Assembly (NCBI RefSeq): GCF_014048475.1
Contig: NZ_NWUS01000003.1
Coordinates: 186,001 to 250,000 of the forward strand
Length of the DNA: 64,000 bases
Source of the DNA: Bombella favorum
GTDB lineage: Bacteria > Pseudomonadota > Alphaproteobacteria > Acetobacterales > Acetobacteraceae
Direction of reading: 5' to 3'
The notes under the pieces: model-generated
Seen by the model: only the letters and a program-made list of their open reading frames with translations
Database searches by the model: none
Told to the model about the DNA's origin: nothing
Made by a program: the position numbers and the translations under genes
Shown: positions 1-64,000 of the stretch, in pieces
Position numbering within the stretch: position 1 is the stretch's first letter
Layout: the number at the start of each line of letters is the position of its first letter

Positions 1-49
1 TCTCTAGGGAGGACTGTGCGCTCCTCATTCAGAAGGCCGGTTTCGAGAC

Positions 50-96
50 GGCCTAAAGAAAAGAACCACCGGGGTCCATGGCCCCCGGTGGTTCTT
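50..96 (-). terminator. Rho-independent terminator of the leftward microcin-like gene
   Basis: A perfect 14-bp inverted repeat (arms 61-74 and 83-96, 8-nt loop) is followed on the minus strand by a T-rich tail. It lies about 45 bp beyond the stop codon of the 143-559 gene. On the plus strand there is no T tract, so it serves leftward transcription. A second, shorter hairpin (about 35-54) lies just outside it. Nothing else can be assigned in bases 1-142. Confidence 0.8.
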
Positions 97-142
97 CAAT
101 ATCCATATCACCGCCCTGAACAGGCAGTCGTGTCATGGTAGA

Positions 143-559
143 TTAGAAAAGTCCGCCACCCTTGGGCAGCAGGCTGCCTGTCAGGAAGGACTGCACCGCA
201 CCATCACGGTAGCCCTGTGTCCCAACATAACCACCGGACAGACCCAGCATTGCGCCCGTCAGGCCACCAAACGCCAGTCCCAGAATCACGCCGACGGCCT
301 CAGCAATCACGCCAACACCGATGACACCGCCTGTACCGTTGGCACCACCGTTAGCACCACCTGTGAGGCCACCAACGGCCGCACCGACAACACCATCCAC
401 GATGCCGCCAACGAGGCTATCTGCCAAACCAAGCGAAGCACGCACAGGGAAAAGGCCAGTGCTGCTATTGCTGCTTCCTGAAGAACCCGTCCCGTCACGG
501 TAGCCGAAGAGACCAGCACCAGATACCGCACCAAGCTCGTTAAAAGAAAGTTCACGCAT
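143..559 (-). CDS. Microcin-like double-glycine-leader peptide 1
   Basis: A 138-residue precursor. Residues 1-15 resemble the colicin V leader (colicin V: MRTLTLNELDSVSGG; here MRELSFNELGAVSGA), with Gly-Ala replacing Gly-Gly at the expected C39 cleavage point. That would leave a mature peptide of about 123 residues. The body is very rich in Gly, Ala and Val with repeated GxxxG spacing, suggesting a membrane-active glycine-zipper peptide. A ribosome-binding sequence AAAGG lies upstream of the ATG. It is paralogous to the divergent 822-1232 gene, sharing the leader, a GLADS segment and the order of hydrophobic blocks. The exporter at 1.3-6.5 kb is the likely secretion machine. Antibacterial activity is inferred from leader and context, not shown. 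A non-toxic secreted peptide is the alternative. Confidence 0.72.
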   Translation of the reverse strand: MRELSFNELGAVSGAGLFGYRDGTGSSGSSNSSTGLFPVRASLGLADSLVGGIVDGVVGAAVGGLTGGANGGANGTGGVIGVGVIAEAVGVILGLAFGGLTGAMLGLSGGYVGTQGYRDGAVQSFLTGSLLPKGGGLF

Positions 560-821
560 TTCTAGAACCTTTCAATAAACTCACACTCAATTGCGAGTGG
601 GAGCAGTATGCATTAAAAAATGGAAATATGTTTTCATTATGTCGCTGTTATTTTTGATTTTTTACCATATTTTTTATAATTTATTACCTACGCACTCCTA
701 TTTTGTACTTTTCCTTATTTTTAAATCTACCTTCTCTGTTTTTTAACATTAATTCCCTAGAGTCCCGCATCGGTGACAGTCATAGAGACTGCCCAACCCT
801 CTGTAGTTTAAGGTACAAAAC
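560..821. promoter_or_regulatory. Divergent promoter region of the two microcin-like genes
   Basis: A 262-bp AT-rich intergenic region between two head-to-head peptide genes. It contains long T and A/T runs (about 630-745) unlike the GC-rich surroundings, and must hold both promoters. I could not pick convincing -35/-10 pairs. No gene was found in it; the only small reading frame (620-679, 19 hydrophobic residues) has no ribosome-binding site. Confidence 0.55.
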
Positions 822-1232
822 ATGCGTGAACTTAGCGTTGTAGAACTGGATGCCGTTTCTGGTGCTGGTTTTCTGGGCGACCTATTGGGTCTTGGCGGTT
901 CCTCCAACCGTGCTCAGGGTACCGGGACCGGGGTATCTAACGGCTTGGCAGACTCCATCCTCGGCGCTATCGCCGGTGCTTCCATCGGTGCAAACAGCGG
1001 TATGATTATCGGCGGCATACACGGCGGTGACGGCGGTGGCGTCCTCGGTATTGGGTCCATTGGTCAGGCTGTTGGTCTGATCGTGCCGACCATCATGGGT
1101 GCCATCAACGGTTGTATTCTGGGTGCTATCTACGGCTTTAGCAACGGCCAGACATGGATCAACCAGCTGATCCAGGGTACGGCTAACGGCACAATCGGTC
1201 AGGGACCGAATGCTGCTGCTATCCGTATCTAA
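822..1232 (+). CDS. Microcin-like double-glycine-leader peptide 2
   Basis: A 136-residue precursor with leader MRELSVVELDAVSGA, again ending Ser-Gly-Ala-Gly, leaving about 121 residues. The body is Gly/Ile/Ala-rich: GLADSILGAIAG near residue 45, a GGDGGG turn near 68, then a long hydrophobic stretch with GxxxG-type spacing and a C-terminal polar tail. Its layout matches peptide 1 block for block, so the two arose by duplication. They could act as a two-peptide bacteriocin or as alternative toxins. The ribosome-binding sequence AAGG lies 9 nt before the ATG, and a strong terminator follows. One Cys occurs in the body, so an internal disulfide is impossible. Function is inferred from the leader and neighbouring exporter. 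Confidence 0.72.
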   Translation: MRELSVVELDAVSGAGFLGDLLGLGGSSNRAQGTGTGVSNGLADSILGAIAGASIGANSGMIIGGIHGGDGGGVLGIGSIGQAVGLIVPTIMGAINGCILGAIYGFSNGQTWINQLIQGTANGTIGQGPNAAAIRI

Positions 1233-1260
1233 AACCAGCTTTCACCCTAAATCTCTCTAA

Positions 1261-1301
1261 AAAATCCCCGCCTGTTTTTCGGACAGGCGGGGATTTTTTT
1301 C
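1261..1301. terminator. Bidirectional terminator between peptide 2 and the exporter
   Basis: A GC-rich inverted repeat (arms about 1265-1274 and 1284-1293) is followed by seven T on the plus strand and preceded by A-rich sequence. It can stop both the rightward peptide gene and the leftward exporter operon ending at 1322. Confidence 0.85.
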
Positions 1302-1321
1302 TAAAATAGACGTCCTTCCTA

Positions 1322-3520
1322 TCAAGCGGGACTAGGGCTGGCAGCTCCAGCCACAGGTGAGGCCGAAACACCCCCTCCCTGCGACAGATTAGCCATCATC
1401 TCGGCTGGAACACCCATAACAAATATCCCATCCGCTCTTTCCGCCGTACCGGGACGATGGGTTACAACTACTCGGGTAATGGGCAGCTCATTCAACACCG
1501 CTTCCACAGCCTGTTCAGAGGCAGGATCAAGATTGCTCGTTGCTTCATCAAGGAACAGAATACGGGGAGCCTGATACAGCGCACGAGCAAGAATCAAGCG
1601 TTGCCTCTGCCCACCGGACAACGTACTCCCCATCTCACCGACAATCGTTTCCAAGCCCATCGGCATACGTTGGATATCTTCATGAATCTGTGCATTTCTT
1701 GCACATTCTGCCACCCATTCTAGGTCCATCTCATCATCAAAGCCTGAAATATTCTCAGCAATGCTGCCAGAAAAGAGAATATCATCCTGAAGAACACCAG
1801 CAATCCGGGCGCGATAAGCCTCCCTGTTAGAGGCTTTCAGTTCCATACCTTTCCAGAATATCTGGCCCTCTTCAGGCTGGATAAGCCCCATCAACAACCC
1901 CAACAGGGTGGATTTGCCACAGCCTGAAGGCCCAACAATCGCCAGACTTTTCCCCGGATAGACCTTTAGATTCAGGTGACGGAACACCCATGTGTCTTCC
2001 TTGCCGTAACGATAGCCAAGGTTACGACATTCCAGCATCGGAACATCTGGATTCTCCATTCCATCATCATCGGTAAGCCCAGCAGTATCGCTCACCGGGC
2101 TATCTGCCTCGCTCCCCTCTGCCTCGGCCAACGCAATATCCGACAGGCGGTCACACTGAACCTTCAAATTCTTGATCTTGAAAGCAACGCCTATCAAACT
2201 GCCAACACGACCACAGAACTGGTCACGATAGCTCATAAAAGCCATCAACATACCAATGGACATACCACCGGACATCACCATCCGTGCCCCCAGAACAAGC
2301 GTTGCCACTTTGTCCAGGGCGATCAGAATTTCCTGTGCTCGAGCGAAGATGAGATCATAACGCTGGATACGCAGCCCCGCATTAATGTTGTCGATCATCC
2401 GGTTAGTCCAGACGACTGTCCGACGCCGTTGAAGGCCCATCAACTTGATGCTGCGGATACCACGCAATGTCTCGATAAAATGCCCCTGCTGCGCGGCTGA
2501 ATGAACCAGAGTTTCCTCACTCATCTCCTTATAAGGGCCGTACTGGATGAAGCGCACGACTAGGTCCACCAGCACAGTGATAGCCACAAGGGCCGCCATC
2601 CATTTGCCGTAGATGATGATCATGACCAACATACCGATGGCCATGATTCCATCCAGAACACTCTGCACCAGGTCTGTCGTAAAAGTATGCTGAATGGCCC
2701 CGAGGCTGCCAAAGCGGGATATGATGTCCCCCGCCCCACGCTTTGCAAAGAAATCCTGCGGAAGGCTAAGCAGATGGGTAAACAGGCTAACATTCCATTG
2801 TAGCGAGATACGGGTGGAGAAAATCATCACCAACCATGTACGGAAGGTGGAAATCACTCCCTGTATGACCACAAGAATGAGCATCCCAGCCGCAATGGTC
2901 CAAAGGAGGGACTTGTCGCCTGTTGTCAGCACCTCATCAATGACCACCTGCCCTAGCATGGGGTTGATGAGAGCCAGAGCCTCCAGCCCCAAAGACAGCC
3001 CGCCCAATGTCCACAGGACCGTTTTTAGCCCCACGATATGGCGGAACATGTCCCGCACCTTCAGCAGGGAGCGGTCATCTTTTTTCTCGAATTTAGTTTC
3101 CGGCGTCAGCTCCAATGCCACGCCAGTGAAATGACGAGACACCTCCTCCAGAGCAACTTTCCGTTCTCCTCGAGCCGGATCGTTGATGACAATGCCGGAA
3201 TCCGTAACCTTCGTCAGCACAACAAAATGGTTAAAATCCCAGTGCAGGACGCAGGGGCGGGAGAGTTTGCTAAGGTCATCTAGCTCCAGCCGGACAGGGC
3301 GGCAATGCAAACCGTAGCGACTGGCAATCTTCATCAAAGCCCGCAAATTGAGCCCCGTGCCAGACACCGATGTCTCTCGCCTTATGGAAACAAGGTCCAC
3401 CAGACGCCCATAATGGCACAGCACCATAGCCAAACAGGCTAGTCCGCACTCTGCAATTTCTGTCTGTAGGATAACGGGAACCTTACGCCGAAAACCAGTA
3501 TGGATAGTATGAAGATTCAC
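1322..3520 (-). CDS. Peptidase-containing ABC exporter (CvaB/LagD type, C39 domain)
   Basis: 732 residues, usual length for a bacteriocin-processing ABC exporter. Residues 1-140 form a C39 peptidase with oxyanion Gln19, catalytic Cys25 (motif AECGLACLAM), His98 and Asp114. A transmembrane ABC domain follows (about 165-440). The nucleotide-binding domain has Walker A GPSGCGKST, signature LSGGQRQR and Walker B ILFLDEATSNLD. The family cuts double-glycine leaders in the cytoplasm and exports the mature peptide. The start overlaps the upstream HlyD gene by 4 nt, so the two are translationally coupled. A roughly 25-residue acidic insert (about residues 468-492) precedes the ATPase domain. The two leader-bearing genes beside it are the obvious substrates. 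All catalytic motifs are intact. Confidence 0.95.
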   Translation of the reverse strand: MNLHTIHTGFRRKVPVILQTEIAECGLACLAMVLCHYGRLVDLVSIRRETSVSGTGLNLRALMKIASRYGLHCRPVRLELDDLSKLSRPCVLHWDFNHFVVLTKVTDSGIVINDPARGERKVALEEVSRHFTGVALELTPETKFEKKDDRSLLKVRDMFRHIVGLKTVLWTLGGLSLGLEALALINPMLGQVVIDEVLTTGDKSLLWTIAAGMLILVVIQGVISTFRTWLVMIFSTRISLQWNVSLFTHLLSLPQDFFAKRGAGDIISRFGSLGAIQHTFTTDLVQSVLDGIMAIGMLVMIIIYGKWMAALVAITVLVDLVVRFIQYGPYKEMSEETLVHSAAQQGHFIETLRGIRSIKLMGLQRRRTVVWTNRMIDNINAGLRIQRYDLIFARAQEILIALDKVATLVLGARMVMSGGMSIGMLMAFMSYRDQFCGRVGSLIGVAFKIKNLKVQCDRLSDIALAEAEGSEADSPVSDTAGLTDDDGMENPDVPMLECRNLGYRYGKEDTWVFRHLNLKVYPGKSLAIVGPSGCGKSTLLGLLMGLIQPEEGQIFWKGMELKASNREAYRARIAGVLQDDILFSGSIAENISGFDDEMDLEWVAECARNAQIHEDIQRMPMGLETIVGEMGSTLSGGQRQRLILARALYQAPRILFLDEATSNLDPASEQAVEAVLNELPITRVVVTHRPGTAERADGIFVMGVPAEMMANLSQGGGVSASPVAGAASPSPA

Positions 3521-4923
3521 GGCGTCCCCTCTGTCTGGTGATCATGTCTGGAAGGAGCGGAAGATGGGGCGGTTTCTGGCCGGGATACCCTGTCCGCCAG
3601 AGAAGCAGCAGGTGCAGCACTGCCAGATATGGATCGGACGGTGTCCACCATGGAAACCACAGGATCGAGCAGCCACTGGTAAAGTTTGCGCTGGTCGATA
3701 GCGATTTCCGCATCCACAGCCATACCAGGGGTCAGCTTTTCATGCTGACCATAAGCAATGATGAAATCCTGATCCGGCCGAACACGGATACGATACACAT
3801 CCGCACCGGGCTGCGGGGCAGACGCACTGCCCCCCTGCTGGGCCGTTTTAGCTGCGTAATTGCTCCGCTCTGGCAAAGGTGCCTTGGTGACCTCCACCAC
3901 TTCCCCCTCATAAAGGCCGAAACGCTGGTAAGGATAAGCGGCATATTTCAGCAACACATGTTGCCCAGGGCGGACGAAGCCAATGGCCTGACTGTTCACA
4001 TACAATTCTGCTTGCAGCTTGGCCTTGTCTGGCAGGATGCTCAGCAAAGACTGCCCGGGATTGACCCGCTGCCCTACAACTGTGCGGATGCCATCCACCA
4101 TGCCACTAACACGAGCGTTGACAACCCCCATGCTCTGGCCATGTGCCTGAATGATCTGCCGCTGCACATCGGAAAGACGAACGGCAAGATCGTTCATGTC
4201 TTCAGCAACCTTATACTGGTGCCGATTGATCCTATACTGGAGGTCAGCCATATGGCTGTTCATTTCAACAAGTGTCCGCAAAGTCTGGGACTGCGTATCC
4301 ATAAACTGGACATAGCTGAAAAGCTGACTCTGGAACTGGCTTTCCGTCACGAGATGGCGATCCATAGCCGTCCGCATCTCGTTCATGGCCCTTTCAATCA
4401 GGGGCAGAGACTTCTTGTCCCGCCCTGATTGCTCCTGCAACATACCATATTGCTGATGCAAAAAATTGAGCTCATCCTTAAGAGAGGACAGTTCTACCGG
4501 GGCATCGGAAGCCAGAAGTTTCTGCCGGCTTTCCAATAGGTTTTGCTCCCGCCGCAGCCCATCAATGAGCTGCCGCCCAGTCGCCCCGGATTCCGACCAG
4601 CTGGAAACATCCACGCTGAAGAGCCGCTCACCCGTTGTCACATGGTCGCCTTCATGGACATGGATTGTGGCAATAACACCGCCTTGATCCGCTTCCGCAA
4701 CGACTAGCCCTTCGGGCGGCAACATGACCCCATTGGCATGAATACGCCGCGTATAAGACCCAAAAGCAACGTAAACCCCCAGACAGACGACAAGTGCCAC
4801 AGTACAGAGCGCTGCGATCTTCCCCGAGAGGGGTTCGATCAACTGGACGGAGCCGATCCACGCCTCCTGCCGCCATTTTAGGGCCTCTCCCCTAAAAAGC
4901 GGGCTTGCTGAATCTTCAGCCAT
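3517..4923 (-). CDS. HlyD-family membrane fusion protein (CvaA type) of the peptide exporter
   Basis: About 468 residues. A short cytoplasmic N-terminus is followed by one transmembrane helix (around residues 35-55), then a biotinyl-lipoyl-like half, a long alpha-helical hairpin rich in Gln/Leu/Glu (about 110-255), the second half of the lipoyl-like domain and a C-terminal beta region. This is the periplasmic adaptor linking the ABC transporter to an outer membrane channel. I chose the ATG at 4923; an in-frame GTG three codons upstream (4932) is also possible and neither has a strong ribosome-binding site. First gene of the leftward exporter operon, overlapping the ABC gene by 4 nt. Confidence 0.92.
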   Translation of the reverse strand: MAEDSASPLFRGEALKWRQEAWIGSVQLIEPLSGKIAALCTVALVVCLGVYVAFGSYTRRIHANGVMLPPEGLVVAEADQGGVIATIHVHEGDHVTTGERLFSVDVSSWSESGATGRQLIDGLRREQNLLESRQKLLASDAPVELSSLKDELNFLHQQYGMLQEQSGRDKKSLPLIERAMNEMRTAMDRHLVTESQFQSQLFSYVQFMDTQSQTLRTLVEMNSHMADLQYRINRHQYKVAEDMNDLAVRLSDVQRQIIQAHGQSMGVVNARVSGMVDGIRTVVGQRVNPGQSLLSILPDKAKLQAELYVNSQAIGFVRPGQHVLLKYAAYPYQRFGLYEGEVVEVTKAPLPERSNYAAKTAQQGGSASAPQPGADVYRIRVRPDQDFIIAYGQHEKLTPGMAVDAEIAIDQRKLYQWLLDPVVSMVDTVRSISGSAAPAASLADRVSRPETAPSSAPSRHDHQTEGTP

Positions 4924-5052
4924 ACACCACACAAACAGTTAAAAGAAAAAGTAAATGAATATTAACGGTTATCATGCATAATATTATATCCACACACAAA
5001 ACAAGCAAGTCACTAAATGACTAACGCTTTCTTTACTTGGGGTTAATATTTT
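4924..5052. promoter_or_regulatory. Divergent promoter region of exporter operon and TolC-like gene
   Basis: A 129-bp AT-rich gap between head-to-head genes for the fusion protein (left) and the outer membrane channel (right). The arrangement suggests coordinated expression of the three export components. I see no recognisable operator. Confidence 0.5.
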
Positions 5053-6471
5053 ATGTATCTTTTCTTTTGCTTGCCAGAGAAAAGACACGCCACTCTCCTA
5101 ATAGCGTTCATCAGCTTCTTCTCACCGCTGCCCACTCTGGCGGCAACGGACCCCGCCCCTGTCACGCATCTTTCCCTGCAAGAAGCCATGGCTATTGCCT
5201 ATCGCTCCAACCCAGAAATACTCCGTGAACGGGCCATATTGAGGCAAACAGATGAATCCATGCCGGAGGCTCTGTCCGGCTGGCGGCCAACAGTGACGGG
5301 CAGTGCAACGGCCAACTATAATGAATCCAACTACGTCACGTTCCCGTATGGGGGGAGCTTCCGCTACAATCAGAAATTCCGGGCACCGGGCTATGCGGCG
5401 GGTGTAACCATCAGCGAGCCCCTCTTCCGTGGGGGCAAAACATGGGCTTCCATGCGCAAGGCTCGCAGCTCCATCCTTGGGGAGCGGGCTCACCTTGTGG
5501 ATATCGAGCAGCAGCTCTTCATCAATGTTGTTTCGGCTTATGTGGCGGTCACACAAGCCCGTGCCCTGCTGGCCCTAACACTGGAAAATGAACATACCCT
5601 GAAGGGTCAGGTCGAACTGACAACCCGACAGCTTGCTCTGAATCAGGCTACCCGTACCGATGCCCTTCAGGCGGAATCACAATATGAGGCGGCACAGGCC
5701 TCCACACGTCAAGCGGAGGGGCAAGTCCGTGTTGCGGAGGCTACCTTCCAGCGGGTTATAGGAATTGTTACGCCAGAAAAACTTTCTCCAGCAGAACGGC
5801 TTCCTTCTCCTTTTGTTTCAGAGACGCAAATAAACCAGCTAACCATCAATGACCTACCACAGGTCATGCAAGCTCAATATCAGCTCGAATCAGCAAAGCA
5901 TGACGTTAAACTAGCCATCGCCGAGCTGCTCCCAGAGGTTTCCGCTCAAGCCTCCTATCAACGGCAGGTGAATCAGGGGAATGGTAAATTCTCCGAAGAT
6001 GCCACAGCCGTCATGCTTCAGGCCTCCCTACCGCTCTATCAAGGTGGTGGTGAATATGCCCGCATCCGGGCAGCCAAACAGGCGGTTGATGCGGCCCTCC
6101 ATAATCTAGCCGAACAGCGTCGTGAAGCCCGGGAAACAGCCCTAAGTGCGTGGCAGAAACTTACTGCCGATAGTGACCAGCTTGCACGGAACCAAAAAGC
6201 CGTTGCTACTGGTGTGGAGGCCCTCCACGCCATTCAGCAACAGGAGCTTCTAGGCGTCCGTACCACTTTTGAAGTGCTCCAGCAGCAGGAGCTGCTCTTT
6301 GATCAACAGAAGACGCTCGTCCAGAACGCTGCCAACCTAATTCAGGATTCCTACCGGCTGGCCGCAGCAACCGGCCATCTAACAGCCAAAGAACTCAAAC
6401 TGCATGTAGCTCTCTATGACCCGCACGCCCATTATCATCAGGTGAAATGGAAACTCATCGGGATGGAGTAA
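5053..6471 (+). CDS. TolC-family outer membrane efflux protein
   Basis: 472 residues. The N-terminal 30 residues look like a signal peptide (hydrophobic LLIAFISFF stretch ending near ALA-type sequence TLAATD). The rest shows the duplicated coiled-coil/beta architecture of the TolC superfamily: the block starting LSLQEAMAIAYRSNPEIL, an N-terminal repeat with Gln/Ala-rich helices, and a second repeat from about residue 265 (DLPQVMQAQYQLESAKHDV). It provides the outer membrane tunnel for type I secretion. Divergent to the HlyD-ABC operon and next to the peptide genes, so most likely dedicated to peptide export, though TolC proteins often serve several pumps. Length is normal for the family. Confidence 0.93.
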   Translation: MYLFFCLPEKRHATLLIAFISFFSPLPTLAATDPAPVTHLSLQEAMAIAYRSNPEILRERAILRQTDESMPEALSGWRPTVTGSATANYNESNYVTFPYGGSFRYNQKFRAPGYAAGVTISEPLFRGGKTWASMRKARSSILGERAHLVDIEQQLFINVVSAYVAVTQARALLALTLENEHTLKGQVELTTRQLALNQATRTDALQAESQYEAAQASTRQAEGQVRVAEATFQRVIGIVTPEKLSPAERLPSPFVSETQINQLTINDLPQVMQAQYQLESAKHDVKLAIAELLPEVSAQASYQRQVNQGNGKFSEDATAVMLQASLPLYQGGGEYARIRAAKQAVDAALHNLAEQRREARETALSAWQKLTADSDQLARNQKAVATGVEALHAIQQQELLGVRTTFEVLQQQELLFDQQKTLVQNAANLIQDSYRLAAATGHLTAKELKLHVALYDPHAHYHQVKWKLIGME

Positions 6472-6560
6472 AACACCTCCCCCCTAAACATACCTGACAC
6501 GCTACAGACCTCTCATTCTGCTCTGGTCCTGTTCCAGTAAACAGGGCAGAATGAAGCACC

Positions 6561-7997
6561 ATGCAGCCTAAGTCCGACCCTACCCTCGCCTCGGTTTCCG
6601 CTCCTCTTACATCATCTGGTGTAAAGGATACGCCCTGCGCCCGGCAGAAGGCCCGACGGGCAAGGTTCGTCCAAGGTAACATCATGCGCCATGTTATCAC
6701 CATGGCCGGGACGGGTGCCATCGGGCTGATGGCTGTCTTTTTCGTAGACCTACTCAATTTCTTCTACATCTCCCACCTGCATGACCCCACACTAACGGCA
6801 GCCATCGCCTTTGCGACCTCTCTGGGGTTCGTACAGGTGGCTGTGTCCCTCGGCATGTCCATCGGGCTTGGTGCCAATACGGGGCGCCTCATTGGTGCCT
6901 GCCGCCATTTCCGTGCACGACGCCATGCTTCGGCGTTTCTGGTCATCATGCTGGCTGTCACTACCACTCTTGGCCTCATCACGGCCTGTCTGGCGCACCC
7001 GCTTCTACAATTGCTCGGAGCACGAGGGGCAGCGTTGGACCATGCCACGCACTTCCTTTACATCACCTCACCCGCTCTGCCGCTGGTCTGCCTGGGCATG
7101 GCCCTGTCCTCACTCCTGCGTGCTGTGGGGGATGCGGGCCGTGCCATGAGGGTGACCCTGACAGGGGCCGCCTGCACGATCATCGTGGACCCTATACTGA
7201 TCTTTGGCCTGCATCTGGGGCTGGAGGGAGCGGCCATCAGTACCGTACTTTCACGCTGTGTTATTTCCCTAAGCGGCTTTCTCAATCTCCGGGGGCATGA
7301 CATGCTGGAGCGCCCCCGCCTAAAAATGATTCCCCATGCCAGCCGGTCCATCGGTGCCATTGCCTTACCTGCAATTGGCACCAACATGGCTACACCCATT
7401 GGTAATCTCATCGTCACTCATGCCATGTCCCGCTTCGGGCTTGAGGCCGTATCCGGGCAAGCCGTGATAGACCGCATGGTACCTGTCGCCTTTGCCTTTG
7501 TCTTTGCCCTAACAGGCTCCGTCGGCCCCATTATGGCGCAGAATCTGGGTGCCCGTCAGCCTGACCGCGTTAAGGAAACCTTCCTTTCCGCCCTTAAGCT
7601 AACAGCCCTCTGTGTTGGACTAGATTGGCTGATCTTCGCCCTATGCGAGCCGCTAATCCTCCATGTGTTCCATGTTCAGGGAGCGGGGATAGAGCTGGTG
7701 CGGCTCTTCTGCCACTGGGCCGTGGCCAGCTACATGTTTATTGGGCTGCTCTTTGTCTCTAATACAGCCTTCAACAATCTGGGCCACCCGCTCTATTCCA
7801 CTGCCTTCAACTGGGGGCGGGCCACATTGGGCACGATCCCCTTCATCGCCGTTGGCGTCCATTATGGCCCCCAAGGGGTGATGATCGGTCAAGCTCTGGG
7901 CGTCACGCTCATCGGCTCTCTAGCCCTTATTGCCGCCCTCACCGTCATTCACCGCCTCGGCCAGACCCTCCCTCACCGGAAAGGCAGAATACACTAG
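6561..7997 (+). CDS. MATE-family multidrug/metabolite exporter
   Basis: 478 residues with about 12 hydrophobic segments in two halves, typical of MATE antiporters that expel cationic drugs or metabolites using sodium or proton gradients. The first helix begins around residue 45 (ITMAGTGAIGLMAVFFVDLL). The conserved internal pseudo-repeat is visible (LSSLLRAVGDAGRAM in the first half; FNNLGHPLYSTAFN in the second). The N-terminal 40 residues are hydrophilic and may be partly untranslated if a later start is used (an in-frame ATG lies at about residue 42). The stop overlaps the convergent S9 peptidase gene by 4 nt. The substrate is unknown. No sign of a link to the peptide exporter beyond proximity. 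Confidence 0.88.
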   Translation: MQPKSDPTLASVSAPLTSSGVKDTPCARQKARRARFVQGNIMRHVITMAGTGAIGLMAVFFVDLLNFFYISHLHDPTLTAAIAFATSLGFVQVAVSLGMSIGLGANTGRLIGACRHFRARRHASAFLVIMLAVTTTLGLITACLAHPLLQLLGARGAALDHATHFLYITSPALPLVCLGMALSSLLRAVGDAGRAMRVTLTGAACTIIVDPILIFGLHLGLEGAAISTVLSRCVISLSGFLNLRGHDMLERPRLKMIPHASRSIGAIALPAIGTNMATPIGNLIVTHAMSRFGLEAVSGQAVIDRMVPVAFAFVFALTGSVGPIMAQNLGARQPDRVKETFLSALKLTALCVGLDWLIFALCEPLILHVFHVQGAGIELVRLFCHWAVASYMFIGLLFVSNTAFNNLGHPLYSTAFNWGRATLGTIPFIAVGVHYGPQGVMIGQALGVTLIGSLALIAALTVIHRLGQTLPHRKGRIH

Positions 7998-9961
7998 CCA
8001 TTCTTCCCACCGGCAAACACTGCCCGGTAGAAAGCCTGCTCCCGGGCAAGGGAATCCGCAATCACATCGGCATCCCGGAAGCCATGCCCCTCTCCCGGAT
8101 AAACATGCAAGGACGACGCCAGAAGCTGCTTTTGTAAAGCCTGCCCCTGAGAAAGCGGCACGACACGATCGGCATCTCCATGCAGAAACAGCACGGGGGC
8201 CGTAATCTTCTCCGGCCATGAAAGCGGCGACCGGGCTAAATAAACCTCTTCCTCCTCCGGCCAAGGCGCCACAAGGCCATCCAAATAGCGAGCCTCGAAA
8301 CGGTGCGTTTCCTCAGCGAGCCCCCGCAGGTCTGTAACGCCATAAAGGGATGTCCCCGCTACAAACAGGTCAGACTGCGCCAAGGCGGAAAGGACCGTCA
8401 GCCCTCCGGCACTGCTACCACGGATGACGCAGCGTTGCGGGTCCACCAGCCCTTGTTCAATCACGCCTTGAACGGCCCGGCAGCAGTCCTGCACATCCAA
8501 TACACCCCAGTGTCCATCCAGTGCAGCACGATACGCCCGACCAAAGCCGGTAGAGCCACGATAATTGACATCCAATACGGCAAAGCCCCGTGATGTCCAC
8601 CACTGGACCTTGAAGGACAGGTCTGTCCGGGCCTGCCCAGTCGGGCCGCCATGAACGATCACAACAAGCGGCGGCTTCCCCGCCACGGCCTCACAATGCG
8701 GCCCCTGTGCTGGGCGATAGAACTGAGCATAAAGCGGCCCTGGTCCGTCCTCCACGGGGAAAGATAGCGTTTCTGGCAAAGCAATATCCGCCGCCACAAC
8801 ATCAGATGGCAGCTCCCATGCCTGACGAACAGTCTCTCGCTCCTGCGCTGCACCATCCAGCGTACCGATCAGCAGGGCAGGGGGCGCATCGGGCGGGCTA
8901 TTTAACCAAGCAAACCGCTCCCCATCACCCAAGGGGACAGGAACATCATCCGGTACAGCACCAGCCAACACATTCTGCCAGCCGGCTTCCGGCTCATAAA
9001 GCAGAGTCACCGGCACGCCATGCCGTACGGCACGGGCCAAAAGCCGCCCGCCTGGTAGAGCCGCACAACAACTCTGCCCGAACACCCAAGCCGGAAGCCC
9101 CACCTCAGCCGGGGCCGGGGGTAGAGAGCAGGCATGCCATGCCACGGTATCAGATTCCGCCAATTTTTCAGGCTCAAAAGCAACTGGCGTCCAATGTCGA
9201 TCATAGCCGGAGGGAGCATCAACTGGAGCGGCATCAGACAGCGCATAAAGACGCGATCCGTCCCAGAAAGGCCCCATCACGCTACAATCCTGCCCCGTCC
9301 CGCCGGCAAGGCAAAGCGTCCCACCTGCGCCGGAAAGGTCCGTCACATAAAGGCCCGTTTCCGTCCACGGCATATGAGGATTCTGCCATGCAATGAAGGT
9401 TAGAAACCGGCCATCAGGCGAAAGACGGGGAGACATGTAAAAATCCGCTCCACTCTGGAGGGAGCAGATCATCCCCTCTGCATCAATTTCCACAAGGTCT
9501 GCCCATTCTTCACCTGTGGCTGTTTCTACTTCCCGGACGCAAACAAGCCGACCATCACGCAAGGAGAGGTCGGCGTAGCGATACGTCACACCCTCCGGCC
9601 CTGTGGCGGGACAAAGGGGGAGGGCGGTACGACCATTGAAACTGCGCCAAAGGCCCCCTTTTCTACTATCACTAAATACCACAACCATATCCGGCCCGTG
9701 ACATTCAGCGGCCCATGCCCCGCCACCATAAACATGCATATCCGTGCCCACCTGAGCCTCTGATGGTGTGAGGTCATGCAGGGTGCCATCAGGTGCTCGC
9801 CCGACTACAACGCTCCGTCCCTGTTCATCAGGGCGTCGCTCCTGCCAGAGAACCCAGCCCTCCACGGCTCGTATTTCCGCAAAGCTGCGTGTCCGGCGTG
9901 TCATAAGGTCTGGCGTGACCCAGGGCAGGGAGGGAAGGGGTAGGGAAGGGGGTGACATCAT
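7994..9961 (-). CDS. S9-family (prolyl oligopeptidase-like) serine peptidase
   Basis: 655 residues: an N-terminal beta-propeller-like region (about 1-390) with repeated short strands (SPDGRFLTF motif) and a C-terminal alpha/beta-hydrolase domain. The catalytic triad is visible: Ser in GSSAGG, Asp in HGDADRVVP and His in GEGHGF. The oxyanion motif HGGPTGQ precedes it. Members are acylaminoacyl- or dipeptidyl-peptidases acting on short peptides. No signal peptide, so cytoplasmic. The ribosome-binding sequence AGGAGAG stands 6 nt from the start. Convergent with the MATE gene and only 24 bp from the nearest possible start of the divergent DedA gene. Confidence 0.9.
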   Translation of the reverse strand: MMSPPSLPLPSLPWVTPDLMTRRTRSFAEIRAVEGWVLWQERRPDEQGRSVVVGRAPDGTLHDLTPSEAQVGTDMHVYGGGAWAAECHGPDMVVVFSDSRKGGLWRSFNGRTALPLCPATGPEGVTYRYADLSLRDGRLVCVREVETATGEEWADLVEIDAEGMICSLQSGADFYMSPRLSPDGRFLTFIAWQNPHMPWTETGLYVTDLSGAGGTLCLAGGTGQDCSVMGPFWDGSRLYALSDAAPVDAPSGYDRHWTPVAFEPEKLAESDTVAWHACSLPPAPAEVGLPAWVFGQSCCAALPGGRLLARAVRHGVPVTLLYEPEAGWQNVLAGAVPDDVPVPLGDGERFAWLNSPPDAPPALLIGTLDGAAQERETVRQAWELPSDVVAADIALPETLSFPVEDGPGPLYAQFYRPAQGPHCEAVAGKPPLVVIVHGGPTGQARTDLSFKVQWWTSRGFAVLDVNYRGSTGFGRAYRAALDGHWGVLDVQDCCRAVQGVIEQGLVDPQRCVIRGSSAGGLTVLSALAQSDLFVAGTSLYGVTDLRGLAEETHRFEARYLDGLVAPWPEEEEVYLARSPLSWPEKITAPVLFLHGDADRVVPLSQGQALQKQLLASSLHVYPGEGHGFRDADVIADSLAREQAFYRAVFAGGKNG

Positions 9962-9985
9962 GGTGTCTCTCCTGCAAAAACGCTC

Positions 9986-10786
9986 TTGCCTTATTTCGAA
10001 CTGCCCCGGTATCCTGCAGACAAGAAAAACTGGCAGGGCAGTCCGCCATCTGGATCGATTCTTCCGGCTGGGCTGGCTAGTGCAACCGCATGCCCCCTTT
10101 ACCTAGAGGAAGCCTCCCCCCTGATACAGCATCTCTCTGCTTTTCTCGAACATCTCCCCCCGCTTTATGCGTATTTAACACTGGGGGTCATTATCCTTCT
10201 GGAGAGCACAGGCATCCCCTTGCCTGCCGAGAGTCTGCTTATTTTCGCTTCCCTCTATGCCTCCCATACACACCACTTCACCCCGGAAGGGTTGATCATC
10301 TCGGCTATAAGCGGCGCTATCATCGGGGATAATATCGGCTATATCATTGGCTATCAGGTCGGGTATCGCCTGCTGGAAAAGCACGGGCACAAAGTCGGCC
10401 TACATAATGACCGCCTCATTCTTGGCCGCTACCTCTTTCGCCGCTTCGGCGGGGTTGGTGTACTGCTAGGCCGTTTTATTGCCTTCTTGCGTATCCTAAT
10501 CGCCATTCTCGCCGGGGCCTCCCGGATGCCGTGGCCGACCTTCACACTCTATAACGCCCTCGGGGGAGTGCTCTGGGGAGCGTGCTACGTGCTCATTCCC
10601 TATGAGTTGGGCAGCCAGATTGACAGCTTCACCGGCCCTGTCGGCATCGGGCTGGCCACTGTTATGCTGACACTTCTGGTCGGCTCTTTCCTTTTTCTCC
10701 GCCACCACGAGCAGACACTCGTCAAAAAAGCATTAGCTGACGAGGAGCAGCGTGAAGCCAGAAAAAAGAAACACCGCCATCACTAA
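9986..10786 (+). CDS. DedA-family (SNARE-associated) inner membrane protein
   Basis: A DedA-type membrane protein, implicated in undecaprenyl-phosphate or lipid flipping and envelope homeostasis. Conserved features: ESTGIPLPAESLL near the first hairpin, GDNIGYIIGYQVGYR, and FGRxxP-like GRFIAFLRILIAILAGASRMP. Hydrophobic C-terminal helices end in a basic tail (KKKHRHH). The start is unclear: no ATG exists in frame before the first hairpin. The listed start is a TTG only 24 bp from the divergent gene, giving 266 residues with an odd N-terminus. A CTG near 10124, preceded by AGAGGAAG, would give about 220 residues, closer to the family norm. Confidence 0.85.
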   Translation: MPYFELPRYPADKKNWQGSPPSGSILPAGLASATACPLYLEEASPLIQHLSAFLEHLPPLYAYLTLGVIILLESTGIPLPAESLLIFASLYASHTHHFTPEGLIISAISGAIIGDNIGYIIGYQVGYRLLEKHGHKVGLHNDRLILGRYLFRRFGGVGVLLGRFIAFLRILIAILAGASRMPWPTFTLYNALGGVLWGACYVLIPYELGSQIDSFTGPVGIGLATVMLTLLVGSFLFLRHHEQTLVKKALADEEQREARKKKHRHH

Positions 10787-10839
10787 TCAAAGGCTCGGAC
10801 TTTACACCGCAACATGTGAGGGAGGGAAAATACCCTCCC

Positions 10840-11286
10840 TTATGGCCGTACCACGATCATAATGACGATGAGGACCATCAGAACAGTCGGCACCTCATTA
10901 GCGATCCGGTAGAAGCGTTCGCTATGCCGGTTCCGCCCGGCGGCAAAGTCGCGGCGCCATACAGCGCAGGCCCCGTGGAACATAAACAGGCCCAATAGAC
11001 AAACAACCTTCACCCACCACCAGCCAGAAGACCAGCTCACCACACCGGGTAGGGAGGCCATCAAGGCCCCGGTAAAGAACGTCACAACCATGGCCGGAGC
11101 CATAATCTGCCGTTGCAGGCGGCGTTCCATCAGGCTGAAACGGGCACTCTCCTCGGAGCCTGCCTTGATCTGCGTGTGGTAAACAAACAGACGGGGCAAG
11201 TAGAACATCCCAGCCATCCATGACACGAACGCCATGATGTGTAACGACACAAACCAGCTAAGATGTTCCAGCAGAAACAATACCAT
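10840..11286 (-). CDS. hemJ: Protoporphyrinogen oxidase HemJ
   Basis: 148 residues, four transmembrane helices, matching the HemJ (UPF0093) family: early His in SLHIMAFVSWMAGMFYLPRL, conserved MERRL, PAM and the C-terminal NEVPTVLMVLIVI. It oxidises protoporphyrinogen IX to protoporphyrin IX in haem biosynthesis at the inner membrane. It is the last of a leftward group hemE - HAD phosphatase - hemJ, 75 bp downstream of the phosphatase. The hemE/hemJ proximity is typical of Alphaproteobacteria near the replication origin. Confidence 0.92.
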   Translation of the reverse strand: MVLFLLEHLSWFVSLHIMAFVSWMAGMFYLPRLFVYHTQIKAGSEESARFSLMERRLQRQIMAPAMVVTFFTGALMASLPGVVSWSSGWWWVKVVCLLGLFMFHGACAVWRRDFAAGRNRHSERFYRIANEVPTVLMVLIVIMIVVRP

Positions 11287-11361
11287 AATCCAGTTATCTC
11301 CCGTACGTTCCGATCCAGCCGCCAGCCCCGGGCATAAACGCCTTCTATGGCCACCTTACGA

Positions 11362-12063
11362 CTATCCCCGCTTGAAAACCGGTGCCAGAGCGGCCTCCAG
11401 CAGAGGCATAACCTCCCCCAGATGCTCCACCTGCACAAATCCTTCCACCGGCCAAAAAGCAGGCAGAGGGTGAGAAGCTGGCCGTAGCAAAATACAGGAC
11501 ATACCTGCCCGCCGGGCTGCATCGGCCCCGGTATCGCTATCCTCAATCACCACGGTTTCCTCTGGCCTGACACCCTCCGCCTCAGCACCATGCAGATAGA
11601 CGGCCGGGTCTGGCTTGGGTGCCCCCATATCCGCTGCGGAATGGATGCGCTCTTCTGGCAGAAGACGATTCATCCCGGTGAAGCCAAATTTTGCATCCAT
11701 CTCCGCCATAGATGAATTAGACCCAACACGGACGGGAACATGCCGTGCCGCCAGAGCCTCCAGCAGCGGGATGGCTCCCTCCACCGGCCCGACACCTTCC
11801 TGCATGAGCCTGACGAGATTATCCCGCATTTTCGTATTCGTGCCGGGGGGCAGGGGATGGCCCAACTCGACCTCAAGCTCCTTCACCACCTGGGGCAGAG
11901 CCTTGCCCGCAAAACGGGCCACCCCCTCCTCATCGGAGATATTCAAACCCAACGACCGGGCAAACCCTGCCGTTGCCCGGCAGGATGGCCCTTCGCTGTC
12001 GATCAGCACGCCATCACAGTCAAAGATGACCAGCTTCAGTCCCGGTCGCAATGCGTCTTTCAT
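11362..12063 (-). CDS. HAD-family phosphatase (subfamily IA, phosphoglycolate phosphatase-like)
   Basis: 233 residues with the HAD motifs: motif I FDCDGVLIDSE near residue 14, motif II SNSS near 115, conserved Lys in GAPKPDP, and motif IV VIEDSDTG. The helical cap between motifs I and II marks subfamily IA (beta-phosphoglucomutase/phosphoglycolate phosphatase group). The substrate cannot be read from sequence. It starts 2 nt after the hemE stop, so it is co-transcribed with hemE and hemJ. Confidence 0.85.
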   Translation of the reverse strand: MKDALRPGLKLVIFDCDGVLIDSEGPSCRATAGFARSLGLNISDEEGVARFAGKALPQVVKELEVELGHPLPPGTNTKMRDNLVRLMQEGVGPVEGAIPLLEALAARHVPVRVGSNSSMAEMDAKFGFTGMNRLLPEERIHSAADMGAPKPDPAVYLHGAEAEGVRPEETVVIEDSDTGADAARRAGMSCILLRPASHPLPAFWPVEGFVQVEHLGEVMPLLEAALAPVFKRG

Positions 12064-12065
12064 GA

Positions 12066-13130
12066 TTATACATCCCTGATCGTCTCAACCAGCGTGGCCA
12101 CATGTTCCGGCGGCGTAGTCTTGATAACACCATGCCCCAGATTGAACACATGTGGTCGCCCTTTAAGGCTGTCCCGGATGCGACGCACTTCTGCCTTCAA
12201 AGCCTCACCGCCATTCAACAGGATCATCGGGTCGAGGTTACCCTGAAGGGTCACCGTCTCGGGCACCATTTCAGCCACCTTGGCCATATCCGCCACCGTA
12301 TCAAGCGCCAGAGCGTTAATGCCAGTCTTCTCAGCATATTCCGCTACCATGACACCGCCCAGACGTGGGAAGCCAATCAACGGCACATCTGGATGGCGGG
12401 CACGAATATAAGCAACAATCTGCCGGGTCGGCTCGATCACATAACGGCGGAAGGCCTCCGGCGGGAGGATGCCTCCCCATGAATCGAACAGCATGACGGC
12501 CTCAGCCCCAGCCTCAATCTGCCCACACAGCATTTCAGCCGTGTTGCGGGTCAGAATATCCATCAATTTATCAAACAGGGCCGGGTTATTCTGCATCATC
12601 GCCCGGATATGGGCGAAATCACGGGAGCTACCCCCCTCGACCATGTAGCACGCCACAGTAAAAGGGCTGCCAGCAAAGCCTAGCAAGGTTGTTTCTGCCG
12701 GCAGTTCTACCCGCAAGCGGCGCAGGGCCTCCCGCACGGGGGCCACGGCTTCCATCATCCGCCCTTCATTCAGCCGGGCAAGGTCTGCCTCGCTGCGAAT
12801 GGGGGTCATCACAGGGCCGCGCCCTTCCTCAAAGCGCAAGTCCTGACCCATAGCCCATGGCAGAATGAGAATATCCGAGAACAAAATCGCCCCATCCATG
12901 CCATAGCGGCGGATAGGCTGTAAGGTCAGTTCCACAGCGATATCGGGGGTCATACAGCGTGTGATGAAATCCGCCTGCTCCCGCATGGCCCGGAACTCCG
13001 GCAGATAACGCCCCGCCTGCCGCATGAGCCAGACAGGCGGCGGCCAGACAGCCTCACCCTTCAAAGCCCGCAGAAGCAGCTTGTTCTGTGTTTCCCCTCC
13101 CATAGGGGCAGCTCTGTCCTGTTGTGTCAT
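12066..13130 (-). CDS. hemE: Uroporphyrinogen decarboxylase
   Basis: About 354 residues from the ATG at 13130 (ribosome-binding AAGG 8 nt upstream); an in-frame extension to 13259 is unlikely. Signature PPVWLMRQAGRYLPEFR at residues 30-46 and GFAGSPFT in the middle identify HemE. It decarboxylates uroporphyrinogen III to coproporphyrinogen III in the cytoplasm, the branch step toward haem. First gene of a leftward group with a HAD phosphatase and hemJ. In Caulobacter, hemE flanks the chromosomal origin; here the putative origin is about 26 kb away. Confidence 0.96.
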   Translation of the reverse strand: MTQQDRAAPMGGETQNKLLLRALKGEAVWPPPVWLMRQAGRYLPEFRAMREQADFITRCMTPDIAVELTLQPIRRYGMDGAILFSDILILPWAMGQDLRFEEGRGPVMTPIRSEADLARLNEGRMMEAVAPVREALRRLRVELPAETTLLGFAGSPFTVACYMVEGGSSRDFAHIRAMMQNNPALFDKLMDILTRNTAEMLCGQIEAGAEAVMLFDSWGGILPPEAFRRYVIEPTRQIVAYIRARHPDVPLIGFPRLGGVMVAEYAEKTGINALALDTVADMAKVAEMVPETVTLQGNLDPMILLNGGEALKAEVRRIRDSLKGRPHVFNLGHGVIKTTPPEHVATLVETIRDV

Positions 13131-13335
13131 GCCTGTACCTTGTTCAATATCCCGGGAAAGGGGAGGGGGTGACGTGCCCCCGCCACGGCCATATCCATTG
13201 TATGGCATCCGTAGGATTATCCTTGCCCCGCAGGAGCGGCGGGCGTCAACTATGTTCAACTATGTAACGTAGGTGCTGTCGCAAGAGGAACTGATATGAT
13301 AGCGGCTGTTCAATAGACCGTAAGGAGTACCCTTC

Positions 13336-13926
13336 ATGCCCGTTCTTGCCAGCGGCTCTACCATCCGCCGTCAGCTTCTCAATGCGGCCGGTGTCACCGT
13401 AACTGTAAGCCCCGTGGATGTGGATGAAGACACCCTGCGCCAGCAGGCGGAGCAGAAAGGCCTATCCTTACAAGAGACAGCCCTTGCACTAGCCCACGCC
13501 AAGGCAGAAGCGGCTTCTCCCCAACACACTGGACGATTCATTATCGCCGCCGACCAAATTCTGGGACTAGACGGACAGGCCTTTGCCAAACCGGCTGACC
13601 TAACCGAAGCCCGTACCCATCTTCTAACCTTGCGGGGCCGAACACATACCCTCCACACCGCCGTAACACTTTGGCGAGACGGGCAGGCTCTCTGGTCCCA
13701 CAGCAGCAGCCCAACACTGACCATGCGGTCCTTCTCGGATGATTTTCTAACCCAATATCTCCAGCAGGAAGGCACGGCTCTTCTCGCCTGCGTTGGGTGC
13801 TACCGGATCGAAGGTCTGGGCATGCAGCTTTTTGAATCTATCTCTGGCAGCAGTGATGCCATTGCGGGGCTGCCGCTTCTTCCTCTACTGGCGGCCCTGC
13901 GGCAACAAGGTGCCCTGACAGCATGA
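13336..13926 (+). CDS. maf: Maf-family nucleotide pyrophosphatase
   Basis: 196 residues. The Maf signature LASGSTIRRQLL is at the N-terminus; the conserved acidic/Lys core follows (IIAADQILGLDGQ, LRGRTHTLHTAV) with ESISGSSDAIAGLPL near the C-terminus. Maf proteins hydrolyse non-canonical or certain canonical nucleoside triphosphates to monophosphates. TAAGGAG stands 9 nt before the ATG. Divergent from hemE; maf/hemE clustering is common in Alphaproteobacteria. Confidence 0.9.
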   Translation: MPVLASGSTIRRQLLNAAGVTVTVSPVDVDEDTLRQQAEQKGLSLQETALALAHAKAEAASPQHTGRFIIAADQILGLDGQAFAKPADLTEARTHLLTLRGRTHTLHTAVTLWRDGQALWSHSSSPTLTMRSFSDDFLTQYLQQEGTALLACVGCYRIEGLGMQLFESISGSSDAIAGLPLLPLLAALRQQGALTA

Positions 13927-14060
13927 AGACAAACCGACAAGCTCCCTGAGAACAGGGGATAATATTTTGTGGAAAAAAGTGCCTTTACCCCCTTGCCTTT
14001 CTCTCCTGTGTGACGCTATACACTCCCCACACAGTGCATTACGGATGCACCGTAAAAAGT

Positions 14061-14136
<76 letters not shown>

Positions 14137-14153
14137 TATTTCCTCTTACAATT

Positions 14154-14169
14154 TGTTTCATGTGAAGCA
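14154..14169. other. parS-like site (one mismatch)
   Basis: TGTTTCATGTGAAGCA differs from the exact palindrome found at 29471 and 50029 at one position. Intergenic, between tRNA-Ala and the FUSC gene. Possible ParB-binding site. Confidence 0.5.
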
Positions 14170-14238
14170 TTGGCCGGATAGCCCGTCTGGTTCTATCGCC
14201 GGTACTGCCACATCATCTTCAGCCATGTTTCTTTCCTG

Positions 14239-16278
14239 ATGCAGGCTCACCCCACACTTACGACCCGCCTGCGTCATGGTGCCAGAGTGGTTTTTCCTCC
14301 CGGCTGGTGGGGGTTTACCCTCCGCACTTGGGCGGCCCTCTTACTCTCCCTTCTTGTCGCCTTCTGGACACAAATTGAACCCCCTGCCAGTGCCGCTGTA
14401 ACAGTCATGCTGCTGGCTCAACCTCTGCGAGGGCAGGCCCTTAGCAAAGCCTTTTACCGTGTCGTAGGAACCCTGATTGGGGGCGTAGTCGCACTCTGCC
14501 TCATCTCCATGTTTGGGCAGGAGCGTCAGATTCTGCTCGGCGGATGCGCCATCTGGATGGCCATATGCGCCTATGTCGGCACATTACGCCGGGGGTTCCG
14601 GGCCTATGGGGCGTTACTGTCTGGCTATGTCGTGGCCCTGATCGCCATTGCCCATATTGATGCCCCACAAAATGCTTTTCACGTCACAATCGCTCGTGTG
14701 TCCACTGTGATGATCGGGGTAGCCTCCATCGCTACGGTCGCCCTGCTTTCTGGCACGCCGCATGTCTGGCCCCGGCTTGTCCGTGGCCTTCAAAAAGTAG
14801 CTGCGGAGGCACGCCATGAAACCCACCTCGCCCTTGACGACACTATACCGACCCTTACCTCACTGGAGACCATTGCCCTCTCCAGTACCGTTTTCTCACT
14901 GGCTCACCAGGTGCATGACACCCGCACGGAACTAACCAAAGGCAGACTCCGGGCAAAAGGGGCACAGGTCTGTCTGATCGGTATGGTCACGGCCCTGTCC
15001 TGCTGCCGTAGCCTGCTCTTCCTCATGCGCCATGCCACTATAAGCCCCGCTGTCATGGCACTGACACGCTCGGACATACACGCCCCCTCTGGCACGGACC
15101 GGACGACCATCATGGCCGACCTGCTGGACCGCCTGCCAGCAGATACACCCCGCCTGACCCGCGCCGATGCGTGGCGTCTGGAGCGCACTGCCAGCCTGAT
15201 CGCCAGCCGCCATAGCAGCCGCAAAGGACTCAACACGCTTCTAAAGGCGGCTCCTCTGGGCAAGGTAAAGGCCATGAGCCAATTTGCCTTCCATCCGGAC
15301 AGGGTCGCAGCGTTCATCAATGCTATCAGAGTGCTATTCTGCTTCAGTGTAGCAGCGGCCCTCTTCATTGGCAGTGGGCAGCCCAATGCCTCCACGGCCC
15401 TTTCTCAATGTGCCATGCTGCTGTGTCTAGGTGTTACCCAGCCTAATAGTGCTACCTTTGGCCGGGGCATTCTGGTCGGTACGCCACTCGGCATCATTAC
15501 AGCCGGGATTACATCCTTCTTCATCCTGCCGCACACCAGCACGGTACCCAGCATGGCCATTATCATGCTCCTTCAGGTCATCATCAGTTGCCTGCTCATC
15601 ATGAATCCGGCCACAGCCGCCATGGGTTCACACTACGCGCCTTTTTTCTTCGTCTTTCTGGGGTTGAACAACCACCACGATTATAACTTCCTCAGTTTTG
15701 TGGACCGCAATACGTTCTATCTCTGTGCGGCAGGGATCACCGCCTTCTTTCTCATCAAGTTTATCCCACCACAGCCACGGCGGACACGATTCCGCATCAC
15801 TCTGTCCATCGCCAACGAGCTGGAACGTCAGTTTTCCTCTCGTTCTCCCGCTTTCACCCCGGCCTTGCTCAGCCGTAAATATGACAGGCTCCACCAGCTT
15901 TATACGTTGAGCCGAACCATCAGCGAGGCCAGCAAAGGCAAAGCAGCATGGCGTATCTGTGAACGCTTCATCAGTCTAGCCGACCTCACCACGGCACTGG
16001 CCCGGCTGGAGCTAGACCTCAAAACAGCCCGCCAGTACCCAGAACTGGCCCAGCTCGCTGAAACCACACAAAAAGATATGAGCCATATGGAGCTCTTTTC
16101 TCTGGCAGAACATCTCTCCCTCATGGCAGAAAAGATGCTCTCTCAGGTGTCTTCCGCCTCCAAACCGGCTTATGTTGTGGCTGTTCTCTGTGCAGCAGGG
16201 CTGGAAGAAGTTCGCTTTCTCCTCCAGGAGAATAAATCTGCTCTCCGCCACTACGGAATAGGACGCAGGCGATGGTAA
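14239..16278 (+). CDS. FUSC-family (AaeB-like) inner membrane efflux protein
   Basis: 679 residues with two clusters of hydrophobic helices (about 25-175 and 350-515) separated and followed by long soluble regions, the layout of the FUSC/AaeB family exporting aromatic carboxylic acids or similar anions. The N-terminal helix set includes the block SAAVTVMLLAQPLRGQALSK. It is first in a three-gene operon with DUF1656 and HlyD-type genes (overlap 7 nt, then 8 nt gap), the aaeXAB-type arrangement. The substrate is unknown; the nearby Rieske oxygenase hints at aromatic compounds. Confidence 0.9.
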   Translation: MQAHPTLTTRLRHGARVVFPPGWWGFTLRTWAALLLSLLVAFWTQIEPPASAAVTVMLLAQPLRGQALSKAFYRVVGTLIGGVVALCLISMFGQERQILLGGCAIWMAICAYVGTLRRGFRAYGALLSGYVVALIAIAHIDAPQNAFHVTIARVSTVMIGVASIATVALLSGTPHVWPRLVRGLQKVAAEARHETHLALDDTIPTLTSLETIALSSTVFSLAHQVHDTRTELTKGRLRAKGAQVCLIGMVTALSCCRSLLFLMRHATISPAVMALTRSDIHAPSGTDRTTIMADLLDRLPADTPRLTRADAWRLERTASLIASRHSSRKGLNTLLKAAPLGKVKAMSQFAFHPDRVAAFINAIRVLFCFSVAAALFIGSGQPNASTALSQCAMLLCLGVTQPNSATFGRGILVGTPLGIITAGITSFFILPHTSTVPSMAIIMLLQVIISCLLIMNPATAAMGSHYAPFFFVFLGLNNHHDYNFLSFVDRNTFYLCAAGITAFFLIKFIPPQPRRTRFRITLSIANELERQFSSRSPAFTPALLSRKYDRLHQLYTLSRTISEASKGKAAWRICERFISLADLTTALARLELDLKTARQYPELAQLAETTQKDMSHMELFSLAEHLSLMAEKMLSQVSSASKPAYVVAVLCAAGLEEVRFLLQENKSALRHYGIGRRRW

Positions 16279-16475
16279 TGCGCCATCTAGTCATCAATCT
16301 GGACGGGCTTTTTGTCTCTTCCTTCATCATCGATCTGGCCCTTGCCCTGCTGGGGACCTTCTTGCTCCGCCTCATCCTCCAGTGGTTGCGGCTCTGGCGT
16401 TTCTTTGCCAATCCGCCTTTGGCACAATTCGCCATTATGATCTGCCTGCTCGGCCTGTTCACCATCCTGCTATAA
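16272..16475 (+). CDS. DUF1656 small membrane protein (AaeX-like)
   Basis: 67 residues (65 if the second in-frame ATG at 16278 is used) with two hydrophobic helices and the short N-terminal NLDGLFV segment of DUF1656 proteins. Such proteins sit between the FUSC transporter and its periplasmic adaptor. It overlaps the FUSC gene end by 7 nt and precedes the adaptor by 8 nt, so the three are translationally coupled. Confidence 0.85.
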   Translation: MVMRHLVINLDGLFVSSFIIDLALALLGTFLLRLILQWLRLWRFFANPPLAQFAIMICLLGLFTILL

Positions 16476-16483
16476 GGCTGCCA

Positions 16484-17434
16484 GTGTTTACCCGTGCCTA
16501 TCGCCTCATCCGTTTTTCTGTCACGGCCTCCATCCTTTGCGTGGCTGGGTTTGTAGCTGTTGTCCTCTGGGATTATTACACCGCCGCCCCCTGGACCCGT
16601 AACGGGCAGGTCCGTGTTCAGGTAGCCAATATTGCCCCCCGTGTTTCCGGGCAGATACTCACCGTGCCAGTGCATGACAACCAGCAAGTCCATGCCGGGG
16701 ATGTGCTTTATGTCATCGACCCATTCGACTATCAGGTCGCCCTTGAAAAGGCCGATGCGGATGTAAACAAGGCCAAGGCAGACCTCGACTTCCGCCTGAA
16801 TCAGGCCCGGTGGCGCCATGCCATTCCCGGCACGGCTGTCTCGCAGGAAGAAAAGACGCAATATGAGGCATTAGCCCAGCAAGCTAGAGCCATTTACAAT
16901 ACGGCACTGGCCCAGCGCAAACAGGCTCAAATCAATCTGGACCGCACAACTGTTCGCAGCTCCATAGATGGCATCATCACTAACCTGACTATGAGACCGG
17001 GTGACTTCGCCTCTGCGGGGCAGGTGAACATTCATGTCATCGACACAAATTCATTCTGGGTAGATGGGTATTTTGAGGAAGTGAAAGTCCATGACCTTAG
17101 TATCGGCGACCCAGTCCGCATGGACCTAATGGGCTATCACACACCACTATATGGGCATGTAAGCAGCATCACCCGTGGTATCGCCAGTAAAAATGCCCTG
17201 ACCAACACCCTTGGCCTCCCCATGGTGGACCCTGTCTATACATGGGTGCGGCTGGCCCAGCGTATCCCTGTCCGCATCAGCCTGGATACCATTCCGCCGG
17301 ACCTCAACCTTGCCGCTGGCATGACTGCAACGGTCACGGTCATCTCCGAAAAAGGCAACAGACGGCGGCGCAGCAACGAGGATGCCTTCCAGCATCTCAG
17401 TGACGATCTCCGCCATCTCTTCGGCTATAAATAA
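16484..17434 (+). CDS. HlyD/EmrA-family periplasmic adaptor (AaeA-like)
   Basis: About 316 residues from a GTG at 16484 (TAAGG upstream). One N-terminal membrane helix is followed by DYYTAAPWTRNGQVRVQVANI (AaeA/EmrA signature), a lipoyl-like domain, a short helical hairpin (about 90-150), the second lipoyl half with the RTTVRSSIDGIITNL motif, and a beta-barrel. It bridges the FUSC transporter to an outer membrane channel. No TolC-type gene lies next to it; the one at 5.05 kb could be shared. Confidence 0.9.
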   Translation: MFTRAYRLIRFSVTASILCVAGFVAVVLWDYYTAAPWTRNGQVRVQVANIAPRVSGQILTVPVHDNQQVHAGDVLYVIDPFDYQVALEKADADVNKAKADLDFRLNQARWRHAIPGTAVSQEEKTQYEALAQQARAIYNTALAQRKQAQINLDRTTVRSSIDGIITNLTMRPGDFASAGQVNIHVIDTNSFWVDGYFEEVKVHDLSIGDPVRMDLMGYHTPLYGHVSSITRGIASKNALTNTLGLPMVDPVYTWVRLAQRIPVRISLDTIPPDLNLAAGMTATVTVISEKGNRRRRSNEDAFQHLSDDLRHLFGYK

Positions 17435-17477
17435 GGCAGGAGAGGCCACCACTAACGGAAGCGCCTCTCCACCCCTA

Positions 17478-18578
17478 TCAGGCATGCTGAGCGGCCCTCT
17501 CCTGAAGCACTTCCTTATGGGGAACACCACCAGAGCGCAGCAGATGGCGTAGTTTTTTAACGATGGGGAAAACCTCAATATTTTGATCCCCACCCTGCAT
17601 GTTCCATGCCTTCTGCTCCATCTCCACGATGTCCTTATCCTCATGGAAGATGCGGTTAGTGAACACCCCCAGCACCGGCCAGATGAGGTCCAGCACAAAC
17701 GGCACCTTTGGTCGTAAGACAGACAACAGCCCGAAAGTCTGGCAGCTCTGCCCATCACCACTATCGGGCACATAGACAGCAAAAAGCTGCATGATCAGGT
17801 CGCCATCCTTATCGTGGATATGCAGGCTCTGATATGGATATGACGTACGGATGGTCACGACCTCTTCCACAGGCTGGGGCTTGTTGGGGTCATATTTATG
17901 TTTGCCAAAAATCAGCCGTTCCGCCAGTGGCTGGCCCTCGCTGCCCACACGGGCGAAGCTATAGCGGGCTTCTACATAACCTTCCCCCTGATCACCCCCC
18001 AGATAGCGGGCTCTAATCTTGCCCATCTGCCGCCGGTGCAGGAACTGATGATTCATGTCCATCAGGTTCTCGTGCATGAAGGTGTAATGGCACTTCACAG
18101 ATGGATCGAAACGCCGGGTTTTGAAGGCCCTGTTCCCCACCTGTGCCAGCTCTGGCAACGGGGTTGTTCGTGCTTTCTCTGGGTCGCCGGGAAAAATGAA
18201 AATCATCCCACCTGCTTCGATACAAGGGTAGGGTCGTACACAGTTCGGGATACGCTTCTGGTTTTCATCCTTGCCCAGATAGGGAATATCCTCGCAATCC
18301 CCTGTCCGACTATAAGCCCAGCCGTGATAGCCGCATTTAATAGTCCCACCTTCTACAACGCCCTCACTAAGGGGCACCTGTCGATGGGCGCATTTATCTT
18401 CCAACGCATAGACCGGCCCTCTCTTTGGGCGGACGAGTACGACAGGCTGCCCACTAAAATTGCGGCCTATAGCCCGCCCAGCTTTGAGGTCCTCCGACCA
18501 GGCAACGGGGTACCAATAATCCGGTGAGATATCGATCCTACGAAGATCATGAGGTTGTTCTGACAATAATTCAGTCAT
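17478..18578 (-). CDS. Rieske non-haem iron oxygenase, alpha subunit (VanA-like)
   Basis: 366 residues. The N-terminal Rieske domain has CAHRQVPL and CGYHGW (the two Cys and two His of the 2Fe-2S centre). The catalytic domain has the mononuclear iron motif ENLMDMNHQFLH (Asp, His, His). This is the vanillate O-demethylase/PobA-type single-component oxygenase group, using a separate reductase for electrons. No reductase gene is adjacent. Its substrate cannot be told; possible roles are O-demethylation or ring hydroxylation of aromatic acids. Convergent with the FUSC efflux operon and divergent from the zinc importer. Confidence 0.87.
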   Translation of the reverse strand: MTELLSEQPHDLRRIDISPDYWYPVAWSEDLKAGRAIGRNFSGQPVVLVRPKRGPVYALEDKCAHRQVPLSEGVVEGGTIKCGYHGWAYSRTGDCEDIPYLGKDENQKRIPNCVRPYPCIEAGGMIFIFPGDPEKARTTPLPELAQVGNRAFKTRRFDPSVKCHYTFMHENLMDMNHQFLHRRQMGKIRARYLGGDQGEGYVEARYSFARVGSEGQPLAERLIFGKHKYDPNKPQPVEEVVTIRTSYPYQSLHIHDKDGDLIMQLFAVYVPDSGDGQSCQTFGLLSVLRPKVPFVLDLIWPVLGVFTNRIFHEDKDIVEMEQKAWNMQGGDQNIEVFPIVKKLRHLLRSGGVPHKEVLQERAAQHA

Positions 18579-18707
18579 AGCACCAACACCGTATGCTTAT
18601 TGAGGAGCAACACCTAACATACGCCAGCACACCACTGACGGCCATAGCATCCGATAAAAGGTTCCTACCCTTGGGGTAGAACGGGCGTTCCTTTGCAGGT
18701 GATGGGG

Positions 18708-18724
18708 ATGTTATTATATAACAT
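18708..18724. promoter_or_regulatory. Zur operator (zinc-responsive)
   Basis: A perfect inverted repeat, ATGTTAT-tat-ATAACAT, matches the core of the proteobacterial Zur box (ATGTTATANTATAACAT). It lies 29 bp before the start of the zinc importer operon, where a repressor would block transcription. Family assignment from established Zur consensus; binding itself is inferred. Confidence 0.82.
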
Positions 18725-18753
18725 TACCTCTGCTTACGGCTTGAAAGTCTCTC

Positions 18754-19680
18754 ATGTCCCTGTTGCGCCCCTTCGCCTACCTGTCCTTCCTTCTGCTGCT
18801 GATAGCAGGTCTGCTACCCCGCCCAGTCCTTGCCGAAACCGGAGCAGGGCAGGAGCAGGCTCCTCCGCTGCTGACCTGCGTGGAACCTGTATGGTGCGAC
18901 GTTGCCCAGCAGATCGGTGGCCCGGCGTTACGGACACACGCCCTCATCACCAGTGAAGGGTTAGACCCCCACCATCTTCAGCCGTCCCCGCTGATGGCCC
19001 GGCAGCTAGCTGTAAGTGATGCGGTGCTGCTCAATGGAGCAAACTATGATGACTGGGCAGCAAAACTTCTACCGCCTTCTGTAACGCTCTTCATGGCTGC
19101 GGACCACACGGGCTGGCTGGCAGGGGATGACCCACATCTCTTTTTCGACCTCCCCACCGTGCGGAAAACAGCCCAGCAGATCGCCACATGGCTTATAGCG
19201 AGGACACCACAAAACCATCAGGACATCAGCAACCGCCTCGCTCTATTCGAAAAACAAATCGACCTGATCTCCGAACGTCTCCAGACCATCAGTCTATCAC
19301 ATCACGGTACGCCTTTCGCCATGACTGAACCCGCTGGTGCACGTCTCCTTCTAGCCGCAGGGCTGGAAATGACAGACCAGAGCTGGGCACGGGCCTTGAT
19401 GAATGAATCCGGCCTCGCTCCGTATGATACCGCCCAGCTAGAAACCGCCATCCAACGGAAAACCATCCGCTTTATGGTCTACAACCCGGCCATCAGCGCC
19501 CCTCAGGCTAGCAGAGTGGAAGACATGGCCCGGCAGGCGGGTATTCCTCTCATCGCCATTGGGGAGAGCCTCCCCGCTAAGCAGCACTGGCAGGACTGGC
19601 TGAACACCATTCTCACATCACTTGAAGAGGCCCTGAAACAGACAGCCCCCCAAGCTGCCCCCACCCAATCCCAGCCATGA
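18754..19680 (+). CDS. znuA: Periplasmic zinc-binding protein of an ABC importer (ZnuA-like)
   Basis: 308 residues with an N-terminal signal peptide (hydrophobic 8-27, PVLA cleavage region). The TroA/ZnuA fold is indicated by DPHHLQPSP, NGANYDDW and DDPHLFFDLPTV, which supply the usual His ligands. The His/Asp-rich metal-chaperone loop of many ZnuA proteins is absent. It captures zinc (manganese is the alternative) for the adjoining ATPase and permease. First gene of a tightly packed operon (4-nt overlap with the ATPase) behind a Zur box, which favours zinc. Confidence 0.87.
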   Translation: MSLLRPFAYLSFLLLLIAGLLPRPVLAETGAGQEQAPPLLTCVEPVWCDVAQQIGGPALRTHALITSEGLDPHHLQPSPLMARQLAVSDAVLLNGANYDDWAAKLLPPSVTLFMAADHTGWLAGDDPHLFFDLPTVRKTAQQIATWLIARTPQNHQDISNRLALFEKQIDLISERLQTISLSHHGTPFAMTEPAGARLLLAAGLEMTDQSWARALMNESGLAPYDTAQLETAIQRKTIRFMVYNPAISAPQASRVEDMARQAGIPLIAIGESLPAKQHWQDWLNTILTSLEEALKQTAPQAAPTQSQP

Positions 19681-20336
19681 AAGGAGCCTATCTTTCCTGC
19701 CGGGGCGTCAGCCTTCAGGTTGGCAGGCACTCCATCCTACACCACGCTACGCTAGACCTTCCTCTGGAAGGGCTGACCATATTGCGTGGCCATAACGGGG
19801 CTGGGAAAACCTGCTTCCTCCGGGCTCTCATGGGGCTGCTTCCTCTACGAAGCGGGCAACTTCTCATCAATGGGCGGCCCCCCGTTAAAGCCCGTCAGCA
19901 TTGTGGCTACATGCCCCAGAAAGCCGATGATACAGCCCCCATGTTACCCGTTATCAGTCATGTTATGGCCTGCCTGAAGGGGACACATTGGGGGATTCCT
20001 CTCCCCAACAGAACCCGCCAGAAAGCGAAGGCCCTTCTTGAGGAGACCGGGGCTCTTTCTCTCGCCGGCAAGCCACTTGGCGTTCTTTCCGGCGGGGAGC
20101 GGCAGCGGGTGGCACTAGCACAGACTCTCGCCAACGCCCCAGACCTACTCATCCTTGATGAACCTTTCGCTGCGCTGGACCCTAAAAGCCACGAAGCCCT
20201 GCTTCAGCTCTTTGCCCGACTGCACCAGCGAAACGGGACAAACCTGCTCATCACGGCTCATGGCCCCCTGAAGACAAAAAACCTCCCACTGCCCATACGG
20301 GAGATCACCCTGAAGGAAGGCACGCTGCATGTCTGA
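19677..20336 (+). CDS. znuC: Zinc ABC importer ATPase (ZnuC-like)
   Basis: 219 residues, an ABC ATPase: Walker A GHNGAGKTC, Q-loop YMPQKADDT, signature LSGGERQRVALAQTL, Walker B LLILDEPFAALD and switch His in TAHG. The Cys in Walker A (GKTC) is an unusual replacement for Thr/Ser in the position after the Lys-Thr pair. Overlaps znuA by 4 nt and znuB by 8 nt. Confidence 0.87.
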   Translation: MKGAYLSCRGVSLQVGRHSILHHATLDLPLEGLTILRGHNGAGKTCFLRALMGLLPLRSGQLLINGRPPVKARQHCGYMPQKADDTAPMLPVISHVMACLKGTHWGIPLPNRTRQKAKALLEETGALSLAGKPLGVLSGGERQRVALAQTLANAPDLLILDEPFAALDPKSHEALLQLFARLHQRNGTNLLITAHGPLKTKNLPLPIREITLKEGTLHV

Positions 20337-21177
20337 ACCCGGCCTCTTTACCTTCCCTTTCATGCAACATGCTTTTCTAGGGTGTTTTCTGGTCTCTCTA
20401 CTGGGCGGTAGTTTAGGATGGCTCATGCTACTACGGCGGCAGGCCTTTGCTGCCCACGCTCTACCTCATATTGGCTTCAGCGGGGCGGCAGCGGCTGTGT
20501 GGCTGCACTTTCCTCCACTAGTGGGCATGGTAGCGGCCAGCATGGCGGGCGGCTTCTTTATGGGACGGGAGCAGCAGGGCAGGGGACATCCCGCCCAACG
20601 AGATACGATGACTGGGCTCATTCTGGCCGCCAGTCTGGGTATTGGCATCTGGTGTCTGCACGAGGCCAATGAAGCATCGTCCCAGACAACGACACTGCTT
20701 TTTGGTGATGTTCTGGGGCTGGATGGCCCAACACTGGGCCTGCTTGCAGGGCTAGTGGCAGCCTGCCTCGCTGGGGTGGCCCTTCTTTGGCGGCCTCTGC
20801 TTTTCATCAGCCTCTGTCCTAGCCTCGCAGAGGCGCAGGGCCTCTCATCAACCCGACTAGGGCAGCTCTTTCTTCTCCTCGCCGCCCTTGCTGCCGCTGC
20901 CTGTGCGGAAATCGCCGGGGCGTTGCTCTGTTTCAGCCTGATGATCGGCCCTGCCTCTGCCGCCCTAAAGTTAGAACTCTCTCCCTTCCGAGGGATAGTC
21001 TGCTCCGTACTGGGTGCGCTCCTGCTCTCATGGGGTGGGCTGATCCTTTCATGGTATAGTAACATTCCGCTGCCATTCTGGATCAGTCTGGGCGGGGTCG
21101 GTCTTTACCTGTTGGCCTGTGCCCTTATGAAGGGAAAACTACCCCCATCAAAAATCCGTAAGATTCATCAAAATTAA
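20329..21177 (+). CDS. znuB: Zinc ABC importer permease (ZnuB-like)
   Basis: 282 residues, 7-8 membrane helices, matching the ABC-3 metal permease family: FMQHAFLGCFLVSLLGGSLG at the start, QAFAAHALPHIGFSGAA, LLFGDVLGL and GALLCFSLMIGPASAA in the family positions. It forms the inner-membrane channel for zinc with ZnuA and ZnuC. The 3' end overlaps the opposite-strand small gene at 21148-21333 by 30 bp. Confidence 0.88.
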   Translation: MSEPGLFTFPFMQHAFLGCFLVSLLGGSLGWLMLLRRQAFAAHALPHIGFSGAAAAVWLHFPPLVGMVAASMAGGFFMGREQQGRGHPAQRDTMTGLILAASLGIGIWCLHEANEASSQTTTLLFGDVLGLDGPTLGLLAGLVAACLAGVALLWRPLLFISLCPSLAEAQGLSSTRLGQLFLLLAALAAAACAEIAGALLCFSLMIGPASAALKLELSPFRGIVCSVLGALLLSWGGLILSWYSNIPLPFWISLGGVGLYLLACALMKGKLPPSKIRKIHQN

Positions 21178-21333
21178 ATGAAAGATAACGAGGATAGCCA
21201 CAACAACGACATGAAATAGGATCACCCATTTGCCATCCAGTACGAACACCTCATTATCGCTCTTCGGCCAGACAGTCCGAAACAGCTTGTACCAGAAAGA
21301 CGGTGCCGTGACCGGTCCTGCTGAAATTTTCAT
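21148..21333 (-). CDS. Small single-pass membrane protein, unknown
   Basis: 61 residues with a polar N-terminal third (MKISAGPVTAPSFWYKLFRT) and one long hydrophobic helix (about 36-56). A good ribosome-binding sequence (GAGGGAG) lies upstream of its ATG, which is why I keep it. It overlaps the 3' end of znuB on the other strand. I do not recognise a family. The next gene is divergent. Confidence 0.55.
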   Translation of the reverse strand: MKISAGPVTAPSFWYKLFRTVWPKSDNEVFVLDGKWVILFHVVVVAILVIFHLILMNLTDF

Positions 21334-21460
21334 CTCTGTCTGTCTCCCTCATGACCATCAGATATCCGGCCTGACTTTAGAACGGAATGAACACTCCCAA
21401 AAGGATGACAGTTACCACAAATTATAAAACTTCTCCTTGAGAGCGGTTCCTTTCCCCGCT

Positions 21461-22246
21461 ATGCGCCCTTATCATGAAATTATGATCGGTCCATCATTCC
21501 TGTCCCGGCAGGCTGATAATGGCCTTTTGACCTGTTTGAGAGATTTTTCCGTGACGCACCCCGCCATGCCAGACCCTCAGGAACATTTTCTGGATGGACC
21601 AAGCCTCCCCACCGGGGTGACACGCTTTTGGTTGGTGCGTCATGCTATTGTGGAAAAGACGGCACGACAGACCATGTATGGCACGCTAGATGTGCCCCTT
21701 TGCCCCCGGCATCTCAGCAACCAGCAGCCTGCTTATAAAGCACTGGCCCGCCGTCTGCCTCGCCAGGCACTCTGGTTTTCCTCCCCCCTCCAGCGGGCTC
21801 GCAAAACCGGGCTGACCATCCAAAAAGCTGGGAATTTCTCTGCCCCTATGGAAATAGACCCCGCTTTTATTGAGCAATCCATAGGAGAGTGGAACGGCAC
21901 CCCTCATGACACGTTCCCTGCCTTGCTCAAAAAGCCAGCCCCCCCTTTCTGGTCCATCGCTGCGGATGAACGCCCCCCAGGGGGAGAGAGTATGATGGAT
22001 GTCCGCCAGCGTATCGGTCAGGCACTGGATAGTTACGCCCAACAAAATACGGGACAGGACATGATCGTCCTCAGCCATGGCGGGGCAATCCGTATGGCAC
22101 TGTCCCATTGCCTCGACATCCCTGTGGACACCGCACTGCGCCTCTGCATCCAGAATCTTTCCCTGAGCATCATCGAGCATATTGCTGGATATTGGAGGGT
22201 AGTCGCCATCAACGAACTTCCTGACTTCCAAGAGTTCGCAGAATGA
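21461..22246 (+). CDS. Histidine phosphatase superfamily protein (phosphoglycerate mutase-like)
   Basis: About 261 residues. The catalytic motif LVRHAI carries the phospho-accepting His, with the second His in VLSHGGAIRMAL and Arg in SSPLQRARKTG. The core begins only near residue 53; the preceding segment is not part of the family and the start is uncertain (candidates TTG 21437, ATG 21461, ATG 21482, ATG 21566; none has a clear ribosome-binding site). Cobalamin-type alpha-ribazole phosphatases and sugar-phosphate phosphatases are similar. It overlaps the flippase gene by 4 nt, suggesting a role with surface polymer synthesis. Confidence 0.8.
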   Translation: MRPYHEIMIGPSFLSRQADNGLLTCLRDFSVTHPAMPDPQEHFLDGPSLPTGVTRFWLVRHAIVEKTARQTMYGTLDVPLCPRHLSNQQPAYKALARRLPRQALWFSSPLQRARKTGLTIQKAGNFSAPMEIDPAFIEQSIGEWNGTPHDTFPALLKKPAPPFWSIAADERPPGGESMMDVRQRIGQALDSYAQQNTGQDMIVLSHGGAIRMALSHCLDIPVDTALRLCIQNLSLSIIEHIAGYWRVVAINELPDFQEFAE

Positions 22247-23610
22247 AGGAATGGTTTAAGGATGATCTGTTCCGCGTTGTTCTAAAAAATGCGGGGAAGC
22301 TGGGTTCAACCAAACTGATCGGGGCCATGGTAGGCCTTGCTGCCCTGGTCATGACCGGGCGGGCACTACACCCCCATGACTTCGGTGTCCTAACCCTGAT
22401 CGCCTCCTATATCGAAACCGTAGCAGCTGTCGGCCAGTTCCAAAGCTGGCAGATCGTCCTGCATTATGCTGCCGTCCCCTGGCAGAAAGGCGAACGGCAA
22501 ACTGTCCAGACCAGTATCAGCCTGGCCATAGGTTTGGATATCTGTGCCGGGCTTGTCTCCATGATCTTTGGTATGGCGGCCTTTCTCTGCCTGGGCAAGA
22601 CGCTGGGCATCCATGATAAACCTACCCTGCTGGTGCTGCTCTACTGCACATTGATCCCCGGTATGGGCAGTACGGCGGCCTATGGGATCCTCCGGCTTTT
22701 CGACCGCATAGACCTCGTCTCACGCCAGCAGCTCATCACGCCGACAGTCCGTGCTATTGGCTGTCTGTTCGCCTTGTTGAGCGGTACCAAGTTAACCGGG
22801 TTTGTCATCGCTTGGTATCTAGCCCTCCTTGCCGGGCAACTCTATCTCTGGGGCACGGCCCTGCTCGAGCTGAAACGCCATGATCTACTAAAAGGGCTCC
22901 GCCCCAGCATCATGAAGGCAGCCCGACAAATGCCCGAAGGCATGTGGAGCTTCGTCTGGACAGCCAGCATCACTACCATTCTGGAAACAGTCTGGGAGCC
23001 GATCAGTAAACTGCTCGTTGGTAAGATTGTCAGCACATCGGCTGCGGGTCTCTATTCTCTATCAATGGAATTTCTGGATGCTGTCCAGCGGCCTGCCAAG
23101 CTTCTAGAAAAAAGCTATTATCCAGAAGTTGTTCTCATGAACCCACGGACCTCCGCTCCCTGGAAGCTAGCCCTGCGGACAAGTGTTCTTTCCGGTGCGT
23201 TAGGGCTGCTGGCTATGTTGGTGGTCTATGTGGGCGGGAAGCCTGTCATCAGCATGTTCGGCCACCGCTTTGGTGATGCAGCCACCCTGATGATGTGGAT
23301 GTCGCCATCGCTAGTCTTCTTCACCGCTGGTCTGCCTATGGAGGGCGTCCTCTACACAGCCGGACGCTCCCATTACATCATGCTGGCACAGCTTGTTTCC
23401 GTCATTCTGTATGTCCCGCTGCTCATCTATATGGGCCATCATTATGGCCTGAACGGCGCAGGGCTTGCCTATGCTCTTGGCATATTCTTTGCTACCATGA
23501 CCACATTCGTCATGATGGGTATGACCTATCTGCGCCGGAATAAAATTATCCTCCCGCACGAAAGAGAAACCCGCCAAAATAGCAACCTGCCTACTGCATC
23601 AGGCAGCTAA
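22243..23610 (+). CDS. Polysaccharide flippase-like (Wzx/MOP) membrane protein
   Basis: 455 residues and about 12-14 hydrophobic helices, resembling Wzx-type lipid-linked oligosaccharide flippases of the MOP superfamily. N-terminal segment KLGSTKLIGAMVGLAALVMT and the pattern GRALHPHDFGVLTLI (family: A..LGP.dyG.l.li) support this. It would move lipid-linked glycans across the inner membrane. Translationally coupled to the preceding histidine phosphatase; followed by the 23637 gene. No glycosyltransferase is adjacent, so the polymer is unknown. Confidence 0.8.
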   Translation: MKEWFKDDLFRVVLKNAGKLGSTKLIGAMVGLAALVMTGRALHPHDFGVLTLIASYIETVAAVGQFQSWQIVLHYAAVPWQKGERQTVQTSISLAIGLDICAGLVSMIFGMAAFLCLGKTLGIHDKPTLLVLLYCTLIPGMGSTAAYGILRLFDRIDLVSRQQLITPTVRAIGCLFALLSGTKLTGFVIAWYLALLAGQLYLWGTALLELKRHDLLKGLRPSIMKAARQMPEGMWSFVWTASITTILETVWEPISKLLVGKIVSTSAAGLYSLSMEFLDAVQRPAKLLEKSYYPEVVLMNPRTSAPWKLALRTSVLSGALGLLAMLVVYVGGKPVISMFGHRFGDAATLMMWMSPSLVFFTAGLPMEGVLYTAGRSHYIMLAQLVSVILYVPLLIYMGHHYGLNGAGLAYALGIFFATMTTFVMMGMTYLRRNKIILPHERETRQNSNLPTASGS

Positions 23611-23636
23611 ACCTCATCAGGAGACGAGCCAAACCC

Positions 23637-24500
23637 ATGCCCATCTTCCCCTTCCGCCCTTCTGCCAGCCGCCGCAGTACACCGGCTTTCCCACAGAAGA
23701 TGCTGGATACCGTCTTTGAGCATGTCCTTCTTGATGATGTTCCTCATCCTGACACGCCACTGCCGGACGATGTTCTACCGACCTGTGACATGGCCGAGAT
23801 CAAAGATGGCTATAATCTCTGCTGGCAGCTTCTGGAGCATGGTGTGGACCGCAAGGCCTTCCGCCGCCTTATCCTGAAGATTGCCCTTTCGGGCAAGGCC
23901 AGTGAAGACGAACAACTGGCCTTCAAATATGCACGAGCCAAGTTCAAACATATGCGCTTTGCCTGTGCTAACTTTACCCGACATCACCGCTATCCGATCC
24001 TGCTGCATCTCATTACCATCGTCATGGGCAATATGCAGGATGCCTTTAAAAACCATCAGAGGCGGGCAACCCTGACTAACGGCCTCATCCTCTGGGTGGC
24101 TCTATCACCGGCTTATTACTGGCTCATCGCAGCACCGATCGCCCTATGGAAAGAGGACAATACAGCCGGAATCATTGCTTATCAGAAAAAAGAAAATGCC
24201 AAACTGGCAAAGCTGATCCGCACGCTGGATGCCACAACAGGCCATGAATTCCATGTCATGCGTAAAATCATCAGCCGCCGTGTGGCCTTCAATGATACAT
24301 TACGCACAATCCGCCCCTCACAAAAGCTAGACCAGCTTTCTGAATATCTAGCTACGATCAACGGCCTGATGGGCGATTTCCATGATGGGTTGATTGAGAA
24401 AAAACTGGAGGGAACGCAAGATTACCGGCGGGACCGCTTCCAATCACCAGAGGAGATCCCCCAAAGGCTTCAGGCTTTCTTGAAACGCTGCCCTCGTTAA
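23637..24500 (+). CDS. CHAD-like hypothetical protein
   Basis: 287 residues, mainly helical. Around residues 203-250 the order HEFHVMRKIISRR...GLMGDFHD resembles the CHAD fold pattern (H..R...RR...LG..hD), a domain that binds polyphosphate-like polyanions in other proteins. A hydrophobic segment (about 147-168) could cross or lie on the membrane. The N-terminus is Pro/Ser-rich. The family assignment is tentative. It follows the flippase by 26 bp on the same strand. Confidence 0.5.
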   Translation: MPIFPFRPSASRRSTPAFPQKMLDTVFEHVLLDDVPHPDTPLPDDVLPTCDMAEIKDGYNLCWQLLEHGVDRKAFRRLILKIALSGKASEDEQLAFKYARAKFKHMRFACANFTRHHRYPILLHLITIVMGNMQDAFKNHQRRATLTNGLILWVALSPAYYWLIAAPIALWKEDNTAGIIAYQKKENAKLAKLIRTLDATTGHEFHVMRKIISRRVAFNDTLRTIRPSQKLDQLSEYLATINGLMGDFHDGLIEKKLEGTQDYRRDRFQSPEEIPQRLQAFLKRCPR

Positions 24501-24504
24501 ACAA

Positions 24505-24540
24505 TAAAAAAACCGGGCTGGCAACTTTGGCCAGCCCGGT
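24505..24540 (-). terminator. Terminator of the tandem kinase-like gene
   Basis: A perfect 11-bp inverted repeat (24512-24522 with 24530-24540), followed on the minus strand by a run of seven to eight T. It lies 22 bp past the stop codon of the leftward gene. On the plus strand there is no T tract, so the rightward 23637 gene probably does not terminate here efficiently. Confidence 0.85.
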
Positions 24541-24561
24541 GCAACAGATAAAACCCGCCCT

Positions 24562-26004
24562 TCAGACAAGCCCGTATTTTTCCAGCAGATAGAGTACTTC
24601 CTGCTGCACAGCCTCGTAGGACTGCCGAGCGTCGACCTCAACCAACGGTGCATGATTAAAATTCAACTGCGGCATAAGCTCCGCTTTGATCCGCAGAGCC
24701 TCCAGATCATGATCCGGTTTACGGCTATGTGCCGTCTCCGCATCCACATTCAACCGAATGACCAGATCGGGCTTAAAGGCCGCAATTTTGCGGTAAATGC
24801 CACGCTCCAACCATGCCAGAAAACGGATCAGCGGATTATGGCTATATGCCGCTGAAAGACCAGGGCCATCACACTGGCCGGGGACTTCCATCTGCGGATA
24901 ACGATCCGTCACGACAAGAAAGCCCTTCTCCACAGCTCGCTTAACCCGCCAAAAACGCTTCAACCGCACCAAAGAAAAAGAAAACAGAACAAGTCCTGTC
25001 AGAAAGCCCGGCATTTTTTCGCCTTTGGTCCGGGCCTTCTTGGCCTTTTTGTTCAGCTTCTTTTCCAATGCAGCACCGATGAAGGGCAGGGTGCCGATCC
25101 GCCGCCCGAGATCACCAGAGCCAAGGCCAAGATACCCATAGACAGCCGGTCGTGTTTCGGAAAAATGCTGAACCAGATATTGGCTGATGCTGGATTTCCC
25201 GGATCCATCACAGCCAACAAGCGACACTAACCTACCCGCACGACCAGCCTGTCCGCCACTATGAGGGCTTCCAGCCTGATCGGCTTGGGGATAAAGCGCC
25301 AGTACCTTGCGGACCGCCTCCTCAGCCTGAGCCAATACTTGCTCCAGAGGGTCGGTCGCATCAATATCAACAATGGGAGCCCCTGCAAAATCTAGCCTTG
25401 AAAGGTCATCAATCTTACGGGCCAACTTAAAGGCCACATGATCAGGCTTACGCCGTAAGGCTGTTTCCAGATCAACATTAAGCCGTATGACGACATCCGG
25501 CCTGAACCGAGCCATCCGTGCATATAGCGTCCGTTCCACCCCGCTAAAGAGCCGGAACAAAACACCATCGCGGTTCAAATTCGCCAAAGTAGGGCCGTCC
25601 ATAGGTCCGGGAACGCTATTCTGCGGGTAGCGGTCTGTCAGTATCGTCATGCCCTGCTCATGCTTATACCGCATCAGCCCGTAACGCAGCACCCGCCGCA
25701 TGGACAGCACAAACCCCGACACAGCTGCCAACACACCGGCCTTTTTGCCGGACTGTATCTTGCTGTTCTCTTTCTTAGCCTTACCTGTCACATACGGGCC
25801 GATAAGGGGGAGGGGGGCTAGCGTCCGCTCCAAATTACCTGCCTGCTTGCCCAGATGGCAGAACGCTGTTGGCCGCTCGGCCTGCAACAACGCCAGCAGG
25901 GCCGTCCCCACGGTGGATTTCCCACTTCCATCGCACCCGACCAAGGCTATCACCGGCTGATGCCGCCCTGCGACCGACCGAGGCTTGAACTCGCTTACAC
26001 GCAT
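24562..26004 (-). CDS. Tandem thymidylate-kinase-like P-loop protein
   Basis: 480 residues made of two homologous halves of about 220-240 residues. Each half has a P-loop GCDGSGKS (residues 23-31 and near 265), a central basic linker of membrane-associated appearance, the motif TDRYPQ..VPG..DGP (DR[YF] of thymidylate kinases) and RPDVVIRLNVD..TA.RRKPDH / KPDLVIRLNVDAETAHSRKPDH. Both copies keep all motifs, so both may be catalytic. Similar single-domain proteins occur in polysaccharide gene clusters as presumed sugar, lipid or nucleotide kinases. It is convergent with the flippase group. A true dTMP kinase is unlikely given the internal insert. Function unknown. Confidence 0.7.
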   Translation of the reverse strand: MRVSEFKPRSVAGRHQPVIALVGCDGSGKSTVGTALLALLQAERPTAFCHLGKQAGNLERTLAPLPLIGPYVTGKAKKENSKIQSGKKAGVLAAVSGFVLSMRRVLRYGLMRYKHEQGMTILTDRYPQNSVPGPMDGPTLANLNRDGVLFRLFSGVERTLYARMARFRPDVVIRLNVDLETALRRKPDHVAFKLARKIDDLSRLDFAGAPIVDIDATDPLEQVLAQAEEAVRKVLALYPQADQAGSPHSGGQAGRAGRLVSLVGCDGSGKSSISQYLVQHFSETRPAVYGYLGLGSGDLGRRIGTLPFIGAALEKKLNKKAKKARTKGEKMPGFLTGLVLFSFSLVRLKRFWRVKRAVEKGFLVVTDRYPQMEVPGQCDGPGLSAAYSHNPLIRFLAWLERGIYRKIAAFKPDLVIRLNVDAETAHSRKPDHDLEALRIKAELMPQLNFNHAPLVEVDARQSYEAVQQEVLYLLEKYGLV

Positions 26005-26311
26005 AGCACTCTCATCTTTCCTGACGCTGCCATCCTATCCTGTCCTGCCTGTCCATAACAGACTTATGGTAAGGCCGCCCGCATAAAGTGCCCTGTATCT
26101 TCCTCCCTGACCTTCATCAGCCAACACAAAGCACTTCACAGCAATATGGCAGAAGCAGATAGCACCCGAGTTCGCCCTAACAAATTACAAAAGGCCTATA
26201 AGTTTAACATGTTGGAACACGTCATCATCCCGAAACACTTACGACCATAAAAAATGGCTGGCACCTGTAAAGCTACCAGCCATCCAGCAACACTTATTAA
26301 AGACCTATCTC
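26005..26311. other. Intergenic region without a convincing gene
   Basis: A 307-bp gap between the tandem kinase-like gene (whose promoter must lie here) and the DUF805 gene. It contains a DUF805 terminator at its right end. One 34-codon reading frame (26146-26250, plus) lacks a ribosome-binding site and I do not call it. Confidence 0.4.
26249..26283 (-). terminator. Terminator of the DUF805 gene
   Basis: An inverted repeat ATGGCTGG/CCAGCCAT (26254-26261 and 26276-26283) followed on the minus strand by six T, 29 bp beyond the DUF805 stop codon. Confidence 0.75.
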
Positions 26312-26584
26312 TCAGGCTCTATCATCACCCGGCTGCGGGCCAAACCTGTTGTCCCCCGGCGTCCCCGGCAAACAGAGAAAGATGATATTCACGATAGGCA
26401 ATAAAAGCCACCAGCCGGAACGGTCTGTATCATGTAACCGCCGTACCCCAGCAGCTATACTAGGAAGAAAACTAAAAAGGACATATAGCCCCCTCAGGAC
26501 ATCAGTCCCATTGATACGGCTAACAAATAGAAGGCCGATAGAAACAAAGAAATTAAATAGCGCAAAATACCAATATTCATCCAT
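26312..26584 (-). CDS. DUF805 membrane protein, N-terminally short
   Basis: 90 residues. The family core is clear: EYWYFALFNFF, then the loop GVRRLHDTDRSGWWLLL and the C-terminal LPGTPGDNRFGPQP. DUF805 proteins normally have a further 20-25 residues before EYW (a short GR..R segment); here the ATG is just two codons before it and has no ribosome-binding site. Either the gene is 5'-truncated or the family tail was lost. No function is known for DUF805. Confidence 0.75.
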   Translation of the reverse strand: MDEYWYFALFNFFVSIGLLFVSRINGTDVLRGLYVLFSFLPSIAAGVRRLHDTDRSGWWLLLPIVNIIFLCLPGTPGDNRFGPQPGDDRA

Positions 26585-26630
26585 TTATTTCAATTGAAAA
26601 CATATTATTCATTATGCCCTGGTTAAGGAC

Positions 26631-26981
26631 TTACAATGCCACTCCATACCGACGAGCACACCAGACCACGACAAGATAAAGCAGAATAGTCAGCACACAA
26701 CCAGCCGCCAGACTACCCCAAAAGGGCCAGCCGCGCCGCAATAAAAACGGAATTAATAAAAACATAGGCAAGGATGGCAAAACGTACCAGAAAGTCGCCT
26801 CACTATGAGTAGCCATCAGCTCACGGTCTGGTTTCTCGGCCCAGAGGAAGATCATCCCCAGAACAGACACGAGTGGCAGGGACGCAATAAGGGCTCCCAG
26901 AGCCGGCAAACGACGGGCCACCGTAGCGATAGAGGCCACAAGTACGGCAGACAGAACAGTTTTTAAGAGAAAGGGGATCAT
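26631..26981 (-). CDS. DUF3147 membrane protein
   Basis: About 116 residues from the ATG at 26981 (GGAAAG upstream; a GTG at 27002 is possible). Four hydrophobic helices; the segment LPALGALIASLPLVSVLGMIF and the WPFWGSLAAGC block fit the DUF3147 family of small four-helix membrane proteins. Function unknown. It lies 46 bp upstream of the DUF805 gene and may be co-transcribed with it. Confidence 0.7.
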   Translation of the reverse strand: MIPFLLKTVLSAVLVASIATVARRLPALGALIASLPLVSVLGMIFLWAEKPDRELMATHSEATFWYVLPSLPMFLLIPFLLRRGWPFWGSLAAGCVLTILLYLVVVWCARRYGVAL

Positions 26982-27070
26982 TTTCTTTCCGACAAAGAGC
27001 ACACAGCGGGTGTTCTGCCGCTTGCATCCGAAAAGTTATTCATATTTTTTCAGGGGAAATCGGCCGATTG

Positions 27071-27146
<76 letters not shown>

Positions 27147-27232
27147 ACAATCGGTAACCGATGGATGGTTATCTATCAGCCCTTATCAAACCTGACAAGA
27201 GGATTTTAAACATTTCATCAAAAAAATTAGCC

Positions 27233-28126
27233 TTACCCGGTCAGACGGGCCATCAGAGCCTCAAACTGCTCCAAAGATGAATAATTGATCTTCAATGAGC
27301 CACTTTTTCCGTTAAACCGGATCTGCGTTTTCAGGCCAAAACGGGCAGAAAGGTCTTCCTCCAACCGGGTGATCTCCGGGGCAGGGGCCGCAGCGACCTT
27401 ATCCTCACTGGCAGCCTTGTTCAGACGGGCCACAAGGTCTTCTGTCTGACGGACATTCAACCCCTTTGCCAGCACCTCCGCCATACCAGCTACCGGGTCG
27501 GGGTGGCCAAGCAAAGCACGGGCATGACCAGCACTCAGCCCACCATCCCGCAACTGGACCAAAACCGCCTCCGGCAAGTTCAAAAGGCGCATGGTATTGG
27601 TGATGTGCGAACGGGACTTGCCAATCGCCCCGGCAAGTTCCTCCTGCGTCAGACTATAATCCTGTAACAGCCTTTGCAGGCCCATTGCCTCTTCAACGGG
27701 GTTCAGGTCCGACCGCTGGAGGTTCTCAACCATAGCGGCCGCCATCGCATCCGTATCATCAAGCTGACGGATATAAACCGGCACTTCATGCAGGCCCGCT
27801 TTCTGGGAAGCCCGCCAGCGGCGTTCACCAGCGATGATCTGATACCGCCCCTTCTGCTCGGGGTCCGGCCGGACAAGAATAGGCTGAATCACCCCACGGG
27901 AGCGGATGGAATCCGCAAGTTCCGCAAGGCGATCCTCATTCATATCGCGGCGAGGCTGGAAAGGGCTGGGGGCCAGTAAGTCCACCCCCAAACTCCCCGG
28001 CTGGGATGGAGCATGGACCTCCCCCTGTGGGGCACCAACACGGGCCAGATTGGGGGCCTGATCCCCCAGAAGAGCCGCCAGACCCCGGCCAAGTTTGCGA
28101 GAGGAGGGGGATGCCTTCTTTGCCAT
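27233..28126 (-). CDS. parB: Chromosome partitioning protein ParB
   Basis: 297 residues. It opens with the alphaproteobacterial RKLGRGLAALLGD motif, then the ParB/Srx CTPase domain (SPFQPRRDMNEDRLAELADSI, IIAGERRWRAS with the GERRxRA nucleotide motif) and a helix-turn-helix (LTQEELAGAIGKSRSHITNT). The C-terminus is the dimer domain ending QFEALMARL. ParB loads on parS sites as a CTP-dependent clamp and works with ParA to segregate the origin region. Starts 5 nt after parA. Four parS-like sites are present in this window. Confidence 0.97.
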   Translation of the reverse strand: MAKKASPSSRKLGRGLAALLGDQAPNLARVGAPQGEVHAPSQPGSLGVDLLAPSPFQPRRDMNEDRLAELADSIRSRGVIQPILVRPDPEQKGRYQIIAGERRWRASQKAGLHEVPVYIRQLDDTDAMAAAMVENLQRSDLNPVEEAMGLQRLLQDYSLTQEELAGAIGKSRSHITNTMRLLNLPEAVLVQLRDGGLSAGHARALLGHPDPVAGMAEVLAKGLNVRQTEDLVARLNKAASEDKVAAAPAPEITRLEEDLSARFGLKTQIRFNGKSGSLKINYSSLEQFEALMARLTG

Positions 28127-28131
28127 GTCGC

Positions 28132-28986
28132 TCAGCCTTTCTTCTTCAGCCGTTTCAGCAGCTCAGCTCCCAGAGCCTCATAGGCCAATGCCCCAGTAGA
28201 ACTACGGGCATAATCCATGACAGGGCGGCCATGACTCTGCGCCTCGGAAATACGGATATTACGAGGAATCATCGTCTTAAAAACCTGATCCCCAAAGAAG
28301 CCACGTGCATCTTCTGCCACCAGAGCAGACAAATTGTTACGGGTATCGAACATCGTCAGCACGATCCCTTCCAGATGTAGGTCTGCATTAAAGGCCAGAC
28401 GCACCCGCTCGATAGAACGAACCAACTGGCTGATCCCTTCCAGAGCGAAAAACTCACATTGCAGCGGCACTAACACACTCTGCGCCACAACAAGCGCATT
28501 AAGCGTCAATAGCCCAAGGCTAGGCGGGCAATCGATCAGGATAATATCATACCGGTTTAGCAATGGTTGCAATGCATCCCGCAGCCGGTATTCCCGCCGG
28601 TCCTGATCAATCATCTCCAGCTCGGCCCCGGCCAGGTCGCCATTAGCGGGCATGACATCCAGCTTTGGCACAACGCTAGAGCGCAGGAGTGTCTCGGAAG
28701 GGGCGTCCTCCAGCAGGGCGCCATAGATCCCACGGCCACGCTCATCATATTCCAGCCCGAGGCCGGTGGACGCATTCCCTTGCGGGTCGAGGTCCACCAG
28801 CAAGACACGCTTATGTCGTGCCAGAGCCGCCGCCAGATTCAGGCTGGTGGTCGTTTTACCGACACCCCCCTTCTGGTTGGCAATAGCGATGATATGCGGA
28901 GTGTGTGAGGCAGCTTTAGACACGTCTGAAATCACTGATCCTGAGAAGGGCCCCGTCAGGGTCTGTTCGACTGGGAAGGGTTTCAT
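28132..28986 (-). CDS. parA: Chromosome partitioning ATPase ParA
   Basis: Up to 284 residues. The deviant Walker [18 protein letters not shown] and [16 protein letters not shown] identify a ParA/Soj ATPase; [18 protein letters not shown] follows. It drives segregation of ParB-parS complexes over the nucleoid. The start is uncertain: the ATG at 28986 overlaps the rsmG end by 71 bp, and GTG codons at 28935 or 28923 would shorten the protein by 17-21 residues nearer to the family norm. In operon rsmG-parA-parB. Confidence 0.96.
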
Positions 28987-29497
28987 ATGTCATGTGCCAG
29001 TCAGAGCGGGCACTGGTCAACTCATCTGATGCTTTTCTTCCCTTCAGGAAAAGACAATAACCGTCTTCCTTCAACAAGGGGCGTGCCCAGTCGAGCAGCT
29101 GGGGGAGGGGAGCTAGCGCACGGGCAGTTACAATGTCTGCTGGTTCAAGAGCCACCTGTTCAATCCGTTTTGCCAACACGGCGACCCGGGCACCACATTC
29201 CCGAGCGGCCTCTCGCAGAAAAGCACATTTACGCTGGTCAGATTCAATCAGAGTGACCGGGTTCCCTGTGGCAATCGCCACGATTAAGCCAGGGAACCCA
29301 CCGCCAGAGCCAAGGTCTGTTATCCGAGCACCAGCGGCAATATGTGGGACAAGCTGGAGGCTGTCCTCAATATGACGCTGGCGAAGATGAGCAATATCTT
29401 TCGGGCTCACGAGATTGATCTTCTCATTCCAACGGGTCAGCAAGCTAGCAAAGTGAGCGAGCTTCTTTTCTGTTTCATGTGAAACATGCGTCATCAT
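28916..29497 (-). CDS. rsmG: 16S rRNA (guanine-N7) methyltransferase RsmG
   Basis: 193 residues with the RsmG pattern: [21 protein letters not shown], and the SAM-binding [17 protein letters not shown]; then [16 protein letters not shown]. It methylates G527 of 16S rRNA. Overlaps the mnmG stop by 4 nt. The first codons contain a perfect parS-like palindrome, so coding sequence doubles as a ParB site. Confidence 0.95.
29471..29486. other. parS-like site (perfect palindrome)
   Basis: TGTTTCATGTGAAACA is a perfect 16-bp palindrome in outer arms (central AT/GT), one base from the classical parS consensus TGTTTCACGTGAAACA. It lies inside the start of rsmG, within the operon that encodes ParA and ParB. 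Confidence 0.8.
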
Positions 29498-31365
29498 GTA
29501 CGGCTCCTGACATAAGCAAGCAGAGCAACAAGAGCCGCCGGGGTCACGCCCCGGACACGCCCCGCAGCGGCAAAATCAGCAGGGCGGGCGGCACTCAACC
29601 GCTCCTGCATTTCCTGGCTCAGCCCCCCGATTGCCCCATAATCCAGATCATCCGGCAGGCGCAGTGCAGCTTCACTTTTCAGCTGCTGAATTTCCCGTTC
29701 CTGCCTGCGCAGATACCCACCATAGCGGGCCTCTGTCTGCACATGCCGCCCGATACGGACCGGCAAAGAGGCAAACCACGGGGCAAGGCTGGCGATCTGA
29801 GCCTCATCAGCCTGCGTTGCCAGTACATCCAGCAGGCTGCGCCGCCGGCCATCCTGTGAGACCTCAATGCCATGCTCCCGCAGATGCTGGGGTAGGAAGG
29901 CCGGTTTCCGGGCTTCTTCCATCGCCTCCTCAATCTGGCGCACCGTTTCACGGAATGCTGCTTCACGTTCTGGCCCGACACAACCCGCCTCAATCGCCTT
30001 GGGGGTAAGGCGTAGATCAGCATTATCGGCCCGCAATAGCAGACGATATTCTGCACGGGACGTGAACATGCGATAAGGCTCACTGATGCCATGTAGGGTC
30101 AGGTCATCAATCAACACACCGAGGTAGGATTCCTCCCGCCCCAGCGTCAGCGGCTCCTTACCTCCTACAGCACGGGCTGCATTCAGCCCGGCTAAAAGCC
30201 CCTGTGCACCTGCTTCCTCATAGCCCGTCGTCCCATTGATCTGCCCAGCAAGATACAGACCGGGCAAGGCCCGCAACTCCAGAGACGGGCGCAGCTCCCG
30301 TGGGTCAACATAATCATATTCCACAGCATAACCGGGAGTGACGATACGGGCCGTCTCCAACCCCGGCATAAAAGCGATCATCTGCACCTGTACCTCCGCT
30401 GGTAGGGAGGTGCTGATGCCGTTGGGATAGACCAGCTCCCCACCCGGATTGCCCGGTAGGGCCTCTGGTTCCAGAAACACCTGATGACTATCCCGCCCTG
30501 CAAAACGGACGATCTTATCCTCAATAGACGGGCAGTAACGGGGTCCCCGCCCGGTGATCTCACCGCCATACATTGCCGAAAGATGCAGATTTTCTTCAAT
30601 GATCTTATGAGTCTGCGGGGTTGTCTGCGTGATGCGGCAAACGATCTGCTTATTGGGTAGGGAAGTTGTCAGCGTGCTAAAGGCTTCTGGCTCCGCATCG
30701 CCCTCATCGGCAGGCAGGGCTTCCCAGTCGATGCTATCACGGGCTAGGCGAGGCGGGGTACCGGTTTTTAGGCGGCCCATTTTTAGCCCCAGAGCTTCCA
30801 GACGTTCCCCTAGCTGCGTGGCAGGAGCATCGCCAATACGTCCGGCAGGCTGACTAACCCGCCCCGTATGAATCACACCCCGCAGGAAGGTGCCACTCGT
30901 CAATACGACAGCCCCAGCAGAGAAACGCCGGCCATCCTCACAAACCACACCCCGGACATGCCCTTGCTCAACAATCAGATCACCCACAGCCCCAGCCAGC
31001 ATGGTCAGGTTGGGCGTGGCAGCTAGAAGCTCCTGAATAGCCGCCCGGTACAGCGAGCGATCCGCCTGCGCTCGGGGCCCATGCACTGCTGGCCCTTTGG
31101 AGCGATTCAGCAACTTGAAATGAATCCCCGCCCGGTCGGCCGCCTTGCCCATAAGGCCATCAAACGCATCAATCTCCCGCACGAGATGGCCCTTACCAAT
31201 GCCACCAATAGCCGGATTGCAGGACATACTCCCCACAGTGTCCAGCTTGTGCGTCAACAACAAGGTTCGGGATCCGAAACGAGCGGCGGCGGCGGCGGCT
31301 TCCGTCCCGGCATGACCTCCCCCCACCACGATGACATCATAAATATGCGTAGGTGATGTACTCAT
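29494..31365 (-). CDS. mnmG: tRNA uridine-5-carboxymethylaminomethyl modification enzyme MnmG (GidA)
   Basis: 623 residues. N-terminal FAD motif [14 protein letters not shown], then [20 protein letters not shown] (catalytic Cys region) and [13 protein letters not shown]-terminal helical domain with [10 protein letters not shown] and [10 protein letters not shown]. With MnmE it modifies U34 of tRNAs reading NNA/NNG codons. 10 bp downstream of mnmE, and overlapping rsmG by 4 nt in the leftward operon. Confidence 0.97.
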
Positions 31366-31375
31366 TGAGGTAACG

Positions 31376-32668
31376 TCACTTTCCTATACAGAACTGGCCG
31401 AAAATCGTATCGAGCAAGGCTTCGACATCCACATGTCCCGTCAACCGTCCGAGAGCCTGCATAGCTAGCCGCAGCTCCTCCCCACGAACCTCCGGCCATG
31501 GGGCTTCCAGCGCACGAGTTAGATGCTCTTGCGCTTCTTTCAATCCGGCCCGATGACGGGCACGGGTCAAAGGTGGCGTGCCACGCTGAGCCATAAGACG
31601 AGCCAGATGAGCCTTTAGCCACTCCCGCAAAGGGGCCAGCCCTGCTTCATCCTTTGTATGAATGCCGAGTTCACCCACCCTTGCCGGGGAGAGGTCCGTC
31701 TTTGTTCGCAGCTTTATGGCATGATCTGCCAGCAAGGGCGTATCATCATCCGGCCCCACAAGATGAAAGAGCAAGTCTGCATCCTTAACATGCCGCATGG
31801 TGCGGCGGATGCCTTCTGCCTCAATCTCATCATCCGTTTCCCGCACACCAGCCGTATCAATAAGCCGGACACGGATACCTTCAATCACCCAATCGACAGC
31901 AATGGCATCCCGTGTCGTGCCCGCCTTTTGCGTGACGATCGCTGCATCCTGCCCACTTAGCGCATTCAGCAGGCTGGATTTACCAACGTTCGGTGCCCCG
32001 GCCAGAACGATCTTCAAACCATCACGGACGATCTCGCCTCGTTCATCAGCAAGATGAGCCTGCATCTCTTCTCCCAAAGCGCGGCAATCCCCCAGAAGGG
32101 CCTCTTCTACCTCCGGGGGGAGTTCCTCATCCGGGAAGTCGATCAAGGCCTCCTGCTGGGCCAAAATCTGCCGCAACCGAGACGCCCAGCCTGTATAAAG
32201 CTGGCTCAATGCCCCATCAACCTGACGTAGAGCCTGGTGACGCTGGGCCTGCGTATCGGCCTCTATCAGGTCCGCTATGGCCTCGGCCTGTAACAGGTCC
32301 ATCCGGCCCGCCTGCACGGCCCGCCGGGTAAACTCCCCCGGTTCAGCAGGGCGGGCACCAAGAGTAACAAGAGCGTGTGCTACAGCTTCTACAATGGCCG
32401 GACCTGCATGAAGATGCAGCTCGAAACTATCTTCCCCCGTATAGGAGCGTGGCCCCGGCAGCCAGAGAACAAGGGCATGATCCAGCACGTCACCTTCATG
32501 CTTCAGAGCCCGCAGGCTGGCATGTCGGGCCGCAGGCACTATCCCGCATAGGGCTTCCAGCAGGGCGGCACTTTCCGGCCCACTAACCCGCATGACGGCA
32601 ATAGCCCCCTGCACCGGGCCAGTTGCCACGGCAAAAATAGTATGAGTGGATGTACTGGATGGTGTCAT
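31376..32668 (-). CDS. mnmE: tRNA modification GTPase MnmE (TrmE)
   Basis: About 430 residues from the ATG at 32668. N-terminal formyl-THF-binding domain ([21 protein letters not shown]), helical domain, G domain (G1 [15 protein letters not shown]3 DTAG, G4 TKTD) and the C-terminal FCIGK with the reactive Cys. Works with MnmG on tRNA U34. First gene of mnmE-mnmG-rsmG-parA-parB, the usual origin-proximal block. Divergent from ogt. Confidence 0.97.
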
Positions 32669-32755
32669 GCGCCTTTCATACAGCACTCAGACGGGAAAAG
32701 CAGCGGTCTGAAGAAAGAATTGACGCCCCCCTGTAAAACGGGCAGCCTTATTTTC

Positions 32756-33217
32756 ATGCCACAGCTTTCTTTCCATTCTCCCCTCGGTGCCTTGACCCTT
32801 AGTGAAGAAGAGGGGCAGATCGTCTCCCTTGATGAAGGCTGGGGCCGAGACCAGAGCGAAACACCCCTCCTGCTAAAGGTGCGGGACATGATGCAGGATT
32901 ATTTTGACGGTGAGGCGGTGGACTTCCAGTCTATTCCGCTGATGCTGGATGGCACCGCCTATCAAGAACGTGTCTGGGCGGCCCTCCGTGCTATTCCCCA
33001 CGGCCAGACCCGCACTTATGCCGAACTGGCCAAAACTATTGGCGGGAGCCCGCAATCTATCGGTCAGGCCGTGGCCCGCAACCCGCTGCTCATTCTCATT
33101 CCGTGTCATCGTGTCCTGCCCTCACATGGCAGGGGCTATGGTGATTATAGCGGATTTGAAGGCGCAGAGAGCAAGGCCTTCCTGCTGGGGTTAGAACAAG
33201 AAGCATCCAGTTCCTGA
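32756..33217 (+). CDS. ogt: Methylated-DNA-protein-cysteine methyltransferase (Ogt-like)
   Basis: About 153 residues from the ATG at 32756. The active-site motif PCHRVLPSHG (reactive Cys) is intact, preceded by the helix-turn-helix GQTRTYAELAKTIGGSPQSIGQAVARN. The N-terminal domain is short. It removes alkyl groups from O6-guanine in DNA by suicidal transfer. Its position between mnmE and the bd oxidase is an accessory insertion in the usual rho-mnmE neighbourhood. Confidence 0.92.
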   Translation: MPQLSFHSPLGALTLSEEEGQIVSLDEGWGRDQSETPLLLKVRDMMQDYFDGEAVDFQSIPLMLDGTAYQERVWAALRAIPHGQTRTYAELAKTIGGSPQSIGQAVARNPLLILIPCHRVLPSHGRGYGDYSGFEGAESKAFLLGLEQEASSS

Positions 33218-33455
33218 AACAGGGGATCATCCAGCCTTACCTTATTGCCAAAACTGACCATCACATGATCTTATAAAAATGTGATGGCAAATTTTCATCG
33301 CCTGCATCGGCTTGCCTCGCAAAAAATAACGGGGATTTTTTTATTTAAAAAATATTTATAAGAAGAAAAATAAAATCAATTATTGAAAACTCGCCAAAAT
33401 CAATAATGAAAAAATGTCAATTTCCTCCCATTCCAACGAAAAGGAATGATTATAT
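33218..33455 (+). promoter_or_regulatory. AT-rich upstream region of the bd oxidase operon
   Basis: A 238-bp AT-rich gap between ogt and cioA, with A/T runs at about 33335-33420 and an inverted repeat TCAAT-T-ATTGA at 33376-33386, followed by an imperfect second copy near 33399. The half-sites resemble FNR/CRP-family half-sites (TTGAT), but the spacing does not fit a standard operator. The promoter for cioAB must lie here. Confidence 0.45.
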
Positions 33456-34871
33456 ATGGTTAATGACCATGATTTACCTCTTACAATCGCACGAATACAA
33501 TTCGCCTTTACCGTTGGCGTACATATAATATTCCCAGCATTTTCGATCGGTCTATCTGTATTCCTCACCTTTCTTGAAGGCATGTGGTTAAAAACGAACG
33601 ATAACCGTTATTTGAATCTCTTTAAATACTGGTTGAAAGTCTTCTCCATCGTCTTCGGCATGGGGGTCGTCTCTGGCATCGTGATGGCCTACGAGTTCGG
33701 TACCAACTGGGCAGGCTTCTCTGCCAAGGCAGGGCCCATCACAGGCGTGCTTCTCTCTTACGAAGTCATGACGGCCTTCTTTATGGAGGCTGGTTTCCTT
33801 GGTGTCATGCTGTTCGGACTGAACCGTGTCGGCCGCAGAATGCATTTCTTTGCAACCTGTGCCGTCACTACAGGAACGCTGATCTCCATGACATGGATCC
33901 TTGCATCCAACTCATGGATGCAAACCCCACAAGGCTATGTCATTGACCAAAAGACAGGCCGTTTCCTGCCCCATGACTGGCTGGCCATCATCTTCAATCC
34001 ATCCTTTCCCTACCGGATCACCCATATGGGGCTGGCTGCCATGCTTTCAGTGGCCTTCACGGTAGCTGCCGCGGGTGCATGGCATCTGCTCAAGGCCAAA
34101 AAGAGCGGTACACAGGCAGACAGTACGATCCGCCTCATGTTCTCCCTGTCCCTCTGGATGATTGTCATCACAGCCCCTCTCCAGATCATAGCGGGCGACA
34201 TGCATGGGCTGAACACCCTGAAATATCAGCCTGCCAAAATTGCCGCCGTGGAAGGCGACTGGACAAGCGAAACACGAGCCCCTGAACTGTTGTTCGGCAT
34301 CCCGAACATGAAGACAGAACGTACGGATTACGCCATAGGGATTCCGCTACTGGGCTCCTTCATCCTGACCCATGACATCAACGGCAAGGTGCCCGGCCTG
34401 AAAGATTATCCGGCAGACCAGCGGGCCCCGGCACCAATCGTGTTCTTTTCTTTCCGCATCATGATTGCCCTGGGGGGGCTTATGCTGCTCTGCGGCCTCT
34501 GGTCACTCTGGCTGCGGCGCCGGCAGCATTTGTTCGACCATCCTCTTTTTCTGCGGGTGATACTCACCATGGCACCGGCTGGGTTTCTGGCTCTGCTCTG
34601 TGGCTGGGTTACGACAGAAGTCGGGCGGCAACCATGGACGGTCTACGGCCTACTTCGCACGAAAGACAGCGCCTCACCGCTGGCACTCTCCAGCCTGTCT
34701 TTCTCCATGCTGTTTTTTGTTGCGGTCTATCTCTTTGTTTTCGGCTCAGGCCTCCTGATGCTCATCCGCCTGCTACGGGCCACCCCAGAGGCTGCTGACA
34801 ACACCAGCGATGACATCATGATCCTAGGTAGCCATCATCATACGATCTCTCAGAACAAGGATGCGTCATAA
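33456..34871 (+). CDS. cioA: Cytochrome bd-type ubiquinol oxidase subunit I (CioA/CydA)
   Basis: 471 residues, nine or so membrane helices. Family blocks: ARIQFAFTVGVHIIFPAFSIGLS (haem-ligand His), GFLGVMLFGLNRVG, APLQIIAGDMHG and GWVTTEVGRQPW. The quinol-binding Q-loop is short, characteristic of the CioAB group (cyanide-insensitive in Gluconobacter and Pseudomonas). It oxidises ubiquinol and reduces oxygen. Overlaps or abuts cioB by a few nt. Quinol oxidases are central to acetic acid bacteria, which feed ubiquinone through periplasmic dehydrogenases. Confidence 0.95.
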   Translation: MVNDHDLPLTIARIQFAFTVGVHIIFPAFSIGLSVFLTFLEGMWLKTNDNRYLNLFKYWLKVFSIVFGMGVVSGIVMAYEFGTNWAGFSAKAGPITGVLLSYEVMTAFFMEAGFLGVMLFGLNRVGRRMHFFATCAVTTGTLISMTWILASNSWMQTPQGYVIDQKTGRFLPHDWLAIIFNPSFPYRITHMGLAAMLSVAFTVAAAGAWHLLKAKKSGTQADSTIRLMFSLSLWMIVITAPLQIIAGDMHGLNTLKYQPAKIAAVEGDWTSETRAPELLFGIPNMKTERTDYAIGIPLLGSFILTHDINGKVPGLKDYPADQRAPAPIVFFSFRIMIALGGLMLLCGLWSLWLRRRQHLFDHPLFLRVILTMAPAGFLALLCGWVTTEVGRQPWTVYGLLRTKDSASPLALSSLSFSMLFFVAVYLFVFGSGLLMLIRLLRATPEAADNTSDDIMILGSHHHTISQNKDAS

Positions 34872-34872
34872 C

Positions 34873-35892
34873 ATGTCCGGCCTTGCATTCTATCTTCCCT
34901 TCATCTGGGCGTTCATCGTCATTCTGGCCATTTCGGTCTACGTCATCCTTGATGGCTTTGATCTGGGAATTGGCATACTCTTTGCTTTCGAGAAAAAGCC
35001 GGAGCATCGTGACATCATGATCAACACGATTGCCCCCGTCTGGGATGGTAATGAAACATGGATGGTTCTGGGTGGAGCAACCCTGTTCGGTGTTTTCCCC
35101 GGTGCTTACAGCACGCTGCTGCCTGCCTTCTATATCCCCATCATCATCATGCTGGGGGCTTTGATCTTCCGTGGTGTTGCATTCGAGTTCCGCATCATGG
35201 CGCACTCACCCAATCATCGGGCCTTCTGGAATACGGGCTTCATGGCAGGGTCCACACTTGCCGCTTTCTGTCAGGGCTGCATTCTTGGCGGGTACGTTCA
35301 GGGAGTGCATACAAGCCACGGTGCCTTTGCCGGGGGAGCCATGGACTGGCTGACACCGTTCAGCGTTCTTTGTGGCCTGTCCGTTGTCACAGGTTATGCG
35401 CTTCTTGGTACGACCTGGCTCGTTTGGCGCACATCCGATGAGCTGGAAGCACGGTGCCGCCACTGGTCCAAGAAATTATCCATTCTGATGATTCTCTGTA
35501 TCATTGCTGTTAGCTGCTGGACGCCGTTTCTTCATGCGCCCTATCTCCATCACTGGATTGCCTTTCCGAACATTCTGTTCGGCCTGCCTGTTCCTCTACT
35601 GGTGGCACTGGCCGGTTTCCTGATGTGGCGGACCCTGGACAAGGAACACGCCATCACGCCTTTCCTGTGCGTCATTGGATGGTTCCTGCTCAGCCTGGTT
35701 GGCCTGGCCATTACCATCTGGCCCTACGCTGTACCACCAACCCTGACCCTGTGGGATGTAGCATCTCCAGTTCCCAGCCAGCTTTTCCAGCTCGTCGGAA
35801 CCGTCATCCTGCTCCCCATCATCACGGGATATTCGATCTATTCCTACTATCTTTTCCGTGGAAAGGTCACAAAAACCGATGGATATCACTAA
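34873..35892 (+). CDS. cioB: Cytochrome bd-type ubiquinol oxidase subunit II (CioB/CydB)
   Basis: About 339 residues; I prefer the ATG at 34873 (AAGGA about 11 nt upstream) over 34861. Family signature VILDGFDLGIGILF, then IAPVWDGNETWMVLGGATLFGVFP. Multiple membrane helices; partner of CioA. The last 14 bp overlap the start of the DUF2474 gene. Confidence 0.95.
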   Translation: MSGLAFYLPFIWAFIVILAISVYVILDGFDLGIGILFAFEKKPEHRDIMINTIAPVWDGNETWMVLGGATLFGVFPGAYSTLLPAFYIPIIIMLGALIFRGVAFEFRIMAHSPNHRAFWNTGFMAGSTLAAFCQGCILGGYVQGVHTSHGAFAGGAMDWLTPFSVLCGLSVVTGYALLGTTWLVWRTSDELEARCRHWSKKLSILMILCIIAVSCWTPFLHAPYLHHWIAFPNILFGLPVPLLVALAGFLMWRTLDKEHAITPFLCVIGWFLLSLVGLAITIWPYAVPPTLTLWDVASPVPSQLFQLVGTVILLPIITGYSIYSYYLFRGKVTKTDGYH

Positions 35893-36031
35893 GTTCACCA
35901 CATACGATGAGAAGAAAGTGCCAGCCTCCTTCTCCAAACGTCTAGCGTGGTTCTTGGCCCTCTGGGGAATGGGCACTCTTGCCATCATCTTGGTGGCAAG
36001 CTTCCTTCACCTTCTGATCCCCCATGGCTGA
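35879..36031 (+). CDS. DUF2474 small membrane subunit of the bd oxidase
   Basis: A 50-residue protein starting MDITKFTTYDEKKVP, with one membrane helix (about residues 23-44: RLAWFLALWGMGTLAIILVA). This is the pattern of DUF2474 proteins, which occur directly after cioB/cydB genes and are thought to be accessory subunits like CydX. It overlaps cioB by 14 bp, so it is the third gene of the operon. Small enough to be missed by length filters. Confidence 0.8.
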   Translation: MDITKFTTYDEKKVPASFSKRLAWFLALWGMGTLAIILVASFLHLLIPHG

Positions 36032-36057
36032 TGGTCTGACATGGACCTCACCTACAG

Positions 36058-36092
36058 AAAAGGCAGGGCCATATGCATGGCCCTGCCTTTTC
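36058..36092. terminator. Bidirectional terminator between the bd oxidase operon and rho
   Basis: A perfect 15-bp inverted repeat with a 4-nt loop (arms 36058-36072 and 36077-36091) whose arms start and end in A4/T4. It can serve both convergent units. Confidence 0.85.
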
Positions 36093-36120
36093 TTTCATGG
36101 CCAACAGACCAGCCTATTAA

Positions 36121-37431
36121 TCAGTTGTTCATCGCATCGAAGAAATCCTGATTGGTTTTGCTGTAACGCAGCTTATCCAGCAGGAAGTCCATAGCATCCA
36201 TCGTGCCCATCGGGGCAAGGATGCGGCGCAGGACCCACATCTTGGAGAGGGACGCCCGATCCACCAACAGCTCTTCCTTACGGGTGCCGGACTTGGTGAT
36301 GTCGATAGCCGGGAAGGTCCGCTTATCTGCCAGTTTACGGTCGAGCATGAGTTCGGAGTTACCCGTCCCCTTGAACTCTTCGAAGATGACTTCATCCATA
36401 CGGGAGCCTGTATCAATCAGGGCCGTGGCGATGATCGTCAGGGAGCCACCTTCCTCAATATTACGAGCCGCACCGAAGAAACGCTTCGGCCGCTGAAGGG
36501 CATTAGCATCCACACCGCCGGTCAACACCTTGCCGGATGAGGGCACGACCGTATTGTAGGCACGAGCCAGACGGGTGATGGAATCCAGCAGGATGACCAC
36601 GTCTCGCTTGTGCTCAACAAGGCGTTTTGCCTTTTCCAACACCATCTCTGTTACCTGCACATGGCGATGTGCTGGTTCATCGAAGGTGGAGGACACAACT
36701 TCACCACGGACAGACCGGGCCATGTCCGTTACTTCCTCTGGCCGCTCATCAATCAACAACACGATGAGAAATACATCTGGATGATTAGCAGAAATGGAAG
36801 CCGCAATGCTCTGGAGCATCACCGTCTTACCCGTTCTCGGCGGTGCAACGATCAAAGCGCGCTGGCCCATGCCGATGGGAGAGACCAGATCAATCACCCG
36901 AGAGGTGTAATCCTTCTGGTCCTTCCGATCACGGCCCTTACCCTTGGCAGGAGCCGGAGCAGCACCGCTTTCCCCTGTTGGCTCGGTTTCCATACGGAGG
37001 CGACGCTCGGGGAAGAGGGGGGTCAGGTTATCAAAATTGATGCGGGCACGAACCTGTTCTGGTGCCTCAAAATTGATCGTATTGACCTTCTGCAGGGCAA
37101 AATAACGTTCTCCATCCCGAGGGGCACGGATCTCACCTTCCACCGTATCGCCGGGGCGCAGGGCAAAACGCCGCACCTGAGCCGGAGAAACATAGATATC
37201 ATCCGGGCCAGGCAGATAATTGGCTTCTGGGCTACGGAGAAAGCCGAAGCCATCCGGTAGAATCTCGAGCGTCCCTTCGCCGTAAATGGCCTGTTCACGC
37301 TCGGCAAGAGTCTTGAGGATGGCAAACATCATATCCTGTTTACGCAGGGATGATGCATTTTCGACCTCCAGCTCTTCAGCAAAAGCCAGCAGATCAGCAG
37401 GGGATTTCTTCTTCAGTTCGGCGAGATGCAT
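36121..37431 (-). CDS. rho: Transcription termination factor Rho
   Basis: About 436 residues from the ATG at 37431 ([21 protein letters not shown]). N-terminal Rho domain, cold-shock-like RNA-binding domain ([21 protein letters not shown]), then a RecA-like ATPase: Walker [24 protein letters not shown], and the R-loop region. A roughly 20-residue Gly/Pro/Lys linker ([17 protein letters not shown]) joins the halves. A hexameric helicase that ends transcripts. In Alphaproteobacteria rho is normally next to mnmE; here ogt and the bd oxidase genes sit between. Confidence 0.97.
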
Positions 37432-37696
37432 GAAATGATGCGCCTTGATATGCCCCGGTGGGGTAATAATCGGGAGAAACAAAAACCAGATATAGGCCGG
37501 ATACCCGCACGGTCCTGCATGGCGGACCATGCGCCACGGAGCATGCCAGACCTTAGGGGCAGACAGAACTGCCTTCCGGTGCGAAGGAGACGACCCGGAA
37601 GGCAAAGCAGGACGCCGCCACCATCAGGTCGGCTTTCTTCCTAGGTGAAAGAGGGCCGCACTGTCAAGCGGCCCCCAATAAAGCAAAGCCGGCCTC
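37432..37696 (-). promoter_or_regulatory. rho upstream region
   Basis: A 265-bp gap between the GMC gene end and the rho start. It carries the GMC terminator on the left side of transcription and probably the rho leader (rho is often autoregulated), but I see no motif that settles this. An in-frame extension of rho to 37605 exists and looks non-coding. Confidence 0.4.
37653..37674 (-). terminator. Possible terminator of the GMC oxidoreductase gene
   Basis: An inverted repeat GGGCCGC/GCGGCCC (37653-37659 and 37668-37674) just beyond the stop codon at 37697, followed on the minus strand by TCTTTC. The T tract is weak. Confidence 0.5.
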
Positions 37697-39241
37697 TCAG
37701 ACCACCTTCAGCATGGCATCCGCCGTACGTAGGGCAAGGGCCATGATTGTCAGTGCTGGATTGGCCGCACCAGAACTTGGGAAGGTAGAATGATCGCTGA
37801 TCCACAGATTATCGATATCAAAGCTACGCCCATAAGGATTTACCACCGCCTCCCCGGCGTCTGTTCCCATCCGGCACGTCCCGATCATATGGGCCGCACG
37901 ACTGATAACACGGATATCCTTCGCCCCAATGGACTCCCACATCTTCACCATCAAGCGGGAGGCATGACGGTGCATGGCTTCCTCATTGGGGCCATATGTA
38001 TGGTCGATCCGTGGTTTAGGCAGGCCAAAGGCATCTTTCTCATCAGAGAGGGTCACACGGTTCTCATCCCGTGGCAGGCTCTCGCCATGCATCCCAATCC
38101 CTGCGCTGTAATTATAGGCGGCCAAGGTCTGGCTCAGTGCGTCACCACGGCGTCCATCCGCCCGCACGAGATTAGCGGCCCACGTTAAAGGCATCATCCC
38201 CAGAGACTGCAACAAATACCCCCCGGCAAAGTCAGCATCCTTTGGCCGCAACATATCCTCAGAGATGGTCAGGGACGGATATCCCTTATTGGGACGTGTT
38301 TCTTCATCAAACACACCCCAAACCTGTGTAGAGACGTGTGTCATGTAATTACGGCCTACCTGCCCGGAACTGTTTGCGAGGCCGTTATTCAGAAGCAGAC
38401 GTGCCGTTTCCACAGCCCCAGCGGACAGCACAACAGCCTTACATTTCTGCCGTTCTTCCCGCCCATTGCGAATGTAAATGACCGCCGTAATCCGCCCTTG
38501 GCTGTCCCGCTCAAACCCGGTCGCCATGCACCCGGCCCGCAGCTCTGCCCCATGGGCACAGGCCAACGGCAGATAAGTATTATCCGCACCGGATTTTGCC
38601 CCATTCCGGCACCCCTGATGGCACGCACCACAATTCACGCAGCCTTCACGACGGCCAAAATAGGGCTGATCACGATCTTTTGTTACTACGGCCAGAGGGC
38701 CATCTGCATGACGTAGGCCAATATTATCACAAGCCTGACGCATCTTTAGCGCCGCCCGATTAGGTGCAGCCGGAGGATAGGCATAATGGCGGCTTTCATC
38801 CCAAGGATAATGGGCTGGGCCACTCACACCGATGAAGCGTTCCACTTCTTCCACATAAGATTGAAGCTCCTCCGCACCGAAAGGCCAGTCCACACCTTTT
38901 CCGCTCTCGCTATATAGCTTGTAGTCCCGAGGGTCCATACGAGGCAGAAATGCTCCATAATGAAGGAGGGACCCACCAATCCCTGTTCCGCTATTATTGC
39001 CACCAAAGGCCTGAGGTGTACCACCGCCAGAAAGACGCTCATGCAGCCAGTACAGTTCCTGTGCGGTTGGCTCATCGGGCGTATGAGACCGGGCATTAAA
39101 AGATGGTCCGGCTTCTAGCGCCACAACTTTACGCCCAGCCATGGCAAGCCGGGCAATAAGTGGTGCACCACCCGCACCAGTACCGATAACCACAACATCG
39201 GCGGTTTCCTGTGAAAAATCGTTATGTGTTTCCTGCGTCAT
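37697..39241 (-). CDS. GMC-family FAD dehydrogenase, large subunit (gluconate/glucose/sorbitol dehydrogenase type)
   Basis: 514 residues. N-terminal FAD motif VVVIGTGAGGAPLIARLA, glycine-rich GGNNSGTGIGGSLLHYG, C-terminal GMC His motif near RAAHMIGTCRMG and NPALTIMALALRTAD. It has the Cys cluster CVNCGACHQGC (about residues 208-218), as in FAD-dependent dehydrogenases that carry an iron-sulphur centre. Such enzymes are the periplasmic oxidative dehydrogenases of acetic acid bacteria, passing electrons to a cytochrome c subunit. No twin-Arg signal or cytochrome gene is visible here; the small subunit gene lies at 39681, beyond the oriC-like gap. Substrate unknown. Confidence 0.88.
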   Translation of the reverse strand: MTQETHNDFSQETADVVVIGTGAGGAPLIARLAMAGRKVVALEAGPSFNARSHTPDEPTAQELYWLHERLSGGGTPQAFGGNNSGTGIGGSLLHYGAFLPRMDPRDYKLYSESGKGVDWPFGAEELQSYVEEVERFIGVSGPAHYPWDESRHYAYPPAAPNRAALKMRQACDNIGLRHADGPLAVVTKDRDQPYFGRREGCVNCGACHQGCRNGAKSGADNTYLPLACAHGAELRAGCMATGFERDSQGRITAVIYIRNGREERQKCKAVVLSAGAVETARLLLNNGLANSSGQVGRNYMTHVSTQVWGVFDEETRPNKGYPSLTISEDMLRPKDADFAGGYLLQSLGMMPLTWAANLVRADGRRGDALSQTLAAYNYSAGIGMHGESLPRDENRVTLSDEKDAFGLPKPRIDHTYGPNEEAMHRHASRLMVKMWESIGAKDIRVISRAAHMIGTCRMGTDAGEAVVNPYGRSFDIDNLWISDHSTFPSSGAANPALTIMALALRTADAMLKVV

Positions 39242-39680
39242 GCAACGGTTTCCATCAGCTTATGGATTAAAGATGTTTGTACTGGGGTACATGGGGACAG
39301 TACTGCCTAAGGCGAAAGAGGTACCGAGTACCGGGGACGGTACTGTACCCCCTTATAAAACGGGGATTGTACACAGCCTCGTTGTGGAAAAAGAAGGATA
39401 ACATTCTGGAGCCCTTGCTCTGCCTGCCTTCCGAAGGTTGTACACAGTGTTAGTAAACTGGGGTACATTTTTCGAAAGCCGGGTACCCCGGTTTCCACAA
39501 GGTTCTTCAACAACATCTAACTCTTAGATTTATAATCTTATCTGTTGTGTTGATCGGATGTTCCATTCCTCAACCTAGCTTCAGTCTGATCTGTAGCATT
39601 GAAAAATGAGACTGTATCAAACCCCTACGACAGTCTTTTTCTGCCCTCGTACAAAGGCAGAAAAGCCCTAAAAGACCCCG
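39242..39680. other. Candidate chromosomal replication origin (oriC) with GTAC cluster
   Basis: A 439-bp gene-free gap. Seen: twelve GTAC palindromes (first at 39279, last at 39649), eleven of them within 208 bp (39279-39486); a repeat TGGGGACAGTACTG (39292-39305) and CGGGGACGGTACTG (39332-39345), 40 bp apart, two mismatches. DnaA-box-like 9-mers: TTGTACACA at 39367-39375 and 39438-39446, TGTGGAAAA (minus-strand TTTTCCACA) at 39383-39391, GTTTCCACA at 39491-39499. An AT-rich stretch around 39515-39550 could be the unwinding element. Strand composition shifts across the gap (see findings). Four parS-like sites flank it. Inference from combined evidence; no dnaA gene in the window. Confidence 0.65.
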
Positions 39681-40307
39681 TTATGACAGTTCCAAAAAAT
39701 GGCGCTCATTTTTTGGCTCAAACGCTTCTCTCTTGGTGAGTGATCCAGTAGAAAACCCTTGAATTTCCTCATCTCCTCCGGTCAAATTGGATGATATACC
39801 AAGTTGTTCCTGTGCAATGGGATGCGCCAGAAAAGCAGCAACGATCTGGTTGCGAAGATCACCACTCCAAAGGGCCATTTGCGCTGTAGAAAAAGGGGCT
39901 GAAGGGGTATCAGGTAATGAACCATCAAAGGCCTTGTCCAGAATTGTACCACGCTGCTCTGGGTTAAGAGTGGAGTAATTCTGCTGAAACAGAGCCTGTG
40001 TATAGAGGTTCAGAGAGGTGAGACCATCTTCCCATGCGGTAAGGTCTGTCGGTAGATCAGCAAAACGCCATCCATCTCCCGGCCCGGCGAGCGTATGGTC
40101 AATCATGACGGCCAGATTGAGATGTACATCGCCCAGAAGTGGGGCTTGTGGGAGAATGTCATCGCAGACTAGCTCAAGCAGCTGAAATGCTTCTGGAGAA
40201 AGATGCTCTCGTTGGCCTTGTTCCTGCTCTATTCTTTGAAGCAGGGCAGTGCGTGTTCGAGAAGATAGATGATCTGATTGAAGGAAAGTAGGCAGGGGGC
40301 GTGTCAT
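39681..40307 (-). CDS. Gluconate 2-dehydrogenase subunit 3-like small subunit
   Basis: 208 residues. The central part (SPEAFQLLELVCDDILPQ, DGWRFADLP, TAWEDGLTSLNLYTQALF, FSTAQMALWSGDLRNQIVAAFLAHP) follows the gluconate 2-dehydrogenase subunit 3 (gamma) family pattern. Such subunits pair with a GMC flavoprotein and often help its folding or Tat export. AGGAAA stands 8 nt before the ATG. It precedes the GMC gene on the same strand, separated by the 439-bp oriC-like region instead of the usual short spacing. No obvious signal peptide. Confidence 0.7.
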   Translation of the reverse strand: MTRPLPTFLQSDHLSSRTRTALLQRIEQEQGQREHLSPEAFQLLELVCDDILPQAPLLGDVHLNLAVMIDHTLAGPGDGWRFADLPTDLTAWEDGLTSLNLYTQALFQQNYSTLNPEQRGTILDKAFDGSLPDTPSAPFSTAQMALWSGDLRNQIVAAFLAHPIAQEQLGISSNLTGGDEEIQGFSTGSLTKREAFEPKNERHFLELS

Positions 40308-40459
40308 GAATGGTTTCCTGCTGGATAGAGTGAAAAGATAAAGAGAAGGCTTTACCCTATAGCCTCATAGGGAGATATAAGGCTAATGAGAGGCCGGGTC
40401 TCTTCCGGGAGGTGGGAGATTGGGTCCATTTTTCAAGTTCTGGAATGGCAGGAGTCACG

Positions 40460-41584
40460 ATGACGGTTGAAATTAAAGTCCCTGTGCTTGGTGAAAGCCT
40501 GAAACAGGCAACCGTAATGCGTTGGCTTAGGCAGTCTGGTGAGTATGTGCAAGCTGGTGAAGCTGTCATGGAACTGGAGACGGACAAGGTCACATTAGAT
40601 GTAACATCCCCCGTAGCAGGGGCATTGAGCCATGATCTGCCAGAAGGCACTGATGTTGAGGTGGGGCAGGTCATTGCCTTAGTGGATGATCAGGCTACAC
40701 CCCCTGTAGTGGAGCAGACTACACCACAAGCTCCTCAGGATGTGGATGAAGAGCAGAATGTGACCGATCATGGGGCGGCGACATCTGGTGAAGCAGATCA
40801 ACCCGTGGTGACTGGTGGTTCTGTCACCCATCCGGCACCTGCACGAGCGGACACGCCTGCACCTCTCCCGACCGAAGACGGAACAGGAGAACGGCGTGTG
40901 CCTATGAGCCGCCTGCGCCAGACCATTGCGCGCAATCTCAAGGCGGCGCAGAATAGTGCGGCTATTCTAACGACGTTTAATGAAGTTGATATGAGTGCCG
41001 TTAAGGCACTGCGTAGCCAGTATCGGGATCTATTCGAGAAGAAGCATGATGGCGCCCGACTGGGTTTTATGTCCTTCTTTGCTCGGGCTGTTGTGGGAGC
41101 TCTGAAGGATTTTCCGGTGCTGAATGCCCGGATTGAAGGCAATGAGATCGTTTATCAGGATCATGTCAATCTTGGTATTGCCGTAGGAACGGAACGTGGG
41201 CTGGTTGTTCCAGTTTTGCGAAAAGCGGAGACCTTAGGTTTTGCTGAGTTGGAACGCCGTATTGCCGATTACGGCAAGCGAGCCCGAAAGGGCGGGCTTG
41301 CGCTGAAAGAGCTGGAAGGCGGTAGCTTTACCATCACCAATGGCGGGATTTTCGGTTCATTGCTATCAACCCCTATTCTGAATGCGCCACAATCCGGCGT
41401 GCTGGGGATGCATGCCATTCAGGATCGGCCCGTGGCACGAGATGGGCAGGTCGTCATCCGGCCTATGATGTATGTAGCGCTATCCTATGATCATCGCCTT
41501 GTAGATGGGCGGGAGGCTGTCAGCTTCCTTGTGCGGCTTAAGGAACTGATTGAAGACCCTCGTCGCCTGTTGTTGGATATCTGA
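40460..41584 (+). CDS. sucB: 2-oxoglutarate dehydrogenase E2 (dihydrolipoyl succinyltransferase), lacking the E3-binding domain
   Basis: 374 residues from the ATG at 40460 (AGGAG upstream; an extension to 40412 is unlikely). An N-terminal lipoyl domain carries the modified Lys43 in [10 protein letters not shown]; a Pro/Gly/Thr-rich linker (about 80-145) follows; the catalytic domain ends with the DHRLVDG motif (His345, Asp349). The peripheral E3-binding domain normally found between lipoyl and catalytic parts is missing: the linker runs straight into [16 protein letters not shown]. sucA and lpd are not adjacent. It forms the succinyl-transferring core of the complex. The missing domain suggests a different E3 attachment or an altered complex. 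Confidence 0.85.
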
Positions 41585-41601
41585 TTTCCAGCCACGATAA
41601 A

Positions 41602-41640
41602 GAAAACCCCCTCCATCCGATCGGGATGGAGGGGGTTTTT
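41602..41640. terminator. Bidirectional terminator between sucB and the DUF3597 gene
   Basis: A perfect 16-bp inverted repeat (arms 41603-41618 and 41624-41639) ending in A4/T5, between convergent genes. Confidence 0.9.
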
Positions 41641-41678
41641 CATCCGTTCAGTGCAGGGATACTGAGCAGAAAGTGGGA

Positions 41679-42059
41679 TCAGTGGCCCCAACCAGCAGGA
41701 ATCTTGCCACCATTATTGGCCAGCTCGGTGTAGACCTGCTTGATCAGCCAGACATTCATCGTGGCTGTATCGTTTTTGTCCCCGGTATAATGCAGGTCAT
41801 CAGCCAGAGCCTGACGAGCCTGCAGGGAGCTGTCGAGGCCTAGAAGCTTGAGCAGATCGACAATGGATTCCTTGTAGTTCAGCGGCTGGCCTGCTTTGGC
41901 AGCCAGTTCCTTCAGAACGGCATCAACATCTACCTGTGAGATGGAGGGAGCCGCTGAGGCAGCGGCTGGCTGTGCCGTATCGGCCGCCTGGGCAGAAGAG
42001 CCGAACAGGCTTGTCGCAAAGTGAGAAACTTTAGAAACGATATCGTTAAAAAGACCCAT
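41679..42059 (-). CDS. DUF3597 domain protein
   Basis: About 126 residues from the ATG at 42059 (AAGGA upstream). The N-terminal MGLFNDIVSKVSHFATSLFG is amphipathic, an Ala/Pro-rich linker follows, and the C-terminal domain (VDVDAVLKELAAKAGQPLNYKESIVDLLKLLGLDSS...ANNGGKIPAGWGH) is the DUF3597 fold. Function unknown, but the domain is widespread in bacteria. Leftward, next to ahcY, so possibly co-transcribed. Confidence 0.8.
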   Translation of the reverse strand: MGLFNDIVSKVSHFATSLFGSSAQAADTAQPAAASAAPSISQVDVDAVLKELAAKAGQPLNYKESIVDLLKLLGLDSSLQARQALADDLHYTGDKNDTATMNVWLIKQVYTELANNGGKIPAGWGH

Positions 42060-42143
42060 GATATATTCCTTCCCTGAAACAGGAATGACTGGTCGGTATG
42101 ACCCTGCCACCGAGAGCGGTAGCAGGGAGCATGACAGAAAGGA

Positions 42144-43442
42144 TCAGTAACGGTACAGGTCGTGCTTGAACGGCCCGTTAGGGGAAACCCCGATATAATC
42201 CGCCTGAGCCTGTGTCATTTTGGAGAGCGTTGCGCCCACTTTAGCAAGATGGAGAGCCGCAACCTTTTCATCAAGGATTTTCGGCAGGGTATAGACTTTT
42301 CCTGCCTCATACTGGCCTGCTTTTGCGTTCCAGAGTTCGATCTGGGCCAGTGTCTGGTTGGTGAAGGAAGCGGACATCACGAAGGACGGATGACCGGTAG
42401 CATTGCCCAGATTGACCAGACGGCCCTCGGAAAGAAGGATGAGGCGGCGGTTCGGGGCCAGCTCGATCTCATCAACCTGCGGCTTGATGTTGGTCCATTT
42501 GTGGTTGCGCAGGGCAGAAACCTGAATCTCACTATCGAAATGCCCGATATTGCAGACAATGGCCCGGTCCTTCATCTCACGCATATGCTCGATGGTGATG
42601 ATGTCCTCGTTGCCGGTGCAGGTCACGAAGATGTCACCACGAGGGGCGGCGTTCTCCATTGTGACGACCTCATAGCCTTCCATAGCGGCCTGAAGGGCGC
42701 AGATTGGGTCAACCTCTGTTACCAGCACGCGGCAACCTGCACTGCGGAGAGAGGCGGCGGACCCCTTACCCACATCACCATAACCAGCCACAACGGCAAC
42801 CTTGCCAGCCATCATGACATCAGTGCCACGGCGGATAGCATCCACAAGGCTTTCACGGCAGCCATAGAGGTTGTCGAACTTGGACTTGGTCACACTGTCA
42901 TTAACATTGATGGCCGGAACCTTGAGCGTGCCTTTACGCTCCATGTCCCAGAGACGATGCACACCCGTTGTGGTCTCTTCAGAGATGCCACGAACTTCCT
43001 TGAGGAGTTCAGGGTATTTCTCATGCATGAGAGTGGTCAGGTCGCCGCCATCATCGAGGATCATGTTCGGTGTCCAGCCATCCGGCCCTTTGATGGTCTG
43101 CTCGATACACCAGATGAATTCTTCCTCGTTCATGCCCTTCCAGGCAAAAACGGGAATGTTGGCCGCAGCAATGGCAGCAGCAGCCTGATCCTGCGTGGAA
43201 AATACGTTACAAGAAGACCAGCGGACCGTAGCACCGAGGGCGATCAGCGTTTCGATCAGCACAGCGGTCTGGATGGTCATGTGCAGGCATCCGGCAATCC
43301 GGGCACCCCTTAGCGGCTGGCTTGTGCCATATTCCTTACGGAGGGCCATCAGGCCCGGCATTTCACCCTCGGCGATGGAGATTTCCTTACGGCCCCAGTC
43401 GGCCAGGGACATGTCACGAACCTTGTAGTCCTGCGTAGCCAT
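42144..43442 (-). CDS. ahcY: S-adenosylhomocysteine hydrolase
   Basis: About 432 residues from the ATG at 43442 (AAGGAAA 6 nt upstream). Family motifs: [20 protein letters not shown] near the start, [20 protein letters not shown], the NAD-binding [13 protein letters not shown], and the C-terminal KHDLYRY. It cleaves S-adenosylhomocysteine to adenosine and homocysteine, recycling the product of SAM-dependent methylation. A strong hairpin lies in the leader (43482-43516), with no match to the classical SAH riboswitch. Confidence 0.97.
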
Positions 43443-43481
43443 ATATGTTTCCTTAGTTTCAGGCGGTTGGTTATCATGGAC

Positions 43482-43516
43482 GGAACCGCAGGCAGGCAAG
43501 GCCTTTGTGCGGTTCC
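43482..43516 (-). promoter_or_regulatory. Stem-loop in the ahcY leader
   Basis: A perfect 9-bp stem (43482-43490 with 43508-43516) enclosing a 17-nt loop, 40 bp upstream of the ahcY start. It does not fit the SAH, SAM-II or SAM/SAH riboswitch consensus as I remember them. Could be a regulatory structure or a terminator of an upstream unit. Confidence 0.4.
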
Positions 43517-43724
43517 TGCACTGGGAAACTATAGAGCCTTGCCGTGAGGCTGGAAAGAAGAACGGAGCAACAGTTTTCCGTTACAAAATAGTGTCATCCA
43601 TATTGCGTCCTATCGGGCAACGTGCCAGAGAACGGGCGGTATTCATATGTCTGGAACCTTGGCTTTTCCCGATGAAAGGGATGTCCGGCCACCTTCAGTC
43701 CGGGCAGGAAAACTGTAATGGGGG

Positions 43725-44813
43725 GTGGCTGTGCCCGACAATACTGCTCCAATTTTTCCGTTTACAGTGCTGGACCCTTCCTTGAAGGAAGCTCACCCTA
43801 TGGCCCGGATTAAAGGGCTTGTCTGGGCGGTTCGTGCCGTGCCAGGGCAGGGCATTACACCGCTGGAAGCCGAAGAGGTGCAGCGTATTCTCCAGTCTCC
43901 CAGCGAGGAAGGCTATGAGGTCGCATCTGGGGAAAATGGCTGGTGTTGGTTGCATTTCGATACGGTACATAGTTCTGCCCGTACCTATGTAGGCCGTCTG
44001 CCGGGTATGCCAGAGGATGTAGGTACTATGCTGGCAGAGACGGATTACGGCATTGCCCTTGAGGCCGCCGATGATACGGTCTGGGGGGCTCTTCCAGCTT
44101 TTGATGATGCTCTGGCAGAAGAAGATCGGGAGATTTGCGCTTGGCGTTTTGCTATGCGGCAGAATATTTTGATCACGACACGGCGGACCCCCATCCCTGT
44201 ATTAGGATCGGCCTACCGTTCTCTCCAGACACAGGGCGTGCCACGCAATCCGGCTGGGGTAATCGACCGTGTTTTGCGGGATTTTACTGGCACGGTGCGG
44301 CGGCAGCTAGCGCAGCTTGATGATGAGTTAGACCGAGCAGAAGATGTGCTGTTGGCCATTGTCCACGGCTCAGACCTCGGTCATTTGGGTGGTATTGTTG
44401 GTAAGGTTCGGCGTCGTTCAACTGAATTGCGGCGCGTGGTCATGCCGATTGACCGTGTTCTGCGAGATGAAGACCTGGAACTGCCAGAATGGGCCGAAGA
44501 TGACCTACGGGACCGTGCTGAACGGCAAATACATGCTGCGCTGGATGATTTGATCGCTCTTCAGGACCGGGCACGGTCCTTGCAGGATGAGCTAGCCTCC
44601 AGTCAGGCAGAAGAAACCAACCGCCGGCTCTGCATCGTGTCGATCGTGACGACCCTTATGCTTCCGGCCACTCTGGTTACAGGGTTCTTCGGCATGAATA
44701 CGGGAGGCATGTTTCTGGCATCTGGCGGGTTGGGAACCATCTTTGCCGGTGGCCTGTGTATCGCCGCCATGGCCGTGACATTCATTTTTATGAAGATGGC
44801 CCGCCTGTTCTAA
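43725..44813 (+). CDS. zntB: CorA/ZntB-family divalent cation transporter
   Basis: 362 residues from a GTG at 43725 (a shorter start at the ATG 43800 is possible). A long cytoplasmic alpha/beta and helical funnel domain is followed by two C-terminal membrane helices with the family motif GMNTGG between them (GxNx[GE]). This is the ZntB subgroup (zinc efflux or proton-coupled zinc uptake) rather than magnesium CorA, judged from the pore loop; not certain. Divergent from ahcY. Confidence 0.83.
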   Translation: MAVPDNTAPIFPFTVLDPSLKEAHPMARIKGLVWAVRAVPGQGITPLEAEEVQRILQSPSEEGYEVASGENGWCWLHFDTVHSSARTYVGRLPGMPEDVGTMLAETDYGIALEAADDTVWGALPAFDDALAEEDREICAWRFAMRQNILITTRRTPIPVLGSAYRSLQTQGVPRNPAGVIDRVLRDFTGTVRRQLAQLDDELDRAEDVLLAIVHGSDLGHLGGIVGKVRRRSTELRRVVMPIDRVLRDEDLELPEWAEDDLRDRAERQIHAALDDLIALQDRARSLQDELASSQAEETNRRLCIVSIVTTLMLPATLVTGFFGMNTGGMFLASGGLGTIFAGGLCIAAMAVTFIFMKMARLF

Positions 44814-45133
44814 CAGAATGAGCCATAATAGCCGGAATGAAGATAGGACATGACCGGTCTTGATAATAACTGAAATAAACGCAGATGCTTTATTGCGTCT
44901 CATTCTCATCAATTAAGCTGATGTCTCTGTTCAATGACATTAATCAAATAAAATATCATTTTTTTAAAAGTGAAGGGGATGGACACTGTCTGAAAAGCTG
45001 CTTACCCTCCCGAAGTGAAGGTTAATATCGGACTGGATTAGGACTGTTTATTAGAGAAACAGGATCAATCATTTTCCCTTTTCGTTTGGTATTACCTAAC
45101 GTCCATAGTCAGATTAAAGGTAGGAGTCCTTAC
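44814..45133 (+). promoter_or_regulatory. katA upstream region
   Basis: A 320-bp gap before the catalase gene. It is AT-rich near 44860-44965. It contains a small hairpin around 44879-44900 (ACGCA/TGCGT arms) that may terminate the zntB transcript, and ribosome-binding AGGAG at the right end. I saw no clear OxyR or Fur operator; the promoter should be in the last 150 bp. Confidence 0.4.
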
Positions 45134-46573
45134 ATGTCTGATAAGAACATCATCCGCACGACCGCAGGTGCGCCGTGGGTCAGCAACCAGGACAGCAAGT
45201 CTGCCGGTCCTCGTGGTCCGCTGCTGCTGGAAAACTATCAGCTGATTGAGAAGCTCGCTCATCAGAATCGTGAGCGTATTCCGGAACGTACCGTGCACGC
45301 CAAGGGCGTTGGTGCTCACGGAACGCTGACCATCACCAAGGACATCACGAAGTACAGCTGTGCATCTATCTTCTCCAAGGTTGGCAAGAAGACGGACATG
45401 TTTCTGCGTGCTTCTACCGTGGCTGGTGAGCGTGGCGCTGCCGATGCCGAGCGTGACGTACGCGGTTGGGCACTGAAGTTCTACACCGAGGACGGTAACT
45501 GGGACCTGGTGGGTAACAATACCCCGGTCTTCTTCGTCCGTGATCCTATCAAGTTCCCGGACTTCATCCACACGCAGAAGCGTCATCCCCGCACGAACCT
45601 GCGTTCTGCAACGGCCATGTGGGATTTTTGGTCCCTCAGCCCGGAGAGCCTGCATCAGGTGACCATCCTGATGTCTGACCGTGGTATCCCCAAGGGTATC
45701 CGCAACATGAACGGGTATGGCAGCCATACCTATTCCCTGTGGAATGCCAAGGGTGAACGCTTCTGGGTGAAGTTCCACTTCAAGACCCAGCAGGGCCATG
45801 AGTTCTATACGACCGAGGAAGCTGCTGAGGTCGTGGCCAAGACCCGTGAATCCACTCAGGAAGACCTGTACGAGAACATCGAGAAGGGGAACTTCCCCAA
45901 ATGGACGTTCTGCATTCAGGTGATGGATGAGGAAGAGGCCGAGCGCGTCAACTTCAACCCGTTTGATGTGACCAAGGTTTGGTCTCACAAGGACTATCCG
46001 CTGATCGAAGTTGGTGAGCTGGAACTGAACCGGAACCCGGATGATTATTTCTCCGAGGTTGAGCAGGCTTCCTTCTCTCCTTCCAATATCGTGCCGGGTA
46101 TTGGTTTCTCACCGGATAAGATGCTTCAGGGTCGTATCTTCGCCTATGCGGATGCTCACCGCTATCGTGTCGGTACGCATTATGAATCCCTGCCGATCAA
46201 CCGCCCGAAGATCGCCGTGAAGAACTATCACCTTGATGGTGCCATGCGCTTTGATGCGCCGAAGCGTGGTGATGGTGATTATTATGAGCCGAACTCCTTC
46301 GGTGGCCCGGTGGAAGACAAGGCTGCGATGGAACCGCCGCTGCGTGTAAGCGGGGACGCCACATATTACGATCACCGTAGCGATGGCGATGATTTTGCAC
46401 AGCCTCGTGCTCTGTTCCATCTGTTCGATGATGCGCAGAAGCAGCGTCTGTTCAACAACATTGCCGGTGCTATGGCCGGTGTGCCGCAGAACATCATCGA
46501 CCGTCAGCTGGGTCTCTTCGAGAAGATCGACCCTGCCTATGCTGAAGGTGTCCGCAAGGCACTGAAGGGCTGA
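45134..46573 (+). CDS. katA: Haem catalase (clade 3, KatA-like)
   Basis: About 479 residues from the ATG at 45134 (AGGAG upstream). Catalytic His in [12 protein letters not shown], Asn in [13 protein letters not shown], and haem-ligand Tyr in [14 protein letters not shown]. It decomposes hydrogen peroxide in the cytoplasm. Codons are strongly biased (CGT, CTG, AAG dominate), as in very highly expressed genes. Catalase abundance fits an obligately aerobic, oxidase-rich life style. Own promoter; terminator follows. Confidence 0.96.
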
Positions 46574-46616
46574 TAGGCTTTTTGATCCACCTTCTGGCTC
46601 TTCCGGAAGAGGGATT

Positions 46617-46660
46617 AAAAAAGGTCCTCTGGGTAACCATTCCCGGAGGACCTTTTTTTT
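46617..46660. terminator. Bidirectional terminator after katA
   Basis: A 13-bp inverted repeat (arms 46617-46629 and 46646-46658) starting with A-rich and ending with T-rich sequence. It serves katA and may also serve the convergent 46677 gene. Confidence 0.85.
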
Positions 46661-46676
46661 ATGGGTTATGCTCGGA

Positions 46677-47327
46677 TCAGCCTATCCGGCGAGCCGTGAA
46701 ATCGTGCATTTGACCAAAAGAGAGGGAGAGTTCCTGCCCTGGTAAAAGTTGGCCAAGCTGGGTGAGTGTATCCAGATGCTCAGCCAGATGGAACGTAACA
46801 TCCCCTAATGTCAGCTGGTGGGGTCTATTGGGCAGGAAAAAGGCTGGGCCAATGGCGGTTCCGTCATGAGTTTGAATAGTGGCTAGTTCCCGATCAAACA
46901 TCATGGCTAGCCCGAACAGAGCTTCGGCTGTTAGGGGTAGGAAAACATCATTTTCTGTTATGAGAGAGGCATCGAAATGGACTTCATGCATTTCCGGCCC
47001 GATGCCAACCCAGTGCTGCATAGCTTCCGAACAGCGTAAGGCAATGATGTTCGGCATGATGGGAACGACATCCACGTCCGGCAGGGGAAAGGGGAGAGAA
47101 ACCTGTTTCCGGAAATGCGCCCTAACGGAAGGATTGTCCTGATTCTTCTGCGGTAGGGGGGCTTCGAGATGGAGGCTCAACCCCGGCATTATTCTGGTGT
47201 CGAATAGTTGACGGATAACCCTGTCATTAAGGGTATCATGACCCAGCATCTGCCCCGTTGTATCCAATAGCCATAGGGGAGGGGGAGGAGATGCAGGCGG
47301 TTCGTGATCAGTCTGATGGATGTTCAT
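46677..47327 (-). CDS. Hypothetical protein, unrecognised
   Basis: 216 residues, no membrane segment or signal peptide. The N-terminus is Pro-rich (EPPASPPPPLWLLDTTGQ). The body alternates hydrophobic and polar stretches with several His, e.g. RCSEAMQHWVGIGPEMHEVHFDASL and LTLGDVTFHLAEHLDTL. I do not recognise a family. Leftward, 100 bp downstream of the pirin gene and followed by the katA terminator. A parS-like site lies just upstream. Confidence 0.6.
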   Translation of the reverse strand: MNIHQTDHEPPASPPPPLWLLDTTGQMLGHDTLNDRVIRQLFDTRIMPGLSLHLEAPLPQKNQDNPSVRAHFRKQVSLPFPLPDVDVVPIMPNIIALRCSEAMQHWVGIGPEMHEVHFDASLITENDVFLPLTAEALFGLAMMFDRELATIQTHDGTAIGPAFFLPNRPHQLTLGDVTFHLAEHLDTLTQLGQLLPGQELSLSFGQMHDFTARRIG

Positions 47328-47368
47328 GAAAAAGGCAGCTCCCTGACAAGATCGCCTACAGGCTTATA

Positions 47369-47384
47369 TGTTCCACGGGAAACA
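47369..47384. other. parS-like site (two mismatches from classical)
   Basis: TGTTCCACGGGAAACA, intergenic between the 46677 gene and the pirin gene. The 5th base is free in the TGTTNCACGTGAAACA consensus, leaving one deviation (G for T). Confidence 0.45.
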
Positions 47385-47427
47385 TTCCAGAGGTCTGGCC
47401 GTTTTTTCAAGCAGGGAGCTTGCTTGA

Positions 47428-48129
47428 TCAGGGAGCTGTATCAACTAGAACAATTTCTGTGTCGTCCAATGCCTCAAGCGTGATGGTTTCTTCCTCGCTG
47501 ATGGCAACACCGCTGCGTGTGGTAACGTGCTGTCCGTTTAACAGCAGATTGCCGGATGCGAGAACGAGATACAGCATTCGACCTTTGGCAGGTGTGTAGT
47601 GGGATCGCTGCCCTTTTTGGAGAGTCAGTCCCAGAACACGGGCTTCGGTATGGATGGGCAATGCCCCTTCATCATCCGCATAGCCGGAGGCTAAAATAGT
47701 GAATTGGCCTGTTGTCTCCTGTTTTGGGAAACGTCTTGTCGCCCATGAAGGTTCATGACCTTTTTCTGTCGGAGTGATCCATATCTGAAATATCTGCGTG
47801 GGGATGGGCTCCAGGTTGTATTCACTGTGGAAGATACCTGTCCCTGCGGACATGACTTGTACATCCCCGGCTTCAGTCCGGCCTGTATTGCCGAGGCTGT
47901 CTCTGTGCGTAATGGCCCCACGGCGAACATAGGTGATGATCTCCATATCCTTGTGGGGGTGAGTGTCAAACCCTGTGTTAGGGGCGATGGTGTCATCATT
48001 CCAGACACGCAAACGGCCCCAGCCCATACGGTTTGGGTCAAAATAATGAGCAAAAGAGAAATGATGACGTGCATCCAGCCAACCATGATCAGCATGACCG
48101 AGTTGGGCGAAAGGGCGGATATCAATCAT
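47428..48129 (-). CDS. Pirin-family protein (YhaK-like)
   Basis: About 233 residues from the ATG at 48129. A bicupin: N-terminal metal-site motif FDTHPHKDMEIITYV with His/Glu ligands and SAGTGIFHSEYN, typical of pirins; the C-terminal cupin lacks metal ligands. Some pirins act as quercetinases or redox sensors; the physiological role is unclear. Divergent from a LysR regulator and near a WrbA quinone reductase, suggesting an oxidative/quinone stress response. Confidence 0.88.
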   Translation of the reverse strand: MIDIRPFAQLGHADHGWLDARHHFSFAHYFDPNRMGWGRLRVWNDDTIAPNTGFDTHPHKDMEIITYVRRGAITHRDSLGNTGRTEAGDVQVMSAGTGIFHSEYNLEPIPTQIFQIWITPTEKGHEPSWATRRFPKQETTGQFTILASGYADDEGALPIHTEARVLGLTLQKGQRSHYTPAKGRMLYLVLASGNLLLNGQHVTTRSGVAISEEETITLEALDDTEIVLVDTAP

Positions 48130-48287
48130 GGTATGAAACCTGCTGTTGTTGAAGATGGCCAAGCATGTAGGAATGGCCCTACTATTTCATAGGGAAATGA
48201 AAGAAAGGCACTGTTGCCAGATTTTATAGTATGATGAGGGGCTGGGTTATCTCAGCCCGCCTCAAGCACATGCGAAGGAATTAGAGA

Positions 48288-49205
48288 ATGAAGCTGCCGG
48301 ATTTCGAGGCTTGGGCAATTTTTGCCAAGGTGGCAGAGCGTGGCTCTTTTTCTCAGGCTGCTAAAGAGCTTCAACTCTCACCACCGACTGTTTCCAAAGC
48401 GGTGAGTCGTCTGGAGGAATCCCTCGGCGTTGCGCTGTTCAGCCGTAATTCTCGGCATATGTCCATTACGCAGGTAGGTCAGCGTGCGCTAGAGCGGGCT
48501 AATCGCATGTTTCTGGAAGCAGAACTGGCCGAAAATGAGGTCAGGGGTGGGGGCATCCAGCCTTCCGGACTTATCCGCATGACTGTGCCTACTACCTTTG
48601 GTCTGAGGTATGTAGCGGCTGTTCTGCCCTCTTTTCTGGAAGCTTACCCGGAGATTGATGTGTTCGTCAGTTTTACGGACACGCTGGCCGACCTTGTGTT
48701 GGAGGGGTACGACGTGGCGATACGGATCGCCACGCTTTCTGACTCGGCCCTTAAGGCGCGCAGAATATGTACAGTACGGCGTATTCTTGTGGCCTCGCCA
48801 GAGTATCTGAATCGTCTGGGCCGTCCGTCCCACCCTCAGGAATTGGAAGGCAGGAAAAGCTTTGTCTATGTCAACGGGGACACGTGCGGGGTCATCAGGC
48901 TGACCGAACGACAGACAGGGGAAAGTTATACGCTCTCTCAGTCGGCACGGTTTCAGTCTGATAATGGCGAGGGTTTTCTTCCCGCACTGGAGGCCGGTTT
49001 GGGCTTTGGGTTGCTGCCGGATTTCATGGTGAGTGATGCCATCAAGGAGGGGCGGCTGGAAGAAATGATGCCAGCATGGGGGGCAGAGGATATTGGGCTC
49101 TATCTTGTCACCACAGGTAATAAACTGCGCCCCCAAAGGGTAAGCCTGTTGATGGATTATCTTGTCAGACAATTCGAAACGCCGTCATGGCGGTTACCCG
49201 TTTAA
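48288..49205 (+). CDS. LysR-family transcriptional regulator
   Basis: 305 residues. N-terminal winged HTH (GSFSQAAKELQLSPPTVSK) and a C-terminal substrate-binding fold (TFGLRYVAAVLPSFLEAYPEIDVFV). AAGGA stands 9 nt upstream. It is transcribed away from the pirin gene, with a 158-bp shared upstream region, and precedes wrbA on the same strand; it probably controls one or both. The effector is unknown. Confidence 0.9.
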   Translation: MKLPDFEAWAIFAKVAERGSFSQAAKELQLSPPTVSKAVSRLEESLGVALFSRNSRHMSITQVGQRALERANRMFLEAELAENEVRGGGIQPSGLIRMTVPTTFGLRYVAAVLPSFLEAYPEIDVFVSFTDTLADLVLEGYDVAIRIATLSDSALKARRICTVRRILVASPEYLNRLGRPSHPQELEGRKSFVYVNGDTCGVIRLTERQTGESYTLSQSARFQSDNGEGFLPALEAGLGFGLLPDFMVSDAIKEGRLEEMMPAWGAEDIGLYLVTTGNKLRPQRVSLLMDYLVRQFETPSWRLPV

Positions 49206-49357
49206 GGGTTAAAATCAGAAGGGTGCCGGTATAGTTCCTTCAAAAACCGAAAGGCTTTCTTTCCTATTCTGGCATATTCAAACCCCAGAGGGCACGATAT
49301 CCCTAGAGTCAGTTAATGCCCCTGCTCAGAGGGGGCTGACCGGAAGGGACGACTATT

Positions 49358-49954
49358 ATGTCTAAGATTCTCGTGCTTTATTATTCGTCTTATGGCCATG
49401 TAGAGACCATGGCTCGTAGCGTTGCTGAAGGTGTACGTGCTGCGGGCGTGGAAGCCGTTGTAAAACGTGTGCCGGAGCTGGTTCCAGAAGAGGCCGCCAA
49501 GGCAAATCATTTCAAACTGGAGCAGGAAGCCCCGATCGCCACCCCGGCTGAACTTGCCGAGTATGATGGCATTATTGTAGGCGCCCCAACCCGCTTTGGG
49601 CGTCTACCGGCACAGATGGCCAATTTCTGGGATCAGACCGGTGGTCTTTGGGCCAATGGCAAGCTGATCGGCAAGGTCGGTGCGGTGTTTACCTCCTCGG
49701 CTACCCAGCATGGCGGTCAGGAAACAACGCTTTACTCTCTGATGTCTAACCTGCTGCACCACGGTATGGTCATTAGCGGTCTGCCCTACAGCTTCCAGGG
49801 ACAGATGCGGAATGATGAGATTGTCGGCGGTGCACCGTATGGTGCTACGACCATTGCTAATGGCGATGGCTCCCGCCAGCCAAGCGAGACAGAACGGGCA
49901 GGCGCACATTTCCTTGGGGAACATGTGGCTGGTCTGGTTAAAAAGCTAGCCTGA
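49358..49954 (+). CDS. wrbA: NAD(P)H:quinone oxidoreductase type IV (WrbA)
   Basis: 198 residues: flavodoxin-fold with FMN phosphate-binding [33 protein letters not shown], and [14 protein letters not shown]. It reduces quinones by two electrons, protecting from redox cycling. AAGGGA lies upstream. 152 bp behind the LysR gene; terminator follows. Confidence 0.95.
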
Positions 49955-49990
49955 TTTCTCAGTTACCTTTGTTCACGCATAAGACCTTGA

Positions 49991-50020
49991 TGGGGGCCGG
50001 TTTCCGGCCTCCATTTTTTT
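49991..50020 (+). terminator. wrbA terminator
   Basis: A 10-bp stem with one G-T pair and a TTT loop, followed by seven T. Confidence 0.85.
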
Positions 50021-50028
50021 GTGGTCAC

Positions 50029-50044
50029 TGTTTCATGTGAAACA
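50029..50044. other. parS-like site (perfect palindrome)
   Basis: TGTTTCATGTGAAACA, identical to the site in rsmG. It lies in the gap between the convergent wrbA and mutY genes. Two identical 16-mers 20.5 kb apart are not expected by chance. Confidence 0.8.
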
Positions 50045-50045
50045 A

Positions 50046-51131
50046 TCAGCCCGTTACGGGTTTATGGTGCTGCCCGACCAGCAGGCATTTTTTCATCACG
50101 CTGGAGAGAATGGCCTTTTTAAGTGGACGAAACCGGCCATGTGCCGGATCAATCGGGTAGTTGCTCCTCTCAGGGAGTGTGCAGCCATAGACACGGACTA
50201 ACAACGTAAAATGGCTGAAGATGTGTTTGACCTCTCCGCAATCCTCCCATTGTGCCTGTATGGGCGCGCACTGGGTAAAGGCCGTTTCTGCTAGTTGAGC
50301 CGGAGATGGTGTAGAGCGTTCTTCAGACCACGGCGTGCCGGGGAGTTCATCCGTTCCCCCCAGTAACCCCTCTGGCGGACGTGAGTGGAGCAGGACGTTT
50401 CCTTCTGAATCAACGATACGGAAGAGAATGGCGTACCGTATAGGGCGGGGCTTTTTCTTCTGTCGTGCAGGCAGGGCCTCAGCCATGTTGCGGGCCTTGG
50501 CAAGGCAGCACTCTCGCCATGGGCAGGTCAGGCAGGAAGGAGACCGGGGCGAGCAGAGGCTCGCTCCGAGGTCGAACAGAGCCTGCGCAAAATCAGAGGG
50601 GCGGGCTTGCGCTGCCGGGTCATCATTCAGATGGCTAGCTAGTCGGGCCAGCAGAGGGCGGGATGTAGGTAGAGGGTCTTCCACGGCATTAAGCCGTGCT
50701 GTGATGCGCTCTACATTACCATCGACCGGGACGGTGGGACTATTGAAGGCAATGGCTGCAATAGCTCGGGAGGTATAGGCCCCGATGCCGGGGAGTTTCT
50801 GTAGGTCTTCAACTGTACGAGGAAAGGCTCCCAACCGATGGACAGCCTGGGCACAGGCATGGAGGTTCCGTGCGCGGGCATAATAACCTAGGCCGGCCCA
50901 AAGCTGGAGAACCTCATCCTGCGGGGCTTCTGCCAGAGCATCGACTGTCGGGAAGCGATTTAGAAAACGCTCGTAATAAGGAATGACCGTCTGCACGACA
51001 GTCTGCTGAAGCATGATCTCACTGAGCCATACATGATATGGATCAGCCTGCTGGCCGGGTGCTGCACGCCAAGGTAGGGTGCGGCGATGGCGGTCATACC
51101 AGTGGAGAAGAAGGGAAGCGTCAGGTGTCAC
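50046..51131 (-). CDS. mutY: A/G-specific adenine glycosylase MutY
   Basis: 361 residues. Helix-hairpin-helix LPGIGAYTSRAIAAIAF with catalytic Asp in VPVDGNVERI, catalytic Glu in LSEIMLQQT, the 4Fe-4S cluster Cys pattern C-x6-C-x2-C-x5-C (CSPRSPSCLTCPWREC), and a C-terminal Nudix-like domain. It removes A opposite 8-oxoguanine. Divergent from the DUF721 gene, a pairing frequent in Alphaproteobacteria. Confidence 0.95.
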   Translation of the reverse strand: MTPDASLLLHWYDRHRRTLPWRAAPGQQADPYHVWLSEIMLQQTVVQTVIPYYERFLNRFPTVDALAEAPQDEVLQLWAGLGYYARARNLHACAQAVHRLGAFPRTVEDLQKLPGIGAYTSRAIAAIAFNSPTVPVDGNVERITARLNAVEDPLPTSRPLLARLASHLNDDPAAQARPSDFAQALFDLGASLCSPRSPSCLTCPWRECCLAKARNMAEALPARQKKKPRPIRYAILFRIVDSEGNVLLHSRPPEGLLGGTDELPGTPWSEERSTPSPAQLAETAFTQCAPIQAQWEDCGEVKHIFSHFTLLVRVYGCTLPERSNYPIDPAHGRFRPLKKAILSSVMKKCLLVGQHHKPVTG

Positions 51132-51224
51132 GCCGGTGTCTATGACGAAGAAAAGAGGTCAGGGCAAGGGGAAGGTGCTGAACTGTTTCCGTCCATCCCG
51201 GGGATGATGGTATGAAGGCTGTAT

Positions 51225-51803
51225 ATGCAGCATGATGGAATGGGACCTATGGCAGACGAGACTAGCAGAAAAAGCCCCGCCCGTTCATCGGCTTCCGGGC
51301 AAGGGTGGAAAACGGACGACAAGGGGTGGACTGAACGACGCCGGGGCACAGCCCGTATGATCGGGGCATTTCTACCCTCGCTGACAAAACCCATTTTTCG
51401 GAAAAAATCGCCGCTTTATGTCCGGTTGCTTATGGAGTGGGATACGCTGGTTGGCCCTACGCTAGCGGAAGTGAGTGAGCCATGCCGCCTAAGGCCGGGT
51501 GTATTGACCATACGCTGTTGCGGCCCGGCGGCGGTGGAAATGCAATATGCAGCTCCCCGAATTTTAGCCAATATTAATACGGCCTACGGCCTCTATGGGG
51601 ATGAAGCCTTGCATTATATAAAGCTGGTGCAGGATCGGCCCGTCCAACGTAAGCCGTCTCGGCCTCCTCAGAAAAAATGGAAGAATGCTCCCCCAGTTCC
51701 CGTAAGCGGCATTGAGGATGACGAGCTGAAAGAAACGCTGGAGCGTCTGGGCGGCCATATTCGTGCGAAAAAGCAGGGGACAAAAAAAGCCCGCCACTTT
51801 TAA
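51225..51803 (+). CDS. DUF721 (DciA-like) protein
   Basis: 192 residues from the ATG at 51225; an ATG at 51249 is equally possible. The core (PLYVRLLMEWDTLVGPTLAEVSEPCRLRPGVLTIRC...SAPRI-like AAPRILANINTAYG) fits DUF721, the family that includes DciA, the bacterial helicase loader-type protein. C-terminal basic tail. Divergent from mutY. If it is DciA, it assists DnaB loading, which would suit an origin-proximal location, but DUF721 is broader. Confidence 0.78.
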   Translation: MQHDGMGPMADETSRKSPARSSASGQGWKTDDKGWTERRRGTARMIGAFLPSLTKPIFRKKSPLYVRLLMEWDTLVGPTLAEVSEPCRLRPGVLTIRCCGPAAVEMQYAAPRILANINTAYGLYGDEALHYIKLVQDRPVQRKPSRPPQKKWKNAPPVPVSGIEDDELKETLERLGGHIRAKKQGTKKARHF

Positions 51804-51870
51804 GAGTGGCAGGCTGGAGGCCCGTGTCCCTCGGCCCAAGGCGGAAGACACGGTAAAATGGGACGGTCTA

Positions 51871-52764
51871 TCAGTCGCTTACGATGTCGGAAGCCTTATA
51901 GCCTTGTGCGAAGAGGTGTGTCCGCATCCCGGTAAAGTTGACCTGTTGCTCAATCACCTGCCGCACATTCGGCTTGGCATGGTAAGCAATACCAAGGCCA
52001 GCCGCCTTGAGCATGGGGATGTCGTTTGCACCATCACCCGTTGTCAGGCTGGCAGAGAGCTTGACGCCTCGCTCGGCACAGATGGTTTCCAGATGTTCTT
52101 TCTTGGCATCCGGGCCGAGAATGTCACCAATCAGCTGACCGGTGATGATGCCATCCTTGATCTCAAGCTGATTGCCGTAGTGCTCATCAAAGCCGAGTGT
52201 CTTGGCGGCCCGTTCGGTGAACCAGTCAAACCCACCAGAGATGAGGGCCGTGCGAGCACCATTAGCCTTCATGGTATGCACTAGTTCCTTGATGCCGTCT
52301 GTGAAGGGGAGGTGCGCAAGAACGTCCTTCAGCAGGGATTCAGGGTGGCCCTTCAGCCCGATGGTGCGCTTGCGGAGGGATTCATCAAATTCCATCTCGC
52401 CATTCATGGCACGTTTGGTGATTTCGGCTACATAGTCACCCGTGCCCGTTGCCTTGGCCAGATCGTCCAGTGTTTCACCATCAAAGATGGTGCTATCCAT
52501 GTCGGACACAAGCACGGCTTTGCGGCGGCCACGGGTCTTGGTGAGAATGGCATCAACTTTGTAAGGAGCCAGGGCAGCACGGATTGTTGCAGGCGTGGCA
52601 TCACCGGGGCCGGGAGGCGGGCAGAAAATGTCAACGGCCTCACCTTCGGACAGAACGACCGGCGGTTCACCTTTGACAAGAGTGCGGGCAATGTCGATCG
52701 CCTCTTTGGGAAGAGTCCCATGGCGGCGATTGGCAACAAGAGTCAGAACACAGGGAAGGGACAT
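51871..52764 (-). CDS. serB: Phosphoserine phosphatase
   Basis: 297 residues. HAD motif I VLVSDMDSTIFDGETLDD, motif II SGGFDWFTE, motif IV GDGANDIPMLKAAGLGI. It releases serine from phosphoserine, the last step of serine biosynthesis. The N-terminal 75 residues take the place of an ACT-like regulatory domain. Convergent with the DUF721 gene; divergent from miaA. Confidence 0.95.
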   Translation of the reverse strand: MSLPCVLTLVANRRHGTLPKEAIDIARTLVKGEPPVVLSEGEAVDIFCPPPGPGDATPATIRAALAPYKVDAILTKTRGRRKAVLVSDMDSTIFDGETLDDLAKATGTGDYVAEITKRAMNGEMEFDESLRKRTIGLKGHPESLLKDVLAHLPFTDGIKELVHTMKANGARTALISGGFDWFTERAAKTLGFDEHYGNQLEIKDGIITGQLIGDILGPDAKKEHLETICAERGVKLSASLTTGDGANDIPMLKAAGLGIAYHAKPNVRQVIEQQVNFTGMRTHLFAQGYKASDIVSD

Positions 52765-52808
52765 GACATCTCTCGCTAAAAGATCAGAAGATATGGCAGA
52801 ATAAGTGT

Positions 52809-53792
52809 ATGAACTCTTCTGAAAACGCCCTCATTGTGGCGGGGCCGACCTGTTCGGGCAAGTCGGCTTTGGCCTTTCATTTGGCAGACCTGTATTGTGG
52901 TACGGTCATTAATGCGGATTCCATGCAGGTTTATAGGGAGCTGCGCATCCTCACAGCCCGCCCTAGTGAGGAAGAGGAAGCAGCTATTCCTCATCGTCTG
53001 TATGGCGTTTTACCCGCCGCTACGCCTGGTAGCGTAGCGTGGTGGCGGGAGCAGGTTTTGGCAGAAATGGCCGCTTGTCGTAAGGCTGGGCGGCTGCCGA
53101 TCCTCTGCGGGGGGACAGGCATGTACCTTCGGGCATTGACAGATGGCCTTGTGGAAGTGCCCGACCCCGGAGAGGAGGCCCGACAACAGGCCCGCACTTT
53201 GCTGGAAGAGATAGGCCCAGAGGCCCTACACGAAAAGTTGATGAAGGCAGACCCGCAGACAGCGTCTCAGCTTCATAAGCAGGATTCCCAGAGAATAAGT
53301 CGTGCGTGGGAGGTTTTCGTAGGGACAGGCCGGGGGTTGGCCTCGTGGCGGGAAGATAACACCTTGCCAGCTGCACCGTACCGTTTCATTTCGCTTCAGC
53401 TGGACCCTCCCCGGGATGAATTGCGGGCTGCCATTACGCAGCGTTTTGACGCTATGGTGGATGCAGGAGCGTTAGACGAAGTAGCGGCTTTGCGTGAGCA
53501 GAATTTGTCGCCCAGTCTTCCGGCTATGCGGGCCCATGGCGTGCCGGAATTGGGGCAAGTACTGGCAGGGCAAAGTAGCATGGAAGAAGCCAGACTGGCC
53601 GCAACCCGTGCTATTGGCCGTTATACCCGCCGGCAGGCTACATGGTTTCGCCACCATAGGTTGAGTCGGGAAGGTGATGGCGAAATAATATTTCAAAGAA
53701 CCAGCATAAAAGAGTTCTTTTTGGGTAAAAAAATGCAGGAAATTGAATATTTCATATCATCGAGAATTGACGGACCCGTTTCAGAGCGATAG
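52809..53792 (+). CDS. miaA: tRNA dimethylallyltransferase MiaA
   Basis: 327 residues. P-loop VAGPTCSGKSALAF, INADSMQVYRELRILTARPS, CGGTGMYLRAL and the TRRQATWFRHH-like motif (RYTRRQATWFRHH). It adds a dimethylallyl group to A37 of tRNAs reading UNN codons. The C-terminal 35 residues beyond the core are Lys/Ile-rich and unusual. Confidence 0.95.
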   Translation: MNSSENALIVAGPTCSGKSALAFHLADLYCGTVINADSMQVYRELRILTARPSEEEEAAIPHRLYGVLPAATPGSVAWWREQVLAEMAACRKAGRLPILCGGTGMYLRALTDGLVEVPDPGEEARQQARTLLEEIGPEALHEKLMKADPQTASQLHKQDSQRISRAWEVFVGTGRGLASWREDNTLPAAPYRFISLQLDPPRDELRAAITQRFDAMVDAGALDEVAALREQNLSPSLPAMRAHGVPELGQVLAGQSSMEEARLAATRAIGRYTRRQATWFRHHRLSREGDGEIIFQRTSIKEFFLGKKMQEIEYFISSRIDGPVSER

Positions 53793-53831
53793 AGCAGAAG
53801 CGTTGCGTTAATCGGCAAAAGGACAGATGCC

Positions 53832-55610
53832 ATGCCTGCCAGCGAGACAGCCCCCATGATGGCAACAGGTGCCGAGGTTATTCTGCGCGTTCTCGAGGAA
53901 GAAGGTGTGGATGTCATTTTTGGCTATCCGGGTGGGGCCGTCATTCCTATCTATGACGAACTCTTCAAGCAGAAGAATATCCGTCATATTCTGGTGCGGC
54001 ACGAGCAGGCGGCAACTCATGCAGCTGAGGCCTATGCCCGTTCCACCGGTAAGGTTGGCGTGGTGCTGGTGACCTCTGGCCCCGGTGCAACCAATGCCGT
54101 GACGGGCCTGATGGATGCGAAGATGGATTCCATCCCGCTGGTCTGTCTGGCCGGGCAGGTCCCCGTGTCGGTGATCGGTACAGATGCTTTCCAGGAAGCA
54201 GACATGGTGAACATTACCAAGCCTGCTACTAAGGCCAGTGTTCAGGTGCGTGAGGCGGCGGCTTTAGCCCCGACCCTGCGGGATGCCTTCGCTCTGGCCC
54301 GGTCTGGTCGTCCCGGTCCGGTTTTTGTGGATCTTCCAAAGAACATTACAGCGTCTAAAGCACCTTTGCCTTCCCGCTCTGTAACGGTGAAGGAAGAGAC
54401 GGCCGCAGTGACGCCAGATGCACAGTCCATCAGCTGTGCTGTTGAGGCTATGAAGAAGGCGCGCAAGCCTCTGCTCTATGTAGGTGGTGGTGTTGTTAAT
54501 TCAGGGCCGGAAGCAGCAAAGCTGCTGCGTCAGCTGGCAGAGAAGACGGGTTTCCCCGTGACATCTACCTTGATGGGGCTAGGTGCTTATCCATCTTCCA
54601 GCGATCATTTTCTGGGTATGCTGGGAATGCACGGCTCTGTGGAAGCCAATATGGCCGCCCATGACTGTGATGTGTTGATCGCTCTGGGTGCCCGGTTCGA
54701 TGACCGGGTGACAGGCCGTGTTGATGGCTTCTCACCTCATTCTTTCAAGATCCAGGCAGATATTGACCCGCGCGAGTTCGGTAAGATCGTGAAGGTCGAT
54801 GCCATGTTGCAGGGGGATCTGAAAGACACGCTGAAAGCCTTGTTGGCAGGCTGGGGGGATGCCGCAGCACCGGATCTGTCTGGCTGGTGGAAGGAAATCG
54901 ACCAGTGGCGGGCGGTTAATGGCTTTGGGTTCGAGCAGGATGAGGCCGCTACGGCTAGCATCAAGCCGCAATATGCTATTCGCCGCTTGTATGAGAAAGT
55001 CAGAGCTGGTGGGCGGGACTGTTTTGTCTCTACCGAAGTTGGCCAGCATCAGATGTGGGCTGCCCAGCATTTTGGTTTTGATGAACCCAATCACTGGCTG
55101 ACGTCAGGCGGGCTGGGAACTATGGGATATGGGTTGCCGGCTGCTGTGGGTGCACAGATTGCCCATCCTGATGCATTGGTGATTGATATTGCCGGTGAAG
55201 CTTCTACCTTGATGAATATTCAGGAGTTGGGGACGATTGCCCAGTATCGCCTCCCGGTGAAGATTTTCATCTTGAACAACCAGTATATGGGCATGGTGCG
55301 GCAGTGGCAGGAGCTGGTTTATGAGTCCCGCTACTCCCATTCCTACAGCGCAGCCTTACCGGATTTCGTGAAATTGGCGGAATCGTTTGGCATCCGTGGC
55401 CTGCGGGTCGATGCGAAAGGTGGGCTGGATGAGGCGATTGATACTATGCTGAATCATGAAGGGCCGGTCCTGCTGGATGTGCATGTGGAGCAGGAGGAAG
55501 GATGCTTCCCGATGATCCCATCCGGTTCCTCTCATGATCAGATGCTTCTTGGGCCGGGGCGTGTTTTCGGTGGGGCTCGGTTGACAGAAGAAGGTAGACA
55601 TCTCGTCTAA
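53832..55610 (+). CDS. ilvB: Acetolactate synthase large subunit
   Basis: 592 residues, thiamine diphosphate-dependent. Catalytic Glu in LVRHEQAATHAAEAYA, ThDP motif GDRV-like FDDRVTGRVDGF, and the C-terminal GTMGYGLPAAVGAQIAH with NNQYMGMVRQWQ. It condenses pyruvate to acetolactate (or with 2-oxobutyrate) in branched-chain amino acid synthesis. ilvC follows after only 138 bp; the small regulatory subunit ilvN, usually between them, is absent. Terminator-like structure not obvious in the gap. Confidence 0.95.
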   Translation: MPASETAPMMATGAEVILRVLEEEGVDVIFGYPGGAVIPIYDELFKQKNIRHILVRHEQAATHAAEAYARSTGKVGVVLVTSGPGATNAVTGLMDAKMDSIPLVCLAGQVPVSVIGTDAFQEADMVNITKPATKASVQVREAAALAPTLRDAFALARSGRPGPVFVDLPKNITASKAPLPSRSVTVKEETAAVTPDAQSISCAVEAMKKARKPLLYVGGGVVNSGPEAAKLLRQLAEKTGFPVTSTLMGLGAYPSSSDHFLGMLGMHGSVEANMAAHDCDVLIALGARFDDRVTGRVDGFSPHSFKIQADIDPREFGKIVKVDAMLQGDLKDTLKALLAGWGDAAAPDLSGWWKEIDQWRAVNGFGFEQDEAATASIKPQYAIRRLYEKVRAGGRDCFVSTEVGQHQMWAAQHFGFDEPNHWLTSGGLGTMGYGLPAAVGAQIAHPDALVIDIAGEASTLMNIQELGTIAQYRLPVKIFILNNQYMGMVRQWQELVYESRYSHSYSAALPDFVKLAESFGIRGLRVDAKGGLDEAIDTMLNHEGPVLLDVHVEQEEGCFPMIPSGSSHDQMLLGPGRVFGGARLTEEGRHLV

Positions 55611-55733
55611 ACTGAGAGTTTTTCCGGCTCCTCGGTGCCCTTATGGGTGTGAGGAGTGGGGTTGAGTGTTTTGTGTTGGGGAGTGATCTCCCGTCGGTGC
55701 AGGGCAATTTAAGGGTCTGTGCCTGTTGAGTGA

Positions 55734-56768
<1,035 letters not shown>

Positions 56769-56792
56769 GGTCTTTATTTACAGCCAGTTGCG

Positions 56793-56824
56793 AATGGGGA
56801 GGAGTTTCCTCCCCATTTTTATTA
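56793..56824 (+). terminator. ilvC terminator
   Basis: An 11-bp inverted repeat (arms 56793-56803 and 56807-56817) followed by T-rich sequence. Confidence 0.88.
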
Positions 56825-56956
56825 TGGCGACATTTGGGCATTTACTGTCGAAAGGTACAGAATAGAGTTGCGTTAAACGTTATATTCCCTTAGAGGTCAC
56901 GCTTCCGCTCCTTCATTGGGAAAGGCTGCGGCAATCTGCTGGTTCAGGAGTACGTT

Positions 56957-57439
56957 ATGGACGCACTTGCTCGACTGGGGATGGAATCGGACCTTCCGAG
57001 AGATATCCAGAACACTGAGGCAATCGATACGGTCTTTGAGGACTGTAAGGACTTTTTCATTAAGCGTGATGGTATTACCTACGCAGGGAACCATCTTCTC
57101 ATCGATTTCTGGAACGCTAGAAATCTTGATGACCCCGATCAGATCGACGCTACTTTAAGGCGTGCTGCCGAGGCAGCCGGGGCGACCATTCTTCATGGTC
57201 ATTTCCATCATTTCACACCTAATGGCGGTGTGTCTGGTGTGCTAGTGCTGGCCGAGAGCCATATTTCCATCCATACATGGCCTGAACGTCATTTCGCTGC
57301 TGTTGATATCTTCATGTGCGGTGTGTGCGATCCCAACATGTCCATTCCTGTTATGCAGGAGCTGTTTCAGGCAGGACGTGTGGAGATTGACGCTTTCAGA
57401 CGTGGGCGTGTCAGCGAGACACGGCATACAGGGCGGTAA
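56957..57439 (+). CDS. speD: S-adenosylmethionine decarboxylase proenzyme
   Basis: 160 residues, SpeH-type. The self-cleavage site is in LAESHISIHTWPE (Ser68-like Ser becoming the pyruvoyl group), with HGHFHHFTPNGGVSGVLVLAES before it and VDIFMCGVCDPN after. It makes decarboxylated SAM, the aminopropyl donor for spermidine. AGGAG upstream. 186 bp before speE, same strand. Confidence 0.95.
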   Translation: MDALARLGMESDLPRDIQNTEAIDTVFEDCKDFFIKRDGITYAGNHLLIDFWNARNLDDPDQIDATLRRAAEAAGATILHGHFHHFTPNGGVSGVLVLAESHISIHTWPERHFAAVDIFMCGVCDPNMSIPVMQELFQAGRVEIDAFRRGRVSETRHTGR

Positions 57440-57624
57440 GCTGGATTAGGAAAGACCGGGTTTTTCCCCTGTTTTCCCATAGATTATAGTATTGTTCCCG
57501 TTCGCTGGTCGGGTCTTTTGGGCTGGGCGTAAAGAACGGGACCGGGGGCTGTGTGCTTTGCTGCCTGTCTCGTAAGGGGAACAGGCGGTGAGGCGTAGCC
57601 CTGTAATGAAGAAAGGATGCCGCC

Positions 57625-58500
57625 ATGACATCTGGCACATCTTCTGGAACCTGGTTCAACGAGGCACTTTACCCCGATTGGGGCCAGCGTTTCAAAGTGG
57701 TGAAAGAGCTGGTTCATAAAAAATCGCCATTTCAGGATATCCGCATTTTCGAAAGCAGTAGCCACGGCCGTGTGCTGGTACTGGATGGCATCGTGCAGAT
57801 CACCGAACGGGATGAGTTTATCTATCAGGAGATGCTGGCCCATGTGCCGCTCTTTATGCATCCCAACCCTAGGCGTGTTCTCATCATTGGGGCCGGTGAT
57901 GGCGGTGTGCTGCGCCGTGTCCTCCAGCATGAAACGGTCGAGAAAGCCGTTATGGTGGAGATTGATGGTGATGTGATCGAACTTTCCAAACAGCATCTGC
58001 CGATGTTCGGTCAGGATGCGTGGAAAGACCCACGGGCTGAGGTCATCGTTGGGGATGGTATTGATTACGTCAAGAAAGCTGGTGATGCTTCCTTTGATGT
58101 CATCATCGTGGATAGTACAGACCCGATCGGTGTGGGGGATGTGCTGTTTACGGATGATTTCTACAAGAACTGCGCTCGCATCCTTTCGGATGAAGGGATC
58201 ATCGTCAATCAGTGTGGTGTCCCCTTCCAGCAGGCTGATGAGCTGCGGGAGACAACGGCTCGCCGTGCGAAATTCTTCCCCCATGTTACGGCTTATCTTG
58301 CGGCTGTGCCGACTTATGTCGGTGGGTTTATGACGCTGGGTATGGCCAAGAAGGGCACACCGCCCCATAAGCTGGATGTGGCCGAGTTGGCCCGTCGTGC
58401 GAAGGGCATCGAGGCAAGCTGTCAGTACTGGACACCAGATGTGCATGTTGCCTCTTTCAGCCTGCCTCCTTATATCGCCCAGAACCTCCCCCGCCCGTAA
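57625..58500 (+). CDS. speE: Spermidine synthase
   Basis: 291 residues. N-terminal strand TWFNEALYPDWGQRFKV, GAGDGGVLRRVLQHE (decarboxylated-SAM site) and the catalytic DSTDPIGVGDVLF. It transfers aminopropyl from decarboxylated SAM to putrescine. No putrescine-forming gene (speA/speB/speC) in the window. Confidence 0.95.
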   Translation: MTSGTSSGTWFNEALYPDWGQRFKVVKELVHKKSPFQDIRIFESSSHGRVLVLDGIVQITERDEFIYQEMLAHVPLFMHPNPRRVLIIGAGDGGVLRRVLQHETVEKAVMVEIDGDVIELSKQHLPMFGQDAWKDPRAEVIVGDGIDYVKKAGDASFDVIIVDSTDPIGVGDVLFTDDFYKNCARILSDEGIIVNQCGVPFQQADELRETTARRAKFFPHVTAYLAAVPTYVGGFMTLGMAKKGTPPHKLDVAELARRAKGIEASCQYWTPDVHVASFSLPPYIAQNLPRP

Positions 58501-58524
58501 GGGCCATAGAGAAGGAACCCCACC

Positions 58525-59358
58525 ATGCGCCGGACAACAATCGCAGACTTCCAGAAAATGAAGGATGAGGGTCGGCGGATCGCCATGCTCACAGCCTATG
58601 ATTATGCCTCGGCCCTTATTGCCGAGCAGGCGGGCGTGCCGGTCATTCTGGTGGGGGATTCTCTTGGAATGGTCATGCAGGGGCAGGACACGACCCTGCC
58701 TGTGTGTGTGGATGATATGATCTACCACGCCCGCATGGTTATGCGGGGTAGCCATAAAGCTCTTGTCGTGGTGGACCTGCCCTTTTTGTCTTACGCAACG
58801 GAACAGGATGCGGTGGATGCCGCCCGGCGTGTAATGCAGGAAGGTGGCGGGCAGGCCCTGAAGCTGGAAGGCGGGCGGGAGATTGCCCCGATTGTTCGCC
58901 GGCTGACGGAAATGGGGGTGCCTGTTATGGGGCATCTGGGGCTGACACCACAGGCCCAGCATCAGATCGGCTTGCGGGCGCAGGCTAAACAGGTAGAGGC
59001 AGCCCGCAAGCTGTTGGATGATGCCCGTGCTTTGGAAGAAGCTGGAGCCTTTGGCATCGTGCTGGAAGTCATCCCGGCTGAACTGGGCGAGCTGGTGTCT
59101 CGGTTACTGACCATTCCAACCATTGGGATCGGCGCTGGAGCAGGCTGTGACGGACAGGTGCAGGTCTGGCATGATGTACTAGGTCTTTTTGAGGGGAAAT
59201 CACCCCGTCATGCTCATCGTTTTGCCGAAGTCGGTGAGCAGATGGTGGGGGCACTGTCCCATTATGTCCGACAGGTTGAGGAAGGGTCTTTCCCGACACA
59301 GGCACAGAGCATCAGCATGAAGCCAGATGTTCTGGAAGCTTTGAAGATGAAGGGTTGA
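58525..59358 (+). CDS. panB: 3-methyl-2-oxobutanoate hydroxymethyltransferase
   Basis: 277 residues. Family motifs MLTAYDYASALIAEQAGVPVILVGDSLGMV, then GHLGLTPQ and PTIGIGAGAGCDGQV. It makes ketopantoate for coenzyme A synthesis from 2-oxoisovalerate, the product of the ilv pathway just upstream. 24 bp after speE. Confidence 0.95.
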   Translation: MRRTTIADFQKMKDEGRRIAMLTAYDYASALIAEQAGVPVILVGDSLGMVMQGQDTTLPVCVDDMIYHARMVMRGSHKALVVVDLPFLSYATEQDAVDAARRVMQEGGGQALKLEGGREIAPIVRRLTEMGVPVMGHLGLTPQAQHQIGLRAQAKQVEAARKLLDDARALEEAGAFGIVLEVIPAELGELVSRLLTIPTIGIGAGAGCDGQVQVWHDVLGLFEGKSPRHAHRFAEVGEQMVGALSHYVRQVEEGSFPTQAQSISMKPDVLEALKMKG

Positions 59359-59467
59359 TTTCTTCGCTCATGCAGTATGGCGGAGGGTGCGCTCACCCGG
59401 ATTGTCAGACGGGGATGAAGCTGGCAGAGTGGTTCACTTCCCCCTGTATTTACAGGACGAAAACAGA

Positions 59468-60610
59468 ATGACGGATGAAACATTGAAGCCCAGCCCCCTT
59501 CACGCCCTGCATGAAGAGCTGAATGCCACGATGGGAAGCTATGCAGGCTATGCCCTGCCGGAGCATTACCCTTCCGGCATGGAAGTGGAGCATCTCCATA
59601 CCCGTAAACAGGCGGGGCTGTTTGACATTTCCTTTCTGGGGCAGGTCCGTGTCCGTGCCAAAGAGGATAATGCCGCCATTGCGGCTGAGGCTCTCGAAGC
59701 CTTGATGCCGCTGAATATCAAGAGCCTTGAGAAGAACCGGGTCTGTTACGGCCTGTTGACGACCGACCAGGGGGGCATCCGGGATGATCTGGCCATTTCT
59801 CGGCAGGAAAATGATTTCCTGCTGATGCTGAACGGCCCGAACCGGGAAGATAATGCCGACTATCTCGAAAATGCCATAGGCGATGATTGCAAACTGATCC
59901 GGGAGTTCGACCGGGCTATGTTGTCATTACAGGGGCCGCAGTCGGCGGAAGTTCTTTCCCGTGTTTTGGGGCAGCAGGTCATTGCGGGTATGCGGTATCG
60001 AGATAGTGCCGAAGTGCCGTGGGAAGGGGGCAGCATCATTGTAGCCCGCTTCGGTTATACGGGGATGGAAGGGTTTGATATCTCCATAGCGGCAGAGCAG
60101 GCGGAAGCTTTTGCCCGCCGCTTATTGGCAGACCCGGATGTAGCACCAGCTGGGTTGGCCACTCGCAATAGCCTGCGTATGGAGGCAGGGTTGTGCCTGT
60201 ATGGGGCTGACATCGACAAAACCACATCCCCCGTGGAGGCCGCTTTGGTCGGCAGCATTGCTGCTTGCCGCCGGGCCGGTGGTGAGCGGGCTGGTGGTTA
60301 TCCCGGTGCCCAGACGATCGAGGGGCAGATGGAGCATGGTATCTATCGCCAGCGTGTCGGCCTGCGGCCGCAGGAGGAGGTTCTGTTAGGGGGTGGTGTA
60401 GAGCTGTTCTCTGATGAGGAAAGAACCGACCGTGTCGGGCGTGTTACTTCCGGTTGTTTCAGCCCGACTCTGCGGGCCATGATTGCCATGGGGTATGTCA
60501 CCCCCGCCCATGCGGCAGAAGGGACAACGTTGTACGCTACGGATGCGGAAGGGCAGCCTCATAAAGTCGTTGTAACGGTTCTGCCTTTCATCCCGCAGAC
60601 AGGACATTGA
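59468..60610 (+). CDS. gcvT: Glycine cleavage T protein (aminomethyltransferase)
   Basis: About 380 residues from the ATG at 59468. Motifs: HTRKQAGLFDISFLGQVRV at residues 41-60, GFDISI-type FGYTGMEGFDISIA, MEAGLCLYGADIDKTTSPVEAALVG. It takes the aminomethyl group from the H protein and gives 5,10-methylene-THF and ammonia. gcvH and gcvP are not adjacent; in many genomes gcvTHP form an operon. No glycine riboswitch pattern found in the upstream 109 bp. Confidence 0.93.
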   Translation: MTDETLKPSPLHALHEELNATMGSYAGYALPEHYPSGMEVEHLHTRKQAGLFDISFLGQVRVRAKEDNAAIAAEALEALMPLNIKSLEKNRVCYGLLTTDQGGIRDDLAISRQENDFLLMLNGPNREDNADYLENAIGDDCKLIREFDRAMLSLQGPQSAEVLSRVLGQQVIAGMRYRDSAEVPWEGGSIIVARFGYTGMEGFDISIAAEQAEAFARRLLADPDVAPAGLATRNSLRMEAGLCLYGADIDKTTSPVEAALVGSIAACRRAGGERAGGYPGAQTIEGQMEHGIYRQRVGLRPQEEVLLGGGVELFSDEERTDRVGRVTSGCFSPTLRAMIAMGYVTPAHAAEGTTLYATDAEGQPHKVVVTVLPFIPQTGH

Positions 60611-60642
60611 ACACCAGCAGAAAACAGATGGTGAAGTTTATG

Positions 60643-60670
60643 AACAGGGCTTTACATGGCCCTGTTTTTT
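60643..60670 (+). terminator. gcvT terminator
   Basis: An 8-bp inverted repeat (60643-60650 and 60659-60666) followed by T-rich sequence. Confidence 0.8.
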
Positions 60671-60827
60671 GTTGAGGCTCACTTCATGCAGGGCCCAAGG
60701 TATGGCACGGTTCGCAGCTCCTTATTGATGAGGGAGCGGCTGACGGGAATGTGTTTTGCCAGTGGCTGCTTTTGTGCTCAGTGTAATGTTATCAACAGCT
60801 GGGCATGGCAACTCAAGGAGAGTCGAG

Positions 60828-61130
60828 ATGAGTGAGACCATCCATATTCTGGCGCTTATTTCCATTTCGGAAGATAAAGCTGCTCAGCTGGAGAAGGCCG
60901 TGCAGGTCTGTGCTGGCCATTCGTTGAAGGAAAAGGCCTGTCAGCGTTACGAAATTTCCCGTGACGCTGAGAAAAAGGGCCGCTTCACGGTCTGTGAGAT
61001 CTGGGCCAGTAAGGAAGGGTTTGAAGCCCATCTTGCTAGTGAGCATTTTGGCCATCTTGCCGGTTTTGCCAAAGAACATGGTGCCGAGCTGGAGGTCATC
61101 CGTCAGCAGCCGCTGCATCCCGCATCGTAA
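60828..61130 (+). CDS. Antibiotic biosynthesis monooxygenase (ABM/YgiN-like) domain protein
   Basis: About 100 residues from the ATG at 60828 (AAGGAG 7 nt upstream). Ferredoxin-like fold signature: CQRYEISRDAEKKGRFTVCEIWASKEGFEAHLASEHF. Some members oxidise quinols without cofactors; most are uncharacterised. Followed 24 bp later by the ROK kinase gene. Confidence 0.85.
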   Translation: MSETIHILALISISEDKAAQLEKAVQVCAGHSLKEKACQRYEISRDAEKKGRFTVCEIWASKEGFEAHLASEHFGHLAGFAKEHGAELEVIRQQPLHPAS

Positions 61131-61154
61131 GCTGGATTTAGGGAGAATCACCAC

Positions 61155-62108
61155 ATGGCTGATTATCGTCTTGGAATTGATTTTGGCGGCACGAAGATCG
61201 AAATTCTTGCGCTGGACCGTGGCGGCAAAGAGGTGCTGCGTGAGCGCATCCCCAACCCCGGGGTCTATGACAAGGCCATTCAGGCTATCCGGGACCTCGT
61301 GCTAAAGGCGGAGGAACAGGTCGGCTGCGTTCCAGCTCATCGCATCACGGGGACACAGCTTACGTCCACGCTGGGCATTGGCATTCCCGGGTCTCTGTCC
61401 CCGGAGACAGGCCTCGTCCGTAACTCCAACGCAACATGGTTGAACAATAATGCGTTCAAGCGTGATGTGGAGGAAATCCTCAACCGCCCTGTGCGGGTGG
61501 AGAATGATGCCAACTGCTTTGCCCTGTCCGAGGCTGCTGATGGAGCTGGGGAAGGCTATTCAACCGTTCTGGGTGTGATTATCGGGACAGGTATGGGTAG
61601 TGGCATTGTGGCGAATGCCCGTATTCTGTCCGGTCATCATCACATTGCTGGTGAGTGGGGGCATATTCCTCTGCCGTGGGTTAAGCCGGAAGATATGCCC
61701 ATGCGGAAGTGTTTCTGTGGTAACGAGGGGTGTCAGGAGCGTTATCTCTGTGGCCCGGCTCTTGCTGCAGAGTGGAAGGGCGAAGGGAACCGCTCTCCTA
61801 ATGGGATTGAGGAAGCCGCTCGGAATGGGGATGAGGCTGCCATTCGTGCGCTGGACCTCTACATGGACCGTTTCGCCCGCGCTTGTGCACAGGCTGTCAA
61901 TTTCCTTGATCCTGATGTGATCGTGCTTGGCGGTGGCGTGTCCAACCTCTCCAGCATTTATGAGCGTGTGCCCAAACTGCTGCCTCGCCATGTGATTACG
62001 TCCCCCTGCACAACGCCGATCGTGCAGAACCGTCATGGTGATAGTTCTGGTGTGCGTGGTGCTGCATGGCTGTGGGATGTGACAGAAAGCGGCCTGCCAC
62101 GTAATTAA
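61155..62108 (+). CDS. ROK-family sugar kinase (fructokinase-like)
   Basis: 317 residues. ATP-binding GIDFGGTKIEILALD at the N-terminus, GIGIPGSLSP, ENDANCFALSEA, and the ROK zinc motif CFCGNEGCQERYLCG with the preceding His (GEWGHIPLP). The PMRKCFCGNEGC segment fits fructokinase/Mak rather than glucokinase. It phosphorylates a free hexose. Adjacent to a monooxygenase-fold protein, no transporter in view. Confidence 0.9.
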   Translation: MADYRLGIDFGGTKIEILALDRGGKEVLRERIPNPGVYDKAIQAIRDLVLKAEEQVGCVPAHRITGTQLTSTLGIGIPGSLSPETGLVRNSNATWLNNNAFKRDVEEILNRPVRVENDANCFALSEAADGAGEGYSTVLGVIIGTGMGSGIVANARILSGHHHIAGEWGHIPLPWVKPEDMPMRKCFCGNEGCQERYLCGPALAAEWKGEGNRSPNGIEEAARNGDEAAIRALDLYMDRFARACAQAVNFLDPDVIVLGGGVSNLSSIYERVPKLLPRHVITSPCTTPIVQNRHGDSSGVRGAAWLWDVTESGLPRN

Positions 62109-62155
62109 ATCTAGCAGAATGCCTTACCCTCTTTATGGGGGTGAAGAGCTAGGGG

Positions 62156-62193
62156 ATCGGGGCCTTTCCTGTAATAGGAGAGGCCCCGATTTT
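62156..62193 (+). terminator. ROK kinase terminator
   Basis: A 10-bp perfect inverted repeat (62156-62165 and 62181-62190) with an inner short stem, followed by four T. Confidence 0.8.
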
Positions 62194-62231
62194 ATGTGGG
62201 CTATCTTAATCTGGCAGAAAGTCCAGACATG

Positions 62232-62266
62232 AAAAAACCGCCTACCTTTTTAGGCAAGGTAGGCGG
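62232..62266 (-). terminator. glnA terminator
   Basis: An 11-bp perfect inverted repeat (62238-62248 and 62256-62266) followed on the minus strand by six T. About 60 bp past the glnA stop. Confidence 0.88.
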
Positions 62267-62327
62267 CTTCCATAGGGTCTAAACCCCGCTTCCCACTCCC
62301 AGAGGAGCAGGAAGGCAGAAAGAAGGA

Positions 62328-63788
62328 TTAGACGGAGTAATACATTTCGAACTCGACCGGGTGCGGTGTATGTTCGAAGCGGTACACTTCCTGCATCTTG
62401 AGAGTAATGTAGCTTTCGATCTGATCCTTCGTGAAGACATCCCCTTCCAGCAGGAAGGCGTGGTCGGTCTTCAGGGCTTCCAGAGCTTCACGCAGGGAGC
62501 CGCAGACGGTCGGGATCATGTTCAGCTCTTCCGGTGGCAGCTCGTACAGGTCCTTGTCCATGGCTTCGCCCGGATGGATCTTATTGCGGATACCGTCCAG
62601 ACCAGCCATCAGCATAGCACTGAAGGCAAGGTAAGGGTTAGCTGTCGGGTCGGGGAAGCGGACCTCGACACGCTTTGCTTTCGGGCTGGTAGCATACGGA
62701 ATACGACAGGAAGCGGAGCGGTTGGCGGAAGAGTAAGCCAGCAGCACCGGTGCTTCAAAGCCCGGGATCAGACGCTTGTAGGAGTTGGTGGAAGGGTTGG
62801 TGAAGGCGTTCAGAGCCTTGGCGTGTTTGATGATACCGCCAATGTAGTACAGGGCTTCATCAGAGAGGTCAGCGTAACGCTTGCCAGCAAAGAGCGGCTT
62901 GCCGTCTTTCCAGACAGACTGATGCACATGCATGCCTGTGCCGTTATCGCCATAGATCGGCTTGGGCATGAAGGTGGCCGTCTTGCCGTAGGAATGGGCG
63001 ACGTTATGCACGCAGTATTTATAGATCTGCATGAAGTCAGCAGACTTCACCAATGTGGCGAATGCCGTGCCTAGCTCGTGCTGGCTGCGGGCCACTTCAT
63101 GGTGATGCTTTTCGATTGGCAGGCCCATCTCGCCCATGGTGGCAAGCATTTCGGCACGCAGGTCGTTTTCGCTATCCACCGGCGGCACCGGGAAGTAACC
63201 ACCCTTGCGGGCCGGACGATGGCCCATGTTGCCTTCCGGATATTCCTTCATGGAAGCATCCGGCCCTTCAATGCTGTCGAGGTGGTAGGTGCCGTAATTT
63301 TCACCTGTGCCAAAGCGGACGCTGTCGAAGATGAAGAATTCAGCTTCCGGGCCGAAGAAGGCCGTGTCACCCAGACCGCTCTTTTTCAGATAGGCTTCAG
63401 CCTGTTTGGCGGTTGCACGGGGGTCGCGGTTGTAATAGCCGCCTGTTTTGGGGTCGATGATGTCGCAGATCAGGATGAGCTGCGGGCGTGCAGCGAAGGG
63501 GTCGACAACAGCTGTTTCCGGGTCCGGCAGGAGGACCATGTCGGACTCATTGATGGCCTTCCAACCCTGAATGGAAGACCCGTCAAACATGAAGCCTTCT
63601 GTGAAGGTATCTTCCTCAATGGTACGAACAGTTTGTGTCGTGTGCTGCCATTTACCTTTTGTATCGGTGAAGCGGAGGTCAACAAACTCGATACCATGCT
63701 CTTCGATCAGCTCAAAAACGCGTTGTACGGCGGCTTTCTGAGGGGAAGGGCGTTGGGCGGAAGAAGAGGAAACTGCTTTTTTTGCCAT
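62328..63788 (-). CDS. glnA: Glutamine synthetase type I
   Basis: About 486 residues from the ATG at 63788 (GAGG upstream); an extension to 63875 has no family similarity. Motifs: [31 protein letters not shown], and the adenylylation region DLYELPPEE. It makes glutamine from glutamate and ammonia; type I-beta enzymes are switched off by adenylylation and regulated via GlnB. Longer N-terminus than usual (about 15 residues, Lys/Ser/Pro-rich). Bases 63876-64000 contain nothing I can call. Confidence 0.95.
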
Positions 63789-64000
63789 GGCTGCATGCCT
63801 CGCATTTTTTGAACTGATACCAAAACGATTAAGGGACAATTGTTCTTCTGTCGAGGGCTTGCTCGTAAACTTCATTTTATGAGACAGGATATTCTTAGTT
63901 TTTTATACTTCCCGGCTCCCGAGCTGATTGGAAAAACCATCTGGTGGTCATGTCTGAGCCTTCCCTGACAACACTCTCTGATTCCTTGTTTTTTCACGAT

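Follow-up and report, generated by a model that had tools for sequence, protein, structure and literature searches.

A discrete accessory cassette of Bombella favorum encodes two putative glycine-zipper bacteriocins with colicin-V-type leaders and a C39-peptidase export system

We analysed a 64 kb stretch of Bombella favorum DNA (64,000 nucleotides, referred to here as the window) and identified, from its open reading frames and Pfam matches, five genes lying together: two for small double-glycine-leader precursors (P1 and P2) and three for a C39-peptidase ABC exporter, an HlyD-family adaptor and a TolC-family channel. Bombella is a genus known from bees. We lean towards the reading that the cassette exports glycine-zipper bacteriocins, Cdz-like or class II microcin-like in their action. 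The features are as follows.

57..6560, no strand: extent of the cassette, bounded by a copper-chaperone gene and a MATE gene
143..559, minus strand: P1, 138-aa precursor with a double-glycine leader, cleavage predicted after residue 15 (SGA)
560..821, no strand: AT-rich region between the divergent P1 and P2, the presumed home of both promoters
822..1232, plus strand: P2, 136-aa precursor with a double-glycine leader, cleavage likewise predicted after residue 15
1322..3520, minus strand: PCAT-type ABC exporter with a C39 peptidase domain, 732 aa from a GTG start, its catalytic residues preserved
3517..4932, minus strand: HlyD-family periplasmic adaptor, 471 aa
5053..6471, plus strand: TolC-family outer-membrane channel, 472 aa
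6561..7997, plus strand: MATE-family transporter (Pfam), flanking gene, in 11/11 Bombella genomes

The copper-chaperone gene ends at about position 56 and the MATE gene starts at 6561, while within the cassette the HlyD gene overlaps the start of the ABC gene by 4 bases. As the copper-chaperone and MATE matches lie only 103 bp apart in three exporter-less Bombella genomes, the five genes make up a discrete unit, read here as a self-contained type I secretion cassette. The exporter is accessory in the genus, being carried by 7 of 11 genomes and absent from the other 4 (E 1e-110). The MATE gene was ruled out as a component of the system, since all 11 genomes have it, whether the exporter is present or absent. 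In B. intestini and in the window genome this secretion cassette, with its bacteriocin-like cargo, occupies one chromosomal site; no P2 match was found in the plasmids of PLSDB at E 0.01. The search in named genomes found at least 4 named loci.

The two small genes had been annotated initially as bearing colicin-V-type leaders, and this was borne out: the leaders of P1, MRELSFNELGAVSGA, and P2, MRELSVVELDAVSGA, each agree with the 15-residue CvaC leader at 9 positions, and both end in VSGA, which falls within the G[G/A/S] pattern of Cdz-like leaders. The two precursors are 41% identical to each other. A leader matrix trained on 13 leaders, some of which came from L081, L084 and L095, three loci among the first 20 with the exporter, scored P1 at 38.2 and P2 at 40.6 with their own leaders in the training set, and gave 29.1 to the published colicin V leader (PMC10231218), which was outside that set. 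Across the 64 kb of the window, P1 and P2 were the only ORFs that the matrix found.

The predicted mature P1 has 123 aa (11.35 kDa) and P2 has 121 aa (11.37 kDa). Uncharged glycine-zipper stretches were located at 59–75 and 90–110 in P1, and at 33–41 (a short one), 48–68 and 93–109 in P2. P2 contains 18 GxxxG pairs against a shuffle mean of 8.5, with none of 5000 shuffles as high, and P1 contains 16 against 10.5 (0.018). The glycine chain of 6 in P1 is marginal (0.041), and that of 8 in P2 (0.0018) includes an aspartate, its uncharged part being 6 glycines; chains of any small residue at every fourth position showed no excess over composition (P1 0.11, P2 0.064). By eye, the end of P1 has R, D and K, and that of P2 is polar with one R. 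GGT and GGC make up 64 of the 73 glycine codons in P1 and P2 but 63 of 118 in the ABC, HlyD and TolC genes together, a bias that would be compatible with high expression.

No bacteriocin or microcin model of Pfam or NCBIfam matched P1 or P2 themselves. The sole model signal of P2 was DUF5862, below the cut-off, which was also obtained with 12 of 15 relatives and of which no mention was found in the literature searched. Weak signals among the 15 family members came from Pfam MccV (3 members, best 0.027), Bacteriocin_IIc (2 members, best 0.34) and the NCBIfam CTB bacteriocin model (3 members, best 0.0057), and those to Tim17 (0.012) and Gly-zipper_OmpA (0.015) were about equal in strength to MccV. 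For P2 and P1, AlphaFold modelling was of little help (pLDDT 44.0 and 39.6), its confidence being too low for a fold search.

The export genes also proved to be as first described. Pfam identified Peptidase_C39 (3.3e-35), ABC_membrane and ABC_tran, HlyD_3 (5.3e-16) and OEP (1.7e-51); the TolC protein exceeded the cut-off of the NCBIfam TolC model TIGR01844, and the ABC and HlyD proteins matched export models, both below the cut-offs. In the ABC exporter, Q19, C25, H98 and D114 are intact, as are Walker A, LSGGQ and Walker B, and the four C39 residues were present in 23 of 23 aligned exporter matches (20 from the survey and 3 from named Bombella, with one genome counted twice). The exporter resembles, at full length, the PCAT-type chains PDB 4ry2 (residues 10–702, E 1.7e-80) and 8vp3 (residues 4–702, E 4.6e-81), both titled 'ABC-type bacteriocin transporter', which we take to be PCAT1. 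PCAT1 comes from a Gram-positive source and, unlike the Bombella cassette, works without an adaptor or outer-membrane channel.

Beyond the cassette, the same genome holds two more leader peptides, P3 and P4, with GG as the cut motif rather than the GA of P1 and P2. Two precursors were noted at first, whereas the total for the genome is four leader peptides or more. Leader-bearing relatives of P1 and P2 were found in 18 Acetobacteraceae genomes, all 18 with the exporter, against 71 of 397 overall, which runs contrary to housekeeping proteins conserved without an exporter. Three of the 21 family-level profile hits (G177, G261 and G301) were left out of this count since their matches begin past the leader, in long frames; with all 21 kept, the hypergeometric P is 4e-12, a value that is too small because genomes of the same genus are not independent. 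In a class-level survey, the P1/P2 family gave a signal in 8 of 385 genomes, two of which were Acetobacteraceae (the window genome and G040), and in the other six the matches were borderline (E 4e-4 to 9e-4) and began after the leader.

Leader ORFs scoring above 10 were detected near 20 of 32 exporters (stretches of 10.0 to 19.0 kb, 496,320 bases in total) and in none of 20 control regions, where the highest score was 7.1; the controls, each of 16.0 kb and together 320,020 bases, were hand-picked places, one per genome in 20 genomes, and not random draws. The remaining 12 exporter loci had no leader peptide that we could find. Since many loci had been selected for an already known profile hit, the 17 loci without one were counted separately, and 8 of them had a leader ORF, or 7 at a threshold of 13, as one (G169) scored just 11.0. 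Gene maps of 12 exporter loci showed leader peptides in 9.

Related exporters often adjoin leader peptides with unrelated cores (e.g. G350, G276 and G374), so that retention of the exporter with unrelated substrates, initially named as a ground for doubt, was found in part, and a general peptide exporter fits as well as a bacteriocin system. The Bombella genome G350 carries five leader peptides at the same site, none of them detected by the P1/P2 profile, beside an exporter 80% identical to that of the window. Small ORFs that might be candidates for immunity genes occur at two such loci: one of 54 aa, predicted to have two TM segments, lies between two of the G350 peptides (L080:10312-10476), and one of 84 aa, lipoprotein-like, was seen beside the three peptides of G013 (L156:5343-5597).

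P1 and P2 behave as genuine genes, with dN/dS values of 0.06–0.18 (three comparisons) and 0.14–0.28 (four comparisons), respectively. In the same three genomes, P2 diverged faster (dN 0.125–0.303) than the ABC gene (0.049–0.051), whereas P1 (0.027–0.038) did not at the protein level, its higher dN/dS than the exporter's being due to its low dS. In G118, P1 has been lost and P2 reduced to a C-terminal piece, and P3, P4 and the exporter are retained.

From the protein families, we would expect the C39 domain to cleave P1 and P2, and probably P3 and P4 as well, at their double-glycine leaders, with the ABC-HlyD-TolC complex carrying the cores out of the cell. That the leader peptides are exported seems almost certain. 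Once outside, the long hydrophobic glycine-zipper cores would most likely hit competitors as membrane-active bacteriocins, either held at the surface as in Caulobacter Cdz or in the manner of class II microcins. An antibacterial role of these putative bacteriocins is, on balance, the favoured one, and contact-dependent action is possible but on the unlikely side. The faster divergence of P2 relative to the exporter and the different peptides of G350 at the same site are what one would expect of cargo used in competition.

Among the closest known systems, Cdz of Caulobacter crescentus (CdzABCDI), another Alphaproteobacterium, has two small glycine-zipper proteins and a type I exporter (PMC5380434), whose ABC protein CdzA and adaptor CdzB may have counterparts in the ABC and HlyD-family proteins of Bombella. 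Cdz and the Cdz-like systems predicted in many bacteria (PMC5380434) precede our cassette, so the novelty that the initial annotation saw in an arrangement outside Enterobacterales does not hold. Both precursors lie within the 60–151 residues of the Cdz-like description, and for its one or two flanked zippers not interrupted by proline or charge, P1 has two uninterrupted stretches and P2 two long and one short, scored for interruption and not for flanks (PMC5380434). In contrast to Cdz, a TolC gene is part of the Bombella cassette, P1 and P2 are transcribed divergently and exceed the Cdz proteins in length (138 and 136 aa vs 86 and 84), more peptides lie elsewhere in the genome, and no CdzI-like protein, with three TM segments, was recognised in the cassette.

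With colicin V (CvaA-CvaB-TolC) and other class II microcins the cassette shares the double-glycine (GG or GA) leader and PCAT plus membrane-fusion export through a C39 ABC protein, an HlyD adaptor and TolC. Class II microcins are described as having an adjacent immunity gene and a mature size of about 5–10 kDa (PMC10233263), slightly exceeded by the predicted 11.4 kDa of P1 and P2, which also differ in the lack of a microcin model match. The class-II-microcin-like label given initially is supported for leaders and export genes, but no adjoining immunity gene was recognised, nor any conserved small TM ORF in the cassette. We therefore assign the cassette to neither class, killing being putative. 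In the region 560..821, no ORF was conserved across all four aligned Bombella genomes. A 51-aa AT-rich ORF there (591–746), 96% identical in B. intestini, 64% over 33 aa in B. mellum and not found in G334, was considered as an immunity gene and is an unsupported though conceivable candidate, since T-rich DNA easily yields such ORFs. For other Cdz-like systems too, immunity genes are described as difficult to recognise (PMC5380434).

The lack of a recognised immunity gene and the extra leader peptides would also suit P1 and P2 as secreted matrix, adhesion or amyloid-like proteins for biofilm or surface coating, not toxins, an explanation we hold unlikely yet the strongest of the rivals. Glycine zippers occur in amyloid-forming proteins too, the codon bias is compatible with an abundant product, and P1 is well conserved as a protein. 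Glycine zippers promote aggregation (PMC5380434), and in Synechococcus elongatus (EbfG/PteB), compared here by description, four double-glycine proteins (EbfG1–4) secreted via one C39 transporter have biofilm formation as their reported function (PMC4997328). However, an accessory exporter (7/11 Bombella) and cores that vary among relatives are more typical of competition factors. That P1 and P2 serve as signals perceived among cells of the producer's kind is very improbable: signal peptides too use double-glycine leaders and C39 exporters, but mature cores of 121 and 123 aa, mostly hydrophobic, are long for a signal, and the cassette has no sensor gene. A decaying or non-functional remnant, as the losses in G118 and the four exporter-less genomes might suggest, is the least credible, given five intact genes in the window, dN/dS well below 1, and P3, P4 and the exporter still present in G118.

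For the bacteriocin reading, the cassette is a directly testable candidate for competition by a bee-associated bacterium, the acetic acid bacterium suspected at first being indeed Bombella, and for competition comparisons there are relatives that have or lack the exporter, that lack P1/P2, or that carry other cargo. A survey of 22 Bombella genomes, with B. intestini among the species named, reported no bacteriocins by BAGEL4 (PMC9147383). What is new is a system overlooked by that survey, a dispersed multi-cargo organisation in which one acetic acid bacterial exporter lineage adjoins varied, partly dispersed leader peptides, and recurrent Hint_2 proteins by the peptides.

These Hint_2 (Hedgehog/intein-type) proteins recur beside leader peptides in Acetobacteraceae; in Bombella, one Hint_2 gene separates P3 from P4 and another lies near P1. 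Perhaps, though we consider it doubtful, the double-glycine peptides and their Hint_2 neighbours could form a bipartite exported weapon or surface assembly, with the producer protected without a classical immunity gene.

The initial annotation had described a complete export system with two divergent peptide genes, and five intact genes were indeed identified within positions 143–6471 of the window, between a copper-chaperone gene and a MATE gene:
143–559, minus strand, P1 precursor, intact
822–1232, plus strand, P2 precursor, intact
1322–3520, minus strand, C39-peptidase ABC exporter, intact
3517–4932, minus strand, HlyD adaptor, intact
5053–6471, plus strand, TolC channel, intact

P1 and P2, glycine-zipper precursors with double-glycine leaders, showed 41% identity to each other, and each agrees with the published colicin V leader (PMC10231218) at 9 of 15 positions, in keeping with the colicin-V-type leaders first ascribed to them. 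The exporter has the reported Q19, C25, H98 and D114 unbroken, as are its ATPase motifs, and among the solved structures that it matches over its full length are 8vp3 and 4ry2, chains named 'ABC-type bacteriocin transporter'. On the other hand, the arrangement outside Enterobacterales had been taken to suggest an undescribed system, and there it is preceded by the Cdz glycine-zipper bacteriocin system of Caulobacter and predicted Cdz-like systems (PMC5380434), and by the MccV-like genes of Xylella (PMC10233263). A Bombella survey (PMC9147383) reported no bacteriocins, and a passage of a Commensalibacter survey (PMC10149009) records a bacteriocin exporter gene and names no peptide. Among the matches listed for Bombella or Acetobacteraceae bacteriocins, class II microcins and colicin V in open-licence PMC (titles and abstract starts), no paper on this system was found.

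The exporter was detected in 7 of the 11 Bombella genomes (E 1e-110) and the MATE gene in all 11. As the copper-chaperone and MATE matches are separated by 103 bp in three exporter-less genomes (G243, G273 and G317), P1-P2-ABC-HlyD-TolC is a discrete accessory unit, by gain or by loss; in the fourth, G032, a chaperone ortholog was looked for and none was found. Scanning named genomes by pattern and tblastn returned at least four loci, in Bombella intestini R-52487 (99%), B. mellum (80%), B. pluederhausensis (59%) and Acetobacter farinalis (50%), with the exporter, adaptor and channel of B. intestini being 98.7–98.9% identical to those of the window, which places the window genome in Bombella. 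Both P1 and P2 were found in 4/11 Bombella genomes. G211 has P2 with no P1 match; in G118, with a 94% identical exporter, P1 is gone and P2 is reduced to a C-terminal piece, while G350 has, at the same site, an 80%-identical exporter and five leader peptides undetected by the P1/P2 profile. Among the latter (L080:9209–10805), FPP[DE]-like motifs are present in three and a GVI[IV]G motif in three, and two of the peptides have between them a 54-aa ORF (10312–10476) for which two TM segments are predicted. Left of the cassette, the window genome has a multicopper oxidase gene and the copper-chaperone (HMA) gene (L003:7597–10053).

The claim of two precursors stood for the locus and not for the genome, at which two more were identified, ~2 kb apart:
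G000:C1:994487–994828, P3 leader peptide, window genome
G000:C1:992042–992404, P4 leader peptide, window genome

P3 was found in 6/7 exporter-bearing versus 0/4 exporter-less Bombella (Fisher 0.015, related genomes counted apart), and P4 in 4/7 and 0/4, respectively. We infer that both are handled by the cassette exporter; G118 still has P3 and P4, which may be the reason for its kept exporter. A 2604-aa Asn/Thr-rich repetitive ORF adjoins P4 (L182:84–7898).

Among 397 Acetobacteraceae genomes, BLAST relatives of P2 were found in 11 and P1/P2 profile matches in 21, with the leader present in 18 of the 21. The proposed check of peptide–exporter co-occurrence gave an exporter in all 18 genomes with leader-bearing relatives, compared with 71/397 overall. 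ORFs with a leader score above 10 were located near 20/32 exporters versus 0/20 control regions (one from each of 20 genomes); the other 12 exporters, some at contig ends, had no such ORF nearby, and two of these genomes (G013 and G299) have leader peptides elsewhere. Catalytic residues were kept in 23/23 aligned exporter matches (22 genomes), each with an adaptor beside it, and a TolC match was detected in 9 of these 23 loci (6 Bombella loci from 5 genomes, G259, G387 and G070). The cargo cores are highly varied, comprising glycine-zipper, cysteine-containing and histidine-rich proteins. In G246, a row of four leader peptides lies alongside the exporter (L091:10720–12963), and in G013 an 84-aa lipoprotein-like ORF (L156:5343–5597) adjoins three tandem leader peptides. 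Genus g31 has a cysteine-containing leader-peptide family with copies both beside the exporter and elsewhere:
L094:5099–5494, cysteine-containing leader peptide
L098:4700–5086, cysteine-containing leader peptide
L154:2395–2790, cysteine-containing leader peptide
L159:3102–3491, cysteine-containing leader peptide

Both P1 and P2 are under purifying selection. P2 divergence outpaces that of the exporter, with dN of 0.125, 0.131 and 0.303 against loci L100, L160 and L101 versus 0.051, 0.049 and 0.050 for the ABC gene. P1 divergence is not faster than the exporter's (dN 0.038 and 0.027 against L100 and L160), and its dS (0.21 and 0.26) is four- to six-fold lower than that of the ABC gene (1.27 and 1.07). 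This low dS between Bombella species could reflect recent exchange between species or codon constraint. GGT/GGC make up 64/73 glycine codons in P1/P2 versus 63/118 in the exporter genes, a bias that fits high expression. GxxxG pairs exceed composition (18 versus 8.5 in P2; 16 versus 10.5 in P1, p = 0.018). The longest every-fourth-residue glycine chain is 8 in P2 (p = 0.0018), aspartate included and with an uncharged part of 6, and 6 in P1 (p = 0.041); every-fourth chains of any small residue were not above composition (p = 0.064 in P2 and 0.11 in P1).

Judging from the protein families, the C39 domain would cut the P1/P2 leaders and ABC-HlyD-TolC would then export the cores, which may serve competition with other bacteria. 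P1 and P2 have the length, leader and zippers by which PMC5380434 recognises Cdz-like proteins. The zippers, the changing cargo and the accessory distribution speak for competition, and an antibacterial role of the cassette appears somewhat probable; no immunity gene was recognised within the cassette, which counts against this role, as does the use of double-glycine proteins in biofilm formation elsewhere (PMC4997328).

Proteins with a Hint_2 (Hedgehog/intein-type) domain in Pfam were encoded no more than 3 kb from a leader peptide in 9/30 peptide loci, orthologous ones such as L152 and L182 included, from several Acetobacteraceae genera (43 loci scanned), and were present in 11/32 exporter loci versus 1/20 control regions (Fisher 0.014, related loci counted apart). 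From coordinates, an intact Hint_2 gene lies ~4–5 kb from the cassette site in 7/7 exporter-bearing and 0/4 exporter-less Bombella; the one near this site in G032 has an in-frame stop. Since Hint_2 genes occur in 11/11 Bombella genomes (2–7 matches each), their association with leader peptides is a lead only. No paper was found on the Hint domain with Acetobacteraceae, and with bacteriocin and type I secretion added the term was absent among the matches listed. Two of these genes are:
L003:4597–6351, Hint_2-domain protein, ~3.8 kb left of P1
L182:8793–10367, Hint_2-domain protein

In the window genome, a Hint_2 protein is located between P4 and P3, and two peptides of A. farinalis are each followed by such a protein.
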